Positions 1 to 64,000 of a stretch of DNA of 64,000 bases are shown in pieces; the stretch's first letter is position 1, and each line of letters opens with the position of its first letter. Under the pieces are notes generated by a model. It did not search any database. It was not told the DNA's origin and saw only the letters and a program-made list of their open reading frames with translations. Origin of the DNA: Dermabacteraceae bacterium TAE3-ERU27. GTDB lineage: Bacteria; Actinomycetota; Actinomycetes; Actinomycetales; Dermabacteraceae. A program made the translations under genes and the position numbers. The stretch lies in the NCBI GenBank assembly GCA_019218415.1, contig JAHUUL010000001.1:372001-436000 (forward strand), written 5' to 3'.

Positions 1-119
1 TCGACCCCGTTAAGGTCACCCGTTCCGCTCTGCGTAACGCAGCCTCCATCGCGGCCCTGGTTCTCACCACCGAGACCCTGGTCGTCGAAAAGGTCGAAGA
101 GGAAGAAGAGGGTAAGTAA
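1..119 (+). CDS. groEL: 60 kDa chaperonin GroEL, C-terminal end (partial)
   Basis: Only the last 38 codons are in the window, beginning with [20 protein letters not shown] and ending in an acidic tail EEEEEGK before TAA. The DP[16 protein letters not shown] block is the conserved GroEL C-terminal equatorial segment, and the tail resembles that of actinobacterial GroEL proteins rather than the GGM tail of proteobacteria. GroEL is the cytosolic ATP-driven folding chamber. Which paralogue (GroEL1 or GroEL2) cannot be told from this fragment. A strong hairpin terminator follows about 45 bp downstream. Confidence 0.93.
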
Positions 120-164
120 CCGGCCGGGTCGCTAAGCGGCCGGGCGGTAACTTCACCGTCTCGT

Positions 165-212
165 AAGGGCGGGCGGGCACTCCGTGTGAGTGTCCGCCCG
201 CCCTTCCTTTTT
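165..212. terminator. Intrinsic terminator between groEL and aroD
   Basis: A GC-rich inverted repeat (AAGGGCGGGCGGGCACT with AGTGTCCGCCCGCCCTT, 7-nt loop) is followed by TTCCTTTTT. It ends groEL transcription and, since aroD converges on it, may work in both directions. Confidence 0.9.
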
Positions 213-226
213 GCGCGCCGCCTCCT

Positions 227-1021
227 TTAGCGCGCCGGAGGCAGCAGAGCGAATGCTCGCCGTACCTCCGCCACGGGCAACTGACCGGGGGCCGACGCGG
301 CGCTGGCCACCGCGAAGCTCGCGCAGGAACCGAAGAGGTGCCCGCCGAGGCGAGTTAGTGCTCCCGCCTGCCCCATGCCTACCGTCACCACGGGAACCGG
401 GCAGGCCCCCTGGCTGGCGCGCAAGGTGGCCGCGCAGAGGGCCAGCAAATCGTGCGGCCCCTGCGGGGTGAGTGCCAGCTTGGCCGCGTCGGCACCGCTC
501 GCCGCTAGCGCGCACAGCAGGGATACGATTTCTTCTTCGCCCGGCGTGCGCACGAAATCGTGGTGGGAGGCAAGCACCGTGTGGCCTGCCGAACGCAGCG
601 TCTCGACCAGTGCGGGGGCGGCATGGCAGCGCAGCGCCTCCACGTCGAACCCGGCGCAGGCAACCTGCCCCGCGAGCGCCGAAAGCAGCCGGGAATAGGC
701 GACGGGGGAGATCTCTAACGCCCCGCCCTCGGCCGCGCTGCGCAGGGTGAGCAGCACGGGCAGATCGACCTCGGCCAGCTCGGCGCAGACCCGCGCTATC
801 TCCCGCACCGCGCCTTGCAGCGCAGCGGGGGAGAGGTCGGACTCGCCGAGGCGAGACAGGGCCTTACGCAGCGGCAGATAATGATCGAGCCGCCATTCGA
901 TAACCTCGCCGCCGACGTCAGAAACCCGTTCCGCCTGCGCAAATACCTCGTCTGCGGTGCCCCCGGTGACGGGGCAGATGATTAACGGATGCCGTGGCGA
1001 GAAAACCAGTTGGGGTTTCAT
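227..1021 (-). CDS. aroD: Type I 3-dehydroquinate dehydratase
   Basis: A 264-aa protein of the class I (Schiff-base) dehydroquinase family, which converts 3-dehydroquinate to 3-dehydroshikimate in the cytosolic shikimate pathway. Visible family marks are the N-terminal ICPVTG strand, EWRLDHY near residues 42-48, the catalytic histidine in ASHHDF and the Schiff-base lysine in DAAKLAL. The C-terminal glycine motif VGMGQAGALTRLGG is also present. Length fits the family (about 250 aa). The ATG at 1021 is preceded by TACTTT seven bases upstream, so it may be leaderless. It converges on groEL and diverges from the membrane protein at 1081. Many actinobacteria use a type II enzyme instead, so a type I enzyme is a useful taxonomic hint. 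Confidence 0.92.
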   Translation of the reverse strand: MKPQLVFSPRHPLIICPVTGGTADEVFAQAERVSDVGGEVIEWRLDHYLPLRKALSRLGESDLSPAALQGAVREIARVCAELAEVDLPVLLTLRSAAEGGALEISPVAYSRLLSALAGQVACAGFDVEALRCHAAPALVETLRSAGHTVLASHHDFVRTPGEEEIVSLLCALAASGADAAKLALTPQGPHDLLALCAATLRASQGACPVPVVTVGMGQAGALTRLGGHLFGSCASFAVASAASAPGQLPVAEVRRAFALLPPAR

Positions 1022-1067
1022 AAAACTAAAAGTAGTCCACGCGGTTAGTTGTCACGCATCCGAGACG

Positions 1068-1073
1068 TAGTAT
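1068..1073 (+). promoter_or_regulatory. Candidate -10 box of a leaderless promoter
   Basis: TAGTAT ends 7 nt before the GTG at 1081 and no ribosome binding site lies between them. The same geometry recurs at 6678, 7430, 46166, 47331, 59625, 60202 and 63394. Confidence 0.5.
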
Positions 1074-1080
1074 TGGATCC

Positions 1081-1773
1081 GTGATGGATATTCCCAGCGA
1101 TCAGATGGCAGGACGGGCGGAGACCCGTTTTCGTGCCTCACGAGGCGCCCGCATGGTCGCGGTCGCCGGGCTGGTTGTGTTCTCTGTGATGCTTGAGTTC
1201 CTGGTCATCGTCTCTTTCCTGGGAAGGCGCATCTGGCATAACCCGCTGCTTTTCCATGACTGGTGGTTCACCCTGCCGTTCACCCTCTGGTTGCTGATAG
1301 TGCTGCTGGGGGTGCTCGTGATTGTGCGCACCACGCTTGGCAGCCTCGTGATGAACTCCGCCGGGGTGCGCGCGCGCACCCTGCTATCGTCCTTTTCTGC
1401 CGACTGGGGAGAGATTGCCAGCATCTATTTCATCCGCGACATTCGCCGTAACGCGGCGAGCGGGGACTTCCTGGACCCCAACGGCAAGGGCGCTGCGTTC
1501 GACGACGTCATCTTTATGTCGCTCAGTGGCCGACGCATAGGCTCCCTCAGCGGTCGCTTCTTTAGCGGCAAGGCCCAGCGCGCCCTCCTGGAAGAAGCCA
1601 AGCGCCAGGGCGTCCGGGTACGTTTTATAGACGAGATCACTCCCGCCGAACTGGCCAGCCGTATCCCCGGTTCGCTGCGCCTGTGCGATAGGCACCCCGG
1701 CCTGATGGTGCTGCTCATGTTCGTCATATTGCTGGCCCATCACGCGATCACTTTCAAAATCTGGGGGATCTAG
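1081..1773 (+). CDS. Multi-pass membrane protein, possibly PH-like cytoplasmic domain
   Basis: A 230-aa protein I do not recognise by name. It has two transmembrane segments near residues 25-48 and 65-87, then a soluble region of about 110 aa, and a third hydrophobic segment near 207-225. The soluble part (SAGVRARTLLSSFSADWGEIASIYFI followed by a lysine/arginine-rich strand pattern) resembles the bacterial PH-like domains found after paired membrane helices in actinobacteria; this is inference from pattern only. The start is GTG at 1081 with no Shine-Dalgarno and a -10 box just upstream, so it is probably leaderless; the ATG three bases later is an alternative. It lies divergent from aroD and 57 bp before the exporter gene. 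Confidence 0.7.
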   Translation: MMDIPSDQMAGRAETRFRASRGARMVAVAGLVVFSVMLEFLVIVSFLGRRIWHNPLLFHDWWFTLPFTLWLLIVLLGVLVIVRTTLGSLVMNSAGVRARTLLSSFSADWGEIASIYFIRDIRRNAASGDFLDPNGKGAAFDDVIFMSLSGRRIGSLSGRFFSGKAQRALLEEAKRQGVRVRFIDEITPAELASRIPGSLRLCDRHPGLMVLLMFVILLAHHAITFKIWGI

Positions 1774-1829
1774 CCCCCCTCCCCGTCGGGCCACAGCGCC
1801 CGCGCAACGCAGCCACCTGGAGGAACGGT

Positions 1830-3158
1830 ATGAGCGCCGACGGATCACCCGTCGATGACTATCCGGAAAGCGAAGACGACTACGTAGGAACGCACACCTC
1901 CCCAATGGGGCTGGTGGATTCCCTGACCGTCAGATCGGAAGCCGCAGCCGCCGTCGGCAGCCTGCTGCTCGCGAGCGGGATGGCCTCCTATCGGGTCAAG
2001 TGGGCAATGGCCCGCACCGCGCGAGCGCTCGGCCTGGACTCTTTCGTTTCCATCGTGACCTTCACCGACATCACCGCCACCGCCACCCTGGGCGGGCGCT
2101 ACCGCACCAGGGTCACCCAGCCCGACCATTCCGGCGTGAACGTGGATCACCTCTACCGCACCCAGCGCATGGTGGAGACGCTGCCCGACGGAGTGAGCGC
2201 GGCGGAGGTCTACGAACGCCTGGAAAAAATTAAGGCGCGCGGCCCGCGCTACAGCCGCCTCACCAACGCCCTGGCCGCAGGTTTCGCCTGCGCCGCGTTC
2301 TCTTTCCTGAACCTGGGCGGCCCGGTAGAGATGCTGTGCGTTTTCTTCGCCGCCCTGATCGGGCAGGCGGTGCGCCGCACCTGCCAGCTCAGGCACTGGA
2401 ACCACCTGCTCGTCACCCTGATCGCGGGCGTGGTTACCTCCGCCTGCTACCTGCTGCTAGTCGATGGCCTGTTCGTGCTCGGGTTGATCGCTTCCGGCTA
2501 CCAGGCGGGGTACTTCGCCGCCGTGCTGTTCCTGGTGCCCGGCTTCCCGCTCATCACCGGGATCCTCGACCTGGTGCGTTCCGATTTTTCCGCCGGCATG
2601 GCCCGGCTCGCCTATTCGGCGCTCATCATCACCGGCGCGGCGGCCTCCGTCTGGGTGGTGGCGCTCGCCTCCGGTGCTCCCATTACCCACGCCCCCGGAT
2701 ACGACCTGCCGTTCCTCACCGTGCTGGCCCTGCGCGCGCTGGCCACCTTCGTCGGGGTGTTCGGCTTCTCGATCATCTTCAATTCGCCCTGGCGGATCGC
2801 GCTGGTGGCGGCGGCCATCTCGCTACTGGCTAACTCGCTGCGCTTTGCGCTTTCCGAATCCGGCATGCCTATCCAGCTCGCCACCTTCGTGGCCACCGTG
2901 TTGATCGGCCTCACCGCCTACCTGGTGGCCCGCGCCTACCACGTGCCCCGGCCCGCGATCTCGGTTCCCGCCGTGGTCATCATGATCCCCGGCTTCACCC
3001 TCTATTCGGCCTACGCCCAGTTCAACGCGGGAGAGGTGGCGCGCTCCAGCGTGCTCGCTTTCGACGCGGTGCAGGTCGTGGTGGCGGCCGCGCTCGGCCT
3101 GGCCATCGCGCACCTCGCCTCGTCCCCGGTCTGGCGCAAAGTGGTGCACCCTAGGTGA
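1830..3158 (+). CDS. Threonine/serine exporter family protein (ThrE-like)
   Basis: A 442-aa integral membrane protein of the ThrE family, which exports threonine and serine using the proton motive force. The N-terminal half carries the DUF1212-type region (GSLLLASGMASYRVKWAMAR, residues about 40-60, then a strand-rich cytoplasmic part to about residue 145) and the rest contains around ten hydrophobic helices, matching the ThrE architecture with both halves in one chain. A strong GGAGGAAC ribosome binding site precedes the ATG by 5 nt. It overlaps the next gene by four bases (GTGA), suggesting translational coupling. Substrate assignment is by family only. Confidence 0.85.
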   Translation: MSADGSPVDDYPESEDDYVGTHTSPMGLVDSLTVRSEAAAAVGSLLLASGMASYRVKWAMARTARALGLDSFVSIVTFTDITATATLGGRYRTRVTQPDHSGVNVDHLYRTQRMVETLPDGVSAAEVYERLEKIKARGPRYSRLTNALAAGFACAAFSFLNLGGPVEMLCVFFAALIGQAVRRTCQLRHWNHLLVTLIAGVVTSACYLLLVDGLFVLGLIASGYQAGYFAAVLFLVPGFPLITGILDLVRSDFSAGMARLAYSALIITGAAASVWVVALASGAPITHAPGYDLPFLTVLALRALATFVGVFGFSIIFNSPWRIALVAAAISLLANSLRFALSESGMPIQLATFVATVLIGLTAYLVARAYHVPRPAISVPAVVIMIPGFTLYSAYAQFNAGEVARSSVLAFDAVQVVVAAALGLAIAHLASSPVWRKVVHPR

Positions 3159-4132
3159 GCAGGGGCAAACTGCGCCGCACACCCGGCCCGCTGCCTCCCC
3201 GGGGCGGGCTGTCGGCCGTACGGGCGGTTCCCGCGCCCGGTGTGCGGGCGGTGCCGCTACAGGAATGGCTCACGCTGCGCTACCCGGCGCTGCTGTCACC
3301 GGCGGCGACCCCGCTGGCGCAGCGAATCGCCGCCGGTGACTTCGTGCGGCGAGACGGCAGTCCCTACACGGCCACGGACCCCGTCAGCGCGGGGGACGAG
3401 GTGTTTTTCTATCGCGAACTAGCTCCCGAAACCGTGCCGGACACGCCGCTGCCCGTGCTGTTTAGCGACGCCTCCCTGCTGGTGATCGACAAGCCGCACG
3501 GCACCGCCACCATGCCGCGCGGCGCACACGTGCGCGCCAGCGCCCTGGTCAGGTTGCGTGAAATCTACGGCCCCGAGCTAACGCCCGTGCACCGCCTGGA
3601 TAAAGACACCGCGGGCGTGCTCGTCTTCAGCCGCGTCCCCGCCGAACGCTCCGCCTACCAGGAACTGTTCGCGGCGCGCCTGGTCACGAAGACCTACCTG
3701 GCCCGCACCCTACCGCCCGCCGCCAACGCCCCCGGCGTGCCCGCGCTTGGAGAAAGCCGGGAGCTGCGCCACTACCTCAGTAAACCGCCCGGCAGCCTGC
3801 GCGTCATCGCCCGCAGCGCCGACGGTGAGGCGCTGCCGGGAGAGGCGCTCGCCCACACCCGCGCCACCCTGTTAAACGCCGACGCCGACGGCGCGCTCTG
3901 GCGGCTCAACCCCGTCACCGGGCGCACCCACCAGCTGCGTGTGCAGCTCGCCGCGCTCGGCACCCCGATATCGTCGGACCCCCTTTACGGCCCGGCGCCG
4001 CAAGAGGGGGCGCCGCCCCTGCAACTGCTCTCCCGCAGCCTGGCGTTCACAGACCCCTTCAGCGGCGCGCGGCGGGAATTTACCTCCCGGCGCAAACTGA
4101 TAGGTCAGGACAGCAAACCATTGGAGGAGTAA
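3155..4132 (+). CDS. RluA-family pseudouridine synthase
   Basis: A 325-aa protein that isomerises uridine to pseudouridine in RNA. The catalytic block HRLDKDTAGVLVF (near residues 147-159) holds the essential aspartate, and the downstream VTGRTHQLRVQLAALGTPISSDPLYG is the conserved RluA C-terminal motif. The first 85 residues lack a clear S4 domain. The GTG start overlaps the exporter stop codon. A GGAGGAG just before its stop codon serves as the probable ribosome binding site of guaB. The RNA target (23S rRNA or tRNA) cannot be told from the sequence. Confidence 0.9.
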   Translation: MSRGKLRRTPGPLPPRGGLSAVRAVPAPGVRAVPLQEWLTLRYPALLSPAATPLAQRIAAGDFVRRDGSPYTATDPVSAGDEVFFYRELAPETVPDTPLPVLFSDASLLVIDKPHGTATMPRGAHVRASALVRLREIYGPELTPVHRLDKDTAGVLVFSRVPAERSAYQELFAARLVTKTYLARTLPPAANAPGVPALGESRELRHYLSKPPGSLRVIARSADGEALPGEALAHTRATLLNADADGALWRLNPVTGRTHQLRVQLAALGTPISSDPLYGPAPQEGAPPLQLLSRSLAFTDPFSGARREFTSRRKLIGQDSKPLEE

Positions 4133-5638
<1,506 letters not shown>

Positions 5639-5645
5639 CCTGGTA

Positions 5646-6653
5646 ATGCTTCGCCTACAACTGGAAACACCCGCAGCCCGCGTCAGCGTCCTTTCCCTCG
5701 GCGGCACCATCTTCATGGAGCACGTCGCGGGGGAGAAGGCCGCCCCCTCCCAGCGCGCCGACCTGGTCGGCACCAGCCTGGTGGAGGGGGTCGCGGTGGA
5801 ACACCGCGCCATCGCCAACGTCGGCTCCCCGTCCATCCGCCGCGCCATGCTGCGCGACGCCCTGGCCACCGCCGAGGAAGCCCTCGCGGGCGGTGCGAAA
5901 GGCGTTGTGCTCACGCACGGAACCGACACGCTGGAAGAAACCGCATTCCTGCTCAACCGCTACTGGCGGCGGGAGGAGCCGCTGATCGTCACCGGCGCGA
6001 TGCGCCCCGCGAACGCGGCCGGTGCCGACGGTCCGGCGAACCTGCGCGACGCGGTCTTCGCGGCCGCCAGCGACGACGCGCGCGGGCTGGGAGTGATGGT
6101 TTGCTTCGACGGTGCGCTGCACCTGGCCGACAGGGTCACGAAAAACCATTCCCGCAGCGTAGACGCCTTCGTTTCGGAGCCTTCCGGCCCGGTCGGTTTG
6201 GTGGCGCACGAGGGGATCAAGTTCCTCTACGAACCGCCCACCGCGCCGTGGCACCCCAGCGCGGGTGAGATAGGCCTAGAACACACCGTGTTTCAGGTGG
6301 CGCTCGGACTGTTCGACGACGGCGAGGTGCTGGATGCGCTTTCCCCGCAGACTTTGGATGGCCTGGTGATTATCGGCTCCGGCATGGGGCACGTGGCGGC
6401 CCCGGCGGTGGCGCGCATACGGCGGCTGACGGATGCGGGAGTGCCCGTGGTGGTGGCTACTCGCGTGCCGCAGGGCGGCACCAGTTCGCGCCACTACGAC
6501 TACCCCGGTAGTGAGGTTGACCTGATCGCGAACGGCGCGGTCATGGCGGGCACCCTGCCGCCGCACAAGGCCCGGCTGCTGCTCAGTGCCCTGATCGGGG
6601 ATGGCGCGGACGCGAACCGCATCGCGGAAGTTTTCGCGCGCTACTCCCTGTGA
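5646..6653 (+). CDS. Asparaginase family protein
   Basis: A 335-aa member of the bacterial L-asparaginase/glutaminase family, hydrolysing asparagine to aspartate and ammonia. Both catalytic threonine motifs are present: LGGTIF near residue 19 (usually TGGTIA) and LTHGTDTLEETAFLL near residue 88. The RNGPANLRDAV-like segment (DGPANLRDAVFAA) and VIIGSGMGHVAAPAV are also as expected. No signal peptide is visible, so the enzyme is probably cytosolic (type I-like). It starts 7 bp after guaB without a convincing ribosome binding site, so it is likely co-transcribed and perhaps coupled. Confidence 0.88.
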   Translation: MLRLQLETPAARVSVLSLGGTIFMEHVAGEKAAPSQRADLVGTSLVEGVAVEHRAIANVGSPSIRRAMLRDALATAEEALAGGAKGVVLTHGTDTLEETAFLLNRYWRREEPLIVTGAMRPANAAGADGPANLRDAVFAAASDDARGLGVMVCFDGALHLADRVTKNHSRSVDAFVSEPSGPVGLVAHEGIKFLYEPPTAPWHPSAGEIGLEHTVFQVALGLFDDGEVLDALSPQTLDGLVIIGSGMGHVAAPAVARIRRLTDAGVPVVVATRVPQGGTSSRHYDYPGSEVDLIANGAVMAGTLPPHKARLLLSALIGDGADANRIAEVFARYSL

Positions 6654-6677
6654 GCTTTCGCCGTCCCCGCCACAGCG

Positions 6678-6683
6678 TAGGCT
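6678..6683 (+). promoter_or_regulatory. -10 box TAGGCT of a leaderless promoter
   Basis: TAGGCT ends 7 nt upstream of the ATG at 6691 and no ribosome binding site is seen. Confidence 0.55.
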
Positions 6684-6690
6684 TGTGCGC

Positions 6691-7398
6691 ATGAGCGATA
6701 ACTGGTTGTCCCGCCCGCTGCTCGGCTTTGACACCGAAACGACGGGCACGAACGTGGCCGAGGACCGCATCGTCACCGCCGCGCTGGTGCTATCCACCGG
6801 GCCGGGGCGGGAACGCGAGGTGGTCTCCACCTGGTTGATCGACCCGGGCATTCCGATCCCCGAACAGGCGCAGGCCGTCCACAAGATCACCACCGAACAC
6901 GCCCGCACCCACGGCATGCAGCCCGCGCAGGCGCTGAACGAGATCGCCGACATGCTGGCCGACGCGCTGGGGCAGAACATTCCCGTGGTCGCTTTCAACG
7001 CCTCCTTCGACCTGATGATCCTGGAGGCAGAGCTGGCGCGTAACGGCCTGCCGACCCTGGCACAGCGCCTGGGGCACGACATTGCGCCGGTGGCAGACCC
7101 GCTGGTGCTGGATCGTAACTTTGATCGTTTCCGTAAGGGCAAGCGCACCCTGACCACCCTGTGCGAGCTGTACGGCGTGGTGCAGGACGGTGCGATGCAC
7201 ACGGCCGACGTCGACGTGTCGGCCACCCTGGACGTGCTGCGGGCGCAGGCCGCGAAGCACACCCAGATCGCGCAGACCCCGCTGCCCGAACTGCATGCCC
7301 AGCAGATAGGTATGCACCGCGCCTGGGCGGAGAACTTCAACGAGTTCCTGGCGAAGAAGGGCAAGCCCGCCGACGTGAATACGCTCTGGCCGCTGTAA
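6691..7398 (+). CDS. DnaQ-like DEDDh 3'-5' exonuclease
   Basis: A 235-aa protein with an exonuclease fold. ExoI is LGFDTETTGTN with the two acidic metal ligands (residues about 12-14). ExoII is FNASFDLMILEAEL around residue 105. ExoIII is HTADVDVSATLDVL, with the DEDDh-type histidine at about residue 170. This family removes nucleotides from 3' ends; stand-alone actinobacterial members are often annotated as DNA polymerase III epsilon-like. I place the start at the ATG at 6691, where a -10 box lies 7 nt upstream; longer in-frame reading back into the asparaginase gene is not supported. No polymerase or helicase domain is attached. Confidence 0.88.
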   Translation: MSDNWLSRPLLGFDTETTGTNVAEDRIVTAALVLSTGPGREREVVSTWLIDPGIPIPEQAQAVHKITTEHARTHGMQPAQALNEIADMLADALGQNIPVVAFNASFDLMILEAELARNGLPTLAQRLGHDIAPVADPLVLDRNFDRFRKGKRTLTTLCELYGVVQDGAMHTADVDVSATLDVLRAQAAKHTQIAQTPLPELHAQQIGMHRAWAENFNEFLAKKGKPADVNTLWPL

Positions 7399-7429
7399 AA
7401 CCCGGTGGTTTATCCAAGCGCCGCTCGGG

Positions 7430-7435
7430 TAGACT
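7430..7435 (+). promoter_or_regulatory. -10 box TAGACT of a leaderless promoter
   Basis: TAGACT ends 6 nt before the GTG start of guaB3 at 7442; there is no Shine-Dalgarno sequence. Confidence 0.6.
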
Positions 7436-7441
7436 TCCAGA

Positions 7442-8554
7442 GTGGCAAGTGAAATTGAGATCGGCCGAAACAAACGCGCCCGGCGCGCCTACGCTTTCGA
7501 TGATGTAGCAGTGGTGCCCTCCCGCCGCACCCGCGACCCCGAGGACGTCTCGACGTCCTGGCAGGTGGACGCCTACCATTTCGACATTCCCATCTTCGGT
7601 GCGCCGATGGATTCCGTCGTTTCCCCGCAGACGGCTATCCAGCTGGGCCGCATGGGTGGCCTGGGCGTGCTGGATCTGGAGGGGCTGTGGACCCGCTACG
7701 AGGATCCGACCCCGCTGCTGGAAGAAATCACCCGCCTGGCAGATTCGCAGGCCACGGCGCGCCTGCGCGAAATCTACGCGGAGCCGATCAAGCCCGAACT
7801 GATCACCCAGCGCATCAGCGAACTGCGCGAGGCGGGCGTGACCGCCGCCGGTTCGCTTTCGCCCCAGCGCACCCAGGAACACTGGAAGACCGTTGTGGAT
7901 GCGGGCGTGGACCTGTTCTTCATCCGCGGCACCACCGTTTCCGCCGAGCACGTTTCGGGCAACCGCGAGCCGCTTAACCTGAAGCGTTTCATCTACGAAC
8001 TGGACGTGCCCGTGATCGTGGGCGGCTGCGCCACCTACACCGCCGCCCTGCACCTGATGCGCACCGGCGCGGCGGGCGTGCTGGTCGGTTTCGGCGGCGG
8101 CGCGTCCCTCACTACCTGGAAGACCCTCGGCGTGAAGGTGCCGCTCGCCACCGCCATCGCGGACGTGGCCGCCGCCCGCCGCGACTACATGGACGAATCC
8201 GGTGGCCGCTACGTGCACGTGATCGCCGACGGCGGCCTCGGCACCTCCGGTGACCTCGTGAAGGCGATCGCTTGCGGTGCGGACGGCCTGATGATCGGCG
8301 CGGCCCTGGCCCGCGCGGCCGAGGCCCCCGGGCGCGGCTTCCACTGGGGCAGCGAAGCACACCACCCGTCGCTACCGCGCGGCCACCGCGTCCAGGTCGG
8401 CACTGTGGCCCCGCTCGAACAGGTCTTGTTCGGCCCCGGCATGGCGGCCGACGGCACAACCAACCTGGTGGGCGCTCTGCGGCACGCGATGGCCACCACC
8501 GGCTACCTGGACCTCAAGGAGTTCCAGCGCGTTGAGGTGTTAGTTAATTCCTGA
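7442..8554 (+). CDS. guaB3: GuaB3 family IMP dehydrogenase-related protein
   Basis: A 370-aa paralogue of IMPDH of the GuaB3 group, widespread in actinobacteria. It opens with the group's typical EIGRNKRARRAYAFDDVAVVPSRRTRDP. The TIM-barrel core is kept (FGAPMDSVVSP, GGLGVLDLEGLWTRYE, ADGGLGTSGDLVKAIACGAD, MIGAALARAAEAPG). The CBS domains and the canonical catalytic loop GSICTTR of GuaB are absent; instead GGGASLTTWKTLG is seen. Its reaction is therefore less certain than that of GuaB. The start is a leaderless GTG. A strong terminator follows at once, and the accessory block begins after it. Confidence 0.93.
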   Translation: MASEIEIGRNKRARRAYAFDDVAVVPSRRTRDPEDVSTSWQVDAYHFDIPIFGAPMDSVVSPQTAIQLGRMGGLGVLDLEGLWTRYEDPTPLLEEITRLADSQATARLREIYAEPIKPELITQRISELREAGVTAAGSLSPQRTQEHWKTVVDAGVDLFFIRGTTVSAEHVSGNREPLNLKRFIYELDVPVIVGGCATYTAALHLMRTGAAGVLVGFGGGASLTTWKTLGVKVPLATAIADVAAARRDYMDESGGRYVHVIADGGLGTSGDLVKAIACGADGLMIGAALARAAEAPGRGFHWGSEAHHPSLPRGHRVQVGTVAPLEQVLFGPGMAADGTTNLVGALRHAMATTGYLDLKEFQRVEVLVNS

Positions 8555-8579
8555 CGGGAAATAAACCCGTAAGACGAAA

Positions 8580-8616
8580 GGGTGGCCCGGAGCTTCATGC
8601 TCCGGGCCACCCTTTT
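8580..8616. terminator. Intrinsic terminator of guaB3
   Basis: A perfect 14-bp stem (GGGTGGCCCGGAGC with GCTCCGGGCCACCC) and a 5-nt loop are followed by TTTT and preceded by AAA. It marks the end of the conserved chromosomal side. Confidence 0.93.
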
Positions 8617-8620
8617 CAGT

Positions 8621-8662
8621 TGCCGCGAGTGCGTTGCACCCTTGCCATCGAATATCTGCGGC
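8621..8662 (+). repeat. Left copy of 42-bp imperfect direct repeat (candidate attachment site)
   Basis: This segment starts 5 bp after the guaB3 terminator and matches 29397-29438 at 37 of 42 positions, with shared blocks TGCCGCGAGTGCGTTG and CTTGCCATCGAATATC. The two copies enclose the whole conjugation block. No integrase gene is seen, so the role as attL is inference. The rest of the gap up to 8741 holds two small hairpins (around 8665-8685 and 8705-8722), possibly the terminator of the minus-strand genes. Confidence 0.45.
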
Positions 8663-8741
8663 GAGCTGGCCAGCGCGTTAGCTGGCGATGTGGGCGCCGA
8701 TTTTCGCCCATTCGCGGGCGAAGGGCGGGGCGTGCTTGTGG

Positions 8742-9725
8742 CTAATGCCCATGATGGTCATGGTCACCGTGGTCGTCTTCGGGTTCTGGCGTGTCGGGGA
8801 TGATGTCGGCTGCTTGCCAGGAGTGTTGTCCTGCGCGGGCTAGTAGAACGGTGTGGGTGACCCATTGGGTTTTTTGGCCTTCGGCTCGCCAAGGTACGGC
8901 GATGAGTGCGGTGAGCTGGTTGTCCGGGGTGGCCAGGAATTGCAGGTCCGTGATGTTCCCGATTTGGACAGGGGTGCCAGCTGGTGCGACTCGGGGTATT
9001 TCCAGGACGTGTTTGGGGGTAACGAAGGCTAACTGTAGGCGTTCGTTACGCTCCTGGTCGGTGAGAGTTGCTTCCTGACCGATCAGATAGGCCATTGAGA
9101 GCTGGAGGTTTTCCTTCACGCTGTCTCTGCTTTTGCTTGATAGCGGGGGCTGGGCGTTTCGGTCTGGCTCTTGTCCGTAGTCGATGGCTTCAACTACGGG
9201 TGGGAGGAGTTCGCCTTCGTCGCTGATCGCATGCATAGTGAGGACTGCTTGGGCTTGCCCGTTTTTACCGACGATGACCGTGCCGGGTTCGGCGTGGATG
9301 ATCTCGGTGCCAAGCCCTTTGCTGAGTTCGATGTCGCTGTCGGCGAGGGAAGCGTAGAAGGCTGGGCCGGAGTAGGGCTTGAGCGCATCTAACCATTGCT
9401 TACGGGGGGCAGGTGTGGTGTAGGCACGCATAAAGGCTTGAGCTACTTTGGCGTAGTCATCGCTGGTTGCTTCGATGGCAATCGGCCCTGGTAGGCGTTC
9501 GCTTTCTTTTTCTGCGTGAGGGTCGGCTCCGGTCGCGGCCGTCGGCGATGTTTTGGGGGCAGCGGGCGTGGTTTGAGGGGGCGCGCTCGTTTCGGGTTTG
9601 ACGTCGTTGCTGGCGTTTCGGGTGAGGTAGAGAGCGCCGACTGCTGCCAGCAGGATGATGACTGCGCTGGTGAGCGCGAGGATGATGCGGGGATAGGTTT
9701 TTTCGTTCATAGGTGCTGCTTTCAT
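8742..9725 (-). CDS. Membrane-anchored conjugation-associated protein with His/Asp-rich tail
   Basis: A 327-aa protein with one N-terminal transmembrane helix (about residues 13-35), a Thr/Pro/Ala-rich linker to about residue 75, and an extracytoplasmic alpha/beta domain. This looks like the bitopic NTF2-like proteins (TcpC/VirB8-type accessory) found in actinobacterial conjugative elements; I cannot name the family with certainty. It ends in DDHGDHDHHGH, a likely metal-binding tail. The start at 9725 overlaps the stop of the upstream hydrolase gene (ATGA), implying coupling; an ATG at 9710 is an alternative. It is encoded divergently from the main secretion operon, with the murein hydrolase. 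Confidence 0.7.
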   Translation of the reverse strand: MKAAPMNEKTYPRIILALTSAVIILLAAVGALYLTRNASNDVKPETSAPPQTTPAAPKTSPTAATGADPHAEKESERLPGPIAIEATSDDYAKVAQAFMRAYTTPAPRKQWLDALKPYSGPAFYASLADSDIELSKGLGTEIIHAEPGTVIVGKNGQAQAVLTMHAISDEGELLPPVVEAIDYGQEPDRNAQPPLSSKSRDSVKENLQLSMAYLIGQEATLTDQERNERLQLAFVTPKHVLEIPRVAPAGTPVQIGNITDLQFLATPDNQLTALIAVPWRAEGQKTQWVTHTVLLARAGQHSWQAADIIPDTPEPEDDHGDHDHHGH

Positions 9726-11002
9726 TTCAGCCAGGGGATGTGTCGTTTGCTGCGGTTGCTGATGACCCACTCGAAGTGCCAGAACTCTCCGTTGTGGGGG
9801 AGTGCTCCGTATTTGACGCCGGTGGTGTAGAGAGCTTGCCAGAGCTTCCCGGATCCCATGCAGGAGCCGTCTGGTTTGTGGCCGGTGCAGTTGTTGCGAT
9901 TGTAGGTGCCGGGGAGTCCAGCGACATCTACGGCCATGCCCGATTGGTGATTTGACCAGCCAGGACGGGCCGCATTGGTGTTCGCACCACCGCGCCAGAT
10001 ATTTGCCTGGGTCCTCCAACTCCTAAAGCTGGAGATGAAGGTCGGGTTGTAGCCTTGCGCGCGGACGTCTTTAAGCCAGTCCATGAATAGTGGTGCTACG
10101 CGGGCATTTACGATGACTTCGCCTCTGGCTAGGCCCCCCAGGGAGCCTTTGGCGCAGTCAGTGCCAGTGCAGATCGTGTTAGCGATCGAGCAGATTCGGA
10201 TGTCTATCTTCTTGCCCTCCACGGCTGCTTTTTGCACGCCGAGGTCGGTGCTGCCCTCGGGGCAGCCGAGTGCGGCGGAGGGCATCGCTAGTTCAGCTTG
10301 GGTGGGGGTCACGCCGGCGGGGGCCGGGGCACCAGCGGTTACGGAGTCGCAGCCAACATCACCGTTTTGCAGATTCGGAGTGGTATCGCGCAGTTCCTCA
10401 ATTAGCTTCATGGCTACACCCTGGTGTTTGGCGTAGTGGTGGGGGAAGGTAGAACCCTGCACCTCGTTAGCGGCCAGCGTAGATACCATAGTTTCCCAGC
10501 CGGGGATGTCTAGCAGTCCTGGAATGTGGTAGCCCTTGGGGCCCGCCCCTCCGGCAACTGTTTCCTCAACAGTCTTACCCTGGAAGAAAAGCTCGGCGCT
10601 TCTTACCGGGTCATTTACCTCTTCCAGTGTGCCGTACCAGCCAGGGAGAATGCGCTGCTGGAAGATGCCAGCGTCGTGGTCTGAGTTGGGTTTGCGGGTC
10701 TTTTCGTCTCGTCCGAGGTCGCTTTCCTGGATCGCGGTCATGAGCGCAATCATGATGCCGCGCTCGCTCACGTTGAGGCGTTTGCCCACCTGGATGATCG
10801 CGGCAGCGTGGGAGAGTTCTGGGCCGCTATATCCAGCAACCGTTTCACCTTCGGGGACGTTGGCAGCTTCGCCTACACCGCAGTAGGGAGTGGCGGCATC
10901 TCCGCTGCCGCCTCCCGGAGCTAGAACGGCTGGGATAAGGATGAGTGGGATCAGGATTAAGATCACCACCGCGATAACGATCAGAGAACATCCGCGTTTC
11001 AT
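9722..11002 (-). CDS. Secreted bifunctional murein hydrolase: lysozyme-like domain plus M15 peptidase
   Basis: A 426-aa protein with an N-terminal membrane anchor (residues 5-28). Residues about 65-190 look like a goose-lysozyme/transglycosylase-type domain as found in conjugation hydrolases (ALMTAIQESDLGR with the likely catalytic glutamate, then DHDAGIFQQR). The C-terminal 130 residues are a VanY/M15B-type DD-carboxypeptidase domain. It carries FRSWRTQANIW, the zinc-ligand block SNHQSGMAVDVAG and the terminal EFWHFEW. Such enzymes open peptidoglycan locally so that the type IV secretion channel can be assembled. It is the first gene of a two-gene minus-strand operon. Assignment of the M15 domain is firm; the first domain is less so. 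Confidence 0.87.
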   Translation of the reverse strand: MKRGCSLIVIAVVILILIPLILIPAVLAPGGGSGDAATPYCGVGEAANVPEGETVAGYSGPELSHAAAIIQVGKRLNVSERGIMIALMTAIQESDLGRDEKTRKPNSDHDAGIFQQRILPGWYGTLEEVNDPVRSAELFFQGKTVEETVAGGAGPKGYHIPGLLDIPGWETMVSTLAANEVQGSTFPHHYAKHQGVAMKLIEELRDTTPNLQNGDVGCDSVTAGAPAPAGVTPTQAELAMPSAALGCPEGSTDLGVQKAAVEGKKIDIRICSIANTICTGTDCAKGSLGGLARGEVIVNARVAPLFMDWLKDVRAQGYNPTFISSFRSWRTQANIWRGGANTNAARPGWSNHQSGMAVDVAGLPGTYNRNNCTGHKPDGSCMGSGKLWQALYTTGVKYGALPHNGEFWHFEWVISNRSKRHIPWLK

Positions 11003-11077
11003 GTGAGCCCTTCTTATCTTGCGGCCCTTACGCTGTCAGCCGCGGGTGGGATGCTGTAGGTCGAGCAAGCTCAATAC

Positions 11078-11320
11078 CTACTCGTCATCGCCTTCTTCGT
11101 TTGGGTTGAACTGCGCGAAAGCTAGTTCTCTGGGAATGAACAGGGAATTTTTGGCTCCTCCTGGAGTCTTGCGGAGGTGCTTTAAACGCCCTTCACGATG
11201 CCAGGCTGCCAACCCCTGGTTGGTCCAGCCGGTGAAGTCCGCAAGGTCATCAAGCGTCATCAGGCGTGGCCAGGAGCGCGACATCGCACGATCGTATATT
11301 GATTTTTTCATTTTAATCAT
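11078..11320 (-). CDS. Small helix-turn-helix DNA-binding protein (MerR/excisionase-like)
   Basis: An 80-aa protein with a winged-helix pattern of the MerR/Xis type: LMTLDDLADFTGWTNQGLAAW gives the helix-turn-helix, followed by HREGRLKHLRKTPGGAKNSLFIPRELA as wing and helix. It lies in the divergent region between the hydrolase genes and the secretion operon. That place suits either a regulator of both transcripts or a recombination directionality factor; no integrase is present to support the second. The start codon is uncertain: ATG at 11320 or 11311. The upstream region is AT-rich, unlike its neighbours. Confidence 0.65.
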   Translation of the reverse strand: MIKMKKSIYDRAMSRSWPRLMTLDDLADFTGWTNQGLAAWHREGRLKHLRKTPGGAKNSLFIPRELAFAQFNPNEEGDDE

Positions 11321-11380
11321 GTCTATATGCTACAGAGGTTTGCTCCGCTAGGATAGGGCTATCTAACAACGGGAGGTTTT

Positions 11381-12595
11381 ATGAGTGACTGGCTGGGCGA
11401 AAGCTATGACGGCGATCATGAGGGTAAAAGCGCGATCGTTAAACGTGCGGGTGGTGAGGTGAAAAAGCGTGAGCTGCCCCGCCGTCGCAAGGGAAGTAAT
11501 GCTGCTGTCGAAGTTCCTGCCGCTGATGCAAACGAGAGTGACGCGGTGCAGTCGGAGCCTGTTAAGTCGATGCCGGCTAAGGCGCAGCGTTCTGGGGTCT
11601 CGGATCTGGTTGAAGTGATGGAGCGTAAGTCGGCTCCCAGCAGCGCGAGCTTGCTAGAGATGACCGAGATTTCGCCTCGCATACCAGCCAAAGAGGGCTG
11701 GCGTGGAGCAGTTAATCGCAACTCCTTTGGGAAGATCTCTCTGGCCGCTAGTGCAGAAGAGATTTCCAGGCTCAACGATGAGCGAGATGCCGGGGTGCAG
11801 CTTTCCCGGCCGGTTACGGTGATGGTTGCCAACACTAAGGGAGGCGTCGGAAAGACTCCAACCTCTGCGAACCTTGCGGCGATTCTTGGCAAGATGCGCG
11901 GTGGCGGCGTGGTCGCCTGGGATAACAACGAGAACCAGGGCACGCTGGGGCTGCGCACAGAACAGGGCCGCTTCAACACGACGACTCTCGATCTGCTAGA
12001 GAACCTGGCAGAGTTCGAGGAAGGTCGCGGGCGTCTAGGTGATCTGGGACGGTATGTGCGCCATCAACAAGCCGGCAGTTTTGACGTACTGGCTTCGGCT
12101 GAAGACTCGCGCAAAATGACCGCGATCGGCTCAGACGAGTTCCACCGGATCCATAACGTGCTAAGCACCTTCTACCAGGTGATCGTGGTGGATACAGGCA
12201 ATGCTCTGCTGGCACCGAACTGGGCGGCTGCAGCTGATGTGGCTGACGTGCTGGTAGTGCCGGTGCGCTGGTCGCAAGATCACGTCATCTCAGCCGCGCG
12301 CATGTTTGAGCAGCTGGCGGCATCAGGCCGGGAGGAACTGGTGTCGTCAGCAATCACGGTGATCTCTCATTCGCGCGATGAGTTCGTCGATGCTCAGAAC
12401 GCTCCGCGCTGGCGCGGGTGGTTTGAGGAATCCACGGCCGGCGTATTCGAGATCCCCTACGACGCGCATATCGCTGCTGGCAGTGCAATGCGTTTCGATT
12501 TGCTGCAGCCGGGTACTCAGCGTGCTTATCTGGCGGTGGCGGCGGAGGTTTCGCGTGCGCTTTTGCGTATCGACGCAACCTCTACCTCTTTGTAG
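11381..12595 (+). CDS. ParA/MinD-like ATPase of a conjugative element
   Basis: A 404-aa protein. The first 145 residues are charged and low in complexity. The rest is a deviant Walker A ATPase domain: NTKGGVGKTPTSANLA at residues 151-166, with proline where the second threonine of KGGVGKTT usually stands. GGGVVAWDNNENQGTLGLR follows, and VIVVDTGNALLAPNW carries the Walker B aspartate. The AWDNNE segment is typical of ParA-like proteins that head actinobacterial type IV secretion operons; they may position the machinery or aid maintenance of the element. A GGGAGG site precedes the ATG. It is the first gene of an operon running to 21480. Confidence 0.85.
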   Translation: MSDWLGESYDGDHEGKSAIVKRAGGEVKKRELPRRRKGSNAAVEVPAADANESDAVQSEPVKSMPAKAQRSGVSDLVEVMERKSAPSSASLLEMTEISPRIPAKEGWRGAVNRNSFGKISLAASAEEISRLNDERDAGVQLSRPVTVMVANTKGGVGKTPTSANLAAILGKMRGGGVVAWDNNENQGTLGLRTEQGRFNTTTLDLLENLAEFEEGRGRLGDLGRYVRHQQAGSFDVLASAEDSRKMTAIGSDEFHRIHNVLSTFYQVIVVDTGNALLAPNWAAAADVADVLVVPVRWSQDHVISAARMFEQLAASGREELVSSAITVISHSRDEFVDAQNAPRWRGWFEESTAGVFEIPYDAHIAAGSAMRFDLLQPGTQRAYLAVAAEVSRALLRIDATSTSL

Positions 12596-12632
12596 CCCTT
12601 CCCCCCTTAATTTACCTGAAAGGTACTTACTC

Positions 12633-12950
12633 ATGTTCCATATTTGGCTTCCGTCCGAGGTTAAGAATCCGCTTGATGGCATCAGTCCGAACATCGGGGT
12701 GTTCGGGAAGGGCTTTAGCGGTCTGGCAAACACGCTGCTATCTGGCGTATGGGGTATCGCGCTTGCGGTGGCTGCCTGCTACATCATCTTGAACGGCCTG
12801 AAGTGGGCAACTGCACGTAAGCAGGCACGTACGGATGATTTGACTGAGGCCGCTGGCTCTCTGAAGATTTCGCTGGCCGCGTTCGCTGTGATCGTCGCGG
12901 CACCGATCATCGTTCGGGCGATCATCGCTGTGGTTGAGGCGTCACAGTAA
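12633..12950 (+). CDS. Small two-helix membrane protein (pilin-like, VirB2/TrbC position)
   Basis: A 105-aa protein with two transmembrane helices (about residues 38-60 and 80-100) separated by a basic loop ARKQARTD. Size, topology and place between the ParA-like gene and the bitopic protein match the VirB2/TrbC-like small membrane subunits of Gram-positive type IV secretion systems. Sequence identity to a named family is not visible to me. AAGG lies upstream of the ATG at 12633. Reading further upstream in this frame would run into the ParA gene and is rejected. The stop TAA and the next ATG overlap by one base. Confidence 0.72.
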   Translation: MFHIWLPSEVKNPLDGISPNIGVFGKGFSGLANTLLSGVWGIALAVAACYIILNGLKWATARKQARTDDLTEAAGSLKISLAAFAVIVAAPIIVRAIIAVVEASQ

Positions 12951-13690
12951 TGAAGGCTGAAGGCGGGAAAAACCCGCAGCTTTTGGTGATCAGTGTGCTG
13001 CTAGCGGCCATTGTCGGGTTGTTAGCGGTGCTTGTGTTGATGTTGTCTGCGGGGTCTTCCCAGCAGGCACCTGAGTCCTCTGGTTCGGTTGCGCCGTCGA
13101 GTGCTGCCGGGGCAGAGGACCTTTCTGCATTGAAGGTGACTCCAGGGCAGGGCGGCAGCCGTGTCTCGGAGTTTGACGGGGTTACTCAGGTGGGGTATCA
13201 GCCGACTTGTAAGGGGGCGGTGGAAGCCGCCACGAACTACTTGTCGGACCTGGATCCAAGTCGGATGACTTCGGGGCGTGTTTCTTTGGAGCAGTTCCAG
13301 AAGCTGTACGAGGAGCGCACCCGAGGCAAAATTCTCGAATTTGCAGAAAAACTTCCTCGCTTTAAAGCAATGTTTCCTAACGGTACCGCTTTGGTGATAT
13401 ATCACCCGGAGTGGGGTGGGTTTAAGGTAAATAGTTGCATCCCCGGAAAGAGTGCGTCTATTGCCATATATTTTGCAAAGGGTGAAGATGCAAAAGGGAT
13501 ATTTTACTATTTCCCATTAATTCGACACTTGGTTTGGGAAAATGGCGACTGGAGGCTATCGGGAGTAGATTCCGTGTCCGGGTTTGAAATAACGAATGAG
13601 CCTAATGGTGTAAAGGAAAAAGACGAGAGGGTTTATCAGGAGGTGGTACAGAATGATGGTTGGACTCACTACCAAGATCCGGCAAAATAA
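12950..13690 (+). CDS. Bitopic TcpC/VirB8-like conjugation protein
   Basis: A 246-aa protein with a transmembrane helix at residues about 11-33, a Ser/Gly-rich linker to about 60, and a C-terminal extracytoplasmic domain of about 170 aa with alternating helices and strands. The pattern is consistent with the NTF2-like VirB8/TcpC fold, and its place in the operon agrees. The 3' part (from about 13320) is clearly richer in A+T than the 5' part. It overlaps the next gene by 38 bp, and that gene's strong AGGAGG site lies inside this reading frame. Confidence 0.65.
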   Translation: MKAEGGKNPQLLVISVLLAAIVGLLAVLVLMLSAGSSQQAPESSGSVAPSSAAGAEDLSALKVTPGQGGSRVSEFDGVTQVGYQPTCKGAVEAATNYLSDLDPSRMTSGRVSLEQFQKLYEERTRGKILEFAEKLPRFKAMFPNGTALVIYHPEWGGFKVNSCIPGKSASIAIYFAKGEDAKGIFYYFPLIRHLVWENGDWRLSGVDSVSGFEITNEPNGVKEKDERVYQEVVQNDGWTHYQDPAK

Positions 13691-15407
13691 CCTACTCGGC
13701 CTTGCGCTAACCAGCTTGGCTCTGGCGATATGCCTCTCCCTCATCCTTTCTACCGTAGCTATCGCGGCGCCCCCTAAAGAGGATGGCGAAAAGGTCAGCG
13801 GCAACCTCACTGCAGCTATAGCAAATACCGCTGAAAAGATCTGCAAAGGGGTGGCGGAGGAAACTGCGAAAAAGGGTGAGGAGATACCTGAAGACGACCA
13901 AAAAGCCTGTCGAGAAAATGTAGCGAAAGAAATTAAGGAGAAAAAGAGTTGGGGGCAGCAAACACCTGCAGCCGCCGCAGGACTGACTGCGCTTCTCTGC
14001 ACGCCTATCGCAACGCTTCCTATAGTTGGGTTTATTGCCCAGGCAGGCTGTCAAACCTACGTCGCCTCTAACACTCCAGAAATTCGCATCGCTTTAAAGG
14101 GCGTCGAACTCGCTGCAAGCATTGTCAAATCGTGGGCCCTATCGTTTATTCCCAACCCCTCGACAGAGTTAGAAAAGATAGTTAATGCTCTGCATAAATC
14201 TGCGGCCGACGCTTACACAGAGTTCCTAAAGCAGGTCATCCAGATTGGCGATCCCGATCTTGAAACCGAGTGGTGGCAAGATTCTTATGGAGCCGCCGCT
14301 GGTATTGGGTTCCTTTTGGCGACGGTCTTGCTGCTGTTTTTGTGCATGGCAGCATCCTCCAGAAAAATCAGTCCTGCACAGTTTGTGGATGGCCTCAAAA
14401 ACTACGGGATGACGCTGGTGATGATCACCTTCGCACCGCCAGTGGCTTGGGTTCTGCTGAACGTTTCTAACGGGATGAGTCAGGGGATCGTCGAGTGGGG
14501 CGGGGCTGATGCTCTGGATGTCTTGATTGGCATCGCGATCTTCAACAGTCCGGCTGGAATGCTGGTTGGTGGCTGGATCGTGGGCCTGTTCCTGATGCTG
14601 ATGCTGCTGATCGGGAGCCTCTTACTGCTATGCGCGTTCATAATTCAGGGGATGGCGGTGTATCTATCCACGATCGCGATGGCGATCGGGTTTGGCTTCC
14701 ACACACACCCGCGCTGGCGACATAAGTCCATCGCGTTCCCGCTGATCACCATCGGATTGATCTTCACCAAACCAGTCCTGCTGTTTGGGGTCATGTGCAT
14801 AACGAAGATGATCACCCACTACAACCCGTTCCACGATCTCTCGGATCCGATGAAGCTACTTACGAACACGTTGATGGTCGCGTTGGGAGTCCTTCTGCTG
14901 GGTCTGTCACCGATGATTTTGCTGAGCGTGTTCAAGGTATTGCCAACTGGTTCGGAAATACTGCCGACTGATACCAACCCGGCTTCGGCTACTGCGGGTG
15001 CTGCGGCTGGCCTAATGGGCGCGAGGATTGCTGCTGGCCGTCTCGGGGCAGGCTCTGGTCATAGCCCTAGCCACTCCTATTCCAGTCGCTCGACTGGTAG
15101 CGGCGGAGGCGGCGGTGGAAGCGCCGGCGGAGGCGGAGGCAGCGGCGGAGGTTTGAGTACCGGCTCGAAGGCGACCGTTCCTGCCCCTAGTCGCGGCGCT
15201 GGCAGTGCTGGCAGTGCCGGCGGCAAAGCTGCTGGCGGTGGCGGTGCTGGCGCTTTGTTCCTCGCTGCAGCGTTGGCTGCTGCTAAGGGAGCTGCCGATA
15301 CGGGGAAGAAGATGGCTGATTCTGTGGGCCATGCTGCTACCCCTGCTGAAGCTGCCCCGGAGGGCGGGGTCGATATCAACAACTATCGTCGGCTTAATGA
15401 GGGATAG
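13653..15407 (+). CDS. TrbL/VirB6-like polytopic channel protein
   Basis: A 584-aa protein. It has an N-terminal hydrophobic segment (residues about 13-32, possible signal), a charged region, then about eight hydrophobic helices between residues 110 and 435. The C-terminus is a long Gly/Ser/Ala-rich stretch (about 465-560). This is the layout of TrbL/VirB6 family inner-membrane channel subunits, which form the pore for DNA-protein transfer. AGGAGG lies 9 nt before the ATG at 13653, and a second ATG follows at once. Neighbours (pilin-like, TcpC-like, VirB4) support the role. Confidence 0.78.
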   Translation: MMVGLTTKIRQNNLLGLALTSLALAICLSLILSTVAIAAPPKEDGEKVSGNLTAAIANTAEKICKGVAEETAKKGEEIPEDDQKACRENVAKEIKEKKSWGQQTPAAAAGLTALLCTPIATLPIVGFIAQAGCQTYVASNTPEIRIALKGVELAASIVKSWALSFIPNPSTELEKIVNALHKSAADAYTEFLKQVIQIGDPDLETEWWQDSYGAAAGIGFLLATVLLLFLCMAASSRKISPAQFVDGLKNYGMTLVMITFAPPVAWVLLNVSNGMSQGIVEWGGADALDVLIGIAIFNSPAGMLVGGWIVGLFLMLMLLIGSLLLLCAFIIQGMAVYLSTIAMAIGFGFHTHPRWRHKSIAFPLITIGLIFTKPVLLFGVMCITKMITHYNPFHDLSDPMKLLTNTLMVALGVLLLGLSPMILLSVFKVLPTGSEILPTDTNPASATAGAAAGLMGARIAAGRLGAGSGHSPSHSYSSRSTGSGGGGGGSAGGGGGSGGGLSTGSKATVPAPSRGAGSAGSAGGKAAGGGGAGALFLAAALAAAKGAADTGKKMADSVGHAATPAEAAPEGGVDINNYRRLNEG

Positions 15408-15409
15408 GG

Positions 15410-16966
15410 ATGCAACAGCCACGGACTATCCAGCTTGGCGGTGAGCTGAGCGGCCGCTCAATCGTGGGCGGCACTCGCAACAAGGTCGAGTGGGTGGGGA
15501 TGCTTTCCTGCTTGGCGGTGCTATGCGTCGTTGAGCTGATTTTTAAGTCCTCGCTGATCGCGACGGCGATCGTGGTGTTGCTTGGCGGCCTGACAATTTT
15601 CGTCTGGACGCCGACTCCGCTGTCTCGGTATGTCTCTCCGGTAGCGATGGTGGGGGGCAAGCTGCGTTACCGCTGGCATCGCTACCGGGAACTGACATCG
15701 TTTGAGGGCGCGGTTTTGGATGAGGATGATCGGCCGTGTGTGCAGCTTCCTTGCGGGATTGGGCAGCTGCGTTACTTCGAAGTGGAGCTGCCTAGTCGCC
15801 TCGGGGTCGGGGAGAAGATATTGGTACAGGCCAGCCGTGACCACAAGGTGACGGTTATGAGCGCCGTGTTCGAGGTTCGTTCTGGCCGGCCGACGGCGTT
15901 GGGTGGCGATGAGGCTCTATCGAAGCACTGGAACTGGAGTAGGTTCCAGGAGAGTTTGGCACGACCGGGATCGCTGGTTCGCTATCTACAACAGGTCAGC
16001 CGGAATGTTCCTTACGATCCTGCTGATCACATCAACTTTTTATTGGAAACGCTGCCAGATTCGCCGCACGAGATGCTGGCCGCATCCTATGCGGAGTTGC
16101 TGGATCGGATCGAGACAGAGACTGAGCAAAACCGCACCTGGCTGGTGGTTGGGATGCCGCGCACGAAAATGTTTAAGGCTGCGGTGGATCGCGTAGTGGC
16201 CGCGGACGTTGAGGGGGATGCCGATGGGAAGTACCAGCGTGCGCTGGAGCGTGTAGTCTCGGATGAACTCTCTCGCGTGGTGCAGCGGGCTAATCAGGCC
16301 GGCATGAAGCTGCGGCCGCTAGATGAGCGTCGGTATGCGGCGGTGATACGTGCGCTTCAGGATCCTGATGAGTTGCTGGATGATCTCCAGGATGCTGACC
16401 AGGTACGGATGTGGTTGCCGTGGGATGGCAGTGAGTCCCCGGAGTATCTGCGCATCACTGGCAGCAAGCAGAATTGGTATGCACGCACTGCGGTAGTAAA
16501 GCGCGATGCGATCGCGGCGGGGGAACTTCCAATCAACTTCCTGATGCCACTGGTGATGGGGATTAACGCTTCGGTTATCCGCACCATCAGCACGCACATT
16601 ACGCTGGTGCCGGCTTCTATTGCTCGGGCTGAGGCGAGTCGGGACGTTACTACTGATAAGGCTACGGTCGCGGGCAACCAGCATGTGACGACGGATGGTT
16701 CAGACATAGTTCAGCTGTCGGCAGCACAACAACGGCGTGAGGATCTAACTCCAGGTTCCGGGCACCACGGAGCTGACTGGGCGATCGCTTTGACGATTCA
16801 GGCACCGTCGTTGGATGAGCTGGATAGCGCGGTAAATCTGGTTGAGGAGGCGGCGGCAGATGCCTCGATCTCGATTCTGGACTGGCAGGACTACTGCCAT
16901 CATTTGACGTTCCCGATGACGTTGCCGATATCGGCTGGGGTTGCACGTAGAAAGATGACGAAGTGA
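15410..16966 (+). CDS. SCO6880-like type IV secretion membrane protein
   Basis: A 518-aa protein. It has two N-terminal transmembrane helices (residues about 28-44 and 47-68), a PrgI/VirB3-like arrangement followed by WTPTPLSRYVSPVAM. A long cytoplasmic region comes next, rich in helices and similar in layout to the N-terminal part of VirB4 proteins but without Walker motifs. In actinobacterial elements such proteins (SCO6880 type) sit just before a shorter VirB4 ATPase, as here. I infer it supplies the VirB3 plus VirB4-N function. GAGGGATAGGG is the ribosome binding site. The stop codon overlaps the next ATG (TGATG). Confidence 0.78.
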   Translation: MQQPRTIQLGGELSGRSIVGGTRNKVEWVGMLSCLAVLCVVELIFKSSLIATAIVVLLGGLTIFVWTPTPLSRYVSPVAMVGGKLRYRWHRYRELTSFEGAVLDEDDRPCVQLPCGIGQLRYFEVELPSRLGVGEKILVQASRDHKVTVMSAVFEVRSGRPTALGGDEALSKHWNWSRFQESLARPGSLVRYLQQVSRNVPYDPADHINFLLETLPDSPHEMLAASYAELLDRIETETEQNRTWLVVGMPRTKMFKAAVDRVVAADVEGDADGKYQRALERVVSDELSRVVQRANQAGMKLRPLDERRYAAVIRALQDPDELLDDLQDADQVRMWLPWDGSESPEYLRITGSKQNWYARTAVVKRDAIAAGELPINFLMPLVMGINASVIRTISTHITLVPASIARAEASRDVTTDKATVAGNQHVTTDGSDIVQLSAAQQRREDLTPGSGHHGADWAIALTIQAPSLDELDSAVNLVEEAAADASISILDWQDYCHHLTFPMTLPISAGVARRKMTK

Positions 16967-18450
16967 TGCCCGGGCTTAGTTTTTCCTCGAAGAAGAAGGG
17001 CCGCCGGCAGGCAGTTACAGAAAAGCCTAAGCCAGTTGCTGCGCAGGCGGTGAAGGATCCTCTGGAGAGTTTCGCGCGCTCTGATTTTTTGGAGTCCGCT
17101 GGCTACTACGGGACACAGGCGACTATGTTGCGTTCGACCACGGCGCAGACGGGCGGTTTGCATCTGGCGATCGCGGAGGCACCGACCAGCGCACGCGGCA
17201 TTTTCTGTGGGCAGGATGCGACTACGGGCTGGCCGGTTTTCCACGACGAGGTTACTGGCTACCGGATCAAGACGATCTCCTCCCCAAACGTGGTGATTAT
17301 CGGTGATCTTGGTGTCGGCAAGAGCCACTTTATGAAGACGTGGGGCGTTATGCGCCATCTTGCGTTGGGGCGGCGCGTAGTCGTGATCGACAAGAAGATG
17401 CAGGCCACTGATCAAGAAGATCGTGATCACGAGGGAGAGTACGCGAAGCTGGCCCGGACGCTTGGAATCGAGCCGATCCGTTTCACTGGTCAGGTGGGCG
17501 GATTGAAGGTTAATCCGCTGGATCCGTCGATCACAAGCTCGGGGACATTGGCAGCAGGCCAGACGGAACTCTTGAAGGCGATTTTGGCGGAGATCATTCA
17601 GCGGCCGTTGAACGCTCGTGAGAGTAAAGCCTTACGGGTTGCTCACGCTGCGGCGCTGGAGCGTAGCGAGCGTGAGCAGCGCGAGCCGGTGATTAACGAC
17701 GTGGTGCATTTTCTGCTATCACCTGATCCCAAGGTCGTAGCGCAGCAACGAGGGAGTTTCACAACGTCGGACTATTTGGAGTGGGGCACTGATATCGGGT
17801 TCGCGCTGGAGGAGTGCATCGACGGCGATCTGAAAGGGTTGATCGACGGACCGACTAGCTCGGAGATCCGGTTGAACTCTGGTTTGACAGTGTTCGACAT
17901 TTCCGCGCTGCCTGATAACGGGCCGGCGGTGCCGGTAGTTATGGCGATCATCAATACGTGGGTACGTAACGTGATCGTGCAGCAGAAGAAGATCGTGCCT
18001 ACTCTCTTTTGCGTGGAGGAGGGCTGGCACCTGGTCACGGGCAACTTTGCTAAGATCTCCCAGCAGAACACGAAAAAGAGCCGTGGCCTGGCTTTTGGGA
18101 CGGCTACGGCATACCAACACATCTCGGATGTTCCCAGTGACTCTCCAGCGATCGCGACAATCAAGGAGGCCGGTACGGTACTGCTGTTTAAGCAGGCCAG
18201 GCGAGATGATGCTGAACAGTGCCAGCGTCTGTTTGGGCTGCATCCAGCCCTGGTGGAGACGATCATGAAGCTGCCGCAGGGCTGCGCGCTGCTTTTGATA
18301 GGGTCGCGGCCGCCCATCGTTTTGAAGGCCATAGGCTCAGAGCTTGAGCTGGAGCTGGCCAACACGGATTCTGCGTTGCATTCGCGCGCTCAGACTGGGT
18401 TGGATGGGCAGGTTCTTGGTGCTGTCGAAAAGGAAGGTGCCATCGCATGA
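16966..18450 (+). CDS. VirB4-like secretion ATPase
   Basis: A 494-aa ATPase. Walker A is GDLGVGKSHFMKTW starting near residue 113, and Walker B is VPTLFCVEEGWHLV near residue 344. A further KKSRGLAFGTATAYQHISD segment and a RRDDAEQCQRLFGL motif follow, both typical of the VirB4/TraC C-terminal domain. It powers pilus or channel assembly at the inner face of the membrane. It is shorter than full VirB4 because the N-terminal half appears to be carried by the upstream protein. A GTG at 16963 overlaps the previous stop as an alternative start. The stop overlaps the next ATG (ATGA). Confidence 0.9.
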   Translation: MPGLSFSSKKKGRRQAVTEKPKPVAAQAVKDPLESFARSDFLESAGYYGTQATMLRSTTAQTGGLHLAIAEAPTSARGIFCGQDATTGWPVFHDEVTGYRIKTISSPNVVIIGDLGVGKSHFMKTWGVMRHLALGRRVVVIDKKMQATDQEDRDHEGEYAKLARTLGIEPIRFTGQVGGLKVNPLDPSITSSGTLAAGQTELLKAILAEIIQRPLNARESKALRVAHAAALERSEREQREPVINDVVHFLLSPDPKVVAQQRGSFTTSDYLEWGTDIGFALEECIDGDLKGLIDGPTSSEIRLNSGLTVFDISALPDNGPAVPVVMAIINTWVRNVIVQQKKIVPTLFCVEEGWHLVTGNFAKISQQNTKKSRGLAFGTATAYQHISDVPSDSPAIATIKEAGTVLLFKQARRDDAEQCQRLFGLHPALVETIMKLPQGCALLLIGSRPPIVLKAIGSELELELANTDSALHSRAQTGLDGQVLGAVEKEGAIA

Positions 18451-19091
18451 GCGCTCGCATGATTTCAATGGGTGAGGTCAATCAGCTCCTATACCGGTAT
18501 TTGAAGGAGAAGCCGCTGGAGGGACTGGATGAGGCGCCGCTGTTGATCTCACGTCGCGGCAGGATCGTTGGAGTGTCACTGCGTATTGAGCTGTGGGAAC
18601 GGGTACGCGAAGCAGCCACCGCACCTCTCGACATGGCGCAGGTGGAGGAGTTTGCTGACCGGGTGGCTACGCTGCCAGCCGAGAGGACCACTTTGGCGGA
18701 ATTGTTCCCCGAGGGGGGACTTACTGAGCGGCTTGGCCGGCTGGAGGTTTCGGTTCTGCCGTATCTGCGCTCTGACCTGCGGGCTGCTTATAGGGCTGCG
18801 AAGGATCTGCGTAACCTGGCCGGGTTCTCTGCGCATCTTGCGCGAGGGTACTTGCGAGGCAGTGAGTTCGCAGCACCTTCGGGGGAGGTTTTCTTCAGGG
18901 AGGTTGTGCCGGCGTACTGGGATGAGCAAGTACCGTTTAGGCTCGTGTGGCACGTACCCGGCGCAGAACAGGAGCCGGTGATCGTGGCTGTATCAGCCTT
19001 GTCTGGAGAGATCGCGGCCTGCTGGGAATACCCGAGCTACATGGATGCGACCGAGGCTGGCACCGAGGCGGTTCTTGGGGAGCAGTCATGA
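18447..19091 (+). CDS. Conserved-position conjugation operon protein, Phd-like N-terminus
   Basis: A 214-aa soluble protein that I do not recognise. Residues 8-55 (GEVNQLLYRYLKE, then APLLISRRGRIVGVSLRIEL, then WERV) resemble the Phd/YefM antitoxin pattern. The end (FRLVWHVPG, then VIVAVSALSGE) resembles the last strands of RelE/ParE toxins. If both are real, this would be an antitoxin-toxin-like fusion inside a secretion operon, but the match is by eye and weak. It is coupled by ATGA overlaps to the VirB4 gene before it and the VirD4 gene after it, so a role in coupling or substrate handling is equally possible. Confidence 0.55.
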   Translation: MSARMISMGEVNQLLYRYLKEKPLEGLDEAPLLISRRGRIVGVSLRIELWERVREAATAPLDMAQVEEFADRVATLPAERTTLAELFPEGGLTERLGRLEVSVLPYLRSDLRAAYRAAKDLRNLAGFSAHLARGYLRGSEFAAPSGEVFFREVVPAYWDEQVPFRLVWHVPGAEQEPVIVAVSALSGEIAACWEYPSYMDATEAGTEAVLGEQS

Positions 19092-20896
19092 GTCAGGGAG
19101 CTGGGCGTCAGGATAAGGCACCGTCGTTTTCGAGTTTCGTTTTTGGAAACTTGTTCATCTTCGCTCTACTGGCGGTCACGTTCATTTTCTTGCTGTGGCA
19201 GTTCGCGGTCTGGGTTAGCACCGACGTCGAGTTCATGGACTTCAAGACCACAATGCGGGCCTTGTTCCACGGTGCGCCGGTAGAGGGGCTGCCAGGAGGT
19301 AGCTGGCTGACGCTGTTTATGGCGGGCCTTGAATTGCTAGTCATCATCGGCCTGTTCGTTTTCTTCTTCCTGTATCGGGAAAACCAGCGGCTCTTGCGGC
19401 CGGGGAAGGGCATGGCCAACAAAGCGCAGCATGTTTCCCGGCTGTCGGAGAAGGTTGTGCGGCTTCAGGAAAAGCGCCTGTGGGGCGATGATGCGATGCC
19501 GAAGGACACCAGCAAGGTTGCTTTCGAGGTTGGTCGGGCGGCCTATGGCATGTTTTCGATGGAGCCTGCGTTCGTCTCGCAGGAGACGCACGTTTTGGTG
19601 ATCGCACCGACTGGTGGCGGTAAGACGTACCGGCTGCTGTCACGGGCCGCGTTGGATGCGCCTGGCGCGTTGATCATGACCTCGACTAGGCCGGACATCC
19701 TGGACGTGATCGCTAAGGAGCGGGCCGCGAAGGGCCGCATCTGGGTGTTCGATCTGCTTAACCTGTCTCACTGGCCAACCAAAATGTGCTGGGACATCGT
19801 TGCTGGCTGTGAGGATTCGCAGATCGCCCGTGCGCGGGCAGGCGCGATCGTGAAAAGCGGGAAGAAACAGATCTCTGGTTCGGCTGGTGGCGGGGATGCC
19901 AACACTGAGTTCTTTATGGATAACGCCCGCGACGTTTTGCAGTGCTACCTACACGCGGCCGCGATCGGTGGCCGTAGCGTTCAGGACATCCTGGAATGGG
20001 CGCCCGCGTTCGAGACAGATACCACCGCTCAGCAGATTCTGCGCGATACTCCCGGCGCGGATAAGCATCTGGGGATCAAGCTGAACTCCTTGCGTACCGG
20101 CGCACCAGAAACAGCGGCCTCGATCCGCAATACGCTCGATCAGGCGTTGTCCTCGCTGATGATCTCGAAGATTGCTAACCAGTTCAATCCTGGTGTGAGC
20201 GACGCGGATGCCTTTGACCCGGATGAGTTCGCGCGCTCCAGCGACACGCTGGTGATCATCGCTGACGATAACGATCCCACCGACATCACTAACCTCGCGG
20301 CGATGATGCTGGATGAGACTCTGCGCGCTTGCAAGAACGCAGCGCGTTGCGAAGCAACTGGCCGTCTGACTCCTCCGGTTAGGGCCGTACTGGACGAGGT
20401 TGCCAACGTAGCGCCGCTGCCGAAGCTGCCGGAGATGCTTTCGGATCTGCGCGCCTACGGGGTGCAGATCATCGCGGCCGTGCAGTCTGGCGCGCAGACT
20501 CGGCGCCGCTGGGGCGCGGAGGGCGCCCAAATGTTGATCGACAACTGCGGCGCCCTTTTGATCATGGGCGGCTTGAAGGATCCCAAGGTACTCAAAGACA
20601 TCTCTGATCTAGCCGGTCGGGTGGAAGTCACGGAGCTTTCCACTCAGCTACGCGAGTACGGGATGCACCGTGGCAACCAGACCATGAGCACGCGAGAGAA
20701 GGAGATTCTGCGGCCGGAGGAGATCGCGCAGTTGCGGGATGGGTATGCGCTGCTTGTCACCGGCCGGATTCCGCCCGTGAAGCTGTACCTGCCGGGTTGG
20801 ACTGAACGCCCGGACGGGGATGAGTTGAAGAAGGCCCAGCAGGAGAGCGCACACACTCGCGCGGCTTCGGCTGCTGCTTCGAGAGGAAAAGCATGA
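19088..20896 (+). CDS. VirD4/TraG-type coupling protein
   Basis: A 602-aa protein with two N-terminal transmembrane helices (about residues 18-40 and 75-98), then an ATPase domain with Walker A APTGGGKTYRLL from about residue 173 and TSTRPDIL. Walker B is PPVRAVLDEVANVAPLPKLP. AVQSGAQTRRRWGAEGAQMLIDNC and ITGRI-like LLVTGRIPPVKLYLPGW follow. This is the type IV coupling protein that brings the relaxosome to the channel. I take the ATG at 19088, which overlaps the upstream stop (ATGA); longer in-frame extension is only antisense-like filler. The last four bases overlap the next gene. Confidence 0.92.
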   Translation: MSQGAGRQDKAPSFSSFVFGNLFIFALLAVTFIFLLWQFAVWVSTDVEFMDFKTTMRALFHGAPVEGLPGGSWLTLFMAGLELLVIIGLFVFFFLYRENQRLLRPGKGMANKAQHVSRLSEKVVRLQEKRLWGDDAMPKDTSKVAFEVGRAAYGMFSMEPAFVSQETHVLVIAPTGGGKTYRLLSRAALDAPGALIMTSTRPDILDVIAKERAAKGRIWVFDLLNLSHWPTKMCWDIVAGCEDSQIARARAGAIVKSGKKQISGSAGGGDANTEFFMDNARDVLQCYLHAAAIGGRSVQDILEWAPAFETDTTAQQILRDTPGADKHLGIKLNSLRTGAPETAASIRNTLDQALSSLMISKIANQFNPGVSDADAFDPDEFARSSDTLVIIADDNDPTDITNLAAMMLDETLRACKNAARCEATGRLTPPVRAVLDEVANVAPLPKLPEMLSDLRAYGVQIIAAVQSGAQTRRRWGAEGAQMLIDNCGALLIMGGLKDPKVLKDISDLAGRVEVTELSTQLREYGMHRGNQTMSTREKEILRPEEIAQLRDGYALLVTGRIPPVKLYLPGWTERPDGDELKKAQQESAHTRAASAAASRGKA

Positions 20897-21480
20897 GCGA
20901 CGTTGAAAACCCTCACGTTGAGGATGAGCAGGAGTTTTCCGAGTCCGAGGCATACAGCTACCTGAGCGCGCAGGAGCAGGAGCTGCTGGTTCAGCTAACG
21001 GAGATAACTGCCGAGCATGAGGCACGCATTACCGCGCTGGAAGATAGCGTCGATGAGGACAAGATCCCCAGGGACTGGATCAGCAGGCACCAAAACCCGG
21101 ACGACTGGGAAGAACTAGCGGTGTGGGTGGATTGGCTGAACGACAACTACTCCATGCCCGACGAGATGCGCGTGCCTGCTTGCTGGCCCGCACATCCGGG
21201 CCTGGTGCATGTCCTTGCGGGACTTCGCTCGTCCTGGCGTAACTCGGTGCTCGCGGACATGGCTTCCAAGGAGCGCCAGAACGCGATGGCGGCGTTCCAC
21301 GATTACCACCTGTTCCCGTTCTTCGCGCGTATGCAGCAAAAACAGATGTTCCGCTGCAACGCTAACGGCCACAAGGAAGATGTGCGCCACGCCCCCACGG
21401 ATCGCGCGTACTTCCCGGAGTACCTGTTCGCGCCGCTCGATGAGCCGGAGCCGGAGGAAGAAACACCAGTAACACAATAA
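20893..21480 (+). CDS. DUF4913-like protein
   Basis: A 195-aa acidic cytosolic protein that ends the secretion operon. The region EELAVWVDWLNDNY through CWPAHPGLVHVLAGLRSSWRNSV and FHDYHLFPFFARM matches the DUF4913 pattern, a domain of unknown function often encoded beside the coupling protein in actinobacterial conjugative elements. An acidic, glutamine/glutamate-rich helix precedes it and an acidic tail follows. GAGAGG precedes the ATG, which overlaps the VirD4 stop codon. Its own stop codon lies inside a palindromic repeat (see 21462). Confidence 0.75.
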   Translation: MSDVENPHVEDEQEFSESEAYSYLSAQEQELLVQLTEITAEHEARITALEDSVDEDKIPRDWISRHQNPDDWEELAVWVDWLNDNYSMPDEMRVPACWPAHPGLVHVLAGLRSSWRNSVLADMASKERQNAMAAFHDYHLFPFFARMQQKQMFRCNANGHKEDVRHAPTDRAYFPEYLFAPLDEPEPEEETPVTQ

Positions 21481-21512
21481 ACACCAGTAACACTGTTGTT
21501 AATCGTGTTTGC
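21462..21512. repeat. Boundary repeat R1 (AACACCAGTAACAC family)
   Basis: It contains AACACCAGTAACACAAT twice in tandem, then GTTGTTAATCGTGTT, which forms an imperfect palindrome with the second copy (11 of 14 positions). It overlaps the stop codon of the DUF4913 gene. Near-identical sequence occurs at 22733, and related palindromes at 25492, 27284 and 30397. Confidence 0.7.
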
Positions 21513-21521
21513 TGCCCCCTC

Positions 21522-21551
21522 TTGCCATGCGAGCGTTGGAGTGTTTACAAT
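21522..21551 (+). promoter_or_regulatory. Promoter of candidate small RNA, copy 1
   Basis: TTGCCA, an 18-nt spacer and TACAAT, close to the sigma-A consensus. The same elements at the same spacing occur at 22792. The expected transcription start is about 21558. Confidence 0.6.
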
Positions 21552-21556
21552 CTAAA

Positions 21557-21690
21557 TGCAGCAACTGCAAGCGGGTTGTTACCTTACCTTGGGGCCGCGG
21601 GGCAATTGTGTCGCAACACTATGGACACTCAACCGCGGTGCTGCATATAACTTGTGAAAACCCCCGGCCTTATGGTCGGGGGTTTTCGCT
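21557..21690 (+). ncRNA. Candidate small RNA, copy 1
   Basis: A promoter-to-terminator unit of about 130 nt. The ends close by a perfect 7-bp stem (TGCAGCA at 21557, TGCTGCA at 21639). An inner GCGGGT/ACCGC pairing and a variable internal hairpin (GTGTC with GACAC) follow. A 13-bp terminator stem with TTAT loop and TTTT ends it at 21657-21686. The copy at 22827 keeps the stem, the CTTACCTTGGGG segment and the terminator, while its internal hairpin differs in sequence but can still fold. A short frame (MRALECLQSKCSNCKR...) crosses the start but diverges between copies. It converges on the DUF3800-like gene. Confidence 0.5.
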
Positions 21691-21694
21691 ATCC

Positions 21695-22651
21695 TCACCT
21701 GCTCTGCGTGGGGCCTTCGCGCCTGGTCACGGGAGGCGCAATGGGGCGAGCTAGGTTACGGGCGGGCGGCTGTGTGTTGCTGCCTCTTTTCGCGGCGCTG
21801 TCCCTGCGGGCTTTTTCCAGTTTTTCCTTTGCCTGCCTAATCCTGGCTTGCATGTCCAATACCGGCGGCCGCCGATCCTGATTCGCCCTTCGCACTGCTT
21901 CCGGTTTCACCACTGGAGGCACATTCAGCCCAGTGCGAGCATATGCGTGGTGAAGGTTAGGGGTCATCGGGGCGATAAATCGTGAGTCGTTTTCCTTCCA
22001 GCCGAACTCGCTGCGCTGGATGGCCCAAGCCACGGTGTCGGCTGACCAGAGTGCGTGTTCTTCACCCATGCGTGCATGGTGCATCCACATATCCGCATCT
22101 ACGCTTTTATTCCATTGCAGATCGGTAAGGATCTCTCTGTCAGCCTCTACGTTGTGCTTTAGACGTGTAGGGAAAGCATCTAAAACGACATCTCTAATAC
22201 CCTCGTCGTTGAGGTGTTTTAGCGTGCTGCGCAGAACGTAGTCGCGCATCTTTCGCTCATCGGCTTCCTGCGCGAGATCACCCTTTTTCAGATCGAAAAC
22301 AACGATGGGTTTCGCGGCCTTCTCGTTGATGTAGTCGGCCATCCGCACGATGTTTTCTCTACGCCTGGGGCTTTTATAGTCTTCTTTCGCGTGCCAGGTC
22401 TTCCCCTCCGCGATCTCCTCCAAGTCCCGCCTGACCTGCGGCAGGTCATCGGCGTGGAAGATAACCGCGCTGAGGCCGTAGTAGCTGAGTTCGCCCCGAT
22501 CCGTGGTTCGGTGCGTCTCGTCGATGAACGCAACCAGATCGCCTTTGTGCGCGTAGCGATCAACCAGTACCTCATCTAGCAACCCACTTTCCCGGTGAGC
22601 TTGCATCGCGGCGGTGATCTCGCTCTGCGCGCGTGGGTCGTTGGTAGTCAT
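21695..22651 (-). CDS. DUF3800-like protein, copy 1
   Basis: A 318-aa protein. Residues about 35-215 look like a DUF3800 domain, an RNase H-like fold of unproven nuclease activity. The acidic strand LVAFIDETH begins it, then YYGLSAVIFHADDL, KPIVVFDLKKGD, RDYVLRSTLKHLND, IRDVVLDAF and a late LWSADTVAWA. The C-terminal 100 residues are basic and Pro/Arg-rich with a short coiled coil. It is about two-thirds identical by eye to the protein at 22966, and its flanks are also duplicated. Upstream of its ATG lies a 40-bp exact copy of the end of the 23928 gene. Function unknown. Confidence 0.72.
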   Translation of the reverse strand: MTTNDPRAQSEITAAMQAHRESGLLDEVLVDRYAHKGDLVAFIDETHRTTDRGELSYYGLSAVIFHADDLPQVRRDLEEIAEGKTWHAKEDYKSPRRRENIVRMADYINEKAAKPIVVFDLKKGDLAQEADERKMRDYVLRSTLKHLNDEGIRDVVLDAFPTRLKHNVEADREILTDLQWNKSVDADMWMHHARMGEEHALWSADTVAWAIQRSEFGWKENDSRFIAPMTPNLHHAYARTGLNVPPVVKPEAVRRANQDRRPPVLDMQARIRQAKEKLEKARRDSAAKRGSNTQPPARNLARPIAPPVTRREGPTQSR

Positions 22652-22691
22652 TACAGGCGGGGGCCTCTCGGTCGGTACTGATCAGCCGACT
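22652..22691 (+). repeat. 40-bp exact repeat marking a tandem duplication
   Basis: It is identical to 23929-23968, where it encodes the last 13 codons of the relaxase-tail gene. Here it stands as a non-coding remnant before DUF3800 copy 1, fixing the right edge of the duplicated unit. The next 41 bp (22692-22732) are unique. Confidence 0.9.
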
Positions 22692-22732
22692 AGAGTGCCG
22701 GACCATAACGACAAGATTCTACGCACCCCACC

Positions 22733-22783
22733 CACACCAGTAACACAATAAACACCAGTAACACTGTTGTTAATCGTGTTTGC
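22733..22783. repeat. Boundary repeat R2 (AACACCAGTAACAC family)
   Basis: Essentially the same sequence as R1 at 21462, including the tandem AACACCAGTAACAC and the palindromic partner GTTGTTAATCGTGTT. It starts the second duplicated unit. Confidence 0.75.
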
Positions 22784-22791
22784 CGTTTCTC

Positions 22792-22821
22792 TTGCCATGC
22801 GAGCGTTGGAGTGTTTACAAT
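22792..22821 (+). promoter_or_regulatory. Promoter of candidate small RNA, copy 2
   Basis: TTGCCA, 18-nt spacer, TACAAT, identical to copy 1 at 21522. Confidence 0.6.
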
Positions 22822-22826
22822 CTAAG

Positions 22827-22957
22827 TGCAGCAACTGCAAGCGGGTGTTTACCTTACCTTGGGGCTGCGGGGAAGCATGTCGCGCAGTACTAGGGCGACT
22901 GAACCGCGGTGCTGCATATAACTTGTGAAGACCCCCGGCCTTATGGTCGGGGCTTTT
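22827..22957 (+). ncRNA. Candidate small RNA, copy 2
   Basis: The same layout as copy 1. A closing stem TGCAGCA (22827)/TGCTGCA (22910) is followed by a conserved TTACCTTACCTTGGGGC segment, then an internal hairpin GTCGC/GCGAC in place of GTGTC/GACAC. The terminator stem (ACCCCCGGCC, TTAT loop, GGTCGGGGCT) ends with TTTT. The small frame seen in copy 1 has a different C-terminus here, which argues for RNA rather than protein conservation. Confidence 0.5.
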
Positions 22958-22965
22958 CGCTATCC

Positions 22966-23928
22966 TCACCTGCTCTGTGTGGGGCCTTCGCGCCTGGTCG
23001 TGGGAGGTGTGATGGGGCGGGCGGGAGACTGCGTGTTGACGCCTCTTTTCACGGCGCTATCCCTGCGGGCTTTTTCCAGTTTTTCCTTTGCCTCCCTTGC
23101 CTGCCTAATCCTGGTAGGCATATCGAATATGGGCGGCCGCCGCTTCTGGTTTGCCTCTCGCACTGCTTCCGGTTGCACCACTGGGGGCACTTTCAGCCCA
23201 GTCCTAGCTTGCATGTGATGCAAGTTCGGGGCCAGCGGAGCAATAAACCGTGAATCTCCCTCACGCTTTCCAAGCTCGCTACGCTGGGCAGCCCAAACTA
23301 CGGTATCCGCTGCCCATAGAGCGTGTTCCTTCCGCATTTGCGCGTGATGTATCCACATGTCTGCATCCACGCTTCCATCCCACTGGAGTCTGGTCAGAAT
23401 CGCTTTGTCAGCCTCCACATTGTGGCTTAACGCCTTCGGGAAAGTATCTAGAACGACATCCCTGATGCCCTCATCGTTGAGGTGCTTTAGCATGCTACGC
23501 AGAACGTAGTCACGCATCTTTCGCTCATCGGCGCCCTCGGACAGTTCACCCTTTTTCAGATCGAAGACAACGATGGGTTTCGCGGCTTTTTCATTGATGT
23601 ACGCCGCCATCCGCTCAATGTCGTCTTTCCTTTTCTGACCAGGACGCCGAAACTCATCTTTGGCATGCCAGTAGCCACGTCCCGAGATCGCCTCCAGCTC
23701 TTTTCTAATCTCGGGGAGGTTATCGGCGTGGAAGATAACCGCGCTGAGGCCGTAGTAGGTAACTTCGCCGCCATCCGTGCTTGGATGTGTCTCGTCGATG
23801 AACGCAACCAAATCCGGCACGTGTGAGTAGCGGGTTAGCAGGGTCTCGTCCAGGAGCCCGCTCGCCAGGTGCTCATTTCGCCAGTGGGCTAGTTCTTCTG
23901 GCGTTCTCAGCGGGGGCAGATCACTCAT
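22966..23928 (-). CDS. DUF3800-like protein, copy 2
   Basis: A 320-aa paralogue of the protein at 21695. It has the same blocks: LVAFIDETH, YYGLSAVIFHADNL, KPIVVFDLKKGE, RDYVLRSMLKHLNDEGIRDVVLDTF, a late LWAADTVVWAAQRSE and a basic Pro-rich tail ending in TRREGPTQSR, as in copy 1. The ATG overlaps the TAA of the relaxase-tail gene (TAATG), so it is probably translated from the ArdC/relaxase-remnant transcript. This copy is in the likely original setting. A catalytic set of acidic residues cannot be fixed by eye. Confidence 0.72.
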   Translation of the reverse strand: MSDLPPLRTPEELAHWRNEHLASGLLDETLLTRYSHVPDLVAFIDETHPSTDGGEVTYYGLSAVIFHADNLPEIRKELEAISGRGYWHAKDEFRRPGQKRKDDIERMAAYINEKAAKPIVVFDLKKGELSEGADERKMRDYVLRSMLKHLNDEGIRDVVLDTFPKALSHNVEADKAILTRLQWDGSVDADMWIHHAQMRKEHALWAADTVVWAAQRSELGKREGDSRFIAPLAPNLHHMQARTGLKVPPVVQPEAVREANQKRRPPIFDMPTRIRQAREAKEKLEKARRDSAVKRGVNTQSPARPITPPTTRREGPTQSR

Positions 23929-24518
23929 TACAGGCGGGGGCCTCTCGGTCGGTACTGATCAGCCGACTGCTGCACGCCGGGACGTACTGGACGGTCTGGC
24001 TCGCGCACAGGAACTTCGCCTCGGCTTTCGCGCTGCTGCTTTAGCCGCTTGAGACTTTCTTCCATCCTGGCCGAGGCAGCTCGCGCCCGGACGGGATCCT
24101 GCGTGCGTGTCGGTGCCAATAGTCTATGGACTTCTCGCAGTGATTCGCGCTGCTGCTCCCTGACCTCGCTTTCTGTAGGCAGCGCCCGGTGAGGCAGCGT
24201 GAAGGAGTTGATCTCGCGCCAGGCATTCACCTGAGCGGCACGGGCTTCCCACTCGGCGCGCTCTTTGGTGCCAGGTTTTGGAAGCGGGCCTAGCTCCCTG
24301 CTCCATGCGGGCCGTTCCAAAGCGATAGCGGCGCCGTCACGGCGCAGGCGATCGCGCAGCATCTCGCGGCGCTTAGCCAGCGGTGCCCTCCAGCTCTCGG
24401 GCATCCGGGGATCGCTCATCCCGCGCTCGGGGATAAGCCATAGCGGAATGTCATCCACAGCAGGCTTAACGGCCTGATCCGGTTCCACAGCCCGGTATTT
24501 CACTTCGGCCTGGATCAT
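23928..24518 (-). CDS. C-terminal relaxase remnant (MobF-type tail), free-standing
   Basis: A 196-aa basic protein. The middle part (SWRAPLAKRREMLRDRL, ERPAWSRELGPLPKPG, ERAEWEARAAQVNAWRE) fits the pattern seen near the C-terminus of actinobacterial TrwC/TraA relaxases, where a W-x2-LG-x2-P-x-D block is followed by W-x3-A-x2-V-x2-YR. The relaxase catalytic domain with its tyrosine and three histidines, and the helicase domain, are absent. I infer a remnant left after deletion, now in an operon with the truncated ArdC and a DUF3800-like gene. The ATG at 24518 has only a weak ribosome binding site. Confidence 0.6.
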   Translation of the reverse strand: MIQAEVKYRAVEPDQAVKPAVDDIPLWLIPERGMSDPRMPESWRAPLAKRREMLRDRLRRDGAAIALERPAWSRELGPLPKPGTKERAEWEARAAQVNAWREINSFTLPHRALPTESEVREQQRESLREVHRLLAPTRTQDPVRARAASARMEESLKRLKQQRESRGEVPVREPDRPVRPGVQQSADQYRPRGPRL

Positions 24519-24530
24519 GCCGTCTATGAC

Positions 24531-24674
24531 CTAGGCGCGCTGCAAGGAGGCTTCTGCCTGTTCCAGCGCCAGGATGTTTGCCGCCCGGTGTCGGACATAC
24601 TCCTGATTGCTTTCGCCTCGCTGTTGGTGGGCTTGCCGCTGGGTTTCCTCCAGGCAGTAGTCCCGTTTGCTCAT
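24531..24674 (-). CDS. Short 47-aa ORF between ArdC fragment and relaxase tail
   Basis: It runs MSKRDYCLEETQRQAHQQRG... to LEQAEASLQRA and is rich in Gln, Glu and Ala, predicted helical. Its ATG overlaps the ArdC-fragment stop codon (ATGA) and it ends 12 bp before the relaxase-tail ATG, so it is plausibly translated by coupling. It may itself be residual relaxase coding sequence (a helical linker). No family recognised. Confidence 0.4.
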   Translation of the reverse strand: MSKRDYCLEETQRQAHQQRGESNQEYVRHRAANILALEQAEASLQRA

Positions 24675-25297
24675 AGCGCGGCGGTTTCGTGGATGAGGGT
24701 TTTCAGGGCTTGCTTGGGGGAGAGACTTTCGTCGATCACGATTTTCTTGTCTCCTTTGGTGGTGGTGTAGCCGTTAGCAGCTCCGGGGATTTCCTGCTCG
24801 GTGACTGTCCATCCTTTGCTGCGAAGCATCTGTTTGATGGTGTCTGCGAGTCCTTCGGGCGCTTCCCCCTGGAGATGCTGGGCCAGTGTGGGCACTTCCT
24901 CCGCTTTGTCGGGATCAACGATGTCGGTTTGGGAGATGTCGAAGACGCTAACCGGGAAAAACTTGCGGAATTTTATGGGGGTTCCTTCTTCCTTGTCTTC
25001 GTCTGCGGTGATGTCGATTAGTCGGCTGCCGAAGATTCGGATGCCTTTTTCTCCTTTGCGTACCTGGCGGCCACGGGAGCGCCATGACTGGTATCCCGCG
25101 ACGTAGGTCGCATAGGGTTTCTGAGCTTGGATTAGCAGCATGTTGTTGAAGCTGTAGCGGTAGAAAGTGGCGGCGAAGGCGAGGAACTTTTCCCAATCGA
25201 CTTCGCTGTGCAGCGCTTCGACTCGTTCCGCGATCGTCTTTTGTAGGGCCTCGATTTCGTCCTGGCGGGCCTGGGGGTTGATTCGTTTACGTGCCAT
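24671..25297 (-). CDS. ArdC-like antirestriction protein, truncated at the zinc motif
   Basis: A 208-aa protein matching the N-terminal ssDNA-binding domain of ArdC: FLAFAATFYRYSFNNMLLIQAQKPYATYVAGYQSWRSRGRQVRKGEKGIRI, then FFPVSVFDISQTD. In full-length ArdC a metallopeptidase domain begins with HETAHA; here the chain reaches LIHETAAL and stops, so the second zinc histidine and everything after it are missing. It would therefore be a DNA-binding fragment without peptidase activity. ArdC proteins protect incoming DNA from restriction during conjugation. It is the first gene of a minus-strand operon, with three hairpins upstream. Confidence 0.8.
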   Translation of the reverse strand: MARKRINPQARQDEIEALQKTIAERVEALHSEVDWEKFLAFAATFYRYSFNNMLLIQAQKPYATYVAGYQSWRSRGRQVRKGEKGIRIFGSRLIDITADEDKEEGTPIKFRKFFPVSVFDISQTDIVDPDKAEEVPTLAQHLQGEAPEGLADTIKQMLRSKGWTVTEQEIPGAANGYTTTKGDKKIVIDESLSPKQALKTLIHETAAL

Positions 25298-25405
25298 CGG
25301 GTTGCTTCTTTTCTGCGGTTGCTAGGCGGAGTCTCTTGCTGGTTTCCCCCGCCTCGTTTTTGCCGTGAAGGCACGTAGTGTCGAAGGCTCCATGGCTTAA
25401 AAACG

Positions 25406-25473
25406 AACCGTCGCAGACGGTTTAGAGCTGTCGGCGCAGCCGACATAGACTATGCTCCGCAGGGGGCACAGTC
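25406..25473. other. Three consecutive GCA-loop hairpins (candidate oriT or structured leader)
   Basis: H1 is AACCGTC-GCA-GACGGTT (25406-25422), H2 is TGTCGGC-GCA-GCCGACA (25429-25445), and H3 is GACTATGCTCC-GCA-GGGGGCACAGTC (25448-25473, one bulge and one mismatch). All three share the same trinucleotide loop. They lie in the 425-bp non-coding gap between the ArdC operon and the secreted protein gene. An origin of transfer is expected near ardC and relaxase genes; an RNA leader of the minus-strand operon is the other reading. The remainder of the gap shows only R3 and AT-rich sequence. Confidence 0.45.
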
Positions 25474-25491
25474 TCTTTACCTGCATGAATA

Positions 25492-25530
25492 AACACCAGT
25501 AACACAACTAACGCTTGCGTTACTAGTGTT
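25492..25530. repeat. Boundary repeat R3
   Basis: AACACCAGTAACACAACTAACGC followed by TTGCGTTACTAGTGTT. The outer arms AACACCAGTAAC/GTTACTAGTGTT pair with one mismatch and the inner AACGC-TT-GCGTT pairs perfectly. It belongs to the same family as R1, R2, R4 and R5. Confidence 0.7.
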
Positions 25531-25722
25531 GTCCGCACTACCCACCCCCACTCTCAACAAAGGGATGCGCAGCCCCCGACCTCAACGGTTGCCCCCAAAG
25601 AGGTGGAATCTAGGTATTCCTAACCAAACAAGTAAGGTGTATCCTCCACATCAAGCACCCGCGTTACCAAAGGCGCATTTGCGGTGAAGCTTGTTTTAAC
25701 AAATAGCCAATAGGGGCATATC

Positions 25723-26778
25723 ATGCAAAACTCAAACCCCAACTCTGTACACATTTTCTCCGTATGGAAAACTTTCCTCATATTCTTATGTTCCACCAGC
25801 CTGGTTGTCTTTAGCGGCACCCAACCCGTATTCTCTGATGAAGCAGACAGCCCCCAGGAAACCGTAAAAACAATTGAGAAAATTGCTCCAGAAATAACCA
25901 AAGAAACAGATCGAATAGATTCGATAGATTTTTCTGGGAACACACTTGAAGCTTCCAGCGATGAAAACAACTCGGCCAAATTAAAAATAAGCATTAAAGA
26001 TGTTTCGCCACAGGCAAAGTTTATTAGGGATGATACCGGTATCTATGTAGCCGAATCTAAAACCGGCGACACCAACACCGTTGTTCAGCCTACCTCTACT
26101 GGCGTGCGAATAATGACGGTGATCCACGATAGGGAAGCGCCGGATGCATACTCATACAAAGTAGATGTTCCCAAAGGTACACAGCTGCTAAAGACGGAAT
26201 TTGGCTATAAACTGGATCATAATGGGGAACCGTATGGAACCCTTCTCCCCGAATGGGCGCTTGATGCTAACGGAAAGTCTGTTCCTACGTGGTACTCCTG
26301 GGACAAAGAGACCTTAACGCAACACGTAGATCTTGCAGACCCAAGCATCACATTTCCTGTAGTGGCAGATCCAGGTTGGGGCTACACTTACAAATATAAG
26401 ATTAACAAAACCGCAGAACAAGCCAAGCGACTCTTAAAAAGGTGCTTTAACTGTTACTTCCCGGTCACTGGTGCACCTAAAAACTTTCCTATACTCGGCG
26501 AATACTTAAAGCTAAGGGATAAATTTTTTAACTTTGAGTGCAGGTTTGCTGGAGAGCGTTCAAGCAGAGGGATCTTCTTTTTTAAATTCAAAGCTACCGG
26601 CCGCCACGTTGACGGCTTTGGGTCAAGAATCAAGTTCGTCTTCATGAAAATAGACAATCAGCAATACTTAGTCGTGGAAGCTTATGTGGCAAATAACCAC
26701 ATGAATAACCCTATTTATCGCTATAAAGCCAACGAAACTTGGCAAAAATTTGCAAACAATATAAACGGGGCAAGGTGA
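25723..26778 (+). CDS. Secreted PVVADP-motif protein with variable C-terminal domain
   Basis: A 351-aa protein, much richer in A+T than its surroundings. A hydrophobic segment at residues 17-38 is a likely signal peptide. The region to about residue 225 has the layout seen in a broad group of secreted actinobacterial proteins: DAYSYKVDVPKGTQLL, then LLPEWALDANGKSVPTWYSW, then ITFPVVADPGWG. After that motif these proteins carry different C-terminal domains. Here about 125 residues with CFNCYF, FECRF and a basic, aromatic end (YRYKANETWQKFANNI) form an unrecognised domain. A 4-helix membrane protein follows 4 bp later, an arrangement typical of toxin and immunity. That role is inference. Confidence 0.65.
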   Translation: MQNSNPNSVHIFSVWKTFLIFLCSTSLVVFSGTQPVFSDEADSPQETVKTIEKIAPEITKETDRIDSIDFSGNTLEASSDENNSAKLKISIKDVSPQAKFIRDDTGIYVAESKTGDTNTVVQPTSTGVRIMTVIHDREAPDAYSYKVDVPKGTQLLKTEFGYKLDHNGEPYGTLLPEWALDANGKSVPTWYSWDKETLTQHVDLADPSITFPVVADPGWGYTYKYKINKTAEQAKRLLKRCFNCYFPVTGAPKNFPILGEYLKLRDKFFNFECRFAGERSSRGIFFFKFKATGRHVDGFGSRIKFVFMKIDNQQYLVVEAYVANNHMNNPIYRYKANETWQKFANNINGAR

Positions 26779-26782
26779 GGGC

Positions 26783-27211
26783 ATGAAAAGCTTTCGCAAA
26801 GCATTCTTTCGAAGGGTGCTAATAGGTTCAGTTTTCGGTTTCGCTATAGGATTTTCAACGATCCTGGTATATGAAATAATTGAACCATCTATAACCATTG
26901 CCTCTTTTATATGGGTAAATTCTATGTGGATTCCAATTAGTGTAGTGATAACGGCCTGCGCAACCCTACTCACCAGTGTCGCTACCTACCTGTGGTCTTA
27001 TTGCACCCCTAGCAAATCTGGTCCAGGGTGGATTAGCGTCACTCTCTTCTCTGTCGCTTGCTCGGTAATAATTTCCAGTCTTGCTTTGCCGAATCTTTCG
27101 CTCGTGAGCATTGCGGGGCCGATGGTGCCCCTAGTCATCTCAGGAACAGCAGCCTCGCTTGTGTCGGAGCTTAACTTTAAGCATTCATCCCTCCGGCACA
27201 AAACATCCTGA
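26783..27211 (+). CDS. Small four-helix membrane protein, candidate immunity protein
   Basis: A 142-aa protein with hydrophobic helices at about residues 12-32, 38-68, 85-105 and 108-128 and short basic ends. It starts 4 bp after the secreted protein gene, with GGGGCAAGGTGAGGG as ribosome binding region, and shares its low GC content. No family is recognised. Immunity to the upstream secreted protein, or help in its export, are the two likely roles. It ends before R4. Confidence 0.6.
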   Translation: MKSFRKAFFRRVLIGSVFGFAIGFSTILVYEIIEPSITIASFIWVNSMWIPISVVITACATLLTSVATYLWSYCTPSKSGPGWISVTLFSVACSVIISSLALPNLSLVSIAGPMVPLVISGTAASLVSELNFKHSSLRHKTS

Positions 27212-27283
27212 TGTAGCCGATAACTTTTAGTGATGTCACAGCCCATAGATTGGGTTAAAGCGCCCGGTCTTTTGGCCTCCACG

Positions 27284-27328
27284 AATTAACGCCGGTGACA
27301 CAATTAACACTTGTGTTACCGGCGTTAG
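27284..27328. repeat. Boundary repeat R4, near-perfect hairpin
   Basis: The arms TTAACGCCGGTGACACAA and TTGTGTTACCGGCGTTAG pair at 16 of 18 positions with a 7-nt loop. The stop codon of the minus-strand pseudogene at 27325 lies in the right arm. There is no T-run on either side, so a plain terminator is unlikely. Confidence 0.75.
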
Positions 27329-27927
27329 TGCAGTGCTTTAACCGCCGCGCCTAAGAAGGTAGTCATAATGACTGCCGCGAGCGAAAAGCAGGCAACCAGT
27401 GCCGGGTAGTAGATGTAAGCGGGCAGCGCTTTTCGCGGGGAACTGTTTTGCGGGCCGTGGCGTTCCTCGTGCCTCACTATCAGCCGTTCCACAAGTGCCA
27501 GGATGGCTAGGGTGATGCAGTTGAAGGCTAGGGCATACTCGTCGGAGATCTTGCCTCCAAAAAGGGGCAGGCCCATCAGGGAAGCCGGGGCAGGCGGGAT
27601 GTGAGGGCTAGGAGTGCTAGTCCCCATAGGGCGTGCTTATCTGCCAGGCCGACGATCTTGTTTCGTGGAGCCTTCCCGTAAATGGGGGAGCATGACGGGG
27701 GCAGGGGAGACAGCAGCCTGTCCAGAATCGGGTGCTTCTTGCGGGCCTCTAGTGCGGCGCGGGCCTTGAACGCTTCGCTGCGTTCGATCCGCTCGGCCTG
27801 TTCCAGCTGCTTACCGTAGTGGCGTTTAACGTATTCCTCAGCCTCGGCCGCTAGCTTGGTTGGCTGGTGCGGCCAGCGCCACAATTCCTACGCCCGTCAG
27901 CAGGGCCGGCTCCAGATCTTTAAGCAT
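27325..27927 (-). pseudogene. Membrane protein gene with two compensating frameshifts
   Basis: A good site (AGGACTGAAA) precedes the ATG at 27927, which opens MLKDLEPALLTGVGIVALAAPAN and then meets a stop after 29 codons. A shift of one base gives a long helical frame, TKLAAEAEEYVKRHYG through ARKKHPILDRLL and ADKHALWGLALLALTS, which ends at 27576. From about 27620 the original frame resumes with two further hydrophobic helices (EYALAFNCITLAILALVERLIV and YYPALVACFSLAAVIMTTFL) to TAA at 27325. The three pieces together would make one membrane protein of about 200 aa. Separate small genes are less likely because the middle piece has no start signal. Confidence 0.55.
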
Positions 27928-28081
27928 TTTCAGTCCTATGTGTAGCGATGCTTAGCATCTTTCCTAGATAAACAACTAATAGCGATCACAAGAATCAACC
28001 ATTAGGAGGGGGCTGCTGCCTATGCAGAGAGATGGTTTGCTGGGGAGCTGCCAATATTTATGCGGTTCATGTCTGCAGGGT

Positions 28082-28648
28082 TTAGCTCCCAGTATGCTGC
28101 GCTTCTCCCTTCCCGTGCTTATTCTCCATGATCGCTTCTATTTGAGTTATCAGACTGTTGATGATCTGGTCAAGCATCCCGAAGTCTTCCCATCCTCGGG
28201 AAACCATTTCCTCGCGCACCTCGTACATCATCGAAACCAGTTTTGCACCCCACGATTCTTCGGGTTCCCCGAACTCCACCTTCGGGTACAGCTCGCCCTG
28301 CACGGTGTGGAACTCTACGTCCTCCACTAAAATCCGCGTTTCCATCTCATCGGCCTGATACACCCCCCACATCCGATCTAGGAGGTCCCAAAACAGCATC
28401 GGCACCTGATCTCGGCGCACTTTGGGGAATATCCACGAGATTGCTCCCAGTGGGCAGTCGTGACTCATCGGGTCGCCCGGATCGCACTCACTATCAGGGA
28501 TTGGTAGTTTCCAACGGTCGGAGCGTGCCCGCCATTCCTCGGCATGCTCCATCTCGTCTCTCTCTATGCTTTCAGTAAGCGCCGACATGTACAGCTCGTT
28601 GGCTAGCATCTGTTGCTGTTCCGGACTCATCTGCGAGTGCATCATCAC
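28082..28648 (-). CDS. Acidic hypothetical protein coupled to HTH regulator
   Basis: A 188-aa acidic soluble protein (MMMHSQMSPEQQQMLANELY...). It has two predicted helical regions and a central segment with CDPGDPMSHDCPLGAISWIFPK that holds two cysteines and a histidine. No family is recognised. The ATG overlaps the stop codon of the HTH gene upstream (ATGA), so the two are a coupled operon, as in many regulator/partner and antitoxin/toxin pairs; nothing in the sequence itself shows toxicity. Downstream, 27928-28081 holds only a small GATGCT/AGCATC palindrome near 27950. Confidence 0.55.
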   Translation of the reverse strand: MMMHSQMSPEQQQMLANELYMSALTESIERDEMEHAEEWRARSDRWKLPIPDSECDPGDPMSHDCPLGAISWIFPKVRRDQVPMLFWDLLDRMWGVYQADEMETRILVEDVEFHTVQGELYPKVEFGEPEESWGAKLVSMMYEVREEMVSRGWEDFGMLDQIINSLITQIEAIMENKHGKGEAQHTGS

Positions 28649-29169
28649 TCAGACTCTTCTTTCTTTTTCAGTGCTTTGTACAGCGTTGAACGGCCTACCC
28701 CTAAGCGATTGGCCGCCTCAGTGACGGACATACCTTCTCGAAGTAGGACATAGGCCCACTCGATCAATTCCTTAGTTACTCTGACGCCTGGCCCCGGTGT
28801 TGGCTTGTTGCTTCTGCGCCTAAACTCTCCCCACCGTTTCTCTACGGCTGTGAGGCTGACGTCAATGGCATTCGCAATCTCGGTATTGCTTGCACCGAGT
28901 TCGATCAGCTTCCTCACCGCTTCTTCCTCTAGCTGCTTGGCTAATGCCCGGACTACATCTAGCGCCTCTAGAGATTCCAGAAGCGAGCTCTTATCAATCT
29001 CGGCAATCTCAGCTCGATCCCCGCCCTCTAAGGCGATGTCAGCGAGAGAGGCAACCTGCTTGCGTATCTCACGCCACTGCGCGACGTCTTTGTCGCGCCA
29101 GTAATAGCCGGTTCGACGCCCTCGCTTTCGTTTAAGACGTTTGGGGATGACGGATTGGCTGGAGTTCAT
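28645..29169 (-). CDS. Double helix-turn-helix protein (resolvase-type HTH)
   Basis: A 174-aa protein. Residues about 55-112 form a helix-turn-helix of the form VRKLIELGASNTEIANAIDVS. Residues 125-170 carry a second, ELIEWAYVLLREGMSVTEAANRLGVGRSTLYKAL, which is the Hin/resolvase-like HTH. No recombinase catalytic domain is present. The basic N-terminus (KRLKRKRGRRTGYYWRDK) may also contact DNA. I prefer the ATG at 29169, which has AGAGAG upstream, over the one at 29196, which lies in an AT-rich promoter-like tract (TATATA, TATAGT). It probably regulates itself and the coupled acidic protein. Confidence 0.65.
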   Translation of the reverse strand: MNSSQSVIPKRLKRKRGRRTGYYWRDKDVAQWREIRKQVASLADIALEGGDRAEIAEIDKSSLLESLEALDVVRALAKQLEEEAVRKLIELGASNTEIANAIDVSLTAVEKRWGEFRRRSNKPTPGPGVRVTKELIEWAYVLLREGMSVTEAANRLGVGRSTLYKALKKKEESE

Positions 29170-29396
29170 GCTCTCTACCCTTTGGCCGCTAGGCATATAT
29201 ATAGTCTATATAGTCAACTTATATTTAGCTATAGATTAAGGATTCTGTGTTTGCTGGACGAGTCGGTGCTTGTTCTCGACTGGGGCTGCTCATCCGACTG
29301 GGCGCGGCTGCGCTTTTGGTGCACAACCGGCTTCCCTTGCTCAATTTAGATTTTGCAATAGACGTTGGGGCGTGCTTTCGGTTGGGGGCAAAAGGC

Positions 29397-29438
29397 TGCC
29401 GCGAGTGCGTTGTGCTCTTGCCATCGAATATCCGTGGC
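29397..29438 (+). repeat. Right copy of 42-bp imperfect direct repeat (candidate attachment site)
   Basis: It matches 8621-8662 at 37 of 42 positions in the same orientation. It lies in the 370-bp gap 29170-29539, which otherwise has no supported gene. If this is attR, the mobile unit is 20.8 kb and the genes from 29540 to 32000 belong to a second accessory segment. Confidence 0.45.
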
Positions 29439-29539
29439 CGCGGTTCTCAGGGGTGTGGAGGAGCTTGTATGGCGGCTCTGGCGAGGTGCGTAGAATCGGT
29501 GCTAGCCCTTAGCTAGTGCTGGCGCGAAAGGAGAAGTGA

Positions 29540-29725
29540 ATGAGTCTTCTAGCAGAGACACTTTTCGTAATACAGATCGCTCTTTTTCTGATCGGCACTG
29601 CTCTGCGCTGCATAGCGTTCGTTGCCCGCGCTATCTGTGTAGTGGTGCGCTTTTTATTCTTCGCCGCTGTCGCTGGAGGTAGGAAGCTCACCGCCGCTAT
29701 CGAGAATGCCCTCTGCCGTCTTTGA
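29540..29725 (+). CDS. 61-aa hydrophobic membrane peptide
   Basis: MSLLAETLFVIQIALFLIG and then RAICVVVRFLFFAAVAGG form two hydrophobic segments with a basic link. AAAGGAG lies 7 nt before the ATG, a good site. The last 70 bp overlap, on the other strand, the 3' end of the gene at 29654. No family recognised. Confidence 0.45.
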   Translation: MSLLAETLFVIQIALFLIGTALRCIAFVARAICVVVRFLFFAAVAGGRKLTAAIENALCRL

Positions 29726-30367
29726 TTGCTGCTTCTTTAGAAGGCGCATGCTGAACTCGGTCTCTGGCGGAGGTGCGATCATGTGCATCTGCAGACCTGG
29801 GCCAGGCTTGAAACCAAAGTTCTCATAGGCTTTTCGCAGGCGTTCGCTGAGGGGAGTTGTCACGATAACCGCGTCGGGCGGGATCGTGGAGATAACCTCT
29901 CGCGCAAGTAAAAGCGCGGTTTCTTTGGTTCCTGGCATTTGGGCCAGATTCGCAATCTCCCAGCACTCTTTACCGTGTAGCTCGGGAACTTTTGTCTTGC
30001 TGACTTTCTGCCTGCTTGAAACCGTCGTGGTCGCCGCCAAGCACATCAGCACATACGCAGCCAAAAGAACGCAGAAGGCCCCTGAGTCAGTGAGCAGCAG
30101 GCGTAAGATAAGCCATCCCGAAAAAAATACCACCACGACAACGGGCATAGCGATTGCTATGTCTAAAACATGGCGGCGGCGACACACGGTGACGATACCC
30201 GCTCGTGTTCCGTCGATGAACAACCCTTTTCTCAGGAAGATCGGGATCAGTGCACACGCAATCAAAGGGTAGGCGAGAACGGCGACAGCGTGGGAAGGGG
30301 TGAAGGCGCGAGCCATGATCCACGCCGCGCGCGGGAATTGTGCGGCTGGGCATCTCCGGGAGCTCAT
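29654..30367 (-). CDS. Membrane protein with C-terminal acetyltransferase-like segment
   Basis: A 237-aa protein with hydrophobic helices at about residues 28-50, 65-90 and 93-115, then a soluble region of about 120 aa. The part TKETALLLAREVISTIPPDAVIVTTPLSERLRKAYENFGFKP resembles the last strand-helix unit of GNAT acetyltransferases (LR-x-AYENFGF), but the acetyl-CoA pyrophosphate loop is poorly kept. I choose the ATG at 30367 with AAGG 9 nt upstream; GTG codons at 30376 and 30370 are alternatives. It converges on and overlaps the small hydrophobic gene at 29540. Repeat R5 lies just upstream. Confidence 0.5.
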   Translation of the reverse strand: MSSRRCPAAQFPRAAWIMARAFTPSHAVAVLAYPLIACALIPIFLRKGLFIDGTRAGIVTVCRRRHVLDIAIAMPVVVVVFFSGWLILRLLLTDSGAFCVLLAAYVLMCLAATTTVSSRQKVSKTKVPELHGKECWEIANLAQMPGTKETALLLAREVISTIPPDAVIVTTPLSERLRKAYENFGFKPGPGLQMHMIAPPPETEFSMRLLKKQQSKTAEGILDSGGELPTSSDSGEE

Positions 30368-30396
30368 CACCCTCACACCTTATGACACCTCAGCCA

Positions 30397-30433
30397 AACA
30401 CGATTAACGCCATTAACACAATCAACACTTGTG
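30397..30433. repeat. Boundary repeat R5 (degenerate)
   Basis: AACACGATTAACGCC and TTAACACAATCAACACTTGTG repeat the core of R3/R4 (ACACAAYTAACRCTTG) and the right arm of R1/R2 read on the opposite strand (AACACGATTAACA). It is less palindromic than the others. It sits between the divergent genes at 29654 and 30605. Confidence 0.55.
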
Positions 30434-30604
30434 CGGCTTCTACTAAACGGATCAGATGACTTAAGAGTATCGCCCTCGGAGGAATAAAACCTATGCGTTA
30501 GTCTATCAAAAACAATACTAAAGTATATTGCTTAACTTTCATCGCATGAAAATAGTTCATGCCAACCAACCAGCCAAGAGTCACCACCAAGGAGGTGCAT
30601 AGTA

Positions 30605-31236
30605 ATGGTCTGCAAAACATTCAACAAGCGCAATGCATCCAGGCGTTCCCTTCTTGCCGCGGCCCCTATTGCGGCATTTCTTGCTGCATCTCCAGCAGCA
30701 CATGCAGAAACGATCGACTCGTTTTTCGATGAACCTCTAACTCCCGCCGAAGAAGCACTCGTTAACGAAACCGCAGCCGGATTCGAAGAAGTGTACCGTG
30801 CGGGCGGGCTCGTTGTTGAGGGGGCAAGTTCCAGGAGTTTGACATTGACCATATGTTTGCACTGCTGGACCAGGGTAAAAACGTAGATCAGGTTGTCCAC
30901 GTAATGGCAACTCATCATGCGGCCAGTGCACATGGAAAGATCCAGCCCTTGTGGAAGGGTAACCGTTTCGGCAGGTGTATGTCGAAGAAGCTCGGGATTG
31001 CAGATGTGAAAGCAGTCATCAAAGCGTTCTCTGAACCTCAGGTACGTGCTGCACTAAAGAGCCGCCAGTGGAAGAAAGCGTCCTCCATCGCTTTCAATAT
31101 TCTGAAGCGTATGTCTCCAAGGCTTGCCAAAGAATTGATCAAGCGTGCTACCCACTATGTACTTCCCGGTGGTGCAGTTGGTGCTCTAGCATTCGCGCTA
31201 ACGCAATGCTCTCTGGGGGAACTGGAACTCTGGTGA
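30605..31236 (+). pseudogene. Secreted protein gene broken by a one-base frameshift in a G run
   Basis: AAGGAGG precedes the ATG. The first frame encodes a signal peptide with a twin-arginine-like SRRSLLAAAPIAAFLAASPAAHA, then ETIDSFFDEPLTPAEEAL through VYRAGGLVVEG. It then changes frame at the G run near 30818-30824. One extra G would join it to KFQEFDIDHMFALLDQGKN and on to the end at 31236 (about 210 aa in all). The C-terminal part is basic and helical and ends with the hydrophobic HYVLPGGAVGALAFALTQC. That resembles a bacteriocin- or toxin-like secreted polypeptide, but no family is recognised. A sequencing error in the homopolymer would restore a working gene. Confidence 0.6.
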
Positions 31237-31285
31237 ATGACTGCCGAAAACCAAAAAACTAAAGCGAGAGCCTCTTGTAGTAAGA

Positions 31286-31513
31286 GTGGCAGACAAGCTT
31301 TCAGGCTGGCTCATCCTGGTCATAGCACTTTCTCTCACGGCCTTGGTTCCGGCTCTAATTTATGGTCTGCCAGATCTCCTATTTGATGGCCCAAAAGAAG
31401 GTCTTAAGACTATCTTCGGGACCTGTGTCACAGTCGTGATTGTACTTGTTCTTCACCTCATCTGGGGCTCTTACAAAGACAAGCGCAATCAAAAAATCAA
31501 GAAGAACAAATAA
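31286..31513 (+). CDS. Small two-helix membrane protein, candidate immunity partner
   Basis: A 75-aa protein from the GTG at 31286, with two hydrophobic helices (WLILVIALSLTALVPALIYGL and IFGTCVTVVIVLVLHLIWG) and a lysine-rich end KDKRNQKIKKNK. The frame is open back to 31241 and reads LPKTKKLKREPLVVRVADKL, which looks like a natural basic N-terminus, so a rare CTG start at 31241 is possible. It follows the broken secreted protein gene by about 50 bp, the same order as the pair at 25723/26783. A strong terminator follows at once. Confidence 0.5.
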   Translation: MADKLSGWLILVIALSLTALVPALIYGLPDLLFDGPKEGLKTIFGTCVTVVIVLVLHLIWGSYKDKRNQKIKKNK

Positions 31514-31518
31514 ACACC

Positions 31519-31556
31519 GAGTGGTGGTGCAAAACTTACTGCACCACCACTCTTTT
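31519..31556. terminator. Intrinsic terminator, bidirectional
   Basis: A perfect 13-bp stem (GAGTGGTGGTGCA with TGCACCACCACTC) and an 8-nt loop are followed by TTTTAT. It closes the small membrane protein gene. Confidence 0.92.
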
Positions 31557-31990
31557 ATACGCTTTGACGGTGATAGACGTTGGCCGGTGATGTTCTTGTC
31601 TGATCTCGGCTAGGAGTTGTTCGATCTCGTCATCCAGTTCCAGGGCGGCCTGGGGGTAGCTAGGTGCCTGGAGGGATTGTGGCGCTCCAGGTAGTCTCAC
31701 CAGATACGGCACTGGGCCGCGTAGGTAGCTATGCGGCGGGCGAGCACAGTCGTTACGCCGAGTCGTTCGGCCAGGCGGTTGAGGTCGGCCTCGGTCGAGG
31801 TGATCTGCCAACCGGTCGCGGGGGAGCCGTCAATCAGGTGCCAGCCTTGCAGATCGGATACCGCGTCGTAGCTGGTAGGTGTCGGCGTCGCGGCCGTGAG
31901 CGCAGCACCAAAAGATTAGAGACATCCTGCGCCCTGGAAAACTCCGCGTGCTGGTTTGCCAGCAGGACACTGTGCCATGAGCGGATCTCG
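31536..31990 (-). pseudogene. Degenerate gene remnant of the accessory block
   Basis: On the minus strand several short coding-like stretches lie in different frames: EIRSWHSVLLANQHAEFSRA near 31960, SYDAVSDLQGWHLIDG and ATGWQITSTEADLNRLAERLG near 31860-31760, and ALELDDEIEQLLAEIRQEH near 31600, ending in VKAYKRVVVQ and TAA at 31536. They read as pieces of one protein with at least two frameshifts. No family is recognised. The region fills the 500-bp gap before the MFS gene and probably marks the decayed right edge of the accessory block. Confidence 0.45.
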
Positions 31991-32019
31991 GCCTAGGTGT
32001 CATGGCCGGTGGTGCCCGC

Positions 32020-33303
32020 TCAGTTGGCCCGTGCCTCCGGCAAGGAAACGCGGCGTGCGATTACCCAGACCGTAAGCGCGGCCACGGCCAGCGTCGCGCA
32101 CAGCAGTGCGGGGCGCGGATCGTGGGCGGTCTGGAGTGTGTAACCGAGCCAGGAACCGGCGATGCCGCCGAGGGAGGTCAGCGAATAGGACCAGCCGAGC
32201 ACGGTGCGGAAGTCTGCCTGGCTGAGGCAGGACTGCCGGAGGGTAGAGACCGCGAAGCGTTCCCCGCTCGCGGCGCTGCCAGCCACAATCAGCGCGGCAA
32301 GGACCAAGAAGAGCCGGAGGTTTCCTGCGGGGAGTAGCGCGATGGCGGCCAGGGCGCTCGCGTAACCGGCCAGTATGGTGCAAAGGAACAGTAACAGCAT
32401 GGTCCCCGCAGCCGCTCCCTGGCGGTTTCGCATGAGCCGGGCGACCAGCAACGGGGTGAGGGTTTTGGCGGCACCCATCGCAAGCAGCATGCCGCCCAGC
32501 CTGAGAGCCGGATGCTCGCCTTCTCCCGCCAGCCAGAGCAGGACGTAGGTTGCGACTATCGCGGGAGCGAGGGCAACAAAGAAGGAAAACAGCGGCGAGA
32601 GGAAACCGAAGCTGAAAATCCGCCGCGGGCTGTGCGGCAGTAGAAAGTGCTTCATCCCCGCGAGCAGCCCCTCCGCAGGTTCTTCCTCCTCTTCTTCCAG
32701 CACATGCGCCGGGCAAAATGCCACGGCGGAGCGCCAGCGCAGGAACATCGCGAGGCCGGAGAGGGCGATATTCAGGGCAAGAATAAAGGTAATCCCGGTG
32801 GCGCTGAAAAGTGCGCCCAGCGGCCTGCCCAACGTCAGCCCGGCTGCCCCGGTGCCGACGGCCACGATCGTGTTGGCACGCAGCACCAGCTGAGCATCAA
32901 CCTGGCCGATGTCGTTCAGATAGAACTCTTCGGCCAGATCGACTATCAGCGGCAGGATCGAAACTAGCACTAGGTAACAGATCAGCACCGGTGCCAGGTA
33001 GCTTTCACCCAGGGTGAGTACGAGGGCGAGCGCGAGCAACGAGATGACTACGTCTATCCCCTCGCAGGCCATCAGCACCCGCCCCGGATCGTATTTTTCC
33101 ACCAGTCGGGCGATGGGCGCCGCCAAGGAATCCTGCAGGTCCGTCAGGGTGGCATATAGCGGCACCCAAACCACGGGCAGAATCCCGAGCGCCACCAGAC
33201 CGGTCGCGGCGCCTTCGATCACCTGTGAACCGATGAACGAGGTGAGCAGCCCGGCTATCATCAAATACTGCGCGCGCCGCACAAGCGCAGGACGGACTGT
33301 CAT
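32020..33303 (-). CDS. Major facilitator superfamily-like transporter
   Basis: A 427-aa protein with about twelve hydrophobic helices in two halves, separated near residues 200-215 by an acidic cytoplasmic loop (HVLEEEEEEPAEGLL). The layout is that of an MFS exporter, but no substrate-specific motif is visible. It lies 115 bp downstream of the DUF916 gene on the same strand, so it may be the last gene of the haem operon, though a separate promoter is possible. The ATG at 33301-33303 opens MTVRPALVRRAQYLMIAG. Confidence 0.75.
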   Translation of the reverse strand: MTVRPALVRRAQYLMIAGLLTSFIGSQVIEGAATGLVALGILPVVWVPLYATLTDLQDSLAAPIARLVEKYDPGRVLMACEGIDVVISLLALALVLTLGESYLAPVLICYLVLVSILPLIVDLAEEFYLNDIGQVDAQLVLRANTIVAVGTGAAGLTLGRPLGALFSATGITFILALNIALSGLAMFLRWRSAVAFCPAHVLEEEEEEPAEGLLAGMKHFLLPHSPRRIFSFGFLSPLFSFFVALAPAIVATYVLLWLAGEGEHPALRLGGMLLAMGAAKTLTPLLVARLMRNRQGAAAGTMLLLFLCTILAGYASALAAIALLPAGNLRLFLVLAALIVAGSAASGERFAVSTLRQSCLSQADFRTVLGWSYSLTSLGGIAGSWLGYTLQTAHDPRPALLCATLAVAALTVWVIARRVSLPEARAN

Positions 33304-33418
33304 TCTTACTATCCCCTCACAACGGGCCTCTGGGTATATCTGGATAGCCCGGCTAGGGCCGCAACGAAAGCAAAGTTATCGCAGCGGTCTGGGAATAAGA
33401 GACAGCTTTAGGTAACGG

Positions 33419-34381
33419 TTAAATATCATCTGCCGGGGGCACCACGGCATTACGCGTTTTGCGGCGTCCCAGCCACACGCCGGCACCGATAGCCAGGGCG
33501 AGAAGCACGAGGGCTATCGCGGCCCAGCTCGTCTGCACGACGGTGGCGTTGCTTTCCAGCACCTGCGTAGCGCCGGGCGACTCATCTATCCCCATGGAGC
33601 GGGTGGTAACGGTTACCTTGGCGGGGCCGAACCCCCAGGCGGGGAGGGCAACTTTACGTTCCAGGGTGTGCCCCGGCAGCACCTCGGGCAGGCGCTCGCT
33701 CTTTTCTGCCGTGTAAAGACCGAACAGGCTGCTCACGCGCACCGTCTCCAGCACGTAGATGCGGGCGTTACCCACGTTGGTCAGCTTGTAGTCGGTAGTT
33801 ACCTGACCGGGGGTGGTGAGGGACCAGGTGGATGTGCCCTTGCTGTCTATCTCGCTGGTCGCATGCGCCAGTTTGATGTCGCCAGGTACTCGCACATCCA
33901 CCCGGGTGGCGTTGCGGTGATTAACGGAAACCGTGGTGCCCTGGGAACGGTAAAGGGTGGTGATGCCGGCGCTGTAGTCGCCCGGTGCCGCGTCGGCGGG
34001 AACGTGCACCTTGAAAGGCAGGGTGACGCTTTCCCCGCCGGGAATGTTCAGCGGCTTGGTGTCCATGCTGATCCACCTGCCGAGGTCTTTGTTCGCCTCC
34101 GGTGACTGCACCAAATCCAGGTGACCGTCGGTAGTGGTGGTGGCGTCTAGCGTCTGCAAATCTAGGTGCAGCGAGGTCAGGTTGTGGTTGGTGATCTTAA
34201 CCGCGCCCTCCTGCGTGCTTCCCGGCTCTAGCACCCAGGAAAGGGAACCCGGCCCGCCCTCTGGCGCGATAGACCAGGTGACGTCGTCGGCCTGCGCCCG
34301 CAGCGGGAGCGCGCACAGGAAGAGCACTAAAAGGCTGAATACCAGCAGTAACCGTAGGGAGAGGGAGCTTAGCCGCGTCAC
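33419..34381 (-). CDS. DUF916 (WxL-partner) surface protein
   Basis: A 320-aa protein with a signal peptide (residues 1-31, LLLVFSLLVLFLCALPLRAQA), a beta-rich extracellular region and a C-terminal transmembrane helix (about 288-306) followed by the basic stop GRRKTR. The region WSIAPEGGPGSLSWVLEPGSTQEGAVKITNHN, then LPFKVHVPADAAPGDYSAGI, matches the DUF916 pattern. These proteins are encoded with WxL-domain proteins and are thought to hold them at the cell wall. The gene just upstream ends in a WxL-like domain, which agrees. It is likely part of the haem operon. Confidence 0.78.
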   Translation of the reverse strand: MTRLSSLSLRLLLVFSLLVLFLCALPLRAQADDVTWSIAPEGGPGSLSWVLEPGSTQEGAVKITNHNLTSLHLDLQTLDATTTTDGHLDLVQSPEANKDLGRWISMDTKPLNIPGGESVTLPFKVHVPADAAPGDYSAGITTLYRSQGTTVSVNHRNATRVDVRVPGDIKLAHATSEIDSKGTSTWSLTTPGQVTTDYKLTNVGNARIYVLETVRVSSLFGLYTAEKSERLPEVLPGHTLERKVALPAWGFGPAKVTVTTRSMGIDESPGATQVLESNATVVQTSWAAIALVLLALAIGAGVWLGRRKTRNAVVPPADDI

Positions 34382-34425
34382 GCGAACACAACCTTCGTTT
34401 TGTAAATGGCGCCGGAGAATTGGGG

Positions 34426-34466
34426 AATGGTGCGCCCCCGCGCGCGGCGGGGACGCACCATTTTAT
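34426..34466. other. GC-rich hairpin between HtaA-WxL and DUF916 genes
   Basis: AATGGTGCGCCCCCGC pairs with GCGGGGACGCACCATT (one bulge) around a short loop. In the direction of the operon (minus strand) it is not followed by a T-run, so it may set the ratio of the two genes by partial termination or RNA processing rather than stop transcription. Confidence 0.6.
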
Positions 34467-34476
34467 GTGAGTGCTA

Positions 34477-35970
34477 CTAGCTGATCGCGGTAACCGTCAG
34501 TACCGAGGAGTACTGGCCGGCGGGGGCGGTCTTGGGGGCCTGGAAGGTTAGCTTGGTGTTTACCTTGACCTCGCCCTTAGCGTGACCGGCCGGAGCGGAA
34601 ACGAGGCTCTTCGCCTCTGCCAGGCCGGGGTTGTTGGCCTCTACCGGGGCACCCTCAACCGCGCCGACGGTGTTGTCGGAAACGCTGGGGGCCCAGCCGA
34701 GGGAGGCGGCGGAGATGGTGCCTGCGGCACCGGTGAAGTCCGAAGCCTTACCGTTAACGGTGAATGCCGGGGCGTCCTTGCGGGTGTCCTTCACGGTGAT
34801 GGTGGGAAGCGCGCCCGCTGCCGCGAAACCGGCGGCGTTCTCGGCTGCGGTGCCCAGGTCAGCGGAGGTGCTGCTGACGGTGTAGGTGAATTCGCCAGCG
34901 GGTTCCGGCGCCGGAGTGCCGTCTCCCTCGCCGGGCTTGGTGCCGCCATCGCCCGAGCCGTCGCCCGGCTCGGTGCCGTCACCGGTGCCGGGATCGGGCT
35001 TGGTGGCTTCGGGAACGTTCACGGAGATGTTCACCTTGGTGGCATCCTGCTCGTCGCCCTTGTCGGTGGCCGGCGGTTCTGCCGGAGCCTCTTCCGGAGC
35101 GCTCCAGGAGAGGGTCACCGGAGCGGCGGCCTTCTTCGGGTCGGCGGCGCCGCCCGAGCTGTACCAGTAGGAGGACTGACCAGTCTTGAGCTGGAAGTTC
35201 ACGAACTCCTGCGGGAACGAACCCCAGTTTTCACCCTTGCGGTCCTGAGCCATCCCCTGCTTGGTGTCGATATCTACAGCCACACCCTTGTAGAGCGGGG
35301 TCGCGGTGAAGCCGGTCTCGGTCACCTTGGCGTCCTTGAAGTTAGCCAGCACGATCTGTTCGTCGGGCAGCTTTTCCCACTTGGAGGTGTTCGCCATAGA
35401 GGAGGCGTAGCCGGAACCGGTGGCGGTGATGCTGCCGGTGCCGTCCGAGTTGATGACCAGGTGCGGGTTGCTGAACGACCAGTAGGTGAGGCCGCCGTAG
35501 AAGACTACCGAGGCGGAGCCTTCCCAGGTGATGTCTGCCGTATTTGCGGCGACGTCAACGGTGCCCTTGCCCTTGTTGAAGTTCACCTTGGTTTTGGTGG
35601 TGGAACCGGCACGGGTGCTTACCTTCTTGCCGGTCTCATCCAGGCACTTGGTGTCCCAGGTGGGGGTGCCATTCGGGGTGGTGATGGTGACGTTGCCTTC
35701 AGTGGTCTTGTACCACTGGTCGGCCTCTGCCTGCTTCCACACCTTATACTTGCCGGTGTTGCCGACTGCCCCGGCGGTGACGAAGTTGCAGCCGCCGAAG
35801 TAGGAACCGCCACCGGCCTCGTCCGAGAGGCGCCACGAGAAGGTGGCGTCATCTACAGGGGCTGACTCCGCGTGGGCAGCGGGGACCGTGAGTGCGAAGC
35901 CCGACGCGAACAGCGCGAAGGCTCCCACCAGGCCGGTCAGCGACCGACCCTTGAAAGAGGTGGTATTCAT
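34477..35970 (-). CDS. Secreted HtaA haem-binding protein with WxL-like C-terminal domain
   Basis: A 497-aa protein with a signal peptide (about residues 1-35, ending AHAES). Residues about 45-300 form one HtaA domain: FSWRLSDEAGGGSYFGGCNF, VVFYGGLTYWSFSNPHLVI, GYASSMANTSKWEKLP, FPQEFVNFQLKTGQSSYWYSSGG. HtaA domains of corynebacteria bind haem through conserved Tyr and His. A Pro/Gly/Asp-rich linker follows. The end (about 365-497) resembles a WxL domain: LPTITVKDTRKDAPAFTVNGKASDF, SLGWAPSV, and a terminal LTFQAPKTAPAGQYSSVLTV. The usual LPxTG or transmembrane anchor is absent, so attachment through the WxL/DUF916 pair is inferred. AAGGAG precedes the ATG at 35970. Confidence 0.85.
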   Translation of the reverse strand: MNTTSFKGRSLTGLVGAFALFASGFALTVPAAHAESAPVDDATFSWRLSDEAGGGSYFGGCNFVTAGAVGNTGKYKVWKQAEADQWYKTTEGNVTITTPNGTPTWDTKCLDETGKKVSTRAGSTTKTKVNFNKGKGTVDVAANTADITWEGSASVVFYGGLTYWSFSNPHLVINSDGTGSITATGSGYASSMANTSKWEKLPDEQIVLANFKDAKVTETGFTATPLYKGVAVDIDTKQGMAQDRKGENWGSFPQEFVNFQLKTGQSSYWYSSGGAADPKKAAAPVTLSWSAPEEAPAEPPATDKGDEQDATKVNISVNVPEATKPDPGTGDGTEPGDGSGDGGTKPGEGDGTPAPEPAGEFTYTVSSTSADLGTAAENAAGFAAAGALPTITVKDTRKDAPAFTVNGKASDFTGAAGTISAASLGWAPSVSDNTVGAVEGAPVEANNPGLAEAKSLVSAPAGHAKGEVKVNTKLTFQAPKTAPAGQYSSVLTVTAIS

Positions 35971-36038
35971 GATGCTCCTTATCTGCATTAACTGGTGACG
36001 GCTTTACGCTGCTGCGTCCCGGCCGCCGCGGAGGTTTC

Positions 36039-38756
36039 TTATTTGCCGATTCCGGGTAGTGCCAGCCAGCCCCGCTTTAGCCCCGCCGCAAGCAGCAGGC
36101 AGAGCAACAGCAGGAGGGAGGAAAGGGCCAGGGCGAGCGCGGGATGGGTCGTTGCAACATGCGTCGCGGCCGGAATAAGGCTCGCTCCCACCCAGGTGGG
36201 GGCCAGCGCGGGGGCAAGCGCTTCCGCGCCGGGTCCCGAAGAACCGGGGGCGGTCGGAGATCCCGGCTGACCTGGCTGGGAGGGTTGAGCGGGTTGGCCG
36301 GGTTGAGCGGGCTGGCCCGGCTGCTGGGGCTGGGGAAGCGTGCCGCCAGCGCTGTTTCCACCTGGCTGCTGCGGCTGAGCGGGGGAACCGGGCTGGGCCG
36401 ATTCAGCTCCCGCACCACCGGGCAGAGGCTCTCCCGGTTGCTGCGGCTGGGTGATTACGCCGCCCTCCCCGGAGAGGCCGGGCTGGGCAGGCTGGCCGAC
36501 AGTGGAACCGCCGTTCCCTGCGCTCCCGGAACCCGCCACTGGAGCCTGCGGCTGCGCCGCGTCCCAGCTAACCGTGAGCGGCGAAGGCGGCTTGGCCGCG
36601 TCGCGGCTACCACCGGAGCTGTACCAGTAAGAGGACTGCCCGGCCGCGATCTGGAAATCAACGAAGTCCTGCGGGAACGCTCCCCAGTTTGCTCCGCTGG
36701 TGGTCTGGGTCTGGGCCTTTCCGGTATTCACTTTCCGCCCCCGATAATCGGGGGTGATGCTGAAACCGCGCTCGCTCAGCCGCACGCCGGAAAGGGTTGC
36801 GAGCTTAACGGTGCGGGAGGGAACCGCCTGCCACTTGCTGGTGTCCTCCATGGAAGAAGCCCAGCCGCCGACGGTCGCGGTGAGAGTGCCGGTGCCGTCG
36901 GGATTCACGCGCAGCACCGGATTCTCGGCCCACCAGTAGGTGAGGCCGCCGTAAAAGACCACGCTGAAAGCGCCCTTCCAACGCACGGTGGCGGTTTTCC
37001 TGCCCTGGGCGTCGGTTTCTATGCTGCCGGTGCCGCTGCTAAAAACAAGCTGGGTACCGGTGCCCATATCTGTCGGATGGGTGGTCACCTGCCTACCGTC
37101 GGCCGTCTTGCAACGATCCGCCACGCTCGGAGCCTTACCTCCCTTGCGCAGCGACACGTTTCCCGCCTGAGCGCGGTAGACCCGGCGCAGCTCCGCGTCG
37201 CTCCAGGCGTGCGAACGTCCCATGTTGCCGACCTTGCCCGCCACTAGGAAGTTGCAGCCACCGAAGAAAGAGCCGCTGTTCGATTCGGGGTTTATGCCCC
37301 ACACTAGGGAGGCGTTGGTGAGTTCCTGCGCCTGCCCCGAGGCCTTGCTGCCGGGAATGGTCACCGATACCCGGATACCGTCGTTTTGCGAGGAATCGGT
37401 TTCGTCGGCAAAGGAACTTGGGGCGGGCCCCGCTAGGGAGGCGAGCACCAGGGTGAGGCCGAGCAGTACGGACAGCGCCGGGGTGCTGCGGCGTTTACGT
37501 AGGAATGCCGTGATCGCGGCCACCACCAGTATGATCAGCACCAGCGCGGCCAGGGAACCGGCCACCACCGCGGCGATCCACCAGCCGTCAACCCCCGGTT
37601 TGGCGGCGGGCTTTGCGGCCGCGGCAGCGGCGGGTTCTTCCACCGTGAAGGAAATACGGGCGGTCTCTTGTGAGGCCGCGCCGCTCAAGGAAAGCACGTG
37701 CGTTCCCGGACGCATGGATGCGGGGAGCGGGGCAGTCCCCGCGACGTCTCCGTACTTACCGGCCGTGTAGGGGCCACCCGCGCTAGTGCCGGTGTCCAAG
37801 GTAGCCACCACCTGTTCGCCGGGCAGGAAACCGTTTCCGGTGAAACTGAGGACCTGCCCCTGCGTAACCTGCTTTGCGGCCAGCCCCAGGGTTGGTTTCG
37901 GTCGCGGCCCGGCCGCCACTCCCTGTTCGCCCTCAGAGGGAACTGCCTCCGGGTGCTCGGTCGTAGCTGGCTGTACCCCGTCCCCTGCGGGGGCTGCCAC
38001 AGGCTGCGCCGGTGCGGGATTGTTCTGTGCGGAGCCTTCCCGCTGCGGCTGCGTAGGACGCTGGGCAGGCGTGGTGGCCGCAGGTTTTCCCTGGACCGCC
38101 TGGTTTCGAGGGGTTTGGTTTTGCGCAGGCTGCTTCTGCGTAGCGGTGGGCTGCTGCTTCGCCTGCCGCTTGGCGGGGGCGGCAGAAATAAAACGTACCG
38201 GCGTGAAGGACTCGTTACGCGCGTTATGCACGCCGTGGGCCCCCACGGTGATGATGCCGCAACGCACCTTGCGGCAGTCCACCTGACTCACCTTGCCGTT
38301 ACGATCCACCGAATTAAACAGCGGTCCGGGAATGGTTAGCGTGGTGGACCAGGTGCCGTTCGCGGAAATCTTGCCGCCGTTGGCGGCAGACTCAGTCTCG
38401 GAACCGGGGAAACTCACAAACCTGACATAACCCCGGTTGTCCTTCTGCTCGGAATCGGGCACGTAGCGGTAATTCGTGCCCGCCTTACCACCCGCGCTCG
38501 GACGCCAGCCGTCACCAACCCAGCCAAACATGACGTAGATGCCGCCAAACCCGTTCTGGATCGACTGAAAACCGCTTCCGCGCAGCGTCACCGTGGTGGC
38601 GGAGGATGACGATACGCCGTCCCCGCCGAGCGGGGAGTCGACCTCTACGCGGGGAGCGGCGTGAGCGTGTAAGCCGCCGCCCACAAGCAACACCGCGAGG
38701 GCGGCCAAGAGGGCGGCAACCCTGGCTAACAGGGAAGAAGGCAGGCTTTTAGTCAT
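36039..38756 (-). CDS. Large HtaA-domain surface protein, apparent two-protein fusion
   Basis: A 905-aa protein. Signal peptide 1-32; an Ig-like/IPT-type region to about 190 with two cysteines (VDCRKVRCGIITVGAHGVHN); a Gln/Pro/Ala-rich linker; a second Ig-like domain about 300-385; a transmembrane helix about 391-417 followed by RKRR. At once comes another signal-like hydrophobic stretch ending SSFADE (about 424-450). Then an HtaA domain (about 480-725: GSFFGGCNFLVAG, VVFYGGLTYWWAENPV, FPQDFVDFQIAAGQSSYWYSSGG), a long Pro/Gln/Gly-rich stalk and a C-terminal helix. The middle looks like the anchor of one protein fused to the leader of the next. Its start overlaps the hmuV end by 8 bp. Confidence 0.83.
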   Translation of the reverse strand: MTKSLPSSLLARVAALLAALAVLLVGGGLHAHAAPRVEVDSPLGGDGVSSSSATTVTLRGSGFQSIQNGFGGIYVMFGWVGDGWRPSAGGKAGTNYRYVPDSEQKDNRGYVRFVSFPGSETESAANGGKISANGTWSTTLTIPGPLFNSVDRNGKVSQVDCRKVRCGIITVGAHGVHNARNESFTPVRFISAAPAKRQAKQQPTATQKQPAQNQTPRNQAVQGKPAATTPAQRPTQPQREGSAQNNPAPAQPVAAPAGDGVQPATTEHPEAVPSEGEQGVAAGPRPKPTLGLAAKQVTQGQVLSFTGNGFLPGEQVVATLDTGTSAGGPYTAGKYGDVAGTAPLPASMRPGTHVLSLSGAASQETARISFTVEEPAAAAAAKPAAKPGVDGWWIAAVVAGSLAALVLIILVVAAITAFLRKRRSTPALSVLLGLTLVLASLAGPAPSSFADETDSSQNDGIRVSVTIPGSKASGQAQELTNASLVWGINPESNSGSFFGGCNFLVAGKVGNMGRSHAWSDAELRRVYRAQAGNVSLRKGGKAPSVADRCKTADGRQVTTHPTDMGTGTQLVFSSGTGSIETDAQGRKTATVRWKGAFSVVFYGGLTYWWAENPVLRVNPDGTGTLTATVGGWASSMEDTSKWQAVPSRTVKLATLSGVRLSERGFSITPDYRGRKVNTGKAQTQTTSGANWGAFPQDFVDFQIAAGQSSYWYSSGGSRDAAKPPSPLTVSWDAAQPQAPVAGSGSAGNGGSTVGQPAQPGLSGEGGVITQPQQPGEPLPGGAGAESAQPGSPAQPQQPGGNSAGGTLPQPQQPGQPAQPGQPAQPSQPGQPGSPTAPGSSGPGAEALAPALAPTWVGASLIPAATHVATTHPALALALSSLLLLLCLLLAAGLKRGWLALPGIGK

Positions 38757-39546
38757 GGGAAACTTCTCCGGGCTGAGTGCGGGACGGAACGATCAGGGGA
38801 CTACCGGTGTGAGGGTCGGTGAGCACCAGGATCGGGTGGTCATAAACTTCGGAAAGCAGAGGGGCGGTAAAGACTTCGCGGGGCGTGCCATCTGCGCAAA
38901 TGCGCCCCTCGCGCATTAGCACCACGCGGTCCGCGTAGGCCGCAGCGAGCGAAAGATCGTGCACGATCATCACCACCGCCGTGCCCTCGCGCGACAGTTC
39001 GCGGGCGTGGGCGGCGAGCCGCTCCTGGTGATGAATGTCCAGGGCGGCGGTCGGTTCGTCGAGCAATAGCAGGGGAGTTTCCTGTGCCAGTAGCCGCGCG
39101 AAAGCCCCCCGCGCCCGTTCACCCCCGGAAAGTACGGGCACCGGGCGCTGCGCCAACCGGCTCATGTCGGCCGTATCCAGGGCGGCAGCCACAACCGCGA
39201 GGTCATCTTCCTCCCGCGCGGTTCCCTTCCAGGGGGCGCGTCCCATCAGCACGGTGTCGTGAACCGTGAAAGAAAAGGCCAACTGTGATTGCTGTAATTG
39301 CACCGCGCGCAGCCGCGAAAGTTCCAGGTGGTCATAGTCGGCAAGCGAACGCCCGCGTAGCTTTACGGTGCCGCTATCGGGCTGCAAATCCCCCGCGAGT
39401 ACACCGAACAGGGTGGACTTTCCCGCCCCGTTAGGGCCGACCAAAACCGTGGTCTGACCGGCCTCGATATCCAGGCAGACGCCGTCCAGAATCAGGTTCC
39501 CCCCGAGCGTCAGGCAGACGTCGCGGGCCGACAGCAGCGCGCTCAT
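38749..39546 (-). CDS. hmuV: Haemin ABC transporter ATPase HmuV
   Basis: A 265-aa ABC ATPase of the iron/haem uptake type, with Walker A VGPNGAGKST, Q-loop QSQLAF, signature LSGGERARGAF, Walker B PLLLLDEPTAALD and the switch histidine in MIVHDLSLAA. It drives import of haem through the permease HmuU at the cytosolic face. The ATG at 39546 overlaps the permease stop codon (ATGA). A longer frame reading antisense-like sequence upstream is not real. Order hmuT-hmuU-hmuV followed by HtaA genes matches corynebacterial haem loci. Confidence 0.93.
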   Translation of the reverse strand: MSALLSARDVCLTLGGNLILDGVCLDIEAGQTTVLVGPNGAGKSTLFGVLAGDLQPDSGTVKLRGRSLADYDHLELSRLRAVQLQQSQLAFSFTVHDTVLMGRAPWKGTAREEDDLAVVAAALDTADMSRLAQRPVPVLSGGERARGAFARLLAQETPLLLLDEPTAALDIHHQERLAAHARELSREGTAVVMIVHDLSLAAAYADRVVLMREGRICADGTPREVFTAPLLSEVYDHPILVLTDPHTGSPLIVPSRTQPGEVSHD

Positions 39547-40604
39547 GACCAGCCCCCCGCGCGATCGCGCGTACGCCGTATCAGGTAGAAGAAGAACGGG
39601 CCGCCCACCAGCGAGGTGAGGAGTCCGATCGGAAGATCCGCGTACGGCACCACCGTGCGCGCCAGGGTGTCGGCCACCAGCAGCAAAACGGCCCCGGCCA
39701 GCATGGAGGCGGGGAGTAGGTAGCGGTGCCCCGGTCCGATCAGCATGCGAATCACGTGCGGGACCACCAGGCCGACGAAGGCGATAATCCCCGTAAATGC
39801 CACGGCGGCGGAGGTGAGCACCGCGACCAGCAAAATCACCCGCAGCCGCAGCCGCTCGACGTTCACGCCCAGGTGACGCGCCCCGCGCTCGCCGAGGGAG
39901 AGCAGGTCCAGGCGGCGGGCGGTAAGAAAACTCAAAACCAGGCAGATTATCGCCAGGGGCAGGATGGTTAGCACGTGGCTCCAGCGGGAACCGTTCAGGC
40001 TGCCGAGCTGCCAAAACACTATCTGTTCGCGGGCGGCGCGGCTGGCCGCGAAGGTCATCAGCGCAATGATCGAACCGGCCACGGCGTTCACCGCGATTCC
40101 CGTCAAGACCAGGGTTACTACCTCGGTACGCCCGTTTTGGCGTGCGGTCACGTATGCCACGAGGGTCGCGGCCAGGCCCCCCAGGAACGCGCCGCACACC
40201 AGCGTCCAGTCGCCCAGCACGCTCAGGCCGGTAGCGATGATCACGCTGGCGCAGGCGGCGGCACCGGCGGAAACGCCGACTATCCCCGGCTCCGCGAGGG
40301 GGTTTCCGAACACGCCCTGCATGAGCGCGCCGCCGACCGCGAGCGAGGCCCCCACCAGTAGCGCCATCGCGACCCTGGGAAGGCGAATGGTCCAGAGAGC
40401 GGCATCCGCGGTGCGAGTTGCCGCATCGGGGGCGGGAATACCGGCCAGGCCTCGCCACAGGCCCTCCAGCACCCCGCCGGGGGTGATGGTGAACTGCCCG
40501 GTTCCTGACGAAACCACCACGGCCAGCAGCAGCGCCGCCGTCAGAGCTACCCAAAGAAGGGGCAGGCGGCGGGTGCGCGGATCGTAACCGAGAGGAGACG
40601 TCAT
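39543..40604 (-). CDS. hmuU: Haemin ABC transporter permease HmuU
   Basis: A 353-aa FecCD-family permease with about nine or ten transmembrane helices. Family marks are RLPRVAMALLVGASLAVGGALMQGVFGNPLAEPGIVGVSAGAA near residues 70-115, GERGARHLGVNVERL, and FVGLVVPHVIRMLIGPGHRYLLPASMLAGAVLL. It forms the membrane channel for haem and interacts with HmuV. The ATG lies 1 bp after the stop of hmuT, so the two are coupled. Confidence 0.93.
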   Translation of the reverse strand: MTSPLGYDPRTRRLPLLWVALTAALLLAVVVSSGTGQFTITPGGVLEGLWRGLAGIPAPDAATRTADAALWTIRLPRVAMALLVGASLAVGGALMQGVFGNPLAEPGIVGVSAGAAACASVIIATGLSVLGDWTLVCGAFLGGLAATLVAYVTARQNGRTEVVTLVLTGIAVNAVAGSIIALMTFAASRAAREQIVFWQLGSLNGSRWSHVLTILPLAIICLVLSFLTARRLDLLSLGERGARHLGVNVERLRLRVILLVAVLTSAAVAFTGIIAFVGLVVPHVIRMLIGPGHRYLLPASMLAGAVLLLVADTLARTVVPYADLPIGLLTSLVGGPFFFYLIRRTRDRAGGWS

Positions 40605-40605
40605 C

Positions 40606-41700
40606 TCAGTTTGCTTTGGGGGTCGGGGCGTAGATCGCCACGGCGAGGGCGTCCAACACCTGCGCGGTATTAGGGCCGAAGCTGAGGATGTCGGTATCGT
40701 CCATGTCCACGATGCGGTTGTTTTGCCCAGCCGGGGTCAGGGCGATAGCGGGAAGCCTGTCCAGCAGACCCTCCACGCCGCCGCACGATTCCAGGCCGCC
40801 GGTCATCATCAGCAGCAGGTCAGGTTTGGCCTGCAAGAACGCTTCGTCGGTCATGGGTTTCATGCCGTCCCAGCCGATCTCGCTCGCGATGTCCACCCCG
40901 CCCAGGGCCTTGATGAGATCGTCGGTACCCGAACCCTTGCCGAAGATGTAGTAGGTTCCGGAACCGCCGCGCGCGTAGAAGAACATCATGCGCAGCGGCT
41001 TGCTGCCCTGCGGAATGGCCGATTTGATCTCGGCGATCTTCGTTTCGATCTCCTTGGCGGTGCGGCTTGCCAACTTTTCGCCCTCGTCCGGCAGCCCCAC
41101 GGCATTCGCGACCTGGCGGATTAGCTCCGGGGTAGAGGAGATGCTGCGCCGGGAATCAACGACCACTACCGGAATACCGGCATCACGCATCTGCAAAACC
41201 ACGTCCCAGGGGCCGAGCGAGCTGTCGGTCAGGATCAGGGTCGGGTTGAGCTGCAAGATGGCTTCGGCGTTGAGCTGGTGGCCGTTTTGGGTGACCAGGG
41301 GGCGATCCTTGACCTCGGCGAATTCCGAGGAAACGTCGCGTCCAACCACGTTCTTGCCCAGGCCGAGATCGAACACGATCCGCGACAGGGAACCGTAGAG
41401 GTCGAGGGGCAGAATTCGCGAAACGTCCTTTACCTCTACGCGGGTGCCCTGGGAGTCGACCATCACGCGAGGCAGCTTCGGCTGGGGGCTATCCGTTATC
41501 GGGCGCACCCCGGACTGCTGTAAATGGGCCGTGCTCGGGCCTCGGTAGCTGGCCGGGTCGGCGAGGATATTGGCCGAGCTCAGGCCGGCTGCTCCACCAT
41601 TCGTGCCGGAAGGCGCGGCGGTTGTGTCGCCGCAGCCCGTGAGCGGGATAAGGAGCGTCGCCGCCAGAAGTGCGCGGCGGGAAAGGCTTGGCGTCTGCAT
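40606..41700 (-). CDS. hmuT: Haemin-binding lipoprotein HmuT
   Basis: A 364-aa periplasmic-type binding protein with a lipoprotein signal (SRRALLAATLLIPLTGCGD; lipobox LTGC). The mature part has the class III solute-binding fold signature: VEVKDVSRILPLDLYGSLSRIVFDLGLGKNVVGRDVSSEF, LILTDSSLGPWDVVLQMRDAGIPVVVVD, then the long connecting helix and WDGMKPMTDEAFLQAKPDLLLMMTGG. It captures haem and delivers it to HmuU. I start it at the ATG at 41700, preceded by AGGA; longer frames to 41853 would cross the promoter. First gene of the haem uptake operon. Confidence 0.92.
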   Translation of the reverse strand: MQTPSLSRRALLAATLLIPLTGCGDTTAAPSGTNGGAAGLSSANILADPASYRGPSTAHLQQSGVRPITDSPQPKLPRVMVDSQGTRVEVKDVSRILPLDLYGSLSRIVFDLGLGKNVVGRDVSSEFAEVKDRPLVTQNGHQLNAEAILQLNPTLILTDSSLGPWDVVLQMRDAGIPVVVVDSRRSISSTPELIRQVANAVGLPDEGEKLASRTAKEIETKIAEIKSAIPQGSKPLRMMFFYARGGSGTYYIFGKGSGTDDLIKALGGVDIASEIGWDGMKPMTDEAFLQAKPDLLLMMTGGLESCGGVEGLLDRLPAIALTPAGQNNRIVDMDDTDILSFGPNTAQVLDALAVAIYAPTPKAN

Positions 41701-41812
41701 GGAGTCCTGTTCTGGCGAAAACGCGCCTAGTACCGGCCTGGATAAAAGAATCGTGCGAAAAGGGTGGTGCGGTCCTGAGAAAAATATGAAAGTGTATGCT
41801 TTCATAAATAGG

Positions 41813-41827
41813 TTAGGTGTACCAAAC
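41813..41827. promoter_or_regulatory. Candidate DtxR/IdeR iron box in the hmuT-hmuO divergent region
   Basis: TTAGGTGTACCAAAC fits the core of the DtxR consensus TTAGGTTAGCCTAAC with changes mainly at the centre. It lies between the divergent hmuT (start 41700) and hmuO (start 42043) genes. Iron-dependent repression of the haem locus is the expected meaning. A second palindrome, GACACGGTGTC, lies near 41939-41949 and could serve another regulator. The rest of the 342-bp gap shows no gene. Confidence 0.5.
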
Positions 41828-42042
41828 ATACGATGGTGCGCCGACTCTAGCAAGGTCTGTTCTGCGGTTTTGAGAGGGTGGGCACTCCGTTTTCGCCGGG
41901 TCTTGCTAAGCCCAGGACTGATGCTGCACTATTAAATGACACGGTGTCAGAAAAATAGTTTGTGGGTGTCCCCGCAATCGTCAGAGAGCTGATGCCCGGC
42001 CGCGCTTTGCGACCGATACAGAAAAAGCGTTAAGGAGTCGGC

Positions 42043-42669
42043 ATGACCGCAACCGTAGATACCCAGCAGAAGGCGTTTTCGGAAATAGCGCGGGAGGCAA
42101 CCCGCGCCGAACACGAGGCTGCGGAAAACGAAACCTTTATCGGTCAGCTCATGTCGGGCAAGCGCAGCGAGGCCGACTACTGGCGGCTGCTGTCCCAATA
42201 CCTGCCTATCTACGCCGCGCTGGATGAGGCGATGGACCGTGCTACGGAATCGGGAGGCAGTATCGTGGAGCGCTTCCACGATCCCCGCTTCAGCCGCACC
42301 GCCGCCATCCGCGCTGATTTTGCCGCCTCGGGTGCCCCCATCGATCCGCCGCTGCCCGTCACCGAACGCTACGCTCGCCGCATCCTGGAGGCGGGCCCGG
42401 CGGCTCTGCTAGCACACCACTACCTGCGCTACCTGGGGGATCTTTCCGGCGGCCAGGCAATCGGGGCCCTGGTGGCGCGCCATTACGGTGTCCCCAAGGA
42501 GCAGCTGGCGATGTGGGACTTCTCTGACATCGAATCTCCCAAGCGCATCAAGGACGCCTACCGGATCCAGCTAGATTCGCTCACCGATCCGGCGCAGCAG
42601 GAAGAGTTTTTGGCTGAGGCACGTGCAGGCTACCTGCTGGCAGGGGAGCTCTTTAGCGCTCTGGCTTAG
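42043..42669 (+). CDS. hmuO: Haem oxygenase HmuO
   Basis: A 208-aa biliverdin-producing haem oxygenase that opens the haem ring to release Fe2+ and CO. The proximal histidine is in TRAEHEAAENETFIGQL near residue 24. The flexible distal helix glycines are in YLRYLGDLSGGQAIGALVARHYG near residues 128-150. Size equals the corynebacterial enzyme. AAGGAG lies 7 nt before the ATG. It is divergent from the hmuTUV operon and shares its control region, completing a haem-to-iron pathway. Confidence 0.95.
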   Translation: MTATVDTQQKAFSEIAREATRAEHEAAENETFIGQLMSGKRSEADYWRLLSQYLPIYAALDEAMDRATESGGSIVERFHDPRFSRTAAIRADFAASGAPIDPPLPVTERYARRILEAGPAALLAHHYLRYLGDLSGGQAIGALVARHYGVPKEQLAMWDFSDIESPKRIKDAYRIQLDSLTDPAQQEEFLAEARAGYLLAGELFSALA

Positions 42670-42694
42670 CCCATCCCCGGTGAAACAGGCAGAG

Positions 42695-42733
42695 AAAAGG
42701 CACGCCGCCCCTTACGGGACGGCGTGCCTTTTG
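42695..42733. terminator. Bidirectional terminator between hmuO and ackA
   Basis: AAAAGGCACGCCGCCCC pairs with GGGACGGCGTGCCTTTT (one mismatch, short CTTAC loop). The A-run and T-run on both sides allow it to act for both converging genes. Confidence 0.88.
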
Positions 42734-42746
42734 CGTAGGTTTTGGA

Positions 42747-43937
42747 TCAGGCCCCGGCAACCTCTAAGGTCTGGCGAGCGATGGCCAGCTCCTCGTTGGT
42801 CGGGAACACCACGACGGTAACCTTCGAGTCCTCCGCGGAAATAACCTGCGCTTCGCCGGTGCGGAGCAGGTTCTTTTCTTCGTCCAGCACAATGCCGAAC
42901 TCGGAAAGGCCCTCGAGTGCGGCCTTGCGCACGATATTGACGTTCTCGCCGATGCCTGCGGTGAACGCGATAACGTCCACGCCGCCCATCAGGAACGAGT
43001 AGGAACCGATGTACTTCTTCAGGCGGTGAACGTAGATGTCCATAGCCACCTTGGCGTCCTCGTTGCCCTCATTGATCTGAGCCTCGATGTCGCGGAAATC
43101 GCTGTAACCGCACAGACCCATCATGCCGGACTTCTTGTTCAGCAGGGTGTCTACGTCAACCGGGCTCATCTCTGCCTGACGGAACAGGTGCACGTACACG
43201 CTCGGGTCGATGTCGCCGCTGCGGGTGCCCATGACCAGGCCCTCAAGCGGGGTCAGGCCCATCGAGGTATCGATCGGCTGGCCGTTCTTAACCGCCGAAA
43301 CGGAAGCGCCATTGCCCAGGTGCAGCACGATGGTGCGCAGATCGTTGACGTCCTTACCGAGGTAGGAAGCGACCTCCTGCGAAACGTACTGGTGGCTGGT
43401 GCCGTGCGCGCCGTAGCGATAGATCGAGAACTCCTGGGCGATCTCCTTGTTGATCCCGTAGTTACGGGAGGAGGCCGGCAGGCCGTAGAAGAACGAGGTA
43501 TCGAACACGGCCACGTGAGGCACGTTCGGCAGCAGCTTACGGGCACCGTTGATGCCGTCCACTGCGGCGTAGTTGTGCAGCGGGGCCAGCTTGCCCAGGT
43601 CGTGGATCTGATCGCGGACCTCGTCGTCGATCAGGGTGGCGTGCTCGAACACCGCACCACCCTGTACCACGCGGTGGCCGACGGCGGTGATGGAGCCGTC
43701 GGTCAGGGAAATGCCGACCGACTCGAAGGCTTCCTCCACCTTCTGCATACCTACCTCGTGGTTGGGCACGGGCGCGGTGAATTCCTTCTTCTCCCCACCC
43801 GACTTGATCGAGAAGGCGCCCATTTCGAGGCCGATTCGTTCCACCAGGCCGGAGGCGTCAACCTCACCGGTGACCGGGTTCAGCAGCTGGAACTTAATCG
43901 AGGAAGAACCAGAGTTAACAACAAGAACCTTGCTCAT
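42747..43937 (-). CDS. ackA: Acetate kinase
   Basis: A 396-aa enzyme that makes acetate and ATP from acetyl phosphate and ADP. Family signatures: VLVVNSGSSSIKFQLL at the start (ACETATE_KINASE_1), GHRVVQGG, HNYAAVDGI, the GAHGTSHQYVS block, and TIVLHLGNGASVSAVKNGQPIDTSMGLTPLEGLVMGTRSGDIDP (written here in part only by its landmarks HLGNG and TRSGD). The ATG at 43937 follows the pta stop by 2 bp with AGAAG upstream; a GTG at 43943 is less likely. The pair pta-ackA forms the acetate overflow pathway. Confidence 0.96.
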   Translation of the reverse strand: MSKVLVVNSGSSSIKFQLLNPVTGEVDASGLVERIGLEMGAFSIKSGGEKKEFTAPVPNHEVGMQKVEEAFESVGISLTDGSITAVGHRVVQGGAVFEHATLIDDEVRDQIHDLGKLAPLHNYAAVDGINGARKLLPNVPHVAVFDTSFFYGLPASSRNYGINKEIAQEFSIYRYGAHGTSHQYVSQEVASYLGKDVNDLRTIVLHLGNGASVSAVKNGQPIDTSMGLTPLEGLVMGTRSGDIDPSVYVHLFRQAEMSPVDVDTLLNKKSGMMGLCGYSDFRDIEAQINEGNEDAKVAMDIYVHRLKKYIGSYSFLMGGVDVIAFTAGIGENVNIVRKAALEGLSEFGIVLDEEKNLLRTGEAQVISAEDSKVTVVVFPTNEELAIARQTLEVAGA

Positions 43938-43939
43938 GC

Positions 43940-46036
43940 TCACTTCTTTTCTTGGGTCTGCGCGGCGTCAGCGGCCTGCGCCTGAATGGCGGTAATGACA
44001 ACGGTATTAATAATGTCATCCACAAGCGCGCCACGCGAAAGATCGTTGACGGGCTTGTTCAGACCCTGCAAGACCGGGCCGATAGCGATCGCGCCCGCGC
44101 TGCGCTGAACAGCCTTGTAGGTGTTGTTGCCGGTATTCAGGTCCGGGAACACGAACACGGTGGCGCGGCCAGCAACCGAAGAATCGGGAAGCTTGGTCTT
44201 GGCTACCGAGGTATCCACCGCGGCGTCGTACTGGATCGGGCCTTCCACGTTCAGCTCGGGGTGGCTCGCGTGCACGATCTCGGTTGCCTCGCGCACCTTG
44301 TCCACGTCGGCTCCGCTACCGGAAGTACCGGTCGAGTAGGACAGCATGGCAACGCGCGGATCGATCCCGAACTGGGTAGCGGTTTCGGCCGACTGTGCGG
44401 CGATGTCCGCGAGCTGTTCCGCCGTCGGATCCGGGTTAACGGCGCAGTCGCCGTAGACCAGCACGCGATCCTCAAGGGCCATCAGGAACACCGAAGAAAC
44501 GATCTTGGCGCCCGGCTTGGTCTTGATGATCTCGAAGCTGGGACGAATCGTGTGGGCGGTCGAATGCACGGCACCGGAAACCATGCCGTCGGCCTCGCCC
44601 ATGTGCACCATCATGGTGCCGAAGTAGGAAACGTCCTGCACCTTCTCGCGGGCCTGTTCGAGGGTCACACCCTTCTTGGCGCGCAGGCGCGCGTACTCGG
44701 CCGCGTACTTTTCGACCAGCTTCTCATCGTGCGGGGAGACGATGGTGGCCCCCGTGATGTCGTGGCCGAGCTGCGAAGCCTTCGAGCGGATCTCGTTCTC
44801 TTCGCCCAGCAGGATCAGATCTGCCACGCCACGGGCGAGCAGGGTCTCGGTGGCGGCGAGGATGCGCGGCTCGTTGCCCTCCGGCAGCACGATCCGCTTC
44901 CGTTCGCCGCGGGCGCGAGCCAGCAGATCGAACTGGAACATCATCGGGGTGACGACGTCGCTCGTGGCGACGTTGATGGCCGACAGCAGCTCCGCGCTGT
45001 CCACGTTGTCGGCGAAGGAGCGGCGTGCCGCCTCCACCTTGGCCGGGGAATCCGAGGTCAGCCGACCACGGGTGCGATCTACGCGGCGCGCCACCTCGAA
45101 GGTCGAGGAGTCGGTAGCAATCAGGGGCAGGTCCTGGGGCAGGCCCTTCAGCAGCAGCGAAACCTCGCTCGGCAGCTCGTAGCCGCCGGTGAGGATGATC
45201 GAGCTGAGGGTGGGCAGGGTGCCGGACTGCTGCGCCATGAAGAGGCCGGGCAGCAGATCGAAACGATCGCCGGGAGCGATAACGGTGCAGTTTTCGCTCA
45301 GGCGCTTCAGCACGTTCGGCAGGCTCATCGCGGCGATGACCACGTCCAGGGAGGTGCGGCTGAGCCATTCGGGGGAGCCGTGCATGAGCTGGCCGCCCAC
45401 GGCGTCCACCAGGTTCTGTACGGTCGGCGCGGTCAGGATCGGATTCTCCGGAATAGCTGCGATCAGTTTTACCGCGGGGAGCTTTTCCTGGAGTTCCTGG
45501 GTGACCTCTGCGCGCTGGTCTTCGGCCACGCGGTTAGCGATTACCGCGACCGTGTCGGCGTGGTTGCTGGTCAGCTCTGCCAGGGCCACACTGGCCTGGG
45601 TAGCGATCTGCTGCGGGGTGTGTTCGAAACCGTTCAGCACCAGCAGCACCGGGGCGCCGATGTTGGCAGCGACGGTGGCGTTGAATGCCAGTTCGTTCGG
45701 GTTTGCTACGTCGATGTAGTCGGAGCCGACCACGATGAGGGCGCTGAAGCGCTCCTTCAGATCGCGATAGCGGCGCATGATCTCTTCGTGCGCGCCCTCC
45801 GGGTCGGAGTGCATGGTCGCGTACGAGACACCAATCGCGTCTGCGTAGTCCTGTTTCACCCCCGGGTGGGAAATGAGTAGGTCTACAACGTAATCGGGCT
45901 TATCGCCGGACTTGTAGACGGGGCGGAAAATGCCAACGTTTTCCGATGCGGCAACGAAGGCATCGAGGAGGCCGAGTGCCACTGTGGACTTCCCGGTCCT
46001 CCCCTCTGACGAGGCGATGTACACACTGTGAGACAC
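43940..46036 (-). CDS. pta: Phosphate acetyltransferase (long form)
   Basis: A 698-aa enzyme that converts acetyl-CoA and phosphate to acetyl phosphate. It has three parts. The N-terminal dethiobiotin synthetase-like P-loop domain reads IASSEGRTGKSTVALGLLDAF. A middle DRTGG-type domain spans about residues 210-330. The C-terminal catalytic PTA domain contains RIVLPEGNEPRILAA, MVHMGEADGMVSGAVHSTAHTIRP, and FPDLNTGNNTYKAVQRSAGA. Length matches the long actinobacterial and enterobacterial form. The start is GTG at 46036; a second GTG at 46024 has AAGGG at better spacing. Divergent from the SURF1 gene. Confidence 0.95.
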   Translation of the reverse strand: MSHSVYIASSEGRTGKSTVALGLLDAFVAASENVGIFRPVYKSGDKPDYVVDLLISHPGVKQDYADAIGVSYATMHSDPEGAHEEIMRRYRDLKERFSALIVVGSDYIDVANPNELAFNATVAANIGAPVLLVLNGFEHTPQQIATQASVALAELTSNHADTVAVIANRVAEDQRAEVTQELQEKLPAVKLIAAIPENPILTAPTVQNLVDAVGGQLMHGSPEWLSRTSLDVVIAAMSLPNVLKRLSENCTVIAPGDRFDLLPGLFMAQQSGTLPTLSSIILTGGYELPSEVSLLLKGLPQDLPLIATDSSTFEVARRVDRTRGRLTSDSPAKVEAARRSFADNVDSAELLSAINVATSDVVTPMMFQFDLLARARGERKRIVLPEGNEPRILAATETLLARGVADLILLGEENEIRSKASQLGHDITGATIVSPHDEKLVEKYAAEYARLRAKKGVTLEQAREKVQDVSYFGTMMVHMGEADGMVSGAVHSTAHTIRPSFEIIKTKPGAKIVSSVFLMALEDRVLVYGDCAVNPDPTAEQLADIAAQSAETATQFGIDPRVAMLSYSTGTSGSGADVDKVREATEIVHASHPELNVEGPIQYDAAVDTSVAKTKLPDSSVAGRATVFVFPDLNTGNNTYKAVQRSAGAIAIGPVLQGLNKPVNDLSRGALVDDIINTVVITAIQAQAADAAQTQEKK

Positions 46037-46165
46037 CCTTACATCGTATGCCTGACGTGCGGTTTGTGGGAGGGGCTAACGGCCTTCATCTCTCAGTTCA
46101 CATTCGCATCGAAGCGGAGGGCGTTTTTCCTGACACTTCTTTTCTTTGGCGTGAGAAACCCTTTG

Positions 46166-46171
46166 TACGAT
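46166..46171 (+). promoter_or_regulatory. -10 box TACGAT of a leaderless promoter
   Basis: TACGAT ends 6 nt before the ATG at 46178, the spacing seen at other leaderless genes here. TTTGAC/TTGGCG-like -35 sequence lies upstream (TTGGCG at 46146). Confidence 0.45.
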
Positions 46172-46177
46172 GGGGGG

Positions 46178-46909
46178 ATGCTGCGTGTCGCCCTGCGCCC
46201 AAAGTTTTTGGGCATCCTCGCCCTGATGGTCGTGTTGGCGAGCGTTTGCGCGCTGCTCGCAAACTGGCAGTGGTCGCGCGCCCAGCGCACCCTGAACGAG
46301 GGGCCCGCCCGGCAGGTCGCGGAAATCCCGTTGGAAAACGTGCTGCGCCCGGGAGGCCCGGTGGTGAATAGCGCCGTCGGGAAAAGGGTTTTTGTGGAGG
46401 GTGAGTTTGCCCCCGACAAACAGGTGTTGGTGTCCGGCCGCAGCATCGCCGGCGAAGAGGCCACCCTCGTGGTGAGCGGGCTAATCACCCCCGGCGGAGA
46501 GGTGCTGCCGGTGGTGCGGGGGTGGCTCCCCGGAGAGGTGAACCCGGTCGACGTGCCCGCTCCGCCACCCGGAAAACGCCGCGTGATCGGCTGGCTGGAG
46601 GCGAGCGAGGCCGCTGTGCGCGGCGAGGTTGCGCCGGGCCGGGTCGGGGAGATAGCCACCCCGCTGCTGGTAAACCTGTGGCACGCGCCGACGTATTCCG
46701 GCTATCTGGCGGCCTCCCCGCAGCAGGGAGAGGGGCTGCGCGCGATGCCCGCACCGGAAGAAAAACACGGCGCGCTCAACCTGCAAAACCTGGGGTATGC
46801 CGCCCAGTGGCTGCTGTTTGGCGGCTTCTTCCTCTATATATGGTGGAAGATGGTTAGGCAGACGTACCTAGACGAAATAAATTTCCCGCGGAAGGCAAGT
46901 GAAGGCTGA
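46178..46909 (+). CDS. SURF1 family cytochrome oxidase assembly protein
   Basis: A 243-aa membrane protein with one helix at each end (about residues 8-28 and 210-230) and an extracytoplasmic domain between them, the SURF1 layout. LLANWQWSRAQRTLNE near the first helix, RVFVEGEF, VLVSGRS, VVRGWLPGE and RVIGWLEASE are typical. It assists assembly of the aa3-type cytochrome c oxidase. I place the start at the ATG at 46178; the upstream frame runs into the pta promoter. It is followed within 1-2 bp by the DUF3817 gene. Confidence 0.88.
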   Translation: MLRVALRPKFLGILALMVVLASVCALLANWQWSRAQRTLNEGPARQVAEIPLENVLRPGGPVVNSAVGKRVFVEGEFAPDKQVLVSGRSIAGEEATLVVSGLITPGGEVLPVVRGWLPGEVNPVDVPAPPPGKRRVIGWLEASEAAVRGEVAPGRVGEIATPLLVNLWHAPTYSGYLAASPQQGEGLRAMPAPEEKHGALNLQNLGYAAQWLLFGGFFLYIWWKMVRQTYLDEINFPRKASEG

Positions 46910-46910
46910 C

Positions 46911-47318
46911 ATGCAACGGCCCCTAGACGAAGTTCAGATCCGTACCGCGCTCGCGCGCTTCAAGGTTGCCTCCATCGTGGAAGGCATCGCCCTGCTGGTG
47001 CTGGTGGCGATCATGGTGATGCGCTACGTCGTTTACCCGACGCCCGGGCCTGACCACGCCACCTGGAGTTTTGTCTCCGCCAAGTGGTCTCCCGTGCACG
47101 GCCTGATTTACATCATCTACGTCATCCTGGCGTTCGATCTGTGGCTCAAAATGCGCTGGCACATCGGCCGCATGCTGCTGCTGATGTTCTTCGGCGTGGT
47201 GCCCGTGCTGAGCTTCTTTGGTGAGCATTGGACCCATCAGTACGTGGAGCGGGAACTGCGCGAACGCGTCACTACCGACGATATCGACGAAGCTGACCTG
47301 GACGCCTACGACGAGTAG
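46911..47318 (+). CDS. DUF3817 integral membrane protein
   Basis: A 135-aa protein with three hydrophobic helices. The family pattern is clear: [66 protein letters not shown]. Function unknown; it is widely found near SURF1 or guaA in actinobacteria. The ATG at 46911 has GAAGG 5 nt upstream; a GTG at 46899 that overlaps the SURF1 stop is an alternative. An acidic cytoplasmic tail ends the protein. Confidence 0.85.
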
Positions 47319-47330
47319 CCCTTTCCGGGT

Positions 47331-47336
47331 TAGGAT
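47331..47336 (+). promoter_or_regulatory. -10 box TAGGAT of a leaderless promoter
   Basis: TAGGAT ends 7 nt before the GTG of guaA at 47344, which supports this GTG over the ATG at 47335 (inside the box). Confidence 0.5.
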
Positions 47337-47343
47337 GGTCGGC

Positions 47344-48936
47344 GTGAACGCACCGAATCACCGTCCCGTCCTCGTCGTCGACTTCGGCGCCCAGTACGCG
47401 CAGCTAATTGCGCGTCGTGTGCGCGAAGCGCGTGTTTATTCCGAGATCGTCCCGCACACCATGTCGGTGGCGGACATGCTCGCTAAAGATCCCCAGGCCA
47501 TCATCCTTTCCGGTGGCCCGTCCTCCGTCTACGCCCCCGGCGCCCCCAAGCTCGATCCGGCCCTGCTGGAAGCTGGCGTGCCGGTACTGGGCCTGTGCTA
47601 CGGCTTCCAGGCCATGGCGCAGGCGCTCGGCGGTACCGTTTCCCGCACCGGCGTGCGCGAATACGGTGGCACCACGCTGAGCGCAATCGACGGTTCCTCC
47701 CAGCTTCTCCACTCCCAGGATCTGGACCAGAAGGTTTGGATGAGCCACGGTGACTGCGTCACCGAGGTTCCCTCCTCCTGCTCCGTGGTCGCCACCTCCG
47801 GCGCGAGCCCGGTGGCGGCGTTCGAGGATCCCGTGCGCCGCCTCTACGGCGTGCAGTGGCACCCCGAGGTCGGCCACTCCGATCGCGGACAGGAAGTGCT
47901 CACCAACTTCCTCTACAACGGTGCCGGGATCGAGCCGACCTGGACCATGACCAACGTAATCGAGGAGCAGGTAGCCAAGATCCGCGAGCAGGTGGGCGAC
48001 AAGCGCGCCATCTGCGGCCTCTCCGGTGGCGTCGATTCTGCCGTTGCCGCGGCCCTCGTGCAGAAGGCCATCGGCGACCAGCTGACCTGCGTCTACGTGA
48101 ACCACGGCCTGATGCGCCTGAACGAATCCGAAGAGATCGAAAAGGCGTTCGGCAAGGCTAGCGGCGGCGCGAAGCTGGTCATGGTGGACGCGGAAGACGT
48201 CTTCCTGGAGGCGCTCGCGGGCGTCACCGACCCGGAAACCAAGCGCAAGATCATCGGCGAAAAGTTCATCCGCACCTTCGAAAAGGCGCAGGCGGACATC
48301 GTCGCTGAATCCGCCGCGGATCCGAACAACCTCCACACCACGGACGTCGCGTTCCTGGTGCAGGGCACCCTCTACCCCGACGTAGTGGAGTCCGGCGGGG
48401 GCGAAGGCACCGCGAACATCAAGAGCCACCACAACGTGGGCGGCCTGCCCGACGACCTCGAATTTGAGCTGGTAGAGCCGCTGCGCACCCTGTTCAAGGA
48501 CGAGGTGCGCGCGGTGGGTAGCCAGCTCGGCCTGCCCGACGAAATCGTTTGGCGTCAGCCGTTCCCCGGCCCCGGCCTGGGCATCCGCATCATCGGCGAG
48601 GTCACCAAGGAACGCCTGGACATCTTGCGCAAGGCAGACGCGATCGCGCGCGAAGAAATGAGCGCCGCGGGCCTCGACCGCGAAATCTGGCAGTGCCCCG
48701 TGGTGCTGCTGGCCGACGTGCGCTCCGTGGGCGTGCAGGGCGATGGCCGCACCTACGGCCACCCCGTCGTGCTGCGCCCCGTGACCAGCGACGACGCGAT
48801 GACCGCCGACTGGGCCCGTATGCCCTACGACGTGCTCTCGCGCATCTCCACTCGGATCACCAACGAGGTTGAGGAGATCAACCGAGTTGTCCTGGACGTC
48901 ACGAGCAAGCCGCCGGGCACCATCGAATGGGAGTGA
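47344..48936 (+). CDS. guaA: GMP synthase (glutamine-hydrolysing)
   Basis: A 530-aa enzyme that aminates XMP to GMP. The N-terminal class I glutaminase domain has the nucleophile cysteine in [10 protein letters not shown] and the partner histidine and glutamate in [12 protein letters not shown]. The ATP pyrophosphatase domain carries the P-loop [15 protein letters not shown] and the dimerisation domain ends with PPGTIEWE, as usual. With guaB and guaB3 upstream in the window the whole IMP to GMP path is present. Leaderless GTG start. Confidence 0.96.
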
Positions 48937-48952
48937 CCCGGCTTTGACAGGC

Positions 48953-49606
48953 ATGATTGTCGCTGAGGGTGTAGCGGTGTCCCGCGAAAGCGGGACGCTG
49001 CTACACCCTTTCAGTACCCGCCTGGAAAAGGGGCGTGCCGGGGCCGTGATCGGGCCTAACGGGGCCGGGAAAACCACGTTTCTGCGCGTGGTGGCGGGAC
49101 TGCTCGCCCCCAGCGAGGGGACTATCCGCGTGGCGGGAGTGAAGCCTGACGATCGCAATACGGAGTTTCGCCGCAGCGTCACCGGGCTGATCGGCACCCC
49201 GCCCGTGGCGCGGGACCTCACCCTGCACGAACACCTCATGATGATCGCCGCCACCTGGGGCGAAACCATCCCTGGGGCGCGCCAAAAGGCGGACTCCCTG
49301 CTCGAAGAGCTCGAGATAGCGCAGTTTAGGAACCGTTTCCCGCACGAACTTTCCTCCGGCCAGTCGCAGCTTGCCGCGCTCGCCCTGGTGCTCGCCCGCC
49401 CCTGCGAACTGCTGCTGCTAGACGAGCCCGAACAGCGGCTGGATCCCGAACGGCTCGAAAACGTCGGCTGCGTACTGAGGGCGCGGGTGGACGACGGGCT
49501 GACGCTGCTGCTCGCCACGCACTCTGTCTCGTTGCGCGAGGCCGTGGCCGACGATCTGCTGCGAGTTCCGGTAGCGGAAGAAGAATCCGCGCACGGGGAA
49601 TCCTGA
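48953..49606 (+). CDS. ABC transporter ATP-binding protein
   Basis: A 217-aa ABC ATPase. Walker A is IGPNGAGKTTFLRVVAGLL, the signature region is HELSSGQSQLAALALVLARP and Walker B is ELLLLDEPEQRLDPE; the switch histidine is in LATHS. The signature is LSSGQ. The substrate is not evident. It is coupled (TGATG) to the membrane protein after it, which is likely its permease. The ATG at 48953 is used; TTG at 48944 with GGGAG upstream is an alternative. Confidence 0.87.
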   Translation: MIVAEGVAVSRESGTLLHPFSTRLEKGRAGAVIGPNGAGKTTFLRVVAGLLAPSEGTIRVAGVKPDDRNTEFRRSVTGLIGTPPVARDLTLHEHLMMIAATWGETIPGARQKADSLLEELEIAQFRNRFPHELSSGQSQLAALALVLARPCELLLLDEPEQRLDPERLENVGCVLRARVDDGLTLLLATHSVSLREAVADDLLRVPVAEEESAHGES

Positions 49607-51033
49607 TGCTTACCGGCCTCAAGGCTGCCCGCGCCATTCGGCTCTACCGGGACGGCGGCCAGGACACCAGCGAACTGCTTTACCGCGCCTACCTGCTGCT
49701 CATCACCCTGCTAATGCTAGGTGTGCCCGTGCTTATCTCGCTCGCCACGAAGCTGGCCGCGCCCGAAGCGATGGCCGTGCTGAGCGCCCCGGACACGCCC
49801 AAAAAACTTTGGTTACTTTTCGGGGCCTGCGGTGCGGGCGCCTTCCTGCTGGGCGGCACCAGGGGGCCGGTCATGCGCTCCCCGTTCCTGACCTTCCTCT
49901 ATGCCGACTCCCCGCTGCCGCGGCGGCGCACGCAACTGGTTCCCTTCGCCGCCTCGGCATTGTCCCTGATCTTCGCCGCAGCGCTGCTGGCCAGCCCGTT
50001 CGCCTGGGCACTGGGTAATCACCTGATTTGTCTTTACGCCGCGGCCTGCGCCACCGTGCTGTCGGCGCTCTGGCTGGCGGGGCAGGCAAGCATACCGCGC
50101 CGTGCCCGCCTAACCGTGCTGGCGGCCTGCGCCCTGATTGCCCTGCTCGGATACCTGGATGCGATCGGGGCCGCTGCCCTGGCAGGGATCGCGCTGCCCG
50201 CGCTCGCTGCGATGCCGAGCCTGCTGGATCGCCTGCGTGCGCCGGTGCTGCTGGCGCAGGCCAGCCGCTGGGACGCGGCCAGCATGGCCGCCGCTACCGG
50301 TGACCTATCCGCTGCGGCGGGCAGGTTCCGCCCGGTGCCGGTAACGGGGCGCGGCCTGCCCGCCGTGGCGAACCTGCCGCTGCCGCTCGGGGCCAGGCTG
50401 GTGCTGCGCGACGCCGTGGCGAGCCTGCGTACCCCGCTGCGGGTACTGACCGCGCTCGTCGGCGTAGCCCTCGCCTCCCGGCTCCTGCCGAAACACCTTA
50501 GCCTTGCCGTAGGACCGGAAGGGATCTTGGGCCTGATATGGCCGCTCGCGCCGGTGGTGGCGGCGGCCTGCCTGCTGCTGATTGCGGCGGGCGCGTTTTG
50601 CGATCCGCTGCGCGCCGTGGTGGAGGGGCTGGGGGTGCCGAAACTGTACGGCCCCGGTCCGCTCGCGCTGTTCGCCTGGCACCTGGCCTGGCCGCTGCTG
50701 CTCATCTTTGGCTGCGCGCTGGCTGCCGGGGGAGTGCGGCCCGCGCTGCTTGCGGCGATGCTGTTCCTGGTGCGTGCCCGCGATTTGTTGCGCGGCGATA
50801 TGCCCGCGGAGGCACTGCTCCCGGCCCCCACGGTGGGAATTGACATGCAGGGTGCGGCTGTTTTTGCTTGGGTGGCGCAGGCCTACCTGCTTGCCTCGGT
50901 CATGGCGGTGGGTTTCTTGCTGGTCGCAGGAACGGAACGCTTTGGGGGGTGGGCGGCACCCGTGCTGGCCCTGGCCTACTTTGTCTCCAGTGGCTTCGCC
51001 GTGCCGCGCGCGATGAAGCGGCTGCGCTCCTAA
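49606..51033 (+). CDS. Polytopic membrane protein, probable ABC permease partner
   Basis: A 475-aa protein with about eleven or twelve hydrophobic helices and long cytoplasmic loops, without a recognisable family motif. The very high Ala/Leu content and the position directly after a lone ABC ATPase (overlapping stop and start) suggest an ABC-2-like exporter permease of the DUF6297 kind. That name is a guess from layout. A hairpin terminator follows. Confidence 0.65.
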   Translation: MLTGLKAARAIRLYRDGGQDTSELLYRAYLLLITLLMLGVPVLISLATKLAAPEAMAVLSAPDTPKKLWLLFGACGAGAFLLGGTRGPVMRSPFLTFLYADSPLPRRRTQLVPFAASALSLIFAAALLASPFAWALGNHLICLYAAACATVLSALWLAGQASIPRRARLTVLAACALIALLGYLDAIGAAALAGIALPALAAMPSLLDRLRAPVLLAQASRWDAASMAAATGDLSAAAGRFRPVPVTGRGLPAVANLPLPLGARLVLRDAVASLRTPLRVLTALVGVALASRLLPKHLSLAVGPEGILGLIWPLAPVVAAACLLLIAAGAFCDPLRAVVEGLGVPKLYGPGPLALFAWHLAWPLLLIFGCALAAGGVRPALLAAMLFLVRARDLLRGDMPAEALLPAPTVGIDMQGAAVFAWVAQAYLLASVMAVGFLLVAGTERFGGWAAPVLALAYFVSSGFAVPRAMKRLRS

Positions 51034-51065
51034 GCGCTCTCTTCCTTCGCCGTGCCGACTACGCG

Positions 51066-51111
51066 AAGAACGGGCGGGGCAGTGAATTACTCACCTGCCT
51101 CGCCCGTTCTT
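51066..51111. terminator. Bidirectional terminator between permease gene and nadB
   Basis: AAGAACGGGCGGGGCAG pairs with CTGCCTCGCCCGTTCTT (one mismatch) around a 12-nt loop. Both genes converge on it. Confidence 0.8.
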
Positions 51112-51122
51112 GTGCGTTTGCC

Positions 51123-52718
51123 TCAGCGGTGGAAGCCGCGCGAAACCGCGACCTCGTCGGTCTGCGGGAAGTCCGCGCGGGTGTGCGCCCCGCGCGTTTC
51201 CTTACGCATCAGGGCCGCGCCCAGCAGCAGGGAGGCCGACGTGAGCGCGTCGCGCAGCTCCAGCTCCTGCCTGGTCTGCGCCTCGGCGGGCAGCGCAGAA
51301 AGCCAGGCGAGCACCTGCTCGCGCGCCGCTGCCAGTTCGGCGGGATCGCGCACCACGCCCGCCTTCTCCCACATCAGCGTCTGGAGCGCGGCCAGCGAGG
51401 CGGGTTCCTCGCCAGGCGTGGCGGAGGGGACGGGCACCTCTGCGCGGTGCAGTTCCAGGTCGGCAAGATCGCGCGGCGCGGGATCGTCCTCGCGCGCCAG
51501 CAGGGCGGCGCAGGTGCGGCCCGTCACGCACCCCTCCAACAGGGAATTCGTGGCCAGACGGTTCGCGCCGTGCACGCCGTTGCAACCGGCCTCGCCCACG
51601 GCAAACAGGCCGGGCAGCGAGGTGCGCCCCTCCACCGTGGAGGCGATGCCGCCCATCCAGTAATGCGCCGCCGGGGTGATCGGGATTGGATCGTCCCAGG
51701 TCAGGCGCTTGGTGGCGATCTGTCGGCTCATGCCGGGGAACATGGCCGACAGTTCCTCCGGGGTGCCGATCGGGCGGGCGTCCAGGAACACCTGGCCGCC
51801 CGTTTCCTGGCGGCGGCGGTAGATCGCGCGCGCCACGATATCGCGGGAGGCCAGTTCGCCGCGTTCGTCGCTCAGGTGCAGGAAACGTTCTCCGTTCGCG
51901 TCGATGATGTGCGCGCCGCGACCGCGCACGGCCTCGCCGATCAGCGGGAAGCCGGGGGCATCCAGGGAGGTCGGATGGAACTGGAAGAACTCGGGGTCGC
52001 GGATCACCGCGCCCGCCCGGTAGGCGAGTGCCACGGATCCGCCGACCGCGCCGCGCAGGTTGGTGGTGACGGCGAACATGCCGCCCGCGCCGCCGGTGGC
52101 GAACACCACCGCGTCGGCGCGCAGCTGCTCACCGGGGGTGTAGTTGCCGTCCGCGTCCCGCTTCCCCAGCAGTTCCACGCCGACCACGCGTCCGTCCTCT
52201 ACCAGGAGGTCGCGCACCATTTCCTTTTCGCGCACCGTGATGAGGCCCTGCGCTGCGGCCTCCTGCACGCGATCGCGCAGGGAAAACGCGATCAACCGGC
52301 CGGTGCGGTCGCCGCCCGCGTGTGCGGAGCGCGGGAACGAATGCCCGCCGGTCTGGCGGGGCTCGAGCTGGCTTAGTTCGCGCTCGCCCACGCTGTCATC
52401 CGCCGGGGTGGTGTAATCCCAGGTAACGCCCCACTTTTCCAGCTGCGCGATAGCCGCCACCGCATTGTCGGCCACGAACTGCGCCGATTCGGTAACGCCG
52501 ATACCGTTGCCGGAGGCCAGGGTGTCATCCCGGTGCAGCGCCACGGAGTCATCAGGGTGCCAGGCGCCGGCCACGCCGGACTGCGCCATCAGGGTGTTTG
52601 CCTGGCCGAGCGCGTCCTTGGACACCAGGGTGATCTGGGTGCCGCCCAGTGCGCACAGTTCTAGTGCGCAGCTCAGGCCGGCCACGCCGGCGCCGACGAT
52701 CAAAACATGCTTAGTCAC
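51123..52718 (-). CDS. nadB: L-aspartate oxidase
   Basis: A 531-aa flavoenzyme that oxidises L-aspartate to iminoaspartate in de novo NAD synthesis. The FAD-binding N-terminus is VLIVGAGVAGLSCALEL. DTLASGNGIG, GGHSFPRSAHAGGDRTG, VFATGGAGGMFAVTTN and the FQFHPTSLDAPGF block are specific to NadB/succinate dehydrogenase flavoproteins. HYWMGGIASTVEGRTSLPGLFAVGEAG follows, given here by its landmark HYWMGG. The C-terminal helical part is shorter than in E. coli. GTG start, 2 bp after the acetyltransferase gene, so the two are coupled. nadA and nadC are not in the window. Confidence 0.9.
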   Translation of the reverse strand: MTKHVLIVGAGVAGLSCALELCALGGTQITLVSKDALGQANTLMAQSGVAGAWHPDDSVALHRDDTLASGNGIGVTESAQFVADNAVAAIAQLEKWGVTWDYTTPADDSVGERELSQLEPRQTGGHSFPRSAHAGGDRTGRLIAFSLRDRVQEAAAQGLITVREKEMVRDLLVEDGRVVGVELLGKRDADGNYTPGEQLRADAVVFATGGAGGMFAVTTNLRGAVGGSVALAYRAGAVIRDPEFFQFHPTSLDAPGFPLIGEAVRGRGAHIIDANGERFLHLSDERGELASRDIVARAIYRRRQETGGQVFLDARPIGTPEELSAMFPGMSRQIATKRLTWDDPIPITPAAHYWMGGIASTVEGRTSLPGLFAVGEAGCNGVHGANRLATNSLLEGCVTGRTCAALLAREDDPAPRDLADLELHRAEVPVPSATPGEEPASLAALQTLMWEKAGVVRDPAELAAAREQVLAWLSALPAEAQTRQELELRDALTSASLLLGAALMRKETRGAHTRADFPQTDEVAVSRGFHR

Positions 52719-52720
52719 TA

Positions 52721-53791
52721 TTAATTTCCCTGTTCCTTAGCTAGCGGTACTGGATTTGCCGCGTCCTCCCTGGCGTGCCAGGAGTGCAGGCTGTAATCGA
52801 GGCGCCAGCCGAGGCTTTCGTAAAGCCCGTTAGCGCCGGTAAGAGACTCGGAATCGACCTCTAATAAAACTCGTTTGTCCCCGCGCTGCACGGCGTCGCG
52901 CAGCACCGCGTACATCAGCGCCTTGGAGACGCCGCGCCCCCGCGCCGCGCTGTGCACCCCCAGGTAGGCGACGTACTGGGCGGGGCCTTCGCCGTCGCTT
53001 TCCGGCACTTCGGTGCTGATCAGCGCGCCCCCTGGGTGCCAGTCGCCGCGCTCGTCGCAAACCTCTGCGAGCCACCAGAGGTCAAAGCTGTGGCCGGGGG
53101 ATTCATGCATACGCTGCATGAACTCGGGCAGGGATTCGCGGTGAGAGTTGAAGTGATCCGTGAAGGATTCCTCGAGCAGCAGATGCACGTTGCGCACGTC
53201 GCGCGCGAGCGGCATGCCGTCGCTGTGGGTGTGGATGCGGCGCACGCGCACGCCCTCGCGGGGCGCGGGCGGGTTTAGATCGTCCTTGGTGACCGGCCGC
53301 GTCATCTCCCAAAACACGCGCGTCTTGGCGAATCCCGCCTCCGCCAGCCACCCGGCGGTGCGTTGATCTCGTTCGTCGAGGTCTACGCCGACCTGGGTGT
53401 CGGGCAGCCCCCGGGTGGCGGCGAGCCGCTGCGCCCCCGCGCGGATCCACCGCACGAGGTGCGGTGCCAGCCGTTCGTGGGAGTCCGCTACCAGCAGCTC
53501 GAACGAGCAGCGGCCCGCAGCGCGGTCATGCACTGCGGCCCAAGCGCACAGCTCCCCGGCCGAGGTGCGGATGAGCACCTGGTTGCGGGTCCAGGAACCG
53601 GTGCCGGTGACGCGGTCCGTGAGGGTTTCTAGGCTGTCGGCAGAGCCGCTGCGTACCCGCTCTCGCTGCGCGGTCAGCAGGGAATGTAGTTCGGGGATGT
53701 CCTCGGTGGTCGGCACCCCGGCCACGTACCCCTCCGGAAGCGCTGGCTGATCGGCCGGGGCGGGAATGAACACGCGGCTAGTTTCGGACAT
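52721..53791 (-). CDS. Double-GNAT acetyltransferase
   Basis: A 356-aa protein with two acetyltransferase-like halves. The C-terminal half is intact (YVAYLGVHSAARGRGVSKALMYAVLRDA with the acetyl-CoA loop R-G-R-G-V-S, then LLEVDSESLTGANGLYESLGW). The N-terminal half keeps the fold pattern but not the loop. The layout is that of mycothiol synthase-like tandem GNAT proteins, but identity with MshD is not claimed. AGGAGG lies only 1 nt before the ATG at 53791, so the start may be elsewhere by a few codons. It is upstream of nadB in the same operon. Confidence 0.78.
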   Translation of the reverse strand: MSETSRVFIPAPADQPALPEGYVAGVPTTEDIPELHSLLTAQRERVRSGSADSLETLTDRVTGTGSWTRNQVLIRTSAGELCAWAAVHDRAAGRCSFELLVADSHERLAPHLVRWIRAGAQRLAATRGLPDTQVGVDLDERDQRTAGWLAEAGFAKTRVFWEMTRPVTKDDLNPPAPREGVRVRRIHTHSDGMPLARDVRNVHLLLEESFTDHFNSHRESLPEFMQRMHESPGHSFDLWWLAEVCDERGDWHPGGALISTEVPESDGEGPAQYVAYLGVHSAARGRGVSKALMYAVLRDAVQRGDKRVLLEVDSESLTGANGLYESLGWRLDYSLHSWHAREDAANPVPLAKEQGN

Positions 53792-53951
53792 GCCTCCTAG
53801 TGTGCCAGGCATGGCAGGGGATGGCACCCCTCAATCTCGGAGCGCGGCGGGTGGGCGCGATCGCGAAAGAGGCAAGTTATCTGGGCAACATAAGTTCTTA
53901 ATAGCTGTTAACAGTTTGCCTTATGGGGGCATAGGGAATACTGTTGCCGTT

Positions 53952-55316
53952 GTGAACACAGCAACCCAGTCCCAGGAGCGCAGCCTGCTGCGCCGCATAA
54001 TCGACATCCCGTTCGGCTGGCAGGTGCTTGCCGGCCTCGTCCTCGGCGTCGTCCTCGGATTCGTCGCCATCAGCATCGGTCCCGTGGGGGAAGACCCCAA
54101 CTGGCTGACCGTCACCCTGAAGACCATCGGCAGCATCTTCGTGACGCTGCTGAAGGCGCTCGTGCCGCCGCTCGTCTTCCTCGCCATCGTCTCCTCCATC
54201 GCCAACCTGCGCCAGGTAACCAACGCCGCCCGCCTAGCGGGGAAGACCCTGCTCTGGTTCGCGATCACCTCCCTGGTGGCCGTGGCCATCGGGCTTACGC
54301 TCGGCATCTTCACCGCACCCGGCAGCAACACGGCCGTGACTGCGGCGCAGGCCAAGCGCGTCGGCACCCAGGGCGGCTGGCTGGACTTCCTCGGCGGCCT
54401 CGTGCCCAGCAACTTCCTCGGGCTGGGGGCCCACGTCTCTAGCGACGGTTCCGCCAGCGTCAGCTTCGACACCCTCCAGATTCTCGTCATCTCCATCGCC
54501 GTCGGTATTGCCGCGCTTTCGGTCGGCGAAAAGGCAGAGCCGTTCCTGAAGCTCACGTCCTCCCTGCTGGAGATCGTGCAGAAGATCCTCTGGTGGGTAA
54601 TCCGCCTGGCTCCGATCGGCACCGTCGGCCTGCTCGGCAACGCCGTGGTCAGCTATGGCTGGGGCACCATCGGCTCGCTCGGCGTGTTCGTGGCCGACAT
54701 CTACATTGGCATCCTGCTGGTGTTCCTGATCGTCTACCCGGCGATCCTGAAGCTCAACGGCCTCAGCGTGCGCTCCTTCTACCGCGGAGTCTGGCCCGCC
54801 ACCTCGCTGGCGTTCGTCTCCCGCAGCTCGCTCGGCACCATGCCGATGACCCAGACCGTCACCATCGAAAACCTCGGCGTACCCCGTCACTACGCCTCCT
54901 TCGCGGTGCCGCTCGGTGCCACCACCAAGATGGATGGCTGCGCCGCCATCTACCCGGCGCTCGCCGCAATCTTCGTGGCCAACTTCTTCGGGGTGCCGCT
55001 CGGCATCACTGACTACCTGCTGATCGTCGTTGTAGCGGTGTTCGGCTCGGCTGCCACCGCAGGTGTCACCGGGGCGACCGTCATGCTCACCCTGACGCTC
55101 TCCACCCTGGGGCTGCCCCTCGAAGGCGTCGGCCTGCTGCTCGCGGTAGACCCGATCCTCGACATGGGCCGCACCGCCCTCAACGTGACCGGCCAGGCGC
55201 TCGTGCCCGTGATCGTGTCGGCCCGCGAAAAGATCCTGGATCGCAAGGTTTACGACTCGGCGGCAGGCCGCGAAACCTTCGCGAACCTGGAAGAAAGCGA
55301 GCGCGCAGCCGCCTGA
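53952..55316 (+). CDS. Dicarboxylate/amino acid:cation symporter (DAACS family)
   Basis: A 454-aa membrane carrier of the GltP/SstT/DctA family that imports acidic amino acids, dicarboxylates or serine with Na+ or H+. Marks: FVTLLKALVPPLVFLAIVSSIANL, the serine-rich re-entrant loop FVSRSSLGTMPMTQT (in place of the usual SSS-x-TLP), the KMDGCAAIYPALAAIFVANFFG helix and DPILDMGRTALNVTGQ. I choose the GTG at 53952, just before the conserved SLLRRIIDIPFGWQVLAGL. The upstream part of the frame is probably leader DNA. Confidence 0.88.
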   Translation: MNTATQSQERSLLRRIIDIPFGWQVLAGLVLGVVLGFVAISIGPVGEDPNWLTVTLKTIGSIFVTLLKALVPPLVFLAIVSSIANLRQVTNAARLAGKTLLWFAITSLVAVAIGLTLGIFTAPGSNTAVTAAQAKRVGTQGGWLDFLGGLVPSNFLGLGAHVSSDGSASVSFDTLQILVISIAVGIAALSVGEKAEPFLKLTSSLLEIVQKILWWVIRLAPIGTVGLLGNAVVSYGWGTIGSLGVFVADIYIGILLVFLIVYPAILKLNGLSVRSFYRGVWPATSLAFVSRSSLGTMPMTQTVTIENLGVPRHYASFAVPLGATTKMDGCAAIYPALAAIFVANFFGVPLGITDYLLIVVVAVFGSAATAGVTGATVMLTLTLSTLGLPLEGVGLLLAVDPILDMGRTALNVTGQALVPVIVSAREKILDRKVYDSAAGRETFANLEESERAAA

Positions 55317-55349
55317 AGAAGGCGTGCTAATCGCTAAACCCAACGCTCA

Positions 55350-55384
55350 CCGGGCGGTCCGTCTCATGCGGGCCGCCCGGTTTG
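55350..55384. terminator. Terminator after the symporter gene
   Basis: CCGGGCGGTCC pairs with GGCCGCCCGG around a 10-nt loop, followed by TTTGCTTG. Confidence 0.8.
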
Positions 55385-55460
55385 CTTGCCGGGGTTGTTT
55401 ACGCGCCCGGGTGTGAGATTCTTAGGGGGTAGTTTTTCGCCAGGGCAGGAGAATAGGGAT

Positions 55461-57017
55461 ATGTCCGCTGAAGAGATCCGTAACGCCTACGCCTTCGCAG
55501 GGCCGCTCATCCATCTGGGGGCGCTCAGCGACGGCGATACCATCGAGGCCGATGTTCCCGTAAACCTAGCCCTTAGCATGCTCAACCGGCACGGGCTGAT
55601 CGCGGGCGCCACCGGCACCGGCAAAACCAAGACCCTGCAGGTGATCGCGGAGCAGGTGGCTGCCGCTGGCACCCCGGTCTTCGTGGCCGACATGAAGGGC
55701 GACCTGTCGGGCATCGCGGTGCCCGGCGAGGACAGCGAAAAAATTCGCGAACGCGCCGCGAAGCGCGGTCAAGAATGGCAGCCGCGCGCCGGAAGCAGCG
55801 AGTTCTACACCCTGGGCGGGCAGGGCACCGGCACCCCGATCCGCACCACCGTGTGCGACTTCGGCCCCGTGCTGCTGGCAAAGGTGCTCGACCTCAACGA
55901 AACCCAGGAAAGCTCCCTCGAGCTGATCTTCCACTACGCGGACAAGAACGGCCTGGCCCTGCTGGACCTCAAAGACCTGCGTTCCCTGATTCAGTTCCTC
56001 ACCTCCTCCGAAGGCAAGGCGGAATTGAAGGGAATCGGCGGTATTTCCAGCGCCACCGCGGGCGTCATCCTGCGCGAACTGACCGCTTTCGAGGCGTCGG
56101 GAGCCGACGTCTTCTTCGGCGAGCCCGCCTTCGATACCTCCGACCTGCTGCGCTACGACGACGCGGGCCACGGCATCATCAGCATCCTCTCCCTGCCGGG
56201 TGTGGCGCGTCGGCCCGAACTGTTCTCCACCTTCATGATGTGGCTGCTGGCCGATCTATACCAGGACCTGCCCGAGGTCGGCGACCAGCCGAAACCGAAG
56301 CTGGTGTTCTTCTTCGACGAGGCCCACCTGCTGTTCAAGGGGGCCTCCAAGGCGTTCCTGAACGAGGTCATCCAGACGGTGCGCCTGATCCGTTCCAAGG
56401 GCGTCGGCATCTTCTTCATCACTCAGACCCCGAAGGACGTTCCGGCCGACGTGCTGGCGCAGCTCGGCAACCGGGTGCAGCACGCTCTGCGCGCCTACAC
56501 CCCGGACGACGCGAAAGCCCTCAAAGCCACCGCCTCCACCTTCCCGCGCAGCGACTATGACCTGGTAGAGGTGATCCCCGCGCTCGGCACCGGCGAAGCC
56601 GTCGTCACCGTGATGAGCGAAGATGGCGCGCCCACCCCGGTGGCACGCACCGCCGTGCGCGCCCCCGAGTCCTCCATGAATCCCGCTCCGGAGGCCGAAG
56701 TGGCTCGTATCGTGGAGGGGTCGAAGCTGGCGAAACGTTACGGCGAAGTGATCGACCGCGAATCCGCGTACGAGATCCTGAACCGGCGGGCGAGCGAGCA
56801 GGCGACGGGTGCGGCCACCCCGGCGGCGCAGCAGGGAAGCGCCCCGGAAGAGGCCGAAACCGCCGCCGCGCGAACCAAGACGGCCACGAAAGAGGACGAA
56901 GGCGGCGGTTTCTTCAGCAACCCCGCAGTGCGTTCCTTCCTACGTTCCGCCGGCACCGTGCTAGGCCGGGAGATCACGCGCTCCCTGTTCGGCACGCGCC
57001 GACGCCGCCGCTACTAA
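55461..57017 (+). CDS. HerA-like/DUF853 ATPase
   Basis: A 518-aa cytosolic ATPase of the DUF853 (helicase HerA-like) family. Walker A is GATGTGKTKTLQ at about residues 49-60. Walker B is PKLVFFFDEAHLLFKGASKAF, and sensor-like GVGIFFITQTPKDVPADVLAQLGNRVQHALRAYTP follows, given here by its landmark TQTPKDVP. The C-terminus has an Ala/Glu-rich linker and a short basic end with R-R-R-R-Y. The physiological role of these proteins is not settled. GAATAGGGAT precedes the ATG. The next gene follows after a hairpin. Confidence 0.88.
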   Translation: MSAEEIRNAYAFAGPLIHLGALSDGDTIEADVPVNLALSMLNRHGLIAGATGTGKTKTLQVIAEQVAAAGTPVFVADMKGDLSGIAVPGEDSEKIRERAAKRGQEWQPRAGSSEFYTLGGQGTGTPIRTTVCDFGPVLLAKVLDLNETQESSLELIFHYADKNGLALLDLKDLRSLIQFLTSSEGKAELKGIGGISSATAGVILRELTAFEASGADVFFGEPAFDTSDLLRYDDAGHGIISILSLPGVARRPELFSTFMMWLLADLYQDLPEVGDQPKPKLVFFFDEAHLLFKGASKAFLNEVIQTVRLIRSKGVGIFFITQTPKDVPADVLAQLGNRVQHALRAYTPDDAKALKATASTFPRSDYDLVEVIPALGTGEAVVTVMSEDGAPTPVARTAVRAPESSMNPAPEAEVARIVEGSKLAKRYGEVIDRESAYEILNRRASEQATGAATPAAQQGSAPEEAETAAARTKTATKEDEGGGFFSNPAVRSFLRSAGTVLGREITRSLFGTRRRRRY

Positions 57018-57031
57018 CGGCCCACGGGAGA

Positions 57032-57063
57032 TTTCCTCCCTGGGCCTGACCCCAGGGAGGAAA
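57032..57063 (+). promoter_or_regulatory. Perfect hairpin that buries the ribosome binding site of the next gene
   Basis: TTTCCTCCCTGGG (57032-57044) and CCCAGGGAGGAAA (57051-57063) form a perfect 13-bp stem with a 6-nt loop. The right arm contains AGGGAGG, the only ribosome binding site for the TTG at 57065. Closed, it would block translation. It has no T-run, so it is not a standard terminator. Confidence 0.7.
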
Positions 57064-57064
57064 C

Positions 57065-57547
57065 TTGATCGACTACACGCCGTACTGGTTCCCCGTGGAC
57101 CTAGCCGGCCCGCTGCTGTGGGGCTGTTTGGCGCTCGCCGCGCTAGCTGTTGCGGGCGGGGTAGCGCTGCTGTGTGCGGGCTGCGATAGGAAAGACCGGA
57201 CGGTGCGGGCGCTCGCCGTTTTGGCGGTGTTTTCCCTGGCCGGGGCCAGCGGCTTCTGGGGCCTGAAATGGCTGGCCGTAGACCACGCCCGCCAGGTGTT
57301 CGCCACCTACAACGCGGTCCCGGACGATCCGGAGAGCACCCCGATTAAACCCGGTCCCTACGAGGGGCCCTACATGCTCACCTACACCCACCCGGAGACG
57401 GGCAAGCAGACCCGGCTGTTTTGCGGGATCCGCATGATTGCACCGATGAATGGTGAGGGTAGCAAGCTGCGCGTCTCCTGCTGGCAGGGGGAAATGCACA
57501 ACGGTAAGTCGGTTAAGCCGAAGGAGTTCCGGGAGAAGCTGCGGTAG
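57065..57547 (+). CDS. Small membrane protein with extracytoplasmic domain
   Basis: A 160-aa protein starting at TTG (MIDYTPYWFPVDLAGP...), with two hydrophobic helices (about residues 12-38 and 48-68) and a soluble C-terminal domain of about 90 aa holding two cysteines (LFCGIRMI and VSCWQGEM). No family recognised. Its start signal is inside a perfect hairpin, so expression is probably regulated or normally low. The last 35 bp overlap the 3' end of the converging glycosyltransferase gene. Confidence 0.6.
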   Translation: MIDYTPYWFPVDLAGPLLWGCLALAALAVAGGVALLCAGCDRKDRTVRALAVLAVFSLAGASGFWGLKWLAVDHARQVFATYNAVPDDPESTPIKPGPYEGPYMLTYTHPETGKQTRLFCGIRMIAPMNGEGSKLRVSCWQGEMHNGKSVKPKEFREKLR

Positions 57548-58760
57548 TTGGGGGATAAGAATAAGGAACTGCTGGAGAGTGTGGGTTTTTCAGAAGCTCA
57601 AGCCAGGTATTAATTATACCCTCGGAAGGGTAGGAGGAAATATAGTTAAGGCAATCGGTGGACTTTTCGCGAAGCAAATCTTTGCTGTTGAAGACTTTAT
57701 TCATAGTTTCGGAAATTGCTTCGGGTGTATCCTCTTTGCATAAGAATCCGCAGGCCTCTGCAATTTCACGAGTCTTTGCAGAAGCTGGGGTTGCAATTAT
57801 AGGAATCCCATAGGAAGCAGACTCGAGCATAGACATAGGTTGGCCTTCGTATTCGGAGGCTAAAATTGAGACGTCTAAGTCGCTAAATATCTTTTCCCTG
57901 TTTGAGGCCCATCCGTGAAATGAGTAGCTCCCTTCAGGAAGCTTTTCTTGGGCTATTTTGCGACAACGATCTTCGTCTGGTCCGGTTCCATATACATGTA
58001 ATGACCAGTCAGGATATTTTTTAATGGATAGAGAAAAAGCCTCAATTATTAGAGGTAGTCTTTTTTCGGTACTCAACCGTGCAATAAATCCTATCTTTTT
58101 ATTGTTTAAAGAAGGGGATTTGCTACGCGATGGGACTTCGATTAGATTTTCAATATAAAAAACTGGAATTTTAAACTCTTCGGAAAAACGTGAAGCATCG
58201 AATCTTGACAGAGTCCCAAAGGGCTTCCCCGATTCTGCCATCTCCCGAATGTACCCCCTCTGGTCGACGCACGCGCTGTAGCATTCCCAGGAGTTGTGAA
58301 ACTGTGTTATAACATTAAACTTATTTGGTCGATTCGAGGTGCTTTTAAATATCTTCCTGAGCGGTTTGCAGATTGAGTTTGGGTTAAACACCGTTGGCAC
58401 TAGAATGACTGTATCTGTGTCGTATTTGCGGAAGTGCAGCAGTATCCTGACTTCTCGAATTGCTAGCCATATGGGAGTAAACGCCAGCTTTAAGGCATAT
58501 TTAATTCCTAAAGGTCCGGGATACTTTCTGGCTAATTTGTTGTATATTGTATATTCTTGATATTTGTTCGCTTCGAATAAGGTTGTATCTTTTGGGGCGG
58601 GCTTGAGTGCAGGATTTCCGCTAATGTGGGAGGGGGTTATGCCCCTTTTCCTAAGCTCCTTATCTAGAAGTTTCATGACTGAAGTTATTCCGCCGTTAAT
58701 CCCGTAATAGGGGTGGTATATAACGACTTTTTTTGATGATTTACTTACAGGTTTTACCAT
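57513..58760 (-). CDS. Glycosyltransferase family 4-like protein, AT-rich
   Basis: A 415-aa GT-B fold glycosyltransferase. The N-terminal part VVIYHPYYGINGGITSVMKLLDKELRKRG has the glycine-rich loop, and the C-terminal nucleotide-sugar domain shows KKIGFIARLSTEKRLPLIIEAF, WSLHVYGTGPDEDRCRKIA, YSFHGWAS and the EYEGQPMSMLESASYGIPIIATP block with its conserved E-x7-E. Its substrate is unknown; surface polysaccharide work is likely. The gene is far richer in A+T than its neighbours, which points to horizontal transfer. The last 15 or so residues (Pro/Ala/Ser-rich) read into antisense of the preceding gene, so the natural C-terminus may be lost. Confidence 0.82.
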   Translation of the reverse strand: MVKPVSKSSKKVVIYHPYYGINGGITSVMKLLDKELRKRGITPSHISGNPALKPAPKDTTLFEANKYQEYTIYNKLARKYPGPLGIKYALKLAFTPIWLAIREVRILLHFRKYDTDTVILVPTVFNPNSICKPLRKIFKSTSNRPNKFNVITQFHNSWECYSACVDQRGYIREMAESGKPFGTLSRFDASRFSEEFKIPVFYIENLIEVPSRSKSPSLNNKKIGFIARLSTEKRLPLIIEAFSLSIKKYPDWSLHVYGTGPDEDRCRKIAQEKLPEGSYSFHGWASNREKIFSDLDVSILASEYEGQPMSMLESASYGIPIIATPASAKTREIAEACGFLCKEDTPEAISETMNKVFNSKDLLREKSTDCLNYISSYPSEGIINTWLELLKNPHSPAVPYSYPPTTAASPGTPSA

Positions 58761-58814
58761 AAACGTTCTGCTCGCTGCCGATTTGGTTTATCTTTTATTA
58801 TTTTTAAGGGGTGT

Positions 58815-58851
58815 AGTTATGTGCGAGCACAGAGTGTGCTCGCACATAACT
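58815..58851. terminator. Perfect 17-bp hairpin downstream of gpmA
   Basis: AGTTATGTGCGAGCACA and TGTGCTCGCACATAACT form a perfect stem with a GAG loop. It lies between the gpmA stop and the glycosyltransferase start on the minus strand. No T-run follows in that direction, so termination strength is uncertain; the shape would still make a stable 3' end. Confidence 0.6.
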
Positions 58852-58866
58852 AATTACCACTTATTG

Positions 58867-59613
58867 TTACTTCTTGCCCTGGTTAGCTACGGCCTCGGCG
58901 GCGGCCTTGGCAGCAACCGGGTCGAGGTAGCGGCCGCCCTTGACGGTCGGCTTGAAGTTTTCGTCCAGCTCGTAAACGAGCGGCTGGCCGGTCGGGATGT
59001 TCAGCTCCGAGATGTCCTCGTCGGAGATCTCGTCCAGGAACTTAACCAGCGCGCGCAGCGAGTTGCCGTGTGCGGCGACCAGAACGGTCTTGCCAGCCTC
59101 GAGATCCGGCTTGATGTCGGACTCCCAGTACGGGGTGAAGCGAGCCACGACGTCCTTCAGGCACTCGGCCTTCGGCATTTCGTCGCCCAGGCCTGCGTAG
59201 CGGGCCTCGCCGTCCTGCGAGAACTCGGTGCCGAACTCGATGTCCGGCGGCGGGGTGTCGTAGGAACGACGCCAAGCCATGAACTGCTCGTCGCCGTACT
59301 TGTCACGAATCTCGGTCTTGTTCATGCCCTGCAGAGCGCCGTAGTGACGCTCGTTCAGACGCCAGTTGCGGGTGACCGGGATCCAGTGCAGATCGGCCGC
59401 ATCCAGAGCCAGGTTCGCGGTCATGATGGCGCGGCGCAGCAGCGAGGTGTGCACCACGTCCGGCTTAATGCCGGATTCCTTCAGCAGCTTGCCGCCGTTG
59501 ACGGCCTCTTCCTTACCTGCCTCGGAGAGCGGCACATCCACCCAACCGGTGAACAGGTTCTTTGCATTCCATTCGCTCTCGCCGTGGCGGAGCAGTACCA
59601 GTGTGTAGGTCAT
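58867..59613 (-). CDS. gpmA: 2,3-bisphosphoglycerate-dependent phosphoglycerate mutase
   Basis: A 248-aa glycolytic enzyme interconverting 3- and 2-phosphoglycerate. The phosphohistidine motif is [12 protein letters not shown] at residues about 5-16, and [18 protein letters not shown] and [17 protein letters not shown] (second catalytic histidine) follow. Length and the C-terminal [20 protein letters not shown] agree with the family. The ATG is leaderless-like, with TAGGCT ending 6 nt upstream. A long open frame on the opposite strand is a shadow. Confidence 0.96.
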
Positions 59614-59619
59614 GTGTTA

Positions 59620-59625
59620 AGCCTA
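59620..59625 (-). promoter_or_regulatory. -10 box TAGGCT of gpmA
   Basis: Read on the minus strand, TAGGCT is followed by TAACAC and then the ATG of gpmA. Confidence 0.55.
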
Positions 59626-59734
59626 CGCGCTTAGCGCAGGGAAGAAAAAGGACAGCCGCCGGGCCTAGTGGGTGGGGAGCAAATAGCGGCAGGTCGGCTC
59701 GGGTTTACGGATTATCGCTACTTTTTCAGAAGGA

Positions 59735-60190
59735 CTACTTTTCCAGCAGGATGGTGACCGGGCCGTCGTTCGTTAGGGACACGCGCATGTGCGCCCCGAA
59801 CTGTCCGGTTTCCACCGGGACTCCCCGCTCGCGCACGGCCTCCACCAGGGAATTAAACACGGGTTCCGCGACCGGGCCGGGGGCGGCATCGTTCCAGGAG
59901 GGACGGCGTCCCTTGCGGGTGTCGGCATACAGCGTGAACTGGGAGACCAGCATGACGGACGCTCCCGCGTCCAGCACCGAGCGCTCGCCCTCCAGGATGC
60001 GCAGTTCGCAGATCTTGCGGGCGATGTATTCGACCTGTTCCGGGCCGTCGTCGTGGGTGACTCCCACCAGGACCAAAAGGCCCTCGCCGGTGAAGCCCGA
60101 AATACGTTCGCTGTTCTCGTTGTCAGGAGCGGAAGAATCCGACACCACGTCCACGCTGGCGCCCGCTACTCGTTGAATTACTGCACGCAT
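59735..60190 (-). CDS. dtd: D-aminoacyl-tRNA deacylase
   Basis: A 151-aa enzyme that removes D-amino acids from mischarged tRNA. It opens MRAVIQRVAGASVDV and has the family motifs LVLVGVTHDDG, SVMLVSQFTLYADTRKGRRPS (catalytic threonine region, SQFTLYAD) and VETGQFGAHMRVSLTNDGPVT (Gly-cisPro-like region replaced by GQFGAHM as usual). Length is exact for the family. TAGACT ends 6 nt before the ATG. Confidence 0.95.
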   Translation of the reverse strand: MRAVIQRVAGASVDVVSDSSAPDNENSERISGFTGEGLLVLVGVTHDDGPEQVEYIARKICELRILEGERSVLDAGASVMLVSQFTLYADTRKGRRPSWNDAAPGPVAEPVFNSLVEAVRERGVPVETGQFGAHMRVSLTNDGPVTILLEK

Positions 60191-60196
60191 GTCGGC

Positions 60197-60202
60197 AGTC
60201 TA
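60197..60202 (-). promoter_or_regulatory. -10 box TAGACT of dtd
   Basis: On the minus strand TAGACT is followed by GCCGAC and the ATG of dtd; no Shine-Dalgarno is present. Confidence 0.55.
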
Positions 60203-60231
60203 ACGAGCTCGGGTAGCGAACTTAAACAACT

Positions 60232-60356
60232 AGGTGCACTTCAGGCCGTTATCCCTCGCCCCCTGACGTTTGGGTGCACTAACTGCTGCGAAAACGCGGT
60301 TTACCCCACCGAAAGTGCACCTAGACGTAAGGGGTAGCCAAAAGTGCACCCAAACG
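60232..60356. repeat. Repeat A, inverted partner of 61851-61965
   Basis: A 125-bp segment with four GTGCAC hexamers, one arm reading GAAAACGCGGTTTA in the middle. The reverse complement of 61851-61965 matches it at roughly 85% by eye, with shared blocks GTTATCCCTCGCCC, CTGCGAAAACGCGGTTTA and AAAGTGCACCTA. It fills the gap between dtd and the MFS gene. Confidence 0.8.
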
Positions 60357-60377
60357 CCAGGTTAGGAGTGGCGGGCG

Positions 60378-61661
60378 TTAGGCGGCCCGGTGCCGACCTC
60401 CGGCTCCGGCCCCAGCCGTCAGCACGATAAACACACCCGCCGCAGCCAGCGTCAAGGTGGGCCACACAATCAGCGGCACGATTAGCCCGAACGCGGTTCC
60501 CAGGTAGCCGCCGCCGAAGGCCGCGAACGGCACGCAGCCCATCGCGATCATCCTGAGCGCTGCCGAAGCCCGGCCCAGCGAACCGGAATCGACCGACTGT
60601 GCCATGTAGGTGTAACCGGCGATGTTCGTCAGCGTCAGCGTGAGGGTCCACGCCACCACGAAAGCGATCATGAACGCCGCGCCGTAGGCGGGCAGTAGAT
60701 AGGCGCATAGCGGCAGGGCCGCCGAAAGGGTCTGGGCGAAAATGCCCACCGTGTAGATCGCCCTGGTCGGGAACCTGTCGGTCACCTTGACGCTGAGCAC
60801 GGCGGCGAACATGCCGGCCAGCGCCGCCAGCGTCCCGAGAATGCCGTAAAAGGCGGGAGAGAGGCCCAGGTTGCGCAGCACCAGCACCGTTTCCACCGAA
60901 TCTCCTATCGCGTAGCCGATGTTGCCGACCGCGTTCATCAGCACCACGGCGATTAATAGCCGGTTTCCGGCGATTACCTTGAAGCCGTGCGTGAACTCCT
61001 GCCAGACGGTGCCCGGCGCGATGTCCGACAGCTCGGGTGCCTGCTCGCCGTCGGCGTAGACCACGGCGGCGTCGCGGGCCGCCTTATCGCTCAGGTAGAG
61101 GCGCAGCATCAACACCAGCGTGAGGGCGAACAGGGCCACGGCCAGGCCGAGGGTGGCTACGCCGCCGATGGTGCTGATGGCGATACCGGCCAGGGCGGGG
61201 AAAACCACCCCGATAACGCGGTCCGCGGCGGCCAGCTTCGCCACCGTGCGGGAGATCAGCGCCTTATCGGAGGTGAGCAGCGGTACCAGCGTCACCTGCG
61301 CGTTTTCTGCCACCACGGTGAGCATGCCGATCAGCGTCACCGCCACCATCGTGCCCAGTACGCCTGCCTGCCCGGCGGCGTAGAGCGCGAAGAATACGCC
61401 CACCACCAGTGTTTTTGCGGTGATAGTGCCCAGCAAAGTCTTGAGGGGACCGACCCTGTCCACAAGCACCCCGGCGGGCACAGAAAGCAGCAGGAACGAG
61501 ATCGAGCCGAGCGCGTTTAGCAGGCCGATGTCGGCCGTGGTGAAGCCGAACGCGACCACCACCAGGATGCCGAGCGCGTCATCGAAGACGGTGTTTCCGG
61601 CGGCGTCGGACATATTCGCCGCGAGCGCGCGCCTAATGTTTGGGTTCTTCTGCGTGGCCAC
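60378..61661 (-). CDS. MFS transporter between inverted repeats
   Basis: A 427-aa protein with about twelve transmembrane helices. The loop between helices 2 and 3 reads LSVPAGVLVDRVGPLKTLL, the MFS motif G-x3-D-R-x-G, and the middle cytoplasmic loop is near residues 185-215. It looks like the MFS drug/antibiotic exporter-like group; substrate unknown. GTG start at 61661 with GAAGGA upstream. It is flanked on both sides by inverted copies of a 115-125 bp repeat, so this gene may have moved as a unit. Confidence 0.82.
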   Translation of the reverse strand: MATQKNPNIRRALAANMSDAAGNTVFDDALGILVVVAFGFTTADIGLLNALGSISFLLLSVPAGVLVDRVGPLKTLLGTITAKTLVVGVFFALYAAGQAGVLGTMVAVTLIGMLTVVAENAQVTLVPLLTSDKALISRTVAKLAAADRVIGVVFPALAGIAISTIGGVATLGLAVALFALTLVLMLRLYLSDKAARDAAVVYADGEQAPELSDIAPGTVWQEFTHGFKVIAGNRLLIAVVLMNAVGNIGYAIGDSVETVLVLRNLGLSPAFYGILGTLAALAGMFAAVLSVKVTDRFPTRAIYTVGIFAQTLSAALPLCAYLLPAYGAAFMIAFVVAWTLTLTLTNIAGYTYMAQSVDSGSLGRASAALRMIAMGCVPFAAFGGGYLGTAFGLIVPLIVWPTLTLAAAGVFIVLTAGAGAGGRHRAA

Positions 61662-61850
61662 TGCTAAGTCCTTCCGCGATGGCCGAGCCAGCGCACGGCA
61701 CCGTTTCCGATTATGCAGAAGAAAGCGCTGCGTGCAGCCCGTTTAACGGACCGCCCCGAAAACGTAATAAAAGCGTTACGCACCTACCGTCATGCGCGGC
61801 GGTTCAGCGGCCCAGCAGGTCTAGGTCCTGTGTTCTGTGCCTTTGCGTTA

Positions 61851-61965
61851 CGTTCGGGTGCACTTTTGGCTGCCCCTTACGTTTAGGTGCACTTTCAGTG
61901 GGTTAAACCGCGTTTTCGCAGCGCTTAGTGCAAGAGGGCGAGGGATAACAGCACTTAGCGCACCC
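61851..61965. repeat. Repeat B, inverted partner of 60232-60356
   Basis: Carries GGGTGCACTTTTGGCTGCCC, TTTAGGTGCACTTTC and TAAACCGCGTTTTCGCAG, the mirror of repeat A. The remaining parts of the 460-bp gap between the MFS and phosphotransferase genes (61662-61850 and 61966-62123) show no gene; the second part is a purine-rich tract (GGTAGGAGGATAGGGATAG). Confidence 0.8.
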
Positions 61966-62123
61966 AAGTGTTACCTCCGAGGGCTAGGGCCGGAGGAAGT
62001 AAGAGAGCCTGGCAGGTGGTAGGAGGATAGGGATAGGGGAGAAGCCGAAGCGAGGGGCAGAGGGAACGTGCGGCCCGAGGGGTATCAGCGCAGAATCGGC
62101 CCCGTGCCTTGGGGTGATTACTT

Positions 62124-63371
62124 TTAGGCCGATGCCAGCCAGGTTTCTGCGACCGCCACCATCTGCGCGGTGGTTTCCTCCCAGCCGTCTTCTTGCTGCC
62201 GGTGCGGCCCGGTGGCCAGGCTGAGCGCCACCCCGGCGCTGCGCACGGCCAGCTCGCGGCGATCCACGCGCCGCTCAAACACGCGCCGCCATTCGCGCAC
62301 ACACTGCGCGATATTCTCTTGCGCCTCGCGGCTTACGCCGCCGCGCTCCCCGAAAGAGGCCCAAATGCTCAGGTGACCCATCATGCAGGCCAGATCGTCC
62401 ACGCGCCTGCCCGCCCCCAGCGTGTCTATGTCCAGTAATCCGCTGACGCGGCCCTGAGAAACGAAAAGCTGCGCCTCGTAGAAGTCGCCGTGCACTACGT
62501 CCGTAGCGGGAACATCCCGGTAGGCGGCCAGCCCGTCGGCGATTCCGCCCGCCAGCTGCTGCACCCTGTCGGCCAGGGAGGGAACGGCGCGGGCGATCAC
62601 GTCGGCGTAGAAATCGCCGGACTCTGTCCAGGGCACGTTCTGCCTGGCAGACGCCAGGAAAGGGGGAAGGGAATCGAGCAGATTTATCAGACTGGCCGGA
62701 TGACAGGCGGCGGCCCCGCGGCGCACTATCTCGTCCGTCAGGGGTCCGCCCGAAAGCTGAGCGAACACGAGCAGCCCCGGCCCGTGCGCCAGCACCTCGG
62801 GCACGGGGACCCCGGCAGCGCGGAGCTGGGCATGGCGAAAAGCCAGCTCATCGGCCCGCGAGGGCGGCATGACTTTCAGAAATACCTGCTGCTCGGGAAG
62901 TTTGGCCGACAGCACGGCGCGCCTTCCCGGCCGGTAGGAAAGCACCTTGACGGGAACCTGCTTCGGCACCGCGAAACCCAGCCCGCGCAGCACGCCGATT
63001 AATTGCGCGGGGTAGCAAACCTCCGCCAGGCAGGGCAGCCAGGGATCGCGCGGAAAACGCCAGACCCGCACGGGCAGGCCGTCCTCCTGGAGCACCAGGG
63101 AAGCGTCGGCGCTGGCCACGGCGGGTTCCGGTTCGCCGCCGTGCACGGCGGCGCCGAGCATCTCTTCGCGCGGTGGCGCGCCCTCGCCGTCCAGCTCCGG
63201 CCAGCAAACCCGTGCCCGGTAAAGCGCCTTGGTGGAGCGTCCGGGGCGATGATCTACGTGGTCTAGTTCCCAACCGATCAGCCGCCCGCCGCCGGAGGCC
63301 ACGGCGCGCGCCAACAGGCCGCGTGCGCGCGCGGTAGTGAGCAGGGCGTAGCCGTCCGGTGAAATATTCAT
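62124..63371 (-). CDS. Phosphotransferase (aminoglycoside/choline kinase-like fold)
   Basis: A 415-aa kinase-like protein. The catalytic loop is ATDVVHGDFYEAQLFV (Brenner motif H-G-D with downstream Q in place of N), followed by the metal-binding GLLDIDTLGAGRRVDDLACM. The N-lobe has VFLKVMPPS with a likely ATP-binding lysine. The substrate is unknown; members range from antibiotic resistance to metabolism, and the first 130 residues are not of the usual resistance-enzyme kind. GGAAAGGGGGA precedes the ATG at 63371. Divergent from the DUF3151 gene. Confidence 0.82.
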   Translation of the reverse strand: MNISPDGYALLTTARARGLLARAVASGGGRLIGWELDHVDHRPGRSTKALYRARVCWPELDGEGAPPREEMLGAAVHGGEPEPAVASADASLVLQEDGLPVRVWRFPRDPWLPCLAEVCYPAQLIGVLRGLGFAVPKQVPVKVLSYRPGRRAVLSAKLPEQQVFLKVMPPSRADELAFRHAQLRAAGVPVPEVLAHGPGLLVFAQLSGGPLTDEIVRRGAAACHPASLINLLDSLPPFLASARQNVPWTESGDFYADVIARAVPSLADRVQQLAGGIADGLAAYRDVPATDVVHGDFYEAQLFVSQGRVSGLLDIDTLGAGRRVDDLACMMGHLSIWASFGERGGVSREAQENIAQCVREWRRVFERRVDRRELAVRSAGVALSLATGPHRQQEDGWEETTAQMVAVAETWLASA

Positions 63372-63393
63372 TCCCCCTTTCCTATCAGGTCGA

Positions 63394-63399
63394 TAGGCT
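63394..63399 (+). promoter_or_regulatory. -10 box TAGGCT of the DUF3151 gene
   Basis: TAGGCT ends 6 nt before the ATG at 63406; leaderless geometry as elsewhere in the window. Confidence 0.55.
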
Positions 63400-63405
63400 T
63401 AACGC

Positions 63406-63843
63406 ATGACTGTTAATCCGCAAAACCTGCTCGGCATCCCCGAAACCCTGCTGCCGCAGAGCCACCCCGACACCGCCGTGGCTGCCGTGCTGGGCACGGA
63501 AGAAAGCCCCGCCGTAGCGCGGGAACAGGCGGCGCTTCACCCGGCCTCGAGCCTGGCCTGGGCCGTGCTGGCAGAGGACGCCTTGGCGGGAGATGAGCCC
63601 ATCGCCGCCTACGCCTACGCGCGCGTCGGCTACCATCGCGGCCTGGACGCGCTGCGCCGTTCCGGCTGGCGGGGACAGGGCCCCGTACCCTACCGTCACC
63701 CGCAAAACCGGGGCTTCCTGCGCTCACTGGCGGCGCTTGGCAGGGCCGCGGCCGCGATCAACGAGGAAGAAGAAGTCACCCGGATTGCCGCGTTCCTGCA
63801 CGATTGCGATGCCGCCTACGCGCAGGAAAACCCGCTCGCGTAG
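63406..63843 (+). CDS. DUF3151 protein
   Basis: A 145-aa cytosolic protein with the strongly conserved DUF3151 blocks: ALHPASSLAWAVLAEDAL, IAAYAYARVGYHRGLDALRR, GPVPYRHPQNRGFLRSLAALGRAA and a final IAAFLHDCDAAYAQ. Function unknown; it is almost confined to actinobacteria. It lies 140 bp before purA, a neighbour pairing often seen. Confidence 0.92.
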   Translation: MTVNPQNLLGIPETLLPQSHPDTAVAAVLGTEESPAVAREQAALHPASSLAWAVLAEDALAGDEPIAAYAYARVGYHRGLDALRRSGWRGQGPVPYRHPQNRGFLRSLAALGRAAAAINEEEEVTRIAAFLHDCDAAYAQENPLA

Positions 63844-63982
63844 CGCCGGGTAAAGCCCCCAATCGCGTTCCGCCAACCCGAAGCGTTCGCGCCTGTGCCC
63901 CCGGTAGCCCGGGGAGCCGGGACGTTTTTCTAACCGGTTGGTAGGATCTAGTGGTTCATCTCGAAAGGACCAGGAATCTGAT

Positions 63983-64000
63983 ATGCCTGCAATCGTGATC
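63983..64000 (+). CDS. purA: Adenylosuccinate synthetase, first codons (partial)
   Basis: Only MPAIVI is in the window. With the upstream DUF3151 gene, this start fits purA, whose product begins MPAIVIVGAQWGDEGKGK in actinobacteria; the GQWGDEG motif itself lies outside. AAGGACCAGGAA upstream is the ribosome binding site and TAGGAT near 63943 a possible -10 box. Confidence 0.7.

Follow-up and report, generated by a model that had tools for sequence, protein, structure and literature searches.

A conserved three-way-junction RNA converging on DUF3800-like genes in tandem units of a degenerate conjugative element

The window, i.e., the entire 64-kb stretch of DNA which was analysed, harbors two tandem units, each with a small RNA that converges on a DUF3800-like gene. 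According to comparative sequence evidence this is a conserved structured RNA with promoter and terminator signals of its own. The RNA most likely serves the RNase H-fold protein encoded next to it as cognate ligand. The reading in full, i.e., two alleles of a small RNA plus DUF3800-like gene positioned side by side on a degenerate conjugative element with the RNA as the ligand of the protein, has in our judgement about an even chance of being correct.

A first-pass annotation had claimed two units in a head-to-tail arrangement. They are real, and the start-to-start spacing in the window is 1,268-1,277 bp. Each unit comprises a 50-bp repeat, a promoter, the small RNA with its terminator and the converging DUF3800-like gene. 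The features are:

20893-21480, plus strand: last gene of the tra operon, on the converging side; 59-61% to its counterpart in two Brachybacterium plasmids
21463-21512, plus strand: upstream repeat of unit 1; two ACACCAGTAACAC boxes and the palindrome AACACTGTTGTTAATCGTGTT, operator-like
21522-21551, plus strand: promoter of RNA 1, TTGCCA-18-TACAAT
21557-21646, plus strand: RNA 1, three-way-junction core, from folding and covariance model
21654-21689, plus strand: intrinsic terminator hairpin of RNA 1, from folding
21695-22651, minus strand: DUF3800-like gene 1, 318 aa
22648-22691, minus strand: MobF 3'-end remnant before gene 1, 44 bp, identical to 23925-23968; duplication scar
22734-22783, plus strand: upstream repeat of unit 2, 50 bp
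22792-22821, plus strand: promoter of RNA 2, TTGCCA-18-TACAAT
22827-22917, plus strand: RNA 2, three-way-junction core, from folding and covariance model
22925-22960, plus strand: intrinsic terminator hairpin of RNA 2, from folding
22966-23928, minus strand: DUF3800-like gene 2, 320 aa; its start codon and the stop codon of the MobF remnant overlap (TAATGA)
23928-24518, minus strand: remnant of a MobF-type relaxase, comprising 196 aa of the C-terminus; 48% to the C-terminal region of mobF on two Brachybacterium plasmids

The TTGCCA-18-TACAAT promoter noted earlier was located in both units. The upstream repeat, previously described as palindromic, is also present in both, but it is more complex than a palindrome and contains ACACCAGTAACAC boxes besides. 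This 13-mer has five exact occurrences in the window; 0.5 matches are expected even when up to 2 mismatches are allowed. Boxes of this type are positioned at 21463-21512, 22734-22783, 25493-25529, 27298-27325 and 30407-30419, some as inverted pairs; the copies at 27298 and 30407 are looser matches. The recurring boxes look like operator sites of a single element-encoded regulator.

The edges of the units and their genes present different pictures. The upstream repeats (21463-21512 and 22734-22783, 50 bp) are 100% identical and so are 44 bp across the gene starts (22648-22691 and 23925-23968), whereas the coding parts are only about 75-78% identical. Compared copy against copy, the two DUF3800-like genes have a pS of 0.50, a pN of 0.18 and a dN/dS of 0.25; both are under purifying selection. 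Identical edges next to strongly diverged genes point less to simple drift after a duplication than to recombination between diverged alleles or, alternatively, a homogenisation of the edges. The 44-bp edge corresponds to the 3' end of a gene for a MobF-type relaxase, hence the tandem unit arose beside a relaxase.

The host of the units is a degenerate MOBF/T4SS conjugative element. A full-length relaxase was not seen in it; as only the C-terminal MobF remnant (23928-24518) is left, the element in the window is probably not self-transmissible. The remnant is adjoined by a gene for an anti-restriction-type protein with an ArdC N-terminal domain (24671-25297; Pfam ArdcN, E 8e-13). Around the tra region a 42-nt direct repeat (88%) occurs at 8621-8662 and 29397-29438, about 20.8 kb apart, the first copy just downstream of an IMP-dehydrogenase-like gene (7442-8554). 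The 42-nt repeats are candidate attachment sites bounding an integrated element; no integrase was identified between them.

The RNA core of about 90 nt is a conserved three-way junction, consisting of a closing stem and two arms. Folding z-scores, terminator included, are -6.7 for RNA 1 and -4.4 for RNA 2. Tandem copies share descent, so two copies alone are weak evidence, and a duplicated spacer with a terminator might mimic a structured RNA by chance. Covariance model R1 was built exclusively from seven Brachybacterium copies, the window copies being excluded. It finds both window RNAs (E 1.1e-6 and 1.6e-6) and nothing else in the 64 kb. In an alignment of ten sequences, double changes are seen at 14 of 30 base pairs, and 29 cells with compensatory changes compare to 6.9 in shuffles, a count reached in none of 500. 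This alignment was fitted to the model, which biases the covariation counts in favour of the structure. In these ten sequences 98.6% of the cells are paired; sliding the structure by 1-3 columns reduces this to 40-48%. Minimum-energy folds, which are independent of the model, agree for most sequences. In nine out of ten homologues a TAnnnT hexamer precedes the closing stem by 5-6 nt; its position places the predicted 5' end of the transcript at the closing stem. Independent homologues with covariation and a conserved -10 position refute chance folding of two related copies as far as the structure is concerned, and a mere spacer devoid of a functional RNA is exceedingly improbable.

Selection on RNA structure, which had been proposed from the two copies, thus has strong and independent support in the R1 matches and the covariation. 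The short peptide frame, earlier said not to be kept, is disrupted by one-base insertions in the copies of G037 and G036a, and a peptide reading is discarded. Most copies have a promoter and a terminator; at some chromosomal copies terminators are weak or absent. The arms fall into types: a nearly identical apical hairpin is shared by window RNA 2 and the second chromosomal copy in the Brachybacterium genome G036, and the other Brachybacterium copies carry another type.

A search of the plasmid relatives for the closing-stem motif uncovered the same RNA on two Brachybacterium plasmids, where it is flanked by the tra operon and the DUF3800-like gene. Wider searches yielded more copies in Brachybacterium genomes. 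We scanned 396 genomes belonging to the order and 395 to the class, using a prefilter by which diverged copies can be lost and with which R1 missed the window's own copies; convincing matches came from Brachybacterium and the genome of the window alone. A single match outside these (G105) has an E of 0.006. Phages and viral contigs held no relatives of protein or RNA, and the best score among 27 viral contigs fitting the RNA consensus pattern was E 0.13; a phage or viral origin was rejected.

The window proteins (318 and 320 aa) are 71-72% identical to each other. Their relatives are encoded on actinobacterial plasmids (55% for B. avium, 25-32% for others). Both score below the Pfam gathering threshold for DUF3800 (PF12686), and no family was reached in Pfam, NCBIfam, PADLOC or PHROGs. 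PF12686 matches weakly in 4 out of 17 aligned relatives, at best with E 0.0048. In a profile comparison with seven DUF3800 proteins which are Pfam-positive and come from related genomes, hhalign gives a probability of 93% (E 3e-7, 170 columns). The earlier label DUF3800-like is thus right in the sense of remote homology, for genes below the Pfam cut-off. The RNase H-like fold, previously ascribed to DUF3800 as such, reappears in an AlphaFold model of low confidence (three sequences, mean pLDDT 60), whose best matches in the PDB are to RNase HII (E 5.6e-6). Across 17 relatives D44, H87, R136 and D171 are invariant, E45 and D205 nearly so; D44, E45, D158 and D205 are present in both window proteins. 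With the modest confidence which the model permits, the acidic residues match the RNase H-like pattern, i.e., strand 1, a later strand and the last helix. Taken together, the window proteins are remote DUF3800 relatives with a predicted RNase H-like fold.

How tightly are RNA and gene linked? The order relaxase, DUF3800-like gene, converging RNA and tra operon prevails on the B. avium plasmid NZ_CP022318 and on a B. massiliense plasmid. A close DUF3800-like gene was found in three genomes (G000, G003, G014), and in all three the RNA is immediately beside it. The two Brachybacterium plasmids are close relatives, hence the firmly independent adjacencies amount to two lineages and, tentatively, genus g12. 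In g12 a 93-nt element resides in the 3' end of a DUF3800-like gene; the sub-threshold matches (weak model score, E 0.04-0.08, 25 loci) all fall at this one place. The element has 0-1 synonymous changes in 24-31 codons compared to 8-15 in 37-46 codons upstream. In G381 a second copy follows the stop codon (L035 7597-7692 and 7840-7935), and the element is also present in L032, L033 and L034. It has no match in Rfam. Likely, it is a distant relative or a functional analogue of the window RNA.

The situation changes with the orphan RNAs. Six copies are in five Brachybacterium genomes (G005, G008, G013, two in G036, and G037), in unrelated neighbourhoods. No DUF3800-like gene lies within about 9 kb of them (in G037 the end of the contig limits one side to about 5.7 kb), and none was detectable by P0001 in these five genomes. 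In G008 the RNA is flanked by one gene of the HAD type and one of the alcohol-dehydrogenase type. The corresponding gap measures about 5-26 bp in several relatives, so the G008 RNA is an RNA-only insert of approximately 0.2 kb. The insert (L074 12516-12755) has no obvious terminal repeats or target duplication. As related chromosomes carry the RNA alone, it evidently travels without its gene. Conversely, the plasmid-borne DUF3800-like genes of Cellulosimicrobium, Arthrobacter, Paenarthrobacter, Gordonia and Miniimonas have no detectable RNA. The first-pass annotation had named loci with the gene kept and the RNA absent as evidence against its proposal, and exactly this is seen in distant DUF3800-like relatives. 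Of the two-part module it proposed, the kept order on two Brachybacterium plasmids stands, but at least six RNAs are alone in chromosomes. The link between RNA and gene is not obligatory.

These data also accommodate a stand-alone regulatory or decoy RNA which binds a host factor and is carried beside the gene because the gap between relaxase and tra genes is convenient. Because of the orphan copies this remains a serious rival: they are dispersed over five Brachybacterium genomes in unrelated surroundings, G008 has an RNA-only insert, most copies possess their own promoter and terminator, and most distant DUF3800-like genes have no RNA alongside. Yet the RNA is beside the gene in each of G000, G003 and G014, known DUF3800 RNAs have the same geometry, and the DUF3800-like genes of g12 hold a constrained, similarly folded element. 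We consider a stand-alone RNA possible, at somewhat less than an even chance.

We return to the RNA as ligand of the protein. The RNA would bind the RNase H-fold protein, and the resulting ribonucleoprotein would restrain or direct the protein. The conserved junction might bind the protein, and specificity might be conferred by the arms, which vary but still pair. A benefit might lie in plasmid maintenance, exclusion or defence. The two tandem copies would then represent two specificities joined by recombination, and the chromosomal RNA-only copies would be orphan ligands which could act in trans. A variant, which we regard as improbable, puts the emphasis on the RNA: an independently spreading RNA-only cassette, in which units on plasmids seed chromosomal orphans; acting in trans, these would oppose or assist the plasmid-borne RNase H-fold protein, the arms defining specificity groups. 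Such a cassette might be an anti-addiction or a trans-mobilised RNA element.

A special case of the ligand reading is an addiction module, in which a toxic RNase H-fold protein would be neutralised by the RNA and the orphan RNAs would be anti-addiction antidotes. A position of the pair directly after the relaxase on conjugative elements, two diverged copies which are both under purifying selection, and orphan RNAs in relatives without the gene would all be compatible with addiction. On the other hand, no PADLOC model matched above noise, the RNA does not have the tandem repeats of type III antitoxins, and distant genes manage without an obvious RNA. We regard addiction as an unlikely form of the ligand relationship.

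This work adds a structured RNA family missing from Rfam, a clade of DUF3800-like genes linked to conjugative relaxases, and two natural allelic pairs side by side together with solitary chromosomal RNAs. The natural pairs and the orphans allow tests of RNA-protein pairing and of the effect of an orphan RNA on an incoming plasmid.

Two known systems invite comparison. The ToxIN-type (type III) toxin-antitoxin systems resemble the window as an idea, a structured RNA and a nuclease on mobile elements. Their RNAs are tandem repeats, whereas here each RNA is a single three-way-junction unit. Their nuclease has a ToxN-like fold, which differs from the RNase H-like fold, whereas the model of the window protein is RNase HII-like. 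The combination of a tandem-repeat RNA with a ToxN-like nuclease, by which type III systems are recognised, is not found here. A structured RNA adjoining a DUF3800-type gene, the mark of DUF3800-associated RNAs, is found in the window and on the two Brachybacterium plasmids.

The first description of DUF3800-associated RNA motifs is reportedly that of Weinberg and colleagues (2017). The FLSHclust paper independently reports an association of DUF3800 with ncRNA, and an RNase H fold whose catalytic residues are rearranged (PMC10910872). No source which we found gives a function for the DUF3800-associated RNAs in Rfam. None of the Rfam families, DUF3800-I to -XI included, reached its gathering score in the window. 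The best permissive match, rnk_pseudo (E 0.29), is mostly over the terminator, and an Rfam identity was rejected. Known Rfam DUF3800 RNAs are detected when cmscan is applied, as a positive control, to DUF3800 loci of related genomes. In the same bacterial order a DUF3800-IX RNA (L042 1322-1391) converges on and abuts a DUF3800 gene, meeting its 3' end as in the window; a DUF3800-XI RNA (L045 2113-2161) is upstream of another DUF3800 gene, in a geometry different from that of L042. DUF3800-IX (RF02968) also shares with the window RNA a three-way junction and, at this junction, the motif AACUG. It differs in length (67 nt versus about 90), the window RNA has no sequence match to the Rfam model, and model R2 does not find the DUF3800-IX RNA of L042. 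Its partner is a canonical DUF3800 protein, whereas the window protein is below the Pfam cut-off. More generally, DUF3800-I to -XI are, like the window RNA, small RNAs beside DUF3800 genes and differ from it in RNA sequence and detail of the fold. Solitary RNA copies and a relaxase-coupled gene are features seen in the present family. Since DUF3800-IX likewise converges on a DUF3800 gene, the window RNA is, judged by its predicted fold and gene arrangement, a new relative of the DUF3800-associated small RNAs, from a family absent from Rfam.
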